Below are positions 1 to 26,276 of a DNA stretch of 26,276 nt, one piece after another. Source of the DNA: a virus. How positions within the stretch are numbered: position 1 is the first letter of the stretch; every line of letters begins with the position of its first letter. Made by a program: the position numbers and the translations under genes. The notes beneath the pieces were generated by a model. The model was not told the DNA's origin. It searched no databases and was given only the letters and a program-made list of their open reading frames with translations. The stretch spans positions 1 through 26,276 of the IMG/VR virus record IMGVR_UViG_3300035698_004072. One strand, 5' to 3'.

Positions 1-142
1 CAATTCCTATCCCATAAGGCGGATCTGTTAAGCAAAGATCAATAGCGTTATCTGGTATCATCTTCATTAATTCAAGCGAATCACCACAAACAACCTCGTT
101 GATACACTCTTTCCAATCTTTTATATCTTTAAGCTTCTTCAT
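1..142 (-). CDS. DNA methyltransferase, N-terminal fragment (cut by window edge)
   Basis: The reading frame starts with ATG at 142 and runs open off the left edge, giving 47 visible residues. The end of the fragment reads LCLTDPPYGIGI. DPPY is catalytic motif IV of N6-adenine and some N4-cytosine methyltransferases. Upstream of it, VVCGDSLELMKMIPDNAIDL has the G-D-S/L layout usual just before DPPY in phage enzymes that modify DNA. This motif-IV-first order suggests the beta-class arrangement, with the AdoMet-binding motif later in the protein. It is the last gene of the transcript seen here, after a zinc-ribbon gene. Target site and activity cannot be judged from the fragment. It could protect phage DNA from host restriction. 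The family call is firm; the subtype is not. Confidence 0.9.
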   Translation of the reverse strand, partial: MKKLKDIKDWKECINEVVCGDSLELMKMIPDNAIDLCLTDPPYGIGI

Positions 143-153
143 AGGTTATTTAG

Positions 154-369
154 TTAAATTTGGAATCCATCAGGGTATTTTGTAGCTTTTGGGATATAAT
201 TATCTGACTTTCCTTTCCCACACTTTTCACACTTCATATTTGGGATTACTTCATTATGGAAATACTTATCATCATAACCGCTCCCTTCTTTTTCATAACC
301 ACAATGTTCACATTCATATAATGCTGTAAAATCCCTGCGGTGTTGTGAAATAATTTTTTTAATCTTCAT
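154..369 (-). CDS. Small zinc-ribbon protein
   Basis: This 71-residue protein has two CxxC pairs, Cys20-Cys23 (CEHC) and Cys47-Cys50 (CEKC), separated by a 23-residue loop, the layout of a structural zinc ribbon. Small zinc ribbons of this type are common in phage accessory regions, and no precise function is established. The ATG at 369 overlaps the TGA of the preceding gene as ATGA, so it is probably translated by re-initiation. A weak purine stretch (TAGGAAA) lies directly before the ATG. A nucleic-acid-binding or adaptor role is an inference from the fold only. Confidence 0.7.
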   Translation of the reverse strand: MKIKKIISQHRRDFTALYECEHCGYEKEGSGYDDKYFHNEVIPNMKCEKCGKGKSDNYIPKATKYPDGFQI

Positions 370-575
370 TTTCCTAGTGTTAATAATATAAGTTGATATG
401 TTTTCTCCCGCAATTCATCCAGTTCCGGAACATGCTCGCCGTCGTCAATAGCTTCACTTTTTTCAATAGATAAACCGCAACCAATCGACGATAATATGTC
501 TTTTTTACAACACCGGTGATCCGGTATTCCCTTGGCGATCTTCCCCAATTCTTCAAAGCTAGGCGCTTCCTGCAT
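366..575 (-). CDS. Hypothetical protein, 69 aa
   Basis: I do not recognise this protein. It is soluble, with no membrane segment, and has an acidic C-terminal half (IDDGEHVPELDELREK). It contains a Cys-Cys pair near residues 22-23 and a further cysteine at about residue 33. The predicted C-terminal helix resembles many small phage accessory proteins. Its TGA stop overlaps the ATG of the next gene (ATGA), which supports expression as part of the same transcript. The ATG at 575 has an A/T-rich leader and no Shine-Dalgarno sequence, like most genes here. Confidence 0.6.
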   Translation of the reverse strand: MQEAPSFEELGKIAKGIPDHRCCKKDILSSIGCGLSIEKSEAIDDGEHVPELDELREKTYQLILLTLGK

Positions 576-588
576 TATTACAATATTG

Positions 589-726
589 TTAGTAATTTGA
601 CTCTAAAAATGCGCCATAATCTCCGCCGCCAGACGATGAACAACTAGGCGCCCCGATCAATAGCCAGCCAATTAAGATAATAAAGAAAACGATCCCTGCC
701 ATATTGACGTCTTTATCGTTTGCCAT
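589..726 (-). CDS. Micro membrane protein, 45 aa
   Basis: A 45-residue frame fills the gap between its neighbours. It begins MANDKDVNMAG, has one hydrophobic segment at about residues 11-26 (GIVFFIILIGWLLIGA), then a short polar tail with a cysteine followed by serines and glycines (PSCSSSGGG). It could be a single-pass membrane protein. The cysteine after the hydrophobic stretch recalls a lipoprotein, but APSC is not a good lipobox. It lies downstream of the endolysin among other tiny membrane proteins, so a lysis accessory role (spanin or antiholin type) is possible but unproven. Confidence 0.5.
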   Translation of the reverse strand: MANDKDVNMAGIVFFIILIGWLLIGAPSCSSSGGGDYGAFLESNY

Positions 727-743
727 GTATATAGATTAAAAAA

Positions 744-857
744 TTAAAGAGCGCTTACAAATAAAACAATCGACCACACAAACATAAAATTCAACATAAA
801 AACAACCGCGTCGTTTTCCCTGCCGTTGATTGAATAGTAGCCTTTAGATAGTCGCAT
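744..857 (-). CDS. Micro membrane protein, 37 aa
   Basis: This short frame starts at the ATG at 857 and ends with TAA at 744. It encodes a polar N-terminus (MRLSKGYYSINGRENDA) and one hydrophobic C-terminal segment (VWSIVLFVSAL). The predicted topology is a single membrane helix with a short cytoplasmic head. The intergenic gaps on both sides are only 14-17 bases, matching the compact spacing of the operon, which is the main argument that it is real. I do not recognise a family. Like its neighbours it may belong to a lysis or superinfection-control cluster. Confidence 0.45.
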   Translation of the reverse strand: MRLSKGYYSINGRENDAVVFMLNFMFVWSIVLFVSAL

Positions 858-871
858 GTCGTTTATTGTTA

Positions 872-1084
872 TTATTTAGTAACGTCATTATACATCAAAT
901 TACTACATTGTGAGCCAATACAACTAGACAACTCGGAAAATTCAATTATAACAACCCTGTTTGCGATCCAGTACATTGCCGCGAACGCTAGAACAATAAA
1001 GACTATTGATATAACGTCAATTAGCGCGTGGAGCGATTTAGCCCCAACCCGTCGAACCCTAAAATTATGATTTTTATAATCCAC
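872..1084 (-). CDS. Small membrane protein, 70 aa (possible lysis accessory)
   Basis: The protein has a basic N-terminal stretch (FRVRRVGAK), one strong transmembrane helix at about residues 22-44 (DVISIVFIVLAFAAMYWIAN) and a C-terminal tail of about 25 residues with two cysteines. By the positive-inside rule the tail would be periplasmic, a layout like an inner-membrane spanin or antiholin. The only plausible start is GTG at 1084, which overlaps the end of the endolysin gene by 11 bases. That tight coupling to the M23 gene supports a lysis role, but there is no family match I can name. Confidence 0.55.
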   Translation of the reverse strand: MDYKNHNFRVRRVGAKSLHALIDVISIVFIVLAFAAMYWIANRVVIIEFSELSSCIGSQCSNLMYNDVTK

Positions 1085-1739
1085 GCATTTTATCTAATAC
1101 AACCAAAAATCTATAAAACGGTAGTTTGCCCACCTGCTTTATCACCTCCGCGTCTTTTAATACCTCTTGCATTATAACCGGATCAACTTCTTGCAAGGGA
1201 TCTAACAGCCTTAATCCTTTCGCTTCCGCCTTTTTCCACGCGGCTTGCGCCCAATCCGGAACAACCGGCGGAACGTCGCCGTTGCTTTCTATAAACGGCA
1301 AAGGGTCAGCGTAATATTCTTTGATTTTATTTTTAGAAAAACCCCGAACGTACTGGTGCCAGTACGGAAGCTCCTTTTTAATAATATCAAAGTGTAAATG
1401 CGGTGATTTAGTACCTGTTTTTCCGCAAGTTCCAAGCTCTTCACCCTCGCCGACTTTTTGACCCAAGCTAACGTTCACCGTATTAAGGTGCGCGTACCTT
1501 GACCATATTTTATAAGCCGGGTGGTGAACCACTACCAAATTACCCCAACCCCCGCCGGTGTAACTAGCATAAACTACCGTACCGCCAGCAATGGAAACAA
1601 CCGGCAAACCCAAATCGTCGTATGCGCTCCCCTTCGGCTTTCTCCACCAGTTTAGATCGACCCCGCTATGAAACGATCCACCCCCGATATTACTCAAAAA
1701 CCGATACCCAAATCTATTATATTGCATTGGATTAACCAT
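1074..1739 (-). CDS. M23-family peptidase, probable endolysin
   Basis: This 221-residue zinc endopeptidase (LytM/lysostaphin type) cleaves peptidoglycan cross-bridge or stem peptides. The metal site is visible: His24 and Asp28 (HSGVD) and His116 (HLHFD). The catalytic His84 lies in RYAHL, and the glycine-rich WGNLVVVHH strand is typical of the family. There is no signal peptide, so release would depend on a holin. Residues about 155-221 form a linker plus a C-terminal module. It begins with VPDWAQAAWKKAEAKGL and ends with FLVVLDKMRGL, resembling the SLH-like tails of phage endolysins. The gene follows the fibre genes and is coupled by an 11-base overlap to a small membrane protein. It could instead be a virion lysin, but position and separate ORF favour endolysin. 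Confidence 0.88.
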   Translation of the reverse strand: MVNPMQYNRFGYRFLSNIGGGSFHSGVDLNWWRKPKGSAYDDLGLPVVSIAGGTVVYASYTGGGWGNLVVVHHPAYKIWSRYAHLNTVNVSLGQKVGEGEELGTCGKTGTKSPHLHFDIIKKELPYWHQYVRGFSKNKIKEYYADPLPFIESNGDVPPVVPDWAQAAWKKAEAKGLRLLDPLQEVDPVIMQEVLKDAEVIKQVGKLPFYRFLVVLDKMRGL

Positions 1740-1742
1740 GTA

Positions 1743-1762
1743 TTTAATTATTAATAATTAAA
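1743..1762. promoter_or_regulatory. Perfect 20-base A/T palindrome before the endolysin gene
   Basis: The spacer between the 512-residue fibre gene and the M23 gene is a perfect palindrome (arms TTTAATTA/TAATTAAA around TTAA). It overlaps the stop codon of the upstream gene and ends four bases before the endolysin ATG. It could fold as an RNA hairpin near the start codon or act as a dimeric operator. No U-run follows it, so a simple intrinsic terminator is unlikely. Confidence 0.4.
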
Positions 1763-3296
1763 GATTATTAGGCGTGAATTGATAATGCCAATATAAGCCA
1801 CCTGCACTTTCTATTCTAAAGTATTGCCCTTTTTTAACTGGAACGACTTGGTTAGCACGATCTCCATAATTCCCCCCCGCGATATGTGCAATAAGATACG
1901 TTTCTACTCCCGATTCACCACTAACAGTGCCAAAAAATACCGTTATACCTCCCGACGATCCGCCCGGTGCGACAGTAGTTAGTAGCAATAATCCGTCTGT
2001 TTTTACCTCAACCCAAGTGTCAGAAATAGTATAATCATAAAGAATTGGATCATCCGTTCCATTTATCCCACTTTTTAATAATACCTCTGTAGCACTAATC
2101 GCGATTGCGACTGGCTTTTTATAGTCAAAGAAATAATTACTTAAATCGCCATTAGTAAAAGCTTCGCTATCAGTATAAAGAGTACATGCTACTAAATAAG
2201 CCCCCGTCCATTGCCAATATGGACTTGTATTAGTGTTGGCGTCTTTCCAATATGCACTTGTACCGGGATCCCCCTTTAATTCATAATATCCACCTGTACT
2301 AGCTGCGTATTGTTCAAATAAAATCGCGTATCTTTCACCCTTTTTAAATCGCATATTTATTTCTAACTCAAAATCAGATAAAGGAAAACTCTCGGCATTA
2401 GATAGCGTCCACTCCTTTAATGGTATCATGCCGCATTGACCTAAAAATTCACCATAAAGCCCACTAGAAAGCCCTCCAACCTGCATTAAGGTTATCCGCA
2501 TATCGTTAGGAGTTCCATTTTTGCCAATTAGGTCAATTGACAACTTTTCAACCCACATATTATCAGTAGCTTCAATATAAAACGCTGCTTTTTCGTGACG
2601 GCTGCCAACATACCCAACATATACATCGTGCGTTACAACGCTTGTTTCGTTTATATCACTAGGCGAAGTTCCTGCGCTTGCTAGACTTAATTCATCCCCT
2701 ATCGTTAATCCACTAAATCCACTAACAACACCGTCCGTTTGAACATAAACAACATCATCGGCGCTTACGTTTTGGCCTAGAGTAACAAAGCCTAAAAAGC
2801 TTTCTAACTGCTCACCGGTATCGTCCGCGTCGGTTAAATAAACTTTACCATCCGAAGCTTTTACATAAACACCTTTAGGCGAAGAGCTTGCGTTGATCGC
2901 TTCACCGGCTGTAAATACGCTTTTGTTATCAGCGGGCAAACTATTAAGTAAAACCCAGTAATCTAGGGTAGAATCGTATAAAATATCGTAAAGACCGTCG
3001 GCGATAATAGCCATTGGTGCTAAATCGTTACCAGCAACGTCTTTAATGCTTTTTGCTCCTATGCTATTGATGTTTATTGTAACCGCGTCGGCATTATTAC
3101 TTGCCGCTTTAAATTTAGCCCTCATTCCATTTGCTAGCGCGACAACTTGCGCGTCTACTGCTAACGTCAAAACGTCGGCCGTACCCGCCGCCGTTGCATA
3201 ATCACCAGCGCCGATTAAAACATCTTCCCGCAAGTCGTTATATTCCGACGCCAACGCCGGTTGTGCCGCAACTGCTAGGCTAGAATTAAGTGTCAT
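1758..3296 (-). CDS. Tail fibre / receptor-binding protein
   Basis: This 512-residue protein is rich in Gly, Ser, Thr and beta-strand patterns. Residues about 15-120 (YATAAGTADVLTLAVDAQVV onward) match the N-terminal repeat type of many phage tail-fibre and collar proteins, with pieces like NADAVTININSIGAKSI. A middle beta region (KGVYVKASDGKVYLTDADDT) is also typical of virion fibres. The C-terminal 130 residues end in a compact beta domain (ITVFFGTVSGESGVETYLIA) that may be the receptor-binding tip. It starts two bases after the previous stop and precedes the endolysin, the usual place for receptor-binding proteins. The receptor is unknown. I saw no peptidase S74 or depolymerase signature. 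Confidence 0.7.
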   Translation of the reverse strand: MTLNSSLAVAAQPALASEYNDLREDVLIGAGDYATAAGTADVLTLAVDAQVVALANGMRAKFKAASNNADAVTININSIGAKSIKDVAGNDLAPMAIIADGLYDILYDSTLDYWVLLNSLPADNKSVFTAGEAINASSSPKGVYVKASDGKVYLTDADDTGEQLESFLGFVTLGQNVSADDVVYVQTDGVVSGFSGLTIGDELSLASAGTSPSDINETSVVTHDVYVGYVGSRHEKAAFYIEATDNMWVEKLSIDLIGKNGTPNDMRITLMQVGGLSSGLYGEFLGQCGMIPLKEWTLSNAESFPLSDFELEINMRFKKGERYAILFEQYAASTGGYYELKGDPGTSAYWKDANTNTSPYWQWTGAYLVACTLYTDSEAFTNGDLSNYFFDYKKPVAIAISATEVLLKSGINGTDDPILYDYTISDTWVEVKTDGLLLLTTVAPGGSSGGITVFFGTVSGESGVETYLIAHIAGGNYGDRANQVVPVKKGQYFRIESAGGLYWHYQFTPNNL

Positions 3297-3298
3297 AA

Positions 3299-3913
3299 TT
3301 AAGCGTCATTTAAAGTAATTGTCGTTTGCACGTTCATTGTTTCAACCGCGCTCTTAACATTAGTATCTAAAAAGCGATTAAATAATTGACCGGTGTCAGC
3401 ACCCGCCGCCCCGTCTATATAAAATCCGTACTCTTCAAACGTTCCGGTTACTTCGGCGGCTGTAAAAAATGTTTCTAAATAAGCCAGATTATTATTATCC
3501 GTTCCGCTGGTTAGCGCTTTCCTATACGTTTCCGTTCCTAACGTCGCGTCGCTAACCGCTGGGGCGCTATTATCACTCCCCAACGCGCAATAATCAACAT
3601 TTCCAGTATATGTATTATCGCCCCCTAGTCGCTGCGCTAAAACCGAACGCCCGACGGTAGTTGTTAAATTCTCAATAACCGACTCCCTTGTTTTAAACTT
3701 TTTATGTAATATTCCGATAAAATACATATATTCGTCGTGCAATTCCTTTAATTTATCGGCTGTCTTTAGCTGCTTTAGCCATAAATAGCGGCGCCCTATA
3801 TCTTCCAAAACGTTGCTTAAAAATTGCGCTTCCTCTTTTTTGGCGTCGCAAAAGCTGATTACATGAACCCCTTTAACCTTCGCGCCGTCTTTGTTTTTAA
3901 CTTTAATACTCAT
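3299..3913 (-). CDS. Tail/baseplate-associated structural protein
   Basis: Residues 1-85 of this 204-residue protein are mainly helical and charged, including KQLKTADKLKELHDEYMYF. Residues about 85-204 are beta-rich. The segment TVGRSVLAQRLGGDNTYTG followed by CALGSDNSAPAVSDATLGTE is a pattern I associate with phage tail proteins lying between tail-tip and fibre genes. The second half probably forms a virion beta-sandwich, and the helical head an attachment or trimerisation part. The gene sits between the 812-residue tail-tip protein and the fibre. A fibre-connector role is an inference from position. Confidence 0.6.
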   Translation of the reverse strand: MSIKVKNKDGAKVKGVHVISFCDAKKEEAQFLSNVLEDIGRRYLWLKQLKTADKLKELHDEYMYFIGILHKKFKTRESVIENLTTTVGRSVLAQRLGGDNTYTGNVDYCALGSDNSAPAVSDATLGTETYRKALTSGTDNNNLAYLETFFTAAEVTGTFEEYGFYIDGAAGADTGQLFNRFLDTNVKSAVETMNVQTTITLNDA

Positions 3914-3930
3914 AATTTGAAATATTAACG

Positions 3931-3952
3931 GGTTAATTATAAACTATTAACC
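3931..3952. repeat. Inverted repeat GGTTAAT around a stop codon
   Basis: The gap between the 812- and 204-residue tail genes holds a 7-base inverted repeat (GGTTAAT/ATTAACC) with an 8-base A/T loop. It spans the stop codon of the upstream gene. GGTTAAT also occurs singly near other gene starts here. It may be a weak RNA hairpin separating translation of two tail genes, or chance in A/T-rich DNA. Confidence 0.35.
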
Positions 3953-6385
3953 CCACGAAAACAAATCCCACCGTGATTCTAACGGCTGCCCTGTACTAGG
4001 CTCCCATTCCCAATCTCCCTGCGTTGTTTTATCGACATTATTAACATCGGAAGCTTCGACCGTTTCGGCTATACTCGCTCGTTCGTCGCCCCCCGAATCA
4101 ACTAACACGCTATTTACATCCGCGCAATCGACAAATTCGTCTGACGATATAAAAGTTTCCACTACTTCGTCGCTATTAACCTCGATTTTATCCTTAATAG
4201 ATAACAGCTTTTGAAAAAACTCAATAATCCCGAACAGGGTCGTTCCAAAGCTAATGTTATAAACAAAGTTATCGTTATATTTACCGGCGCGTTGAACCAT
4301 TGCCGTTTTTTGGATAACAAAATCCTGATCTATCCCCCTAATCGGATCGGTTATTTGAATCACCTGCCCTGCCCGTAATCCGTGATTATCAGTAACGAAC
4401 GATCCAGTAATAATCGGATTAGAAAACTCCCCAACCTTTGCTTCCGCATAAACAAGAGCCGTATTAACGCTATCTATATTTTTGTCATAAATAGGATCAA
4501 GGTCGTAAATTCCATCCCCAAACCCGAGAGCCTTTAAAGCATTAACCGACGCGCTATCCCTATATTGCAACTGAATCGGAACGCGCTCTTTATATTGGAA
4601 CCGGATAAACTCGGCGGCTGTCAACGTTGAGTCAGTTGCCGCTCGGACTGATTTTTCTTGCGAACTATAAAGGTATTCAAACAAAGTCGGATCATTTAAA
4701 CCCTCGATCCCCGCCGTCTTACTAACACTAAAAAAACTAATCGTGTCGCCATTAGTTTGAGCAGTGATAGCTTCAACCGTTACCGTCGTCGCGTTAACAT
4801 AAACCACCTCCCTAACCGCGTTCCCCCTCGATCGGTTAGTGATATGATCGCCGTCGGCTAACCCGTGAGCAGATCCGAACACGATCGTCGTCGTTGTCGT
4901 ACCAGCAATCGTCGCTAACGTTGTCGTATTATTATCGACCGTTATAGTTAAACTGCTAAACTTGTTTTTTAATAGCCACTCGCGAACCGCGTCGTCGCCC
5001 TCGAACACTTGTTGATAATAACTATCCGATGTTTTTTCGCCACCCCTAACGATAACCCGATTCCCTATTTGGCTCTGGTCAACATCTATTTGTAAATCTG
5101 TATAATTATCACCGGCGGCTGTTAATTGGAACGGCGCCCCCTCTGTTCCAGAATCAACAAAATGAATATAACGCTCGTAATCAATCCACCAATTATACTG
5201 CCACGTTTTAGTCATCAACTGAATTAAGCTAGTTGGCTTCATTTGGTTTGCTCGCAGATCGTCAAAGTTCGGTGTGCTTTCGACATAAGGATAATGCCGG
5301 ATATAATTATCTGGCAAAAACCTAAACCCTGATATTTTAGCAGTTAAGGCGCTCGAACCCTCCAGATCGAAACAGAAATAATCAAAGGCTGTCCAGTCTG
5401 GTGTACCCTGTATAGTAAAATCATCCGCTAAATCCAACTCAATGTACACCGGCGTATTATCGGCGGCTATCCGCTGTATAATCGCTGTCAACGCGGTCGT
5501 ATATATTCTTTGGGTTGTGCCACTCCCGAGAAATATGCGCAGCCTTGTCGCAGCGCTTACGTCGGAAAGTTTAAGCCAAAACCCAAGTTTTCCACTTACG
5601 GGCGCGCCGCTTGCTGTTCCGGTATAACCAGAAATATTGGTTGAAGCTGGCGAGGTTGTCCAAGTTCCAATCGCTCCCGTAGTTGTTTCAAATTCTCCCC
5701 AATGGTCAGCTTCGTAAGGGTCAACGTCGTCAGTTACCGCCGCCGAACCAGACCCGCCCTCTGTCCACTCGGCTTGAATTGCAGCGTCGTCGACATAATC
5801 CAGTTGGTCAATAAGGTGGTTTAAATTTATATGGTTATTACAAAAGTCGTTGATAATATATCGGCTGTCGCGATCTTCCCAGCTATCAGCAATTAACTTC
5901 TTATCAAAAACTTTACTATAATCAATACATTCGACATCGTATTCTAAATTTTCCTTTACGGTAACGTTGTAATTTTTAACAGCTTTGACAATCCCCCCGA
6001 ATATCTTAATCCCGACTTTATCACCCGCCGAAACTGTGCCGCTCGGAGCGGCTGTCAAAACAATAGTATTTGTTGATTCTGTATAGCTTTGGATCGTCGC
6101 CAATTCATCGTCTGAATCTCCGATCCTAACATGAATTTGTTGACCAGTATGAAAATATTTAACGTCATTCTCATAATATCCAGATAAAACAATCGTTGCA
6201 CCCGCCGCGCTTTCTACCGTATCACCCTTATAAACATCAACGCCCTGATTTTCGACCGGCGCAGTATTTTGGAATATAACAAAGTCGCAAGTGTCCGCCC
6301 TTTGTTGGATCTCATTAAATACCCGCAAAGAATCCATGACGTAATCATCCGACCGCAAAACGTCATTTATATATAAAAAAATCAT
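3947..6385 (-). CDS. Tail-tip / baseplate hub protein
   Basis: This 812-residue protein directly follows the tape measure gene, overlapping by one base (TAATG), where siphoviruses encode distal-tail and tail-tip hub proteins. The N-terminus (MIFLYINDVLRSDDYVMDSL) resembles the first strands of such proteins. Residues about 110-150 give KVGIKIFGGIVKAVKNYNVT, the turn into the hub-like domain that continues with EYDVECIDYSKVFDKKLIAD. A central beta-rich region (about 200-350) looks like an inserted carbohydrate-binding-type sandwich. Later segments (LRAGQVIQITDPIRGIDQDF) again resemble phage hub proteins. The C-terminus is acidic. It probably joins the tail tube to the fibres encoded next. Confidence 0.7.
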   Translation of the reverse strand: MIFLYINDVLRSDDYVMDSLRVFNEIQQRADTCDFVIFQNTAPVENQGVDVYKGDTVESAAGATIVLSGYYENDVKYFHTGQQIHVRIGDSDDELATIQSYTESTNTIVLTAAPSGTVSAGDKVGIKIFGGIVKAVKNYNVTVKENLEYDVECIDYSKVFDKKLIADSWEDRDSRYIINDFCNNHINLNHLIDQLDYVDDAAIQAEWTEGGSGSAAVTDDVDPYEADHWGEFETTTGAIGTWTTSPASTNISGYTGTASGAPVSGKLGFWLKLSDVSAATRLRIFLGSGTTQRIYTTALTAIIQRIAADNTPVYIELDLADDFTIQGTPDWTAFDYFCFDLEGSSALTAKISGFRFLPDNYIRHYPYVESTPNFDDLRANQMKPTSLIQLMTKTWQYNWWIDYERYIHFVDSGTEGAPFQLTAAGDNYTDLQIDVDQSQIGNRVIVRGGEKTSDSYYQQVFEGDDAVREWLLKNKFSSLTITVDNNTTTLATIAGTTTTTIVFGSAHGLADGDHITNRSRGNAVREVVYVNATTVTVEAITAQTNGDTISFFSVSKTAGIEGLNDPTLFEYLYSSQEKSVRAATDSTLTAAEFIRFQYKERVPIQLQYRDSASVNALKALGFGDGIYDLDPIYDKNIDSVNTALVYAEAKVGEFSNPIITGSFVTDNHGLRAGQVIQITDPIRGIDQDFVIQKTAMVQRAGKYNDNFVYNISFGTTLFGIIEFFQKLLSIKDKIEVNSDEVVETFISSDEFVDCADVNSVLVDSGGDERASIAETVEASDVNNVDKTTQGDWEWEPSTGQPLESRWDLFSWG

Positions 6386-7830
6386 TATGCAACTTTAATG
6401 GTTGTTTTAAGTTTGTTCAACATCATATCGCCAATTCGCTCGGCTGCCTGTTTATCAGTAATCGCCCCGTTAAAATTTATTACAATCCCGCCGCCTTGCG
6501 ATCCATTAGGGGTTATCATCCCATTAACAGTTGGAGTAAACCGTTCCGCGCCACGTTCCCCGACCATATAACTACCGCCAGCTTTGACTTCCCCTCCAGT
6601 AGCCCGATGGCTTAACCAACTAACATTTCCCGCCGCGCTACCGCCGCCACTACCGCCGCCAGCGTCAGCGTTTTCACTTTTCCAAAATTTGAGTTTATCA
6701 ATAGCCTTCTGAATCCACTTTACGACCGTTTTAAATGTTTCGATTATTGGAACGGTTATCATTGCAATAAATCCGTTTATATCATTCCAAACATTTATAA
6801 ATGTTTCCTTTACGCTTTCCCAAGCAAGCGCCCATTCGCCAGTTACTAAATATATAAAGGTTTTTATTGTTCCATAAATAAGATCAAAGGAAATCTTTAT
6901 CGGAGCCATTAACCCATTAAATCCTAATTTAAACGCTTCCCAAAATACGCCAGCGATTTGAATTATAGCCGCCCAACTATCGGCATTTTTTACAACAAGC
7001 CAGTTCCAAAAATTATCCCAACCTTCTTGTAAAATCTCTATACTATATTTAACCAACATTGCTTGCTCTTCTAAATAAGTGACCAGCTTTAAAAGTAACG
7101 GCGCGAATATACCCCCGACTGTTTCTTGAAAATCACCCCACCTTGCCGCCGCCTGTTGTAATTGTCCGGAAGTAGTGGCAGCAAGTTCTTCTGCCGCACC
7201 ACCGAAATTATCTGATAAAATTTCCGCTAACAACGCCGTTTGTTCAACGCCAGTTGCTAAATTAAATTGCTCTTTTTGTACGTCTGTTAAAACGATCCCA
7301 TAGCGCCCAAGCGCTCCTGCTCCAGTAGTCATTGCTTTACCCATAGCAATAGCGAGATCGTTTAGATCCGCTTGTTGCCCGCTAGTCTTTTCCATTGACG
7401 CCGCCATATCTAATAACGCCGGAGTTAGTTTTTTAATCTCTGGTGTTGATAATTGAAAGGTCGTCAACATCGCTTCCGCCGATATAATTGCTTCATCCCC
7501 GAATGTCGTTGTCTTTTGTAACTCTGCCGCGTATCTTTTTAATTCAGTAGTGGCTTCCTCGACTCCTTTCGCCGTCTGCGCATACCCGCCCCCTAACTCT
7601 TTTAAATTCTTAACGCCAGCAGAAAGTCTTGCTTCCGCCCGTTCTTGAACCTTAAAAAGTTCGATCGAATCACTAATGAATCGCTTTAAATGAACAGCCG
7701 CAAATGCAATGCCCATCGCTGCGGCTGCCTTTTTAAGTTTAGATAAACCGCCTTCGACCTTTTTAGCGTTCTTACTAAAATTGTCCTTGGCGTTTATCCT
7801 AATATTAAGCTCTTCGATTGTTTGTGCCAT
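6385..7830 (-). CDS. Tape measure protein
   Basis: This protein would set tail length by spanning the tail tube lumen. It has 481 residues, short for the family. The N-terminus (about 1-110) is a charged helical segment including FSKNAKKVEGGLSKLKKAAA. The middle carries typical tape-measure pieces: ALLDMAASMEKTSGQQADLN and AMGKAMTTGAGALGRYGIVL. Hydrophobic helices follow at about 290-345. The C-terminus has the familiar GGSYMVGERGAERFTP and a glycine-rich end. It lies directly after the chaperone pair, overlapping the T frame by 26 bases, the canonical order. At about 0.15 nm per residue the tail would be about 70 nm; this number is an inference. Confidence 0.9.
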   Translation of the reverse strand: MAQTIEELNIRINAKDNFSKNAKKVEGGLSKLKKAAAAMGIAFAAVHLKRFISDSIELFKVQERAEARLSAGVKNLKELGGGYAQTAKGVEEATTELKRYAAELQKTTTFGDEAIISAEAMLTTFQLSTPEIKKLTPALLDMAASMEKTSGQQADLNDLAIAMGKAMTTGAGALGRYGIVLTDVQKEQFNLATGVEQTALLAEILSDNFGGAAEELAATTSGQLQQAAARWGDFQETVGGIFAPLLLKLVTYLEEQAMLVKYSIEILQEGWDNFWNWLVVKNADSWAAIIQIAGVFWEAFKLGFNGLMAPIKISFDLIYGTIKTFIYLVTGEWALAWESVKETFINVWNDINGFIAMITVPIIETFKTVVKWIQKAIDKLKFWKSENADAGGGSGGGSAAGNVSWLSHRATGGEVKAGGSYMVGERGAERFTPTVNGMITPNGSQGGGIVINFNGAITDKQAAERIGDMMLNKLKTTIKVA

Positions 7831-8343
7831 TTTTTGAGTTGTTAGGTTGTCGCGATCCAGCTTCCGACTCGGAGTTTAAACAAGTAATTAATTCAACTGC
7901 TCTAACATAATTGATTTTTGCCCAATTAAGCCCGAACTCTTTACTCATTCTGTAGTCAATTATAACACTTGTTACATCCTTTCGCACAACGCCACTAACA
8001 AAGCTCGATTTTATTTTTTCGAGCTTTTTTTTTGAACCTCGCCGGAATCAAAAACTTTAGGCATTACAACCTTAAACAAGTCAACAATGCTCCCCGTATT
8101 CAGCTTATCAATAACTTCCGGCGCGTACGGGATCAACTCCCCGTCGTTGCCTTTTAGGTTCCAACCGACAATAACAGCCTTTAACATTGGTTTGGCTTTT
8201 TTCATCCCCGACATAATATTGTCCGGATCAACCGACGACGCAAAATCAATAAAATCTTCATAAGAAAGCTGTTTAATTGAAACGTAATCGCCGTTTTCAA
8301 GTTCAATTTTAGTAATCTCTTCACTTTGTAAAGATAATTGCAT
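7805..8343 (-). CDS. Tail assembly chaperone G-T fusion by -1 ribosomal frameshift
   Basis: The 110-residue G frame (8343-8011) contains CAA AAA AAA AGC near its end. The in-phase heptamer A_AAA_AAA lies at 8032-8026. The -1 frame is open through this point, reads KLEKIKSSFVSGVV, and continues without a stop to TAA at 7805. Slippage would give a 179-residue G-T protein: 106 residues of G plus 73 of T. This is the layout of the lambda G/GT chaperones, which coat the tape measure before tube assembly. The T frame ends 26 bases inside the tape measure gene, as expected. T has no convincing start of its own: a GTG at 7987 lacks an RBS, and the first ATG would remove a third of it. Confidence 0.82.
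8001..8026 (-). promoter_or_regulatory. Stem-loop abutting the frameshift site
   Basis: A perfect 8-base stem (AAGCTCGA/TCGAGCTT) encloses a 10-base A-rich loop that contains the TAA stop of the G frame. The stem begins at the last base of the slippery heptamer. Hairpins 3' of slippery sequences stimulate -1 frameshifting, but the usual spacer is 5-9 bases and here it is essentially zero, so the mechanism may differ. Read on the plus strand the same element plus nine Ts would look like an intrinsic terminator. Confidence 0.6.
8011..8343 (-). CDS. Tail assembly chaperone G-like protein
   Basis: This is the unshifted 110-residue product. It lies between the major tail protein and the tape measure, the fixed position of tail assembly chaperones. 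The N-terminal half has a small beta segment (ITKIELENGDYVSIKQLSYE) and the rest is helical (VDLFKVVMPKVFDSG), ending in a lysine/serine tail encoded by the slippery A-run. Sequence similarity to named families is weak, which is normal for these chaperones. Identity rests on position, size and the frameshift into the downstream frame. It would be made in excess over G-T and would not be part of the mature virion. Confidence 0.8.
   Translation of the reverse strand: MQLSLQSEEITKIELENGDYVSIKQLSYEDFIDFASSVDPDNIMSGMKKAKPMLKAVIVGWNLKGNDGELIPYAPEVIDKLNTGSIVDLFKVVMPKVFDSGEVQKKSSKK
8026..8032 (-). promoter_or_regulatory. Slippery heptamer A_AAA_AAA for -1 frameshift
   Basis: The minus strand carries nine As (8033-8025), and the G frame reads them as CAA AAA AAA AGC, placing an in-phase A_AAA_AAA heptamer here. 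Both lysyl-tRNAs can re-pair one base back. A second A6 run (TCG AAA AAA TAA, 8019-8014) lies just before the G stop, but it is flanked by G and is a poorer site. Confidence 0.75.
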
Positions 8344-8361
8344 AATGTAGCGGTTTAAAAA

Positions 8362-9765
8362 TTAATAAGAAGCCGTTGTATTTGTGAGTAAAACCTCGAC
8401 TAAATACCCCTCGGAATTACTATAGAATCCGCTAAACGGTATACTTTCATTAACTAATTCATCGTTAGTTAAGTTGGTCGCGTATTCGTCGAATTGAACA
8501 TCCGGATATTTAACACCTAGTCCATAATAAAGTCCAGTGGCGGCAATTTGCCCACCAGTTAAAGATAAATCGAGCGCTTGCGCAGTATTAAGTCTTAATT
8601 TACTCATAAACGTTTCGTCGACGTAATGCAACATAAACGTTCCACTCCCCATATTGTCTTTTTGTAAGATAGCGCTCGGGAACCGGTCTTTAATATTCGT
8701 TCCTGTTCCGGCGTGGCGCTCTTCCAAATTATTATCAATAATAAAACTAAACTCTTCTACTGATTCCGCTGCAACGGTCGAAATTGAATCTCCAACGCTT
8801 ATAACTCCCCCGCCCGACCAAGTAAACTCTTCATTTGTCGGACAAGTTGGCGTTTGTGGTGCCAGTAGAATTAAATCCCCAACAGCTAAAGCAGTTTCTA
8901 AATTAGTTACCGCAATCGACGTTTCCGCTACAACCGAATTGATTGTGTGAGTCTTAACCGTCGCCGCGCTAAAATCTAAAAACGTTCCAGTTGACGGTCT
9001 AAAAACCTTAATTGAGTCCGCCGCAACTAATCCGTGCGTTTGATCCAATAGGATTGTTGTCGCGCCAGCTCCAGCCCCAACGATAGCAGTAACATAACCC
9101 TGCCTAAATTGACATTGCGCCATCACTTTAACGCCAGCCGTCATGACATTATCAACCGGTGTCAACGCGTCGATTCCGTAAAACCTTACTCCTGTATAAC
9201 GGATCGCGCTTTCACTATAATTTATTTGCAAGCTATATGTTTCACCTAATTCAACCGGAGCTTTTCCTGTATGCCCGTATCTAGTGGCAGAAAAAGTTCC
9301 AAGTGCAGCGCTAAAGGTTCCGCCGTTCGTTACTGTGTCGCTAGTTGCCCAATCTCCAGAAACTCCAGTAGCGATTACAACTAAATCATTTTCTAAAATA
9401 GCCGCGACCGTACCAGTTCCGGAGGATCCATTTGAAATAGTATCGCCAACACTTAAATTCGTAATATTCGCCACATCAAACCGAACCCCGCTAGTTAAGC
9501 CCCCAAAAATACCATTAAGGAAATGACCTATATTTGTGTGGTCGACGTTAACGTTTAAGGTGCCAGCGGGCGCAGGAATGATGTTGTCTACCGCTCGACG
9601 GTTTAATGTTCGTATGCCGCACACGGGCGTTGCAGGGGTGTATTGGTAGTTTACCGCAATATCCTCGTTATTTAATCCAAAAAATGTGTCGGGAGTAATG
9701 GCTGTGTTAGCCGATACCTCTTTTTTTAACGAAGCCGACCCCCGTCTTGTGTATAATTCACTCAT
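8362..9765 (-). CDS. Major tail (tube) protein
   Basis: This 467-residue, beta-rich protein lies between the neck genes and the chaperone frame, the position of the siphovirus major tail protein. The N-terminus (MSELYTRRGSASLKKEVSAN) and the early segment with AGTLNVNVDHTNIGHFLNGI look like the start of a tube subunit. The C-terminal part (YYGLGVKYPDVQFDEYATNL, then NESIPFSGFYSN) matches the last strands of such proteins. It is longer than many tube proteins. The Gly/Thr/Val-rich segments at about 90-165 and 225-300 could be surface-exposed inserts, the second with the motif TILLDQTHGLVAADSIKVF. It would be one of the most abundant virion proteins. Confidence 0.8.
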   Translation of the reverse strand: MSELYTRRGSASLKKEVSANTAITPDTFFGLNNEDIAVNYQYTPATPVCGIRTLNRRAVDNIIPAPAGTLNVNVDHTNIGHFLNGIFGGLTSGVRFDVANITNLSVGDTISNGSSGTGTVAAILENDLVVIATGVSGDWATSDTVTNGGTFSAALGTFSATRYGHTGKAPVELGETYSLQINYSESAIRYTGVRFYGIDALTPVDNVMTAGVKVMAQCQFRQGYVTAIVGAGAGATTILLDQTHGLVAADSIKVFRPSTGTFLDFSAATVKTHTINSVVAETSIAVTNLETALAVGDLILLAPQTPTCPTNEEFTWSGGGVISVGDSISTVAAESVEEFSFIIDNNLEERHAGTGTNIKDRFPSAILQKDNMGSGTFMLHYVDETFMSKLRLNTAQALDLSLTGGQIAATGLYYGLGVKYPDVQFDEYATNLTNDELVNESIPFSGFYSNSEGYLVEVLLTNTTASY

Positions 9766-9783
9766 TTTTAAATATGGTTAATA

Positions 9784-9981
9784 TTATTTAGATATTGTTG
9801 CCTTTTCTTCCTCCTTTGCTTTAGCCGCTTTAGTAACTGCTTTTTCCCCGCCGTCGAATTTAGCCAGCTTCAACTTAACAAGATTGTCCGCGATCGTGTC
9901 GCTCACTCGGACTTTTTGCCCGTCTTTAAACGCTGGGCAATTTGGAATACTGATCTTTTTTAGGATAATAATTGACTGCAT
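9784..9981 (-). CDS. Small conserved-type phage protein, 65 aa
   Basis: The N-terminal 45 residues form a small beta domain (MQSIIILKKISIPN, then FKDGQKVRVSDTIADNLVKL) of a kind often seen near head-tail genes: a short strand, a 'GQ.V.V.D..A..L' turn and a helix. The last 20 residues are a charged Lys/Glu/Ala tail. It sits between the tail terminator and the major tail protein. A function is not established. It might be a minor structural or assembly protein. The start at 9981 is preceded by an A/T leader containing ACTAACC and AACC. Confidence 0.6.
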   Translation of the reverse strand: MQSIIILKKISIPNCPAFKDGQKVRVSDTIADNLVKLKLAKFDGGEKAVTKAAKAKEEEKATISK

Positions 9982-10007
9982 AATCTTTAAGGTTAATGGT
10001 TAGTTAT

Positions 10008-10036
10008 ATTATAGCCGTTTAGCAAACTGTTTTAAA
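10008..10036 (-). promoter_or_regulatory. Candidate sigma70-like promoter before the tail genes
   Basis: A perfect TATAAT (10013-10008) lies 17 bases after TTTAAA (10036-10031), a 4-of-6 match to TTGACA. The spacing is optimal. Transcription would begin near 10001 and leave a leader of about 20 bases before the ATG at 9981. It would boost the small protein and the major tail protein. In A/T-rich DNA such matches arise by chance, and a Bacteroidota-like sigma factor would use a different consensus. Confidence 0.35.
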
Positions 10037-10456
10037 CATCTTTGTTGATATTTTTATATCTTTAAATAATAAATCCCTGTCCGCAACGAATCCGACCGCC
10101 GTCGGGGTGATTGATTCGAACATGAAATAATTAACATTCCCGCCTAGTGATGAATTACTACTTCGCCTTAACTCTTCCAATATCGCGTCGACCAACGTTA
10201 ATAGTTTTGTTATCTGCGTTGAGAGGGCTGTCGTTTTCTCGACCATCACCCGAACCGTATAATTTATATTTACAAGGTTTTTCGTACTTGAATCATACTC
10301 TTCGCCGCTTGTATCATCAAAGATCGCGACCGTCGGCGTCGTCGTAACCTCTTCCGGCAAATAATCATAAACAGCCCCGATTTTGGCGGCTGTAGCGATC
10401 CCGTCAATAATTGATTTTAATTGAGTCCGTACTATAACGAAAGCGGATTGAGTCAT
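10019..10456 (-). CDS. Probable tail terminator / tail completion protein
   Basis: This 145-residue alpha/beta protein follows the gp10-like gene with a TAATG overlap and precedes the tail tube gene, where gpU-like terminators lie. The start (FVIVRTQLKSIIDGIA) is an amphipathic helix. It is followed by a beta segment (TTPTVAIFDDTSGEEYDSST), then a long strand and helix (NINYTVRVMVEKTT) and a final strand. This pattern of an N-terminal helix and small mixed sheet is the terminator fold. It would cap the tail tube and join it to the neck. Family assignment is by position and pattern, not by a unique motif. Confidence 0.6.
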   Translation of the reverse strand: MTQSAFVIVRTQLKSIIDGIATAAKIGAVYDYLPEEVTTTPTVAIFDDTSGEEYDSSTKNLVNINYTVRVMVEKTTALSTQITKLLTLVDAILEELRRSSNSSLGGNVNYFMFESITPTAVGFVADRDLLFKDIKISTKMFKTVC

Positions 10457-10821
10457 TAGGCTAGTGGTTTATTTTGTAAAATACGGCGATAATATAATTG
10501 GAATATCTTGACGATCTTTTGGCGGTTATCACTTAACGCAGGGCGTAAATATCCGAGCGGCTTCGATTTAGTATTAAACTCTCGCACCCTAGCATAATCT
10601 AAATTAGTTCCTACTGTCGCAAACTTTGAATTTGACTCGCTAGTGATCGACCGCCGCAAGTTACCCAATTTATAAGGGGCTTTTACTTTGGCGTCGTTCC
10701 TAACCAGTAGCGCCGACTTTATAAGCGCCAGCGTGTTGGCTTTTGTCATTTTATGCGGCAATCTCCGGAATATATCTTGCAATTTTTTAAGTTCCGCAGG
10801 TGAAAACTCAACGCTAATCAT
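10456..10821 (-). CDS. HK97 gp10-like neck / head-tail connector protein
   Basis: This 121-residue basic protein has the hallmarks of the HK97 gp10 family. An N-terminal helix (SPAELKKLQDIFRRLP) is followed by a helix (ALIKSALLVRNDAKVKAP), the 'KAPYKLGNLRRSI' turn, a beta hairpin and a 'YARVREFNTKSKPLGYLRPA' end. The KAP-x-G-x-LRRSI and Y-A-x-x-x-E elements are strong family signs. It acts in head-tail joining and lies between the stopper candidate and the tail terminator. Its ATG directly follows the upstream TAA. Confidence 0.8.
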   Translation of the reverse strand: MISVEFSPAELKKLQDIFRRLPHKMTKANTLALIKSALLVRNDAKVKAPYKLGNLRRSITSESNSKFATVGTNLDYARVREFNTKSKPLGYLRPALSDNRQKIVKIFQLYYRRILQNKPLA

Positions 10822-11130
10822 TTATAATTTTTTAATATAAAGCATTACATAAGTTAATTGCTGACCGTTGACCTCTTTTACCTCATACCCGAATATAAAA
10901 TAAGCCACCGATTCAATAACAATCTTGTCGCTATCTTCAAAATTCGTTTCCTCGGTTATCATTTCATAAACCTGTACCGACAAATCCATCCCCGTTACAG
11001 CCCGTCGTTCAGCGCTGGCGGGTTGAACGTAACACGATCCGCTAGTGATTGTTTTACTAGCACTCGGCGACCGCTTCCCGTTCGCGTCGGTTGCTATCCT
11101 ATAACTGTCAAAAATGCTATCTAAAATCAT
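10822..11130 (-). CDS. Probable head closure (stopper) protein
   Basis: This 102-residue, beta-rich protein sits between the connector and the gp10-like protein, the place of SPP1 gp16-type stoppers. It begins MILDSIFDSYRI, then a turn rich in Ser/Thr with a cysteine (ITSGSCYVQPAS), an AERRAVTGMD segment and three closing strands (IVIESVAYFIFGYEV; QQLTYVMLYIKKL). The order of short helix then small beta barrel fits the family. It would close the head after packaging. Sequence alone does not prove it; position is the main argument. The ATG directly follows the previous gene's TAG. Confidence 0.6.
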   Translation of the reverse strand: MILDSIFDSYRIATDANGKRSPSASKTITSGSCYVQPASAERRAVTGMDLSVQVYEMITEETNFEDSDKIVIESVAYFIFGYEVKEVNGQQLTYVMLYIKKL

Positions 11131-11706
11131 CTAAAGAACGGTTACGGATTTAAACTTTGCCAAAATACTCGTTACAAATTTATTGTCTTGTTTATCTAAC
11201 GTCGAAGATAATCCCAAAACACTTTGGTTTAAAAAGCCCTCATGGTGGCGGGTATTAAACAGCCTAGCCGCTAGTAAAATACAGGCTAAACTAAAATTCT
11301 CGACAACTGTTGCCGCCCCGCATTTATAAGAGATCCGAATATTCCTGCTCCCGATCCCATTAACGAAATATTTAGGAAATATCCGACCACTAGCCGCGTC
11401 AAAATCGACATCCCCGATCGTTTCGTCTGTATATTCGCTCCAATCCCCGTTGGAATCCTTATATTCTATTTTTACTAATTCGGTAATTGGATTATAAGCA
11501 GTTTTTAATTCGTCTTTAAATACAACGTCGCGGATTTCGTCGTCTATCGAAACCGCCGTTCCTGAATGTTTAGTATAGCCAGTTTCGTATTGAACAAGCT
11601 CATTAACTTTTGTCGCAACCGAAGCCAGAATAGTGTCGTATTTAGTTCCAGTTATACCTAGATATGTTTTAATATCACTAGCCGCGATGTAAGCTGCACC
11701 GATCAT
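11131..11706 (-). CDS. Head-tail connector (gp6-like adaptor)
   Basis: This 191-residue, mostly helical protein matches gp6/gp15-like adaptors that bind the portal. The N-terminus includes IAASDIKTYLGITGTKYDTI, then a long helix (ATKVNELVQYETGY), a beta hairpin (LVKIEYKDSNGDWSEYTD) and C-terminal helices (LACILLAARLFNTRHHEGFL). 'SDIKTYLGI...YD..L......V...VE..TG' is the typical opening of this family. It starts the neck module and follows the membrane-protein block. It forms a ring between portal and stopper. Confidence 0.78.
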   Translation of the reverse strand: MIGAAYIAASDIKTYLGITGTKYDTILASVATKVNELVQYETGYTKHSGTAVSIDDEIRDVVFKDELKTAYNPITELVKIEYKDSNGDWSEYTDETIGDVDFDAASGRIFPKYFVNGIGSRNIRISYKCGAATVVENFSLACILLAARLFNTRHHEGFLNQSVLGLSSTLDKQDNKFVTSILAKFKSVTVL

Positions 11707-11708
11707 AT

Positions 11709-11885
11709 TTATTTACGTTTAGAGAATAGTCTTTTAATCGCCCGCACCAATCGAGGGCGTTGCCGTCCCCTTGTCTTATTTGCCATTTCAGCAATGTCTT
11801 CGGCGAGCTTCTTTATATTACCACCTTCGTGCCTAAACTTCCTTAACTTCGCCGCGATCCCCTCGGTCAATGTAGTATGCTCCAT
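11709..11885 (-). CDS. Very basic small protein, 58 aa
   Basis: The ATG at 11885 comes one base after the stop of the preceding gene and gives a 58-residue protein rich in Arg and Lys. The N-terminus is mixed (MEHTTLTEGIAAKLRKF). The C-terminus is strongly basic (RGRQRPRLVRAIKRLFSKRK). A longer in-frame extension upstream to 12035 overlaps the previous gene heavily, and its sequence looks like a shadow of that gene, so I use the shorter start. A DNA- or RNA-binding or membrane-interacting role is possible. I recognise no family. Confidence 0.5.
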   Translation of the reverse strand: MEHTTLTEGIAAKLRKFRHEGGNIKKLAEDIAEMANKTRGRQRPRLVRAIKRLFSKRK

Positions 11886-11886
11886 G

Positions 11887-12129
11887 CTATTTTGGGTTAA
11901 ATTCTTTATTAAATAAGGCTTGAACGTTCTTATCAATAGTCCGAATTTTCTCTTCGATAACCGGTAGCTTTTTAATCTCGATCGAGTGGGCTTGTACCGT
12001 CGACGTTGTTTGCTTGAACTCTTCTTTAAATCCACCTAAATTAACTCCAAACGCCAGTAATGACAATATTACAGTAACGCCAGTTACAACCGAGATTGTT
12101 ACAGGATGGTCAGAAATTAATTTTTGCAT
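11887..12129 (-). CDS. XhlA-like membrane protein with coiled coil, 80 aa
   Basis: One transmembrane helix lies at about residues 9-33 (VTISVVTGVTVILSLLAFGV). It is followed by a periplasmic-type coiled coil (FKQTTSTVQAHSIEIKKLPV and onward to NVQALF). A single helix plus a charged coiled coil is the layout of haemolysin XhlA and some spanin-type proteins. It follows a two-helix membrane protein and precedes a basic protein, all spaced two or fewer bases apart. It is probably a lysis or membrane accessory factor. XhlA proteins usually have the coiled coil first and the helix last, so the reversed order is a caution. Confidence 0.5.
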   Translation of the reverse strand: MQKLISDHPVTISVVTGVTVILSLLAFGVNLGGFKEEFKQTTSTVQAHSIEIKKLPVIEEKIRTIDKNVQALFNKEFNPK

Positions 12130-12131
12130 AA

Positions 12132-12398
12132 TTATTTAGATTTAGCGAATATTGGTGATAATACTTTTTTAACAATAAGCTCATAATAACCAACCGACAA
12201 ACCCCAGACTTGGATTAGTGATTGAACATCCATTAATTGCAATCCATCGTGGAAATGCTGATATAACCCTGTCGCAACAACCGACAAGGCGAATACAACG
12301 ATTAAAACATAACTCTTGGCTTTCACCCCAACTTTTTTTTCTAAACGCTTATACGCTTCCGCAAGGATCGTAATAACCGCCGGTATTAGTAATTCCAT
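12132..12398 (-). CDS. Holin-like membrane protein, 88 aa
   Basis: The protein has two or three hydrophobic stretches: a weak one at residues 1-14 (MELLIPAVITILAE), a strong one at about 28-46 (SYVLIVVFALSVVATGLY) and another at about 60-80 (SLIQVWGLSVGYYELIVKKV). Its length, small polar turns and lysine-rich C-terminus (FAKSK) fit a class I or II holin, which would release the endolysin. But the gene lies within the head region, about 10 kb from the endolysin, an unusual place. It may instead anchor or export the fibre-like proteins encoded just upstream. The holin call is on topology only. Confidence 0.5.
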   Translation of the reverse strand: MELLIPAVITILAEAYKRLEKKVGVKAKSYVLIVVFALSVVATGLYQHFHDGLQLMDVQSLIQVWGLSVGYYELIVKKVLSPIFAKSK

Positions 12399-12399
12399 A

Positions 12400-12894
12400 T
12401 TATTTCTTGTTTAATAAATTAAAGATTTTTTCGGTCATAGTATCGCCAACCATAACGCAACTTTTATCGCACTCAATATCAGCCAACGTAGCCGCGAATT
12501 GTAATTGTAATTGAAAGTCGTCGCCCATATCAGCGCCAATAAATTCATGTTTTTTAGTGTCGTATTTAGCAATCAAATCTTTTTCTAAAGCCTTTCGCTT
12601 ATCCTTATCATTGCGGGCGACCATATCCAAATAAACATAATCGACGGGCGTTGTTTCGTTCTTTTTAAACTTTTCCTCTTCCCTGCTCCAATCATCATTA
12701 GATTGCGCCAAAGTAGCGCAATAATAACTACCCTCTTTTTCGTATTGGATATATTTGCCGTAACATTCCTCGGCTTTCATCTGATCGAAAGTCGCTTGTT
12801 CAAGATCTTTGTCGGGGATATAGTTGCCGATCGCCCCGCCTAAACCAAGCGCCGAAATAATTGCGGCTGTTAATCCTAGTGTTTTTAAATCCAT
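12400..12894 (-). CDS. Exported or membrane-anchored protein with four cysteines, 164 aa
   Basis: The N-terminal 24 residues (MDLKTLGLTAAIISALGLGG) form a hydrophobic helix that could be a signal anchor or an uncleaved signal peptide. The rest is a hydrophilic helical domain with Cys in AEECYGK, YYCATL, IECDK and KSCVM. Four cysteines beyond a membrane helix suggest two disulfides in the periplasm or outside the cell. I recognise no family. It lies directly after the CBM-like protein (9-base gap) and before the holin-like gene (one base). It may work with the exported proteins upstream. Confidence 0.5.
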   Translation of the reverse strand: MDLKTLGLTAAIISALGLGGAIGNYIPDKDLEQATFDQMKAEECYGKYIQYEKEGSYYCATLAQSNDDWSREEEKFKKNETTPVDYVYLDMVARNDKDKRKALEKDLIAKYDTKKHEFIGADMGDDFQLQLQFAATLADIECDKSCVMVGDTMTEKIFNLLNKK

Positions 12895-12903
12895 ATTATA
12901 AGA

Positions 12904-14211
12904 TTATTGTATTAATTCTACTCGTATATCATCCCAACCAAACCAACCTGTCGAAGTTCCTGCACCTGCTAAACTTAATGAAGTGCTAGCTGATACAATC
13001 GATTCGTCGAAGCATTGCCAAATATCCGCAACAGCGTCTCCAATCCAAACAGTACCACCATTATAGACCTGTGGTGTATTTGTACCATCACTCAACGCGC
13101 AACCTGTTATTCTGTACTTTTCGCCGATAGTTAATATTCCAGATTGAGCAGTATTATAGTTAGCTGAACCGCCTGTTGCCACCTTCAACCATTGTTCACC
13201 TCTATACGGATTGTCGGTTTCCTTTGTAATAATCGCTCCCGATGAAACATACCAATCCGCAACGCCCGCATTTTCCATGTCGCCACTACTCACAAGAGTT
13301 GAACCACCTGCCATTTTTCCATTATAAACCTCGACTCGAACATCATCAAACTCCACATAGCCACTACTACCGAACGAGCCAAATAATAATTCAGTTCCTG
13401 TTAAATATCCCGATAAATCAAAAGGTTGCCATCCAGTAGCTACCGAACTTGTCCAAGAACCACCTGCCACACCATGAACCGACGGGAATTCGCTACCATC
13501 GCCCCTTGATTGTCCTGTTACTCTTACATGTGATCCCGATGGAAACGTAGTAACCGCCCAATAAGTTGCGCTTGTAGCAGTTACTCTCAATAATTGATCC
13601 CCTCTGTACGGATCGGTAGTTTCTTTGCTTAATGTAGCGTCGCGACCAGTATACTCGCTCGTACCAACCTCTTCCATATTACCATCTGTGAGAACGGTCG
13701 CCCCGCCTGTCGGAGTTCCTTTGTATTCGGTAATACGAACATCATCGAACCAAGCAGAGCCGTCTTTATGCCCAAGCAGTTTAATGTCATCCGCTGTCGC
13801 AATAAATACGTTATCGCAATTTTGCCAAACAGCGTCGGAAGTTCCTGAACAAAGCGCGCCCGCGCCACCTGTCATAAAAAAGGCGCAATTAGCAGTACCA
13901 TCGCCACGCATTTTACCAGTAACACGATATGTTTCGCCAATAACCATTACATGATCTGTGTATGACCCGGGGTAATTCTCAATTTCATCTCCTGTAACTT
14001 TTAAGCTCTGCGTTCCTCTATAGAAAATAGTGTTATCTTTTGCTAAAGTAGCGCCACCACTAGCTGAATAATGAGTTGTGCCTGATTCCTCCATATCGCC
14101 ATCATCTAAAAGAGTGCCTTGACCTAAAATCATACTAGCCATTACCGGCGTTACCATAATCGAAATTATGATAAGCGGTGTTAATATCCTTGATATAAGT
14201 TTTTTAAACAT
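12904..14211 (-). CDS. Secreted protein with three CBM-like (jelly-roll) domains
   Basis: This 435-residue protein opens with a clear Sec signal peptide: a basic start (MFKKLISRI), a hydrophobic core (LTPLIIISIMV) and a likely cleavage after Ala25 (VMA/S). Three repeats of about 130 residues follow at 33-164, 172-298 and 304-435. Each begins with a DGDMEESG/DGNMEEVG/SGDMENAG turn, then YRG-x-Q-x-L-x-V, and ends with DD(V/I)R(V/I)E. This is the pattern of CBM4/9-type galactose-binding-like folds, whose repeats often bind sugars. Known tailed-phage virion proteins rarely have signal peptides, so this is odd in the head operon. It may coat host envelope glycans or act in the medium. Binding targets are unknown. 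Confidence 0.72.
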   Translation of the reverse strand: MFKKLISRILTPLIIISIMVTPVMASMILGQGTLLDDGDMEESGTTHYSASGGATLAKDNTIFYRGTQSLKVTGDEIENYPGSYTDHVMVIGETYRVTGKMRGDGTANCAFFMTGGAGALCSGTSDAVWQNCDNVFIATADDIKLLGHKDGSAWFDDVRITEYKGTPTGGATVLTDGNMEEVGTSEYTGRDATLSKETTDPYRGDQLLRVTATSATYWAVTTFPSGSHVRVTGQSRGDGSEFPSVHGVAGGSWTSSVATGWQPFDLSGYLTGTELLFGSFGSSGYVEFDDVRVEVYNGKMAGGSTLVSSGDMENAGVADWYVSSGAIITKETDNPYRGEQWLKVATGGSANYNTAQSGILTIGEKYRITGCALSDGTNTPQVYNGGTVWIGDAVADIWQCFDESIVSASTSLSLAGAGTSTGWFGWDDIRVELIQ

Positions 14212-14241
14212 ATTTTATTAGTGTTACTAATATTTTATTAG
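14210..14241 (-). repeat. 12-base direct repeat before the CBM-like gene
   Basis: The minus strand reads CTAATAAAATAT twice, 20 bases apart in phase, separated by TAGTAACA. The first copy covers the stop codon of the fibre-like gene and the second ends on the ATG of the CBM-like gene. It is either local A/T duplication or a leader element. The function is not known. Confidence 0.4.
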
Positions 14242-15953
14242 TTTACTGATCTGCTAACCTCGCGCCAAGCTTGACCATCGGCTGTAGTAGACGAAAGCAT
14301 TAGCACTAAAACATCACTTGCTGTCATACTAAAGTCGCCACCGCCCGCCAACGTAATAGTTATATTTGTTGTCGATGTTGCCGTACCGTCGTCAATATCG
14401 ACACTTTCGTTGGCAATCAAAGTGATTGTTGCTCCCTCTTGAAAGCCTATATTTGAAATTAGATCGACTTTTGTTGTTCCAGTAAGTTCAAAAACATTAC
14501 CGTCATTCGGTATTACGATATTTGTTGCGCTTGCAATATCTGTACCCTGATTATATTGGAAACGTTTATAAATCAATATACCTTGATTCTGCAAGTTGCC
14601 ACTACCGTCATTTTCTGCATGATATTCAGAGTATAATTCGCCATCAATCGCTTGGATAATACTTTCATCATCGCCAGCACTTCCGGCGCTTGTAACATCC
14701 TTTGACCAATTATAAACCCACCCGCTATCAATCCCGAAGTCGATTGGGAAACTCATTAAGTAATCGCCGCCGACTGAAATATCGTTCCCAATTTGAATGT
14801 CATTCGTTACCAATAAATCGTCATTAGTACTCACACCAACACTTGAAACAGTAGCGTCGCCGATCTTTAAATAATCTCCCGCTTTAGGTAAAAGCAAAGT
14901 ATAATCAGTTGTGGGGTCAATATCAAAATAATTAGTTCCGTCAGTTACCCTTGTAGTACCCGCCTTTATTTGCAGATCGCCAACAGTACTCTCGAAAGTT
15001 GAATTTGTGCCGTCGTGATAAAACCTTGCTTCACCGGCTGCGCTTACAGAGGAAATTATACCGGCGGAAGATATATAAGCTTTGTCAGTACCGTCATTTT
15101 GAACAGCAAGCAAGTTTTCTGTAGCGTTTGGCTTTGCGTTAATAATGAATACATCGGCGGCTGTTACATTGACCTGTGATTCTAGTTTATATGATTCGGC
15201 AACAACATTTCCCAAATTTATTGAGCCACCAGCGGTAGAAACTATTGCCGAATTACCTGTGGTAAGGAATTGAAGATTGTTAAACCTACTAGTGCCACTA
15301 GTTGCCATAATCCCCTCTGCGATAATTGTTCCATCATCTTCAACAATTACCATATCAGCCCCTCCGGCTTGAATTGCTAAAAGGTTTTCTGTTCCGTTTA
15401 TAAGCGCATTGAACAAAAAAGCGTCTGTTGCTGTTGCACTAGGGACGGTTTCCATATAAAAAGGATCTGCTGCACTATTCCCTAAATGGAGTTCTCCCCC
15501 ACCTGTCGAATCAACAACATCGTTTCCAACCGTTCCGATTCTTACGTTATCAGCTCTAAAATCTCCAGTTACATGGAGCGTTTGAGAGGGCGCTGTCTGA
15601 TTAATTCCAACTCTACTATTTGTAGTATCAACGATAAACACATCGCCAGTATCTCCATCCTTGCGGACAAGGAAGGCTTCAGCGTTGGTTTCATCAATTA
15701 AGATTTTGCCATCAACCTCAAGGTCACCCGTTAGAGTTATCCCGCTAACATATAGCGATCCGGCGTAAATATCACCTAACGGCGTACCAATTGACCCAAG
15801 GTCAATACCGGTGATAGTTGTCTGTAAAGCCCCGCCGACCTTTTTCCAATATTGTTGCGATCCAATACTTGAATTAAGAGCCGCGAAAGCTGTCTGCGTT
15901 AATAGCACGATCAAGGTGCCGACTATAAGCAGCTTTTTAATGAATTTACCCAT
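14238..15953 (-). CDS. Exported fibre-like protein with signal peptide and internal repeats
   Basis: This 571-residue protein starts with a convincing Sec signal peptide: MGKFIKKLLIVGTLIVLLTQ, with likely cleavage after Ala24 (AFA/A). The body is beta-rich and fibre-like. NSRVGINQTAPSQTLHVTG (about residues 112-130) is a hallmark of tail-spike and S74-peptidase-tailed fibres. Two repeats 90 residues apart (about 143-210 and 233-300) both carry STGGGELHLGN/STAGGSINLGN and TENLLA. The C-terminus (about 485-571) is the 'VIPNDGNVFELTGT...WREVSRSVN' closing domain of phage fibres. No S74 domain is seen. It looks like a fibre routed to the cell surface, not a normal virion protein, and it is followed by a secreted CBM-like protein. 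Confidence 0.72.
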   Translation of the reverse strand: MGKFIKKLLIVGTLIVLLTQTAFAALNSSIGSQQYWKKVGGALQTTITGIDLGSIGTPLGDIYAGSLYVSGITLTGDLEVDGKILIDETNAEAFLVRKDGDTGDVFIVDTTNSRVGINQTAPSQTLHVTGDFRADNVRIGTVGNDVVDSTGGGELHLGNSAADPFYMETVPSATATDAFLFNALINGTENLLAIQAGGADMVIVEDDGTIIAEGIMATSGTSRFNNLQFLTTGNSAIVSTAGGSINLGNVVAESYKLESQVNVTAADVFIINAKPNATENLLAVQNDGTDKAYISSAGIISSVSAAGEARFYHDGTNSTFESTVGDLQIKAGTTRVTDGTNYFDIDPTTDYTLLLPKAGDYLKIGDATVSSVGVSTNDDLLVTNDIQIGNDISVGGDYLMSFPIDFGIDSGWVYNWSKDVTSAGSAGDDESIIQAIDGELYSEYHAENDGSGNLQNQGILIYKRFQYNQGTDIASATNIVIPNDGNVFELTGTTKVDLISNIGFQEGATITLIANESVDIDDGTATSTTNITITLAGGGDFSMTASDVLVLMLSSTTADGQAWREVSRSVN

Positions 15954-15971
15954 TGTCTATATGATTATGTT

Positions 15972-16286
15972 TTAAAGAGCTTGTTCTTCGTAAGTAACTC
16001 CAACCGCTTCGCCATTAACGCCAACATCAACATAAACTTCGTCTAAATAAACACCCGCCAGATCAACGGCGTTTAGTGGAGTAATCACAGTTCCCGCACC
16101 AGTAGCCAGATCAACAGCTGAATCGCCAACGGCGACGTTTGCAGTATTCCCTTCCAGCGCTTGAATGGTTAATGATTTACAAAATTTATGATCCGCGCTC
16201 AAAGCTTCCGGAGTTCCTGCTGTAGTTACAGCTTTTACAAAAGTTTCTAATCCGCGACCTTTTTTAGCCGCTCCAAATTTAGCCAT
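15972..16286 (-). CDS. Small beta-rich virion-type protein, 104 aa
   Basis: This acidic, beta-rich protein resembles small phage structural proteins encoded near the capsid. Its core pattern is TTAGTPEALSA, FCKSLTIQALEGNTANVAVG and VYVDVGVNGEAVGVTYEE. The 'C-K-S-L-T-I-Q-A..GN..N..VGDS' motif often marks phage decoration or tail-associated proteins. A KFGAAK sequence at residues 3-8 is shared with the C-terminal tail of the prohead protease. It is likely a head or decoration protein, though not proven. The gap to the next gene is 18 bases. Confidence 0.6.
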   Translation of the reverse strand: MAKFGAAKKGRGLETFVKAVTTAGTPEALSADHKFCKSLTIQALEGNTANVAVGDSAVDLATGAGTVITPLNAVDLAGVYLDEVYVDVGVNGEAVGVTYEEQAL

Positions 16287-16306
16287 TATAGAAGTTGGTT
16301 AATGAA

Positions 16307-16750
16307 TTATTGTTTATCTTCTGGCGCTTCGCTTTTCAACTCTTCATCCAACTCTTTGATCGCAGCGTCTTCCTCTGCCGCCTCGTTGTCGGCTTCTTTT
16401 TGCTCTTCTACTTCATCGGCTTTTTCTGCTTCTTTAACATCTTTTGCTTCATCTTTTACCTCCTTCGCAGCCGCTTTCGCGTTATCTTTCAAAGTCTTTG
16501 CAGCCAATTTCTCTCGCGCTTCTTTTTTGTCGATCGCAGCGTCGTGCGCAGCCTTGATTTCATCTTTTGTCAAATTTTCGGCGTTTACAATTTCCAATCT
16601 CTTATAAGATCCGGAAATATTAACGGCTTTGGTTAGTTCGCATAGAGCAACGTCGCCCTTTTTCATTTCAATTTTTTCCCCTCCACCTTGCAAGCGAACC
16701 CTTAAAGGTGAGTCGCCGGTGTAACGTAAGTAAACTTGCGGATTAGTCAT
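16307..16750 (-). CDS. Acidic Ala/Glu/Lys-rich protein beside the capsid gene
   Basis: I use the ATG at 16750 (147 residues). An in-frame ATG at 16777 would add nine residues (MFLTLTNQN) but has no better leader. The N-terminus to about residue 50 is a small beta domain (VYLRYTGDSPLRVRLQGGGE, then IEMKKGDVALCELTKA). The remaining 95 residues form a long charged helix rich in Ala, Glu, Lys and Asp, probably coiled coil. It lies just after the capsid gene. It may be a decoration, cementing or scaffold-type protein. The function is not established. Confidence 0.6.
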   Translation of the reverse strand: MTNPQVYLRYTGDSPLRVRLQGGGEKIEMKKGDVALCELTKAVNISGSYKRLEIVNAENLTKDEIKAAHDAAIDKKEAREKLAAKTLKDNAKAAAKEVKDEAKDVKEAEKADEVEEQKEADNEAAEEDAAIKELDEELKSEAPEDKQ

Positions 16751-16784
16751 GTTTTGGTTGGTTAGTGTTAAAAACATTTAGTCG

Positions 16785-16801
16785 CCCCCGACCCTCGGGA
16801 G
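16785..16801 (-). terminator. GC-rich hairpin after the capsid gene
   Basis: The minus-strand RNA can form a 7-base stem (CUCCCGA/UCGGGGG, one G-U pair) with a GGG loop, 38 bases after the capsid stop. A run of five Us lies about 12 bases further, too far for a textbook terminator. It may act as a partial terminator or RNA stabiliser that keeps capsid mRNA abundant relative to the genes that follow. Confidence 0.35.
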
Positions 16802-16838
16802 CAACATAACTATATTTAAACGTCGATCCAACGGTCGT

Positions 16839-17945
16839 TTAAGCGATTGTTACGTTTAACCCCATTGCGCAACAATTTGCCGCGTCAACGATTGTAAACG
16901 ACCACTCCATTGAAGCGGTTAGTTCGTACCCGTAACCTTGAACACGCTCAACCTCTAATTGAAAAGCTTTACCAAACCCCCAACGGATATTTGGTGTATA
17001 AACAACAACAAATTGACCAAGAGTATTATTACCAGCGGTCTTTGATACTTTCCCATCCGCTTCCCCCGCAGGAACTAAAAGATGGGGTGCCATTTTAATA
17101 CCGAAGGGAGTCATAACTTCCCCGTCAACGGTTGGGTTCTTTGTTGAAGAAACTAACTTTAAAGAGTCGTCTGTTTTCATTGCGCTATAAGTCGACCCGT
17201 TAGCAAGGATTAACAAATTTCCGATGTCGTTTTGATAACGTTCATTTAATTTTCTAACAGTAGCCATGATGTCGTCGCTATCAAAAGCTCCAACGTCATA
17301 GGTGTTTGACGCAGTAATCGCGCTTTCTCTGATACCGTGGTCGATCATTGTTGCGTGATAAAGCGCTCCACCTTGCGCAACAAAAGTCGTCGCTGGCGCT
17401 TGATCGTCTGAATTTACATTTCCAGTTGCTCCATCTGTCGAATCGCCATTAATAATACAACCCTCCATTGTTCTAGTCATAGCGCGACCCATCTTTTCAA
17501 CCACGAAATTATAAATCTGTTCGTCTGTTGAATGCGTAAGGAATTTATCAGTAACCGCACATTGAAGAATAAACTCAACTTGAGTTAGGGTGTTTTTAGT
17601 ATCGGTCGGTTTGAAGTTATTAAAAGCAGGGCGACCTTCGTCTTCCCACTCTGCTTTTCCGATCATAAATAGATCGTCGGCACTATACGGAACCGGATAA
17701 CTAACGGGAAGGTTATCACCTTCCTTGTTTCCTGAAATGTACGGCATTAATTGTCCGATTTCTCCAGAACGCTCTTTAATAGAGTTTTTAAGCCCGTAAG
17801 CGCTAACCCAATTCGTGTCATTGGTATAAGATAAATTTTCGTTGGCTTTAGTTTCTAGCCCTTCTTTGAACCCTTTAGACACATTTCCTTCCGCTTCCGC
17901 AAAAGAGAGCATATCCTCAAGTGTTTTTAATTGGTCAACTTTCAT
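16839..17945 (-). CDS. Major capsid protein (HK97 fold family)
   Basis: This 368-residue protein follows the prohead protease, the usual order, and has the composition of HK97-type capsids. The N-terminal helix with KTLEDMLSFAEAEGNVSKGF could be a short delta-like region. The segment RSGEIGQLMPYISGNKEGDN and LTQVEFILQCAVTDKFL correspond to the E-loop and spine area. Later, RTMEGCIINGDSTDGATGN and LLILANGSTYSAMK match the P- and A-domain conserved parts, and the C-terminus has FQLEVERVQGYGYELTASM. The last strand ends CCAMGLNVTIA. Whether it is cleaved or cross-linked is not visible. The E-loop lysine of HK97 was not located. Confidence 0.88.
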   Translation of the reverse strand: MKVDQLKTLEDMLSFAEAEGNVSKGFKEGLETKANENLSYTNDTNWVSAYGLKNSIKERSGEIGQLMPYISGNKEGDNLPVSYPVPYSADDLFMIGKAEWEDEGRPAFNNFKPTDTKNTLTQVEFILQCAVTDKFLTHSTDEQIYNFVVEKMGRAMTRTMEGCIINGDSTDGATGNVNSDDQAPATTFVAQGGALYHATMIDHGIRESAITASNTYDVGAFDSDDIMATVRKLNERYQNDIGNLLILANGSTYSAMKTDDSLKLVSSTKNPTVDGEVMTPFGIKMAPHLLVPAGEADGKVSKTAGNNTLGQFVVVYTPNIRWGFGKAFQLEVERVQGYGYELTASMEWSFTIVDAANCCAMGLNVTIA

Positions 17946-17988
17946 TTTTATAAAAGTTTAAAGAATAATAAAAAATCGAACTAATCGG

Positions 17989-19170
17989 CTAGTCGTTACA
18001 CGCCCCGATCAAAGCGTCTTTGAATCCAGTTTTCTTTTCAACAGGCTGTGATCCAGTTTTCCCGTCGCCACCCTCGACCTCTTTAGCGGCTCCAAACTTC
18101 CCTTGCTGATAAACCTTTGCTTGTTTAGCAGGGGTCTTTGCTAATTTAGCTTCTAACTCTTCGTTTTTAGCTTTTAACTCGCCGACCTCTTTAGTCAAAG
18201 ATTTAGCAGAATCGAGCGCCAACTTAACAAGTTTTGGCTCTTTAGCGATTTCCACAAAAGGCGCAAGGGCTTTTTCTTCCTCATCCGCCCCTTCCGCCGC
18301 GGTGGCTTCTTCCTCTTCCTTTACCGCTTCGACCTCTTCTTCTTTTTTAGGCTCTTCGGCAGGAACTTCCGGTGCTTCTTCCCCTTCCGGCGCTTCTTCC
18401 TTTTCCGGCGTTGCAGCTTCTTCCGCTGGTGTTTCCTCGGGAGCCTTTTCGACTTCCTCGGCGTTTTCCGGTGCAATCACCTCTTCGGTGGCGGGTGTTT
18501 CAACCGCTTCATTTTCAACTGCTTCGGCAGGTTGCTCTTCCTTAACAACCTCGTTGTCCTTAACATCAATTTTCATATTGATTGTGTTAGTGATATATTT
18601 AGACTTTTCCTCTTCAAAGTAACCATCCAAAGACTTCGCAAGGCTAAATAAAGCCCCTGCATTAGCCGGAATACTTACAACGGATATTTCGAAAAGTTCT
18701 AGTGTTTTAACAATGCGCTTGATACCTTCCTCATACCAGATTCGCTCGACGTCTTTGCTATCCTTCGGATCTAAAACATTGTCGTCTTTGTCGCGATATT
18801 CTAAATCCTTTGGCGTATAACCGATTGAGAAAGTCCTTAAAACCTTTTGGCGAATAAGTTCAACAGCCTTTGATTCGAAAATAACAGCTTCAACATAAAG
18901 ACCTTTATTATCAACCAACATCGACGTAACCCGCCCAATTGGCTGATCCGATTTATGTTGGAATAAAACAATTGGATTATCTTTGTAAGTCGACTTTATT
19001 GATTCGTCAAACGCGCTTGGTTCGACGATGTCGTCTTGACGATCCTTGTCGGCGGTGGAAGCGTATCCACTAATCGCGATCCCTTCCTTTTCAACGCCGC
19101 TTGCCGGATCTGTCGCTTTAGTAACGCCCGCCGCTTCAAACTTCGCTTGAAAATGTAGTAGCTTTTTCAT
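17989..19170 (-). CDS. Prohead protease with acidic scaffold-like extension
   Basis: Residues 1-190 form an HK97-type prohead protease (serine protease of the U35/S78 group). GIAISGYASTADKDRQDDIV, the catalytic His72 in LFQHKSDQPIGRV and Ser115 in RTFSIGY are visible, and ELFEISVVSIPANAGAL ends the domain. Residues about 200-300 are a low-complexity Glu/Ala/Pro/Val stretch. Residues about 300-393 form a charged coiled coil with KAKNEELEAKLAKTPAKQ. This tail looks like a fused scaffold, the internal core that directs capsid assembly and is then digested. The protein lies directly before the capsid gene. It has an upstream hairpin and no SD. Confidence 0.85.
   Translation of the reverse strand: MKKLLHFQAKFEAAGVTKATDPASGVEKEGIAISGYASTADKDRQDDIVEPSAFDESIKSTYKDNPIVLFQHKSDQPIGRVTSMLVDNKGLYVEAVIFESKAVELIRQKVLRTFSIGYTPKDLEYRDKDDNVLDPKDSKDVERIWYEEGIKRIVKTLELFEISVVSIPANAGALFSLAKSLDGYFEEEKSKYITNTINMKIDVKDNEVVKEEQPAEAVENEAVETPATEEVIAPENAEEVEKAPEETPAEEAATPEKEEAPEGEEAPEVPAEEPKKEEEVEAVKEEEEATAAEGADEEEKALAPFVEIAKEPKLVKLALDSAKSLTKEVGELKAKNEELEAKLAKTPAKQAKVYQQGKFGAAKEVEGGDGKTGSQPVEKKTGFKDALIGACND
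18290..18545. repeat. Low-complexity Glu/Ala-coding repeat in protease gene
   Basis: This region repeats short CTTCTTCC/GGCGCTTCTTCC-like blocks on the plus strand and encodes the Glu/Ala/Pro-rich linker of the prohead protease. Units such as EEAPEGEEAPEVPAEEP recur. It probably arose by slippage. Such scaffold regions tolerate length change. Confidence 0.6.
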
Positions 19171-19196
19171 TATTAAGATTTTAAGTAATACCTGCG

Positions 19197-19239
19197 GCGC
19201 ATAAATAAATAAACAACTACGTTAAATTTACTTATGCGC
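19197..19239 (-). promoter_or_regulatory. Strong intergenic hairpin upstream of the protease/capsid genes
   Basis: In the 122-base gap between the MuF-like and protease genes, the minus-strand RNA can form a 14-base stem. It starts GCGCAUAAGUAAAU, pairs with AUUUAUUUAUGCGC and has one G-U pair. The loop is about 15 bases. No U-run follows, so it is probably not a terminator. It may be an RNase III or RNase E processing site or an mRNA stabiliser for protease and capsid. The rest of the gap shows no ORF and no clear promoter. Confidence 0.55.
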
Positions 19240-19292
19240 TCTAGGCAACAATTAAAAATGTAGTGGTTTAAAAATTGTTAAAGATCAACTAT

Positions 19293-20069
19293 TTAATCGA
19301 AATCATATCCCATCGTGCAACGGCAACGCGGGTGATCGTTTCGGGGCGACTCTGCGTCGCCAGATAAAAATTCTTCCATTAAGCCAATTTCCCCCTCACC
19401 TTGATTCGCCGCGCATTCATCCGTTACCCGATCGTCGTTAACCGTAATCCACCACTTCCGAACCTTATGCCCAGCTTTCCACATATCGACCATTGGAATT
19501 ATGTTTCCGGCTTCGTAAGCGTGTCCGACCTCATTAACCGCAATCATTAAGGATCTTGTTTTACTAAATGCGTAATTCTCACTAATTATAGCGGCTGTTT
19601 CGGTATAAGCAGCGCCTGTTTCCGCTGCCCTCGAAAGTATTGGTTTAATATGTTCCTTTACCGTGTTTGTCATTTTTGCTAATACAAGCGGGCGGTCTGT
19701 TTCCAAATATTTAACCGCTAAATCATTCGTTAGATCAAAACTAATCCCGAACCCGCCTAGCTTCATCTTCCGGATCCTGTAAGCAGCACCGAACGCCATC
19801 GTTCCACCCTCGAACGCGATAATGTCGTCGATCATTTCTTGATCTGGTATATTATCCAGAATCTTATCAATGTCCGAGTCGATCCCCTTTAGGCTTATTG
19901 ACTTGTTGTTAAAGAGCGGTTTCGCTTTTTTGATAACATAGGCTTTCTGCTCATTAAGTCGTTTTTGAACGACAATTTGCAAACTTCGTTCTTGGCGACG
20001 CAATTTCCGCCCGTTAGGGCGTGCGACGGCTTTAGTGATTGTGTGCAGTAAGCAACTAGCATAGAGCAT
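19293..20069 (-). CDS. MuF-like minor head protein
   Basis: This 258-residue protein follows the portal gene by one base, as gpF-like proteins usually do. Its C-terminal third has the family signature: a helix with NEVGHAYEAGN, then KVRKWWITVNDDRVTDECAA, and a final SPRNDHPRCRCTMGYDF. The 'DDRVTDEC..N' and 'HPRCRC' elements include cysteines and histidine that may bind metal in the Mu F family. The N-terminal half is helical and basic (GRKLRRQERSLQIVVQKRLN). The protein acts in head morphogenesis near the portal vertex. No toxin or ADP-ribosyltransferase domain is fused. Confidence 0.85.
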   Translation of the reverse strand: MLYASCLLHTITKAVARPNGRKLRRQERSLQIVVQKRLNEQKAYVIKKAKPLFNNKSISLKGIDSDIDKILDNIPDQEMIDDIIAFEGGTMAFGAAYRIRKMKLGGFGISFDLTNDLAVKYLETDRPLVLAKMTNTVKEHIKPILSRAAETGAAYTETAAIISENYAFSKTRSLMIAVNEVGHAYEAGNIIPMVDMWKAGHKVRKWWITVNDDRVTDECAANQGEGEIGLMEEFLSGDAESPRNDHPRCRCTMGYDFD

Positions 20070-20070
20070 G

Positions 20071-21369
20071 TTAAATTTCTAGTTTATTATAAACCTTTTC
20101 AACCCTGTCGTTAAACTTTTTTTGAGTCGCCTGTGCTATATCGCCAAATTCGGCGCCCAAATCATCCAGCGGCACCCCGTTAAACATTAGTTCGTCGGCT
20201 AGTTCGTTATCGTTTAAATCCGCACCCCTTCGAAGTCTAGCTTCGTTGATCGTGATAATTCCAGCTTTAACATCTTCGCGCGTCGACGCGGCAATCTCTT
20301 GTTCGTCGTCAAAGCTTGATTCGTTAATAGCCATCGCAACATCTGTAATTCCAACGCTCGGAAGGTAATCATCGTTAATCACTCCCATAAAATCCAACTC
20401 GAACGGTCGAACAACATTATCGTAAAATTCTCTATAAATAATAAGCGCGTTGTTTCGTTGAACGCCCTCTGTATAACCAAGCAGGAAAGTATCAACCCCA
20501 AAAGCCACTACAATTTTTTTAGTAGTAAATAACCGCGTCTTAACATATTCCATATCTTTATGGCTCGGAACAATCGTTTTAATATCTTTTATATGCGGGA
20601 TTAAACCGGCTTTAAATTTATTCTTTGTTCCTCCAAACTTTTCGTCGACCTTGTCTTTTAACTCTTTAAATTGATCGTCGGTTAATTCGTCATCGGTTAT
20701 CAGTAAGTGGCTTGGCACGGCGCTATTTTCGTAAAACATTAAATTCGTAAGCTGGGCATTTAACTCGGCTTTACTATCCCAAACGATCGTTTCAATCGGC
20801 GACTCCCCTAGTAACGGCTGTTTTGTCGATTGGTATTTTGAATAATGTATAATCTCATCCGCAGAAAATGGAACCGAACCATAGTCGCCAATCATATTTT
20901 GCGAATACCCTTTGACGTTCCCGTACTCATCAGCGATTATTTCCATCGTGCGCGGATCAACCGACTTTATTCCTAACGGCTTATTATTCACATCAACCTC
21001 TTTGTGATAATACAAGTTCCCGCCGACCCATGTGTCGCGCACGAAATCGCGAGCCGCGCGGCGCATTGGATATTCCCTGCGATTCAATAAATCATTCGCA
21101 GCTTTAACACTTGTCGGGTTAGGGTCAAGGTCTGGGTTGGTTTTATTAACCCAAGTAACCCCGCCTTTTAACATCGAATCCTGCACCTTTTGAACCGACC
21201 GCTTAATGTCGACAAGATTGTTATATAAATTATAAATAACGTCGTAATTTACCCGCAAATCCTTTAATCCGACCTTTCCAGTATCACGCCAAAACCCGAA
21301 CGTCTTTGTCGGGTTGATCGCTTGCTTCACACTTGTAATTAGGTTAATAAACCCCTTTTTGATTTTCAT
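20071..21369 (-). CDS. Portal protein (HK97/lambda-type)
   Basis: This 432-residue protein lies between the large terminase and the MuF-like protein. It has the portal pattern: an N-terminal helix (MKIKKGFINLITSVKQAIN), the NYDVIYNLYNNLVDIKRSVQ helix, a wing segment (VDPRTMEIIADEYGNVKGYS) with PFSADEIIHYSKYQ, and stem-region helices (LLGESPIETIVWDSKAELNA). The KTRLFTTKKIVVAFGVD and IINDDYLPSVGITDV pieces are also portal-like. It forms the dodecameric ring for DNA entry. It shares a four-base overlap (ATGA) with the terminase. Confidence 0.88.
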   Translation of the reverse strand: MKIKKGFINLITSVKQAINPTKTFGFWRDTGKVGLKDLRVNYDVIYNLYNNLVDIKRSVQKVQDSMLKGGVTWVNKTNPDLDPNPTSVKAANDLLNRREYPMRRAARDFVRDTWVGGNLYYHKEVDVNNKPLGIKSVDPRTMEIIADEYGNVKGYSQNMIGDYGSVPFSADEIIHYSKYQSTKQPLLGESPIETIVWDSKAELNAQLTNLMFYENSAVPSHLLITDDELTDDQFKELKDKVDEKFGGTKNKFKAGLIPHIKDIKTIVPSHKDMEYVKTRLFTTKKIVVAFGVDTFLLGYTEGVQRNNALIIYREFYDNVVRPFELDFMGVINDDYLPSVGITDVAMAINESSFDDEQEIAASTREDVKAGIITINEARLRRGADLNDNELADELMFNGVPLDDLGAEFGDIAQATQKKFNDRVEKVYNKLEI

Positions 21370-22721
21370 ACTATATGAACGTTAATGCTTACTTGCGGCT
21401 TTAAATCAAAATACGCCCTCATCATTATTGCGTCTGCATAATCTGGCGACCTCCCGAGATTTTCTTTTATCATATCTTTTGAAATTATTGAAAGTTTTGA
21501 ATCTTTATCAATATCTCTCTGCTTTATTTGCGACAATTCGTCGACGATCAAGTCCTTAATTGTGTCGTCAATATTCCTAATACTAATAATACCCTGTTCA
21601 ACTTGCGTTGCCAAATAAAAATAGCATTGCGCCTTGAGATTTGCATAATTTTGGATAAACAGCTCTTTCGATTCTAACCGCTTTTGTTTCTTCGTTGTAA
21701 TCGGGCGCCCCCCATTTAAGAATCCTTTGCACCCCTTAAACATATCGACAACGCCGCCACCGACCCCGTCTTCGTCGACTATTACATTCGAGCGCCGGAG
21801 ATTTAACGTCGCGCAAATTTTCTTTAAATTCTTAACGACCAGATCCAGCCCTGATTTATTAATAGTCCAGATTTTGCGCACTTGCCAACCGTTCCAATAA
21901 ACTATCACCGTTTTGTCGCTCCCCATTCGCGCCACATCCACGCTTAAAAACTTTTTCCCGCCTTCGCCCTCATTCGTAAACATATCAATCAGCGAGTCAT
22001 GGTCGAATAGCCTAGCCGGATCATCGTCGTATTCCCAATTTCCATAAAGCAAGCGTTCCCGAGAATTTTTATCTAACTTCTTTAAATTTTCGACGTAATG
22101 TTTTGATATAAAAGGGTTATCCGCGACTAGCGCTTGAACAAATCGCTTATGCTTTGGCAACGTACCCTTTTTAAACGGGCTATAAAACTCTGAATAGACC
22201 CATCCCTTGCTCGGATTACAAGAAAATAAAATCTTTGGAATAAGCCCGTTTTCATCTAGTTTGTAACGAATACGAGATTTTAATATATTCACACCCTTAA
22301 CCGACACTTGATTAACTTCATCGACAAAAGCGCCGGTAATTTCTAACGACCCCAGCCCGTCAAAGTTCGGATCTGATGGATAATAAAACAATTCTTTTAA
22401 TAAGATCTTTGACCCATTAATAAAAGTAATCCCCTCGAATTGGTTATAAGTAAAATGCTTTCCCGACTCTATTCCCCACATCGAACACACCTCAAAAAAA
22501 GTAACTAGCGTCGTTTCTTTAAGCCTAGCCAAAACCTCACGCGCCATAACCCAGCGGGTGCGTGGGTAAGTTATGCACATAATTAAAAGCCACGCGCAAC
22601 CCAGAAAACTTTTAGCGCCACCAGCCCCGCCACCAAATAAAACCTCATTAGTGGTTTTGTCTAAAAGATATTCAAACGCTTTTCTTTGCTTTCTTGTTTT
22701 TTCCCACCTTATCTTTACCAT
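21366..22721 (-). CDS. terL: Terminase large subunit
   Basis: This 451-residue packaging motor has an N-terminal ATPase and a C-terminal nuclease. The Walker A-type loop GGGAGGAKS is at residues 30-38. Walker B with the catalytic Glu lies in GAFVDEVN (Asp134-Glu135). A coupling motif follows in LFSCNPSKGWVYSEF. The nuclease domain has its first Asp in FLSVDVARMGSDKTV, a second acidic site in NVIVDEDGVGGGVVD and the last in RSPDYADAIMM. It would cut and translocate concatemeric DNA into the prohead. The start lies inside the small subunit gene (50-base overlap). The family assignment is secure. Headful or cos packaging cannot be decided here. Confidence 0.95.
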   Translation of the reverse strand: MVKIRWEKTRKQRKAFEYLLDKTTNEVLFGGGAGGAKSFLGCAWLLIMCITYPRTRWVMAREVLARLKETTLVTFFEVCSMWGIESGKHFTYNQFEGITFINGSKILLKELFYYPSDPNFDGLGSLEITGAFVDEVNQVSVKGVNILKSRIRYKLDENGLIPKILFSCNPSKGWVYSEFYSPFKKGTLPKHKRFVQALVADNPFISKHYVENLKKLDKNSRERLLYGNWEYDDDPARLFDHDSLIDMFTNEGEGGKKFLSVDVARMGSDKTVIVYWNGWQVRKIWTINKSGLDLVVKNLKKICATLNLRRSNVIVDEDGVGGGVVDMFKGCKGFLNGGRPITTKKQKRLESKELFIQNYANLKAQCYFYLATQVEQGIISIRNIDDTIKDLIVDELSQIKQRDIDKDSKLSIISKDMIKENLGRSPDYADAIMMRAYFDLKPQVSINVHIV

Positions 22722-23046
22722 CGACAGTTGTCATTATAATTTCAAACTGATTTTGGATCCCTGTATGGTCTTGTTCAACGCGTGTACTAAACTCTGTTTT
22801 CCGCTTCCGCTCCAGAAACCATTTCGCAGTATCAACCTCATGTAAATTTGTCGCGATTGTCTGGTAAGCTTCAAGAACCGGCTTTTCCCGCAATCTGTCA
22901 AATTTTTCACCGAGCTTTTTATTCTCTTTTACCCAATTATAATAAGTTTGGCGGGTTATATCAGCATAAAAACAAGCCGCCGACACATCCGCGCCGATCG
23001 AAAAAGCTTCTTCTAGTTTTTTTACAGTAAGTTTGTCGAATTTCAT
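22672..23046 (-). CDS. terS: Terminase small subunit
   Basis: I use the ATG at 23046 (124 residues). A longer frame begins 23 codons upstream, but the clear AAAGGA box six to seven bases before 23046 fixes the start. This is one of the few Shine-Dalgarno sites in the window. The N-terminal region MKFDKLTVKKLEEAFSIGAD, SAACFYADITRQTYYNWVKE and ENKKLGEKFDRLRE is a helix-turn-helix DNA-binding domain like those of small terminases. The C-terminal part includes LHEVDTAKWFLERKRKTEFS. It recognises the packaging site and loads the large subunit, which overlaps it by 50 bases. Confidence 0.88.
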   Translation of the reverse strand: MKFDKLTVKKLEEAFSIGADVSAACFYADITRQTYYNWVKENKKLGEKFDRLREKPVLEAYQTIATNLHEVDTAKWFLERKRKTEFSTRVEQDHTGIQNQFEIIMTTVDGKDKVGKNKKAKKSV

Positions 23047-23047
23047 A

Positions 23048-23392
23048 TTAAATTCCTTTAATTGGTATATGTGTTGAAATTTCCCAAAAGCGGTCATTTC
23101 CCTTCCCGCCACCACCGGCGACGTTGTTGTTTTTCCTTACGATCCCGCGCCCCCATTTCTTAATTAACAGATCGCGCATTTCTATTTCCAAATCAATAGT
23201 CCGATATGAAGAGCAGCCACCTTCTTTAGTCCAATGTCCGGCTTTGAAACTGTGCTTTTTATCGACAACAATCGGCTGGTTAAATCCAAATTCTTTAATG
23301 GAAGCCGCGACCTGCCGGATCTGTTTATCGGGGTGCTTTTTGGCATTACTCGGATATGGCGTTATTTCGTTAATGTCTTTTAATTTATTCAT
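23048..23392 (-). CDS. ParB-N-like protein with divergent C-terminal half
   Basis: Residues 1-52 match the N-terminal ParB/Srx-like domain common in phages: ITPYPSNAKKHPDKQI, then QVAASIKEFGFNQPIVVDKK and KAGH. Normally the GHxR motif and a helix follow. Here it becomes AGHWTKEGGCSS, and the rest (to 114) is unlike ParB, with RNNN- and Gly-rich basic pieces (WGRGIVRKNNNVAGGGG). The nucleotide-binding R is missing, so CTPase activity is doubtful. The gene may be a truncated or recombinant ParB, or a genuine short variant. It starts the packaging operon, with its stop one base from the terS start. Confidence 0.65.
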   Translation of the reverse strand: MNKLKDINEITPYPSNAKKHPDKQIRQVAASIKEFGFNQPIVVDKKHSFKAGHWTKEGGCSSYRTIDLEIEMRDLLIKKWGRGIVRKNNNVAGGGGKGNDRFWEISTHIPIKGI

Positions 23393-23398
23393 AGTTTA

Positions 23399-23407
23399 AT
23401 TATAACA
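23399..23407 (-). promoter_or_regulatory. Candidate extended -10 promoter before the packaging genes
   Basis: The 17-base gap upstream of the ParB-like gene contains TGTTATAAT, a perfect extended -10 box. No convincing -35 is visible. A start about seven bases downstream would coincide with the ATG at 23392, giving a leaderless or nearly leaderless mRNA. It would drive the packaging and head genes. The box may be chance in A/T-rich DNA. Confidence 0.35.
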
Positions 23408-23409
23408 TA

Positions 23410-23991
23410 TTACGGCAATTTAAAGCCCGCGACGCCAATCCTAAACTCTTCCGGCGATCGAAACGGTTTAAGGGCATTATACTTAACTTCATAAAAATCA
23501 GCCTTCGGGATCATCTTCGTTCCGTTGGTTCGGGTGCGCTCTACACCCTTGCGGTGAAGCGTAACGCCCTCGACTTCGGCGATAACATCATATTTAGAAA
23601 TAGAACCTATAAATTCCATTACGCTTGTTAGGGTGTTTATATTAGCAAATAAATATATATCCGTTTCGTACTGCTTGCCGTTCACTTGCGACGAAAATAA
23701 GTTGTTAACAAACGATCCCGGTCTAAAGTTAGAGACGCGGGTTATCGTTTTAAGACCGACCTTCGTATTGTAAAACACAAAGTCCACGCCGCGATCGAAC
23801 CCCTTATCCGTTGGCCGTGACTCACTTAACCGATCGCAAAGCACGGTTTCGCCAAGCAACCCCGCGTAACGTCCAATAAATGATCCATTGGCACCAGATC
23901 GGCGATTCCCAATCCCCGAACTCTTTGCCAACGCCATAGCATATTTTTTTTGATCCAAGTTAATCTCAAGTGTAAAAAAGTCTATGTCCAT
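23410..23991 (-). CDS. Possible PD-(D/E)XK-type nuclease, 193 aa
   Basis: This protein has the outline of a restriction-like fold: a helix with Glu48 (RYAGLLGETVLCDRL), Asp70 (FDRGVDFVFY) and a strand with Lys81 (KVGLKTITR). The (D/E)xK acidic residue is absent: it reads GLK. Without it activity is uncertain, though some family members use other residues. Positions later show strands (DIYLFANINT) and a basic C-terminus. It is next to the VRR-NUC gene (10-base overlap), so both may act in recombination or restriction. The call is moderate and not certain. Confidence 0.45.
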   Translation of the reverse strand: MDIDFFTLEINLDQKKYAMALAKSSGIGNRRSGANGSFIGRYAGLLGETVLCDRLSESRPTDKGFDRGVDFVFYNTKVGLKTITRVSNFRPGSFVNNLFSSQVNGKQYETDIYLFANINTLTSVMEFIGSISKYDVIAEVEGVTLHRKGVERTRTNGTKMIPKADFYEVKYNALKPFRSPEEFRIGVAGFKLP

Positions 23992-24392
23992 CTTGTATTT
24001 GTTATTAAATCTCTACTAATTAAATCTTTTTCTAAATCTTCAACACTAGCAACGACGCAATAAAAACCGCCGCTTGCTATGATCTTTTCCGCTGTTAAAT
24101 ATTGATTGATAATTGCTTGGTGCGACTTCCCCATAATCTCGCCACGCTCATATTTAGCGACAACCGTTAGCCAAGAGTTAACAGTCTTTTCGTCGCGCTT
24201 AACTTCAATAGCGACAAAATGCCCTTTAATACACGCCATAATGTCCGGCGTTCCGGCATCCGCTAATTTTATTTTGCGGTCAGTTCCTTTATAAGTCGCC
24301 GGTAACATACCGGACTGTATTTTTTGGCAATAGTGGCCGTTTAGGCGTAACCAGCCTATAATTTGCTTTTGTATGTCTGCTTCTTTAATCAT
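23982..24392 (-). CDS. VRR-NUC domain nuclease
   Basis: This 136-residue stand-alone nuclease shows the full VRR-NUC signature: Glu4 in the first helix, GTPD with Asp50, and the strand FVAIEVKRDE with Glu63 and Lys65. IKEADIQKQIIGWLR and LADAGTPDIMACIKGHFVAI match the family. Phage VRR-NUC enzymes cut branched DNA and often act like Holliday-junction resolvases before packaging. The C-terminal helix (INQYLTAEKIIASGGFYCVV) closes the fold. It overlaps the preceding gene by ATGA. The ATG is at 24392. The family call is firm, the substrate inferred. Confidence 0.88.
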   Translation of the reverse strand: MIKEADIQKQIIGWLRLNGHYCQKIQSGMLPATYKGTDRKIKLADAGTPDIMACIKGHFVAIEVKRDEKTVNSWLTVVAKYERGEIMGKSHQAIINQYLTAEKIIASGGFYCVVASVEDLEKDLISRDLITNTRWT

Positions 24393-24679
24393 AATCCAAG
24401 GTCAATAAGTATTTGGCTTCGGGCGTCTTTATATTCGCCCGGGAAGATAATGCCGGTATCATACCACGTTCTTAATAGCACTACGGCGGCGGCGTACGGC
24501 ATTAACATTTGTTCAGAATAACGTAATCGCATATTTCTAGCTAAAACCATTTGCTTTGTAATAGCTCTTAAAAACCCTCTATTCCAATCATCATCGAAAG
24601 CCTTATTAATTAACTTATCTAAAGAATTGTCGCGATAAAGATATGTTTCGATTATTGATTTTGTAGAATCTTTAAACAT
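24389..24679 (-). CDS. Hypothetical helical protein, 96 aa
   Basis: I use the ATG at 24679, which overlaps the upstream stop by eight bases. A TTG at 24700 would add seven residues and looks less likely. The protein is helical and mixed-charge (MFKDSTKSIIETYLYRDNSL, then KQMVLARNMRLRYSEQMLMP) with no motif I recognise. It ends in ATGA with the VRR-NUC gene, so the two are coupled. A small DNA-metabolism factor is a guess from its neighbour. Confidence 0.6.
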   Translation of the reverse strand: MFKDSTKSIIETYLYRDNSLDKLINKAFDDDWNRGFLRAITKQMVLARNMRLRYSEQMLMPYAAAVVLLRTWYDTGIIFPGEYKDARSQILIDLGL

Positions 24680-24854
24680 TTCGTTTTGATCTATCAGCAA
24701 GCATTAACCAAAGTCCTATAACGGCAAGCCATCCGAAAAAGAAAGTAACAAACGCGGCCTTGTCTACCGATCTTTTACGCTTTTGTGCGATATTAACCGA
24801 ACACATCATCGGTAAAATCCAAAAAATTAAAAGCGATACTATCATAATTTCCAT
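24672..24854 (-). CDS. Small two-helix membrane protein, 60 aa
   Basis: Two hydrophobic segments lie at about residues 2-19 (EIMIVSLLIFWILPMMCSV) and 34-53 (AFVTFFFGWLAVIGLWLML), with a basic turn (NIAQKRKRSVDK) and a basic C-terminus. The predicted topology is a membrane hairpin with both ends outside the cytoplasm or both inside. Its look, a short two-helix protein with a K/R-rich loop, is like some superinfection-immunity (Imm) proteins, but no clear family match can be claimed. It sits among early-type genes. Confidence 0.6.
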   Translation of the reverse strand: MEIMIVSLLIFWILPMMCSVNIAQKRKRSVDKAAFVTFFFGWLAVIGLWLMLADRSKRNV

Positions 24855-24855
24855 T

Positions 24856-25224
24856 TTATTTAAGGTTAGTAGTAATATAATCTTTCTCGCTCATTCTAAA
24901 CCCCTCGACCTCTTCGCCATCTTTAACCCTTTTTTCAATATCCTTTTTAAACAAAGGGTCAATAATTACTGATTTTCTACTAACAAGAGTAAAGGTGGCT
25001 TTGTCAGTTGGCATAGACTTATAATTCCCAGCTTGCATTTCCGTAAGTAACATCGACTGCATTTCCTTTTCTGCTTTTTTACCGCGTTCAATAAGGCCAA
25101 TCATTTCTTGGTATTCTTTTGAATTTCCCAAAAAATCTTCTATTTTGTAACTTACCGACTTAATCATAATCTTCGCATTGGCCAACTTTTCTGCGATATT
25201 TTGTACGGTTTGTCTTTCATCCAT
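24856..25224 (-). CDS. Hypothetical protein, weakly Gp157-like, 122 aa
   Basis: The protein is a long charged helix (KIEDFLGNSKEYQEMIGLIE; RGKKAEKEMQSMLLTEMQAG) followed by a short beta segment (DKATFTLVSRKSVIIDPLFK). The beta tail (TD.ATFTLV.RKSV.ID) recalls the C-terminal part of phage Gp157-like proteins, which are found near recombination genes. The resemblance is weak. It lies upstream of the membrane and VRR-NUC genes and follows a 33-residue membrane gene. The function is not known. Confidence 0.5.
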   Translation of the reverse strand: MDERQTVQNIAEKLANAKIMIKSVSYKIEDFLGNSKEYQEMIGLIERGKKAEKEMQSMLLTEMQAGNYKSMPTDKATFTLVSRKSVIIDPLFKKDIEKRVKDGEEVEGFRMSEKDYITTNLK

Positions 25225-25286
25225 TTAGTAGTGGTTATAAATTTGGAAAATATATTAAAGTTGTTATTTTTATAGTGGCTAAAAAC

Positions 25287-25388
25287 TTAATAATAGATCC
25301 GGAGTAAATTTGTGAGTATAGCCGCTGGAGCAATAATAACTATCACCCAAAACATCCAAACCATAAAATCTAGAAAATCTTTAATCAT
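25287..25388 (-). CDS. Micro membrane protein, 33 aa
   Basis: A 33-residue frame starts at the ATG at 25388, overlapping the TGA of the DUF1376 gene as ATGA. It is almost entirely hydrophobic (MVWMFWVIVIIAPAAILTNL) with a short polar start (MIKDFLDF) and a basic end. One membrane helix is predicted. The coupling overlap is the main support, since short hydrophobic frames are common by chance. The remaining ~60 bases to the next gene hold nothing I can identify. The function is unknown. Confidence 0.5.
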   Translation of the reverse strand: MIKDFLDFMVWMFWVIVIIAPAAILTNLLRIYY

Positions 25389-26014
25389 AATTTATCTTTA
25401 AATTCACATAGTTTAATTAATGTGTTCGGACTAGTACAAGAGTTTTGATCCAAAGCCCATTTAATGGAACGTGTCGTAAATCGACCAACAAGCATACGAT
25501 AATATGAAGCGGGATCATTTATATAATCATATCCTTTAATCCACTTTAAAAGCTCTGGAAATCCTACCAAATTTTTACCACCTCTTTTCACCCCTTTAGG
25601 GGGGTTAGGGGGGTTATATGATTTTGATTCTGATTCTGATTCTAATGAGCATTGCGGATTTAATGCGCCCGCATTGCCACCGCATACCCTCTTCTTTGGC
25701 TTATCCCAACGCTTGCTAGCGTTTTCACTCGCGGACTTTGATCGTTTTGCGTATTTTTTTAATTCTAAATCGATTCGTTTATTTCTTAAAAAATCTCCTT
25801 TTTTATAAAACTTTTTAACGACTTTTTCGGAAGGATTTACACCGTGGCAAAGTAAAAATAATTCATCTAAATTGTCCGGCAAATTCCCGCCGTTGTTATA
25901 GCAATTAAACAACATTAAACAATATGCGCCAACCTCTTCGGTTGTCATAGTTTTAACGTCGATCGACCCTAAAAAATCTTGCTGATAAAAAGGAAAATAA
26001 GCGCTTTGTTTCAT
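25385..26014 (-). CDS. DUF1376 (YdaU-like) protein, possible replication initiator/accessory
   Basis: This 209-residue protein has the DUF1376 N-terminal domain: FPFYQQDFLGSIDVKTMTTE, EEVGAYCLMLFNCY, LPDNLDELFLLC, and the FLRNKRIDLELKKYAKRSKS end followed by ASENASKRWDKP. Phage members often lie in replication modules and resemble YdaU. A Ser/Glu repeat and a proline-rich linker (NPPNPPKG) separate it from a C-terminal helical segment (FPELLKWIKGYDYINDPASY). This supports a position at the replication end of the genome. Its biochemical role is not well established. Confidence 0.78.
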   Translation of the reverse strand: MKQSAYFPFYQQDFLGSIDVKTMTTEEVGAYCLMLFNCYNNGGNLPDNLDELFLLCHGVNPSEKVVKKFYKKGDFLRNKRIDLELKKYAKRSKSASENASKRWDKPKKRVCGGNAGALNPQCSLESESESKSYNPPNPPKGVKRGGKNLVGFPELLKWIKGYDYINDPASYYRMLVGRFTTRSIKWALDQNSCTSPNTLIKLCEFKDKL

Positions 26015-26025
26015 TGTTATAATTG

Positions 26026-26193
26026 TTATTGTTGACTAATAAGCCCAAAGGTTAATTTATTAATCTTCCGCAAAAACTCCACATCGTCTGAAAACGTAAC
26101 AGCGAGCCTTGTTAGAATATACTCCTTTATTTCTTCGTCGTCGGCGACATTTACAGCTTCCCCGTCAACCAATTTGACCAATTCAATCGGCAT
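26026..26193 (-). CDS. Hypothetical acidic protein, 55 aa
   Basis: I use the ATG at 26193 because it opens a compact protein (MPIELVKLVDGEAVNVADDE), and the preceding residues look like leader translation. Other in-frame starts are the ATG at 26235 and a TTG at 26250. The protein is acidic (VNVADDEEIKEYILTRLAV), with a C-terminal helix (FLRKINKLTFGLISQQ). No family is recognised. The leader TTATAACAATAATTATT resembles that of the next gene (26014). The 83 bases to the window edge show no further gene. Confidence 0.55.
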   Translation of the reverse strand: MPIELVKLVDGEAVNVADDEEIKEYILTRLAVTFSDDVEFLRKINKLTFGLISQQ

Positions 26194-26276
26194 AATAATT
26201 ATTGTTATAAAATAGATCTGCACTTTATCACCCATTAAGCTAGAACGCAACTAAACATTAATAAATTTTCTTCTCA

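Follow-up and report, generated by a model that had tools for sequence, protein, structure and literature searches.

The 114-residue open reading frame (ORF) that lies directly before the small terminase gene (TerS) of this virus joins the front half of a ParB_N protein to a tail that sequence comparison identifies as the C-terminus of a glycosyltransferase of the TAGT family (PF20691). We regard the ORF as most likely the scar of a deletion between neighbouring ParB and TAGT genes, and its product as most likely an inert fusion pseudogene. The window, that is, the whole 26,276-base virus record that was analysed, has its main genes on the minus strand, arranged with replication-type genes first and then terminases, portal, capsid and tail. 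The features of interest are:

23048..23392, minus strand: fused ORF, 114 residues from ATG to TAA, ParB_N front half plus TAGT C-terminus
23234..23392, minus strand: ParB-derived part, residues 1-53, up to the A-G-H of the GHxR motif (phrog_930 and a local ParB profile)
23231..23257, minus strand: putative junction zone, codons 46-54 (ParB and TAGT alignments)
23051..23233, minus strand: TAGT-derived part, residues 54-114 (WTKEGGCSSYRT...IKGI; L093 TAGT match and TAGT33 profile)
22672..23046, minus strand: small terminase TerS (phrog_4102, E 6.9e-14)
21366..22721, minus strand: large terminase TerL (Terminase_3, E 3.9e-15)

The fused ORF is flanked by an ORF at 23410-23991 that belongs to no family and by TerS, whose ATG follows the stop codon of the fused ORF after one base. 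One short ORF, which begins as ParB and finishes as TAGT, fills the ParB-TAGT slot of the window. The flanking ORF (minus strand, 193 residues) matches nothing in Pfam or PHROG, and a search of viral contigs found no relatives. Elsewhere in the window, 12904-14211 (minus strand) encodes a secreted-looking protein of 435 residues, apparently built of three repeats of about 140 residues when inspected by eye, which has no PHROG match.

The ParB_N pattern recognised at the N-terminus by the first-pass annotation is confirmed over 53 residues. The ParB-like partition protein family phrog_930 matches residues 4-57 (E 1.3e-15), phrog_498 (named DNA methyltransferase) matches residues 3-53 (E 5.8e-13) and the local ParB profile aligns to residues 6-53 with 51.4 bits. 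Pfam ParB_N (PF02195) aligns to residues 8-47 only and at 15.8 bits stays below its gathering score of 26.3 bits. Phage ParB_N is also what tblastn indicates, with 299 phage records retrieved (E up to 1); in none of them did the match cover 80% of the query. After G52-H53, ParB relatives read x-R (for example GHGR or GHTR) where the fused ORF reads W-T-K-E; the arginine of the GxxR (GHxR) motif, whose loss had been remarked upon, is indeed absent (G52-H-W-T55). Replacement of this arginine with alanine abolished NTP binding in the tested ParB-fold proteins, according to excerpts of PMC12704722. With the window's own copy (L001) left out, the closest ParB half among all fetched loci is that of a ParB-methylase reading on contig L161 (29/47 identical), while the best TAGT-linked ParB is identical at 19 of 48 positions. 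The L161 reading (1555-2715) is split by a stop codon, and the TerS of that contig resembles the TerS of the window.

The remainder of the ORF had been described as unrelated sequence rich in Gly, Lys and Asn. It is unrelated to ParB, but it is homologous to TAGT C-termini, and the Gly/Lys/Asn richness belongs to a local stretch near the end (about residues 84-100) and not to the tail as a whole. Searched against viral contigs, the tail brought up L093 and L094 (E 2e-8), where the same words, HWTKEGGC..YRTID, end a 238-residue protein encoded after a ParB gene and before TerS and TerL. The L093 protein is a TAGT (PF20691, E 1.4e-12) and matches the tail at 56% over 34 residues. A profile of 33 TAGTs scores the fused ORF at 31.7 bits with E 2.2e-9, against 6.9 for the second-best of the 405 window ORFs and at most 6.2 for 5000 shuffled tails. 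This profile covers residues 40-89, with the Gly/Asn-rich stretch and the end falling outside it. Compared by eye, the TAGT of Streptococcus phage Javan291 (KKWGDKIVR...PPIKGV) and the window ORF (KKWGRGIVR...IPIKGI) end alike, so that the tail probably extends to the native TAGT end. A similar ending is seen in the ParB-TAGT locus L077, which was reached through TerL instead of through the tail.

The Pfam TAGT model is unsuited as a direct test of the tail because its end roughly coincides with the start of the tail (in L093, residue 197 of 238); four tested relatives from the 33-TAGT set pass its cut-off, and it finds nothing in the window record, either at the cut-off or with E relaxed to 10. 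Pfam gave no lead with the tail alone, and no match was obtained by tblastn of a 55-residue tail piece against phages or by a search of plasmids. The L093 TAGT as query found 64 loci, and a further scan retained 80 of 85 (some contigs repeat); it found none in genome contigs, from which query A3 recovered one MAG locus (L162).

Since L093 had been recruited by an eight-residue pattern taken from the tail, which is a recruitment bias, control profiles were run. Their results can be summarised as (i) a profile from seven TAGTs recruited without the tail places the fused ORF first of 5001 at 6.0 bits, the best shuffle scoring 5.8; (ii) addition of the Javan291 TAGT, itself found through the full-length L093 TAGT, raises this to 12.0 bits against at most 7.0; (iii) the tail without HWTKEGGC, the eight recruiting residues, reaches 9.7 bits against the 33-TAGT profile and is second of 10001 including shuffles, which is supportive, not overwhelming. 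Each of these scores alone is modest; taken with gene order and end point, they make a strong case for TAGT.

The analysis also brings out a recurrent ParB-TAGT-TerS-TerL block in many uncultured phages. Stop-to-stop ORFs of at least 40 residues were scanned, with L146 included among the ParB seeds and L150 left out, giving 184 ParB and 163 TAGT ORFs, among which only the window ORF contains both parts. Collapsed on their last 150 residues, the TAGT ORFs yield 87 distinct ones; five short TAGT ORFs are left out of this number (L154 and L164 at contig edges, the two halves of L156 divided by an internal stop, and the window ORF itself). A ParB ORF is next upstream in 80 of the 87, and the seven others comprise L200, L125 and L220, with less than 600 bases upstream, and L141, L157, L088 and L073, where the upstream stretch is not so short. 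TerL lies within 3 kb downstream in 66/87 (counted on distinct TAGT ORFs of 200 residues or more, with L243 added and L220 too short), and 11 more are near a contig end. Only 7 of 80 TerL-relative records contain a TAGT, so the block is common around TAGT and not general for this terminase group. A search based on TerS for close relatives gave four loci at 48-63%; by eye, no TAGT was found among the ORFs upstream of TerS in the stretch covered.

The block recurs in diverse uncultured phages (L093, L142, L146, L153 and others) and in a streptococcal phage, Javan291 (L243), where it reads ParB-TAGT-(one gene)-TerL; Microbacterium phage Merry has ParB, one small gene and TAGT. An overlap of some bases between the ParB and TAGT genes is frequent in the block. 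In L093 and L142 the TAGT end directly precedes TerS, which is where the tail ends in the window. In L133 (1367-4714) a single phage has ParB and methylase in tandem with a ParB-TAGT pair that comes after them. The TAGT of L156 (8-760) contains a single stop codon and the near-identical L155 is intact, which indicates decay or a sequencing error; it is a second hint that the TAGT gene can be lost, or else an error. Iyer et al. 2013 are said to be the likely source of the TAGT name and may, reportedly, already describe the block. Our literature searches on TAGT with ParB and on TET-associated glycosyltransferase listed no paper on a ParB-TAGT fusion.

Both halves of the window ORF are homologous to genes of this block, stand in the order of the block and lie before TerS. 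ParB homology runs to A-G-H (residue 53), and TAGT homology is clear from H53/W54. Judged from the alignments, the junction is most likely at the CAT codon of His53, common to the ParB 'GH' and the TAGT 'HW', and residues 46-52 could be assigned to either side. The window bases CATTGGACT are identical to those of the TAGT genes of L093 and L142. Four intact loci have the equivalent codons 1006 (L093), 1030 (L146), 1015 (L142) and 1024 (L153) bases apart, which makes a deletion of about 1.0 kb likely. We infer the following event, its exact ends and its consequence. The phage or a recent ancestor would have possessed the ParB, TAGT glycosyltransferase, TerS and TerL block, and a deletion from inside ParB, just past the AGH codons, to the conserved H-W inside TAGT would have removed roughly four fifths of TAGT as well as the remainder of ParB. 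A single in-frame ORF with the native ParB start and the native TAGT end would have been left behind, and the phage would thereby have lost this ParB/TAGT function. An intact parent was not found for this phage, and the event is therefore rebuilt from distant relatives, which reach 56% over 34 residues for the tail and 29/47 for the ParB half. Both halves show the phage's own codon style in the reading frame, and this, with the intact frame, indicates that decay has not visibly begun.

An AlphaFold2 (AF2) model of the intact L142 TAGT, made with 22 sequences (pLDDT 88.7), resembles GT-A-type enzymes, the nearest solved chains being AvpGT and TarP. This agrees with the placement of T6 TAGT as GT-A, GT2-like in the excerpted text of PMC13216743. 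By the model, the tail would correspond to L142 TAGT after about residue 190, comprising the final helix and two strands only. The DDD motif, invariant in 22 TAGTs, is absent from the 114-residue ORF together with the GT-A core. Since the ParB part, too, lacks the arginine of GxxR and the C-terminal half of its fold, neither half is expected to work, and the fused protein should neither bind nucleotide nor transfer sugar. AF2 applied to the fused protein as a single sequence without an alignment gave a pLDDT of 37, which is unusable as a model.

A recombination product or deletion remnant had been among the origins first suggested, and this reading is the best supported of them; the lost partner, however, would be TAGT and not (or not only) a methyltransferase. 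It is quite conceivable, and we hold this tentatively, that a larger deletion also took a methylase, the ParB half coming from an upstream ParB-methyltransferase gene. The L161 reading has the closest ParB, and L133 places ParB and methylase before a ParB-TAGT pair, but 47 residues are too few for firm placement, and the same stretch, AGH included, also aligns with TAGT-adjacent ParBs (L153, L146). The ParB half could be a remnant of a ParB-methyltransferase protein, as had been suggested; the tail is in the TAGT position before TerS. A methylase remnant as origin of the tail was rejected, since Pfam finds ParB_N only and no methyltransferase domain in the fused ORF. A new domain was likewise rejected, the tail matching TAGT. 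That the likeness to TAGT is due to chance, with the tail a novel domain, is the least credible of the readings considered: the independent seven-sequence profile alone is marginal, but the 31.7-bit match, the gene order and the end point all agree with TAGT.

A joint created by assembly or sequencing, in a phage that has intact ParB and TAGT genes, seems unlikely to us. The ORF comes from a single virus contig with no reads, and a second copy was not found. The stretch nevertheless contains no gap letters, and near the joint every 12-base word is unique in the contig, evidence against two places having been joined by an assembler. The overlap of ParB and TAGT at the joint, about one codon, would be too little for such joining, and codon score, GC and frame show no break there, with both halves matching the composition of the contig. 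There is very little in favour of a small adaptor or inhibitor that functions and is kept by selection. The ORF is open and in frame, with start, stop and coding-like codon use, but both halves are partial domains, and the low single-sequence pLDDT points the same way, weakly. The new short adaptor proposed in the first-pass annotation gained no support, as relatives with the same full-length arrangement were sought and no second example appeared in the phage and viral searches or among the 163 TAGT and 184 ParB ORFs, although absence is not provable from these. The chance is slighter still that the ORF is a selected mini-protein directed against the ParB/TAGT systems of competing phages, pairing the two partial halves as a dominant inhibitor or targeting piece.

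The fused ORF reflects an ordinary event, probably a deletion that left a scar, and merits an annotation note. This reading explains an odd protein as the join of two neighbouring genes, and cautions against naming it ParB or a new domain. Solitary TAGTs occur in 288 of 753 phage genomes according to excerpts of PMC13216743. The ParB partner may be a lead to how they choose their substrate.

In metagenomic phages, methylase and glycosyltransferase genes are found in variable islands, some of which discordant reads flag as deletions, and one packaging module contains a variable region of 2 kb (PMC7468147, in excerpt). The variable-region deletions are alike in gene types, and the excerpted text describes no ParB-TAGT fusion. 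The fused ORF resembles phage ParB_N proteins (PF02195; phrog_930, phrog_620) in its first 53 residues, to the P-motif Gly-His, but differs from them in having neither the arginine of GxxR nor the domain's C-terminal half, and in falling below the Pfam cut-off. ParB-methyltransferase proteins (phrog_498; the stop-split L161 reading) are nearest to its ParB half, whereas the fused ORF has no methyltransferase part and its tail is that of TAGT. With the TET-associated glycosyltransferases (TAGT, PF20691) it shares homology over the last 61 or so residues and the gene position before TerS; without the GT-A core and DDD motif, it is not to be called a member of that family.
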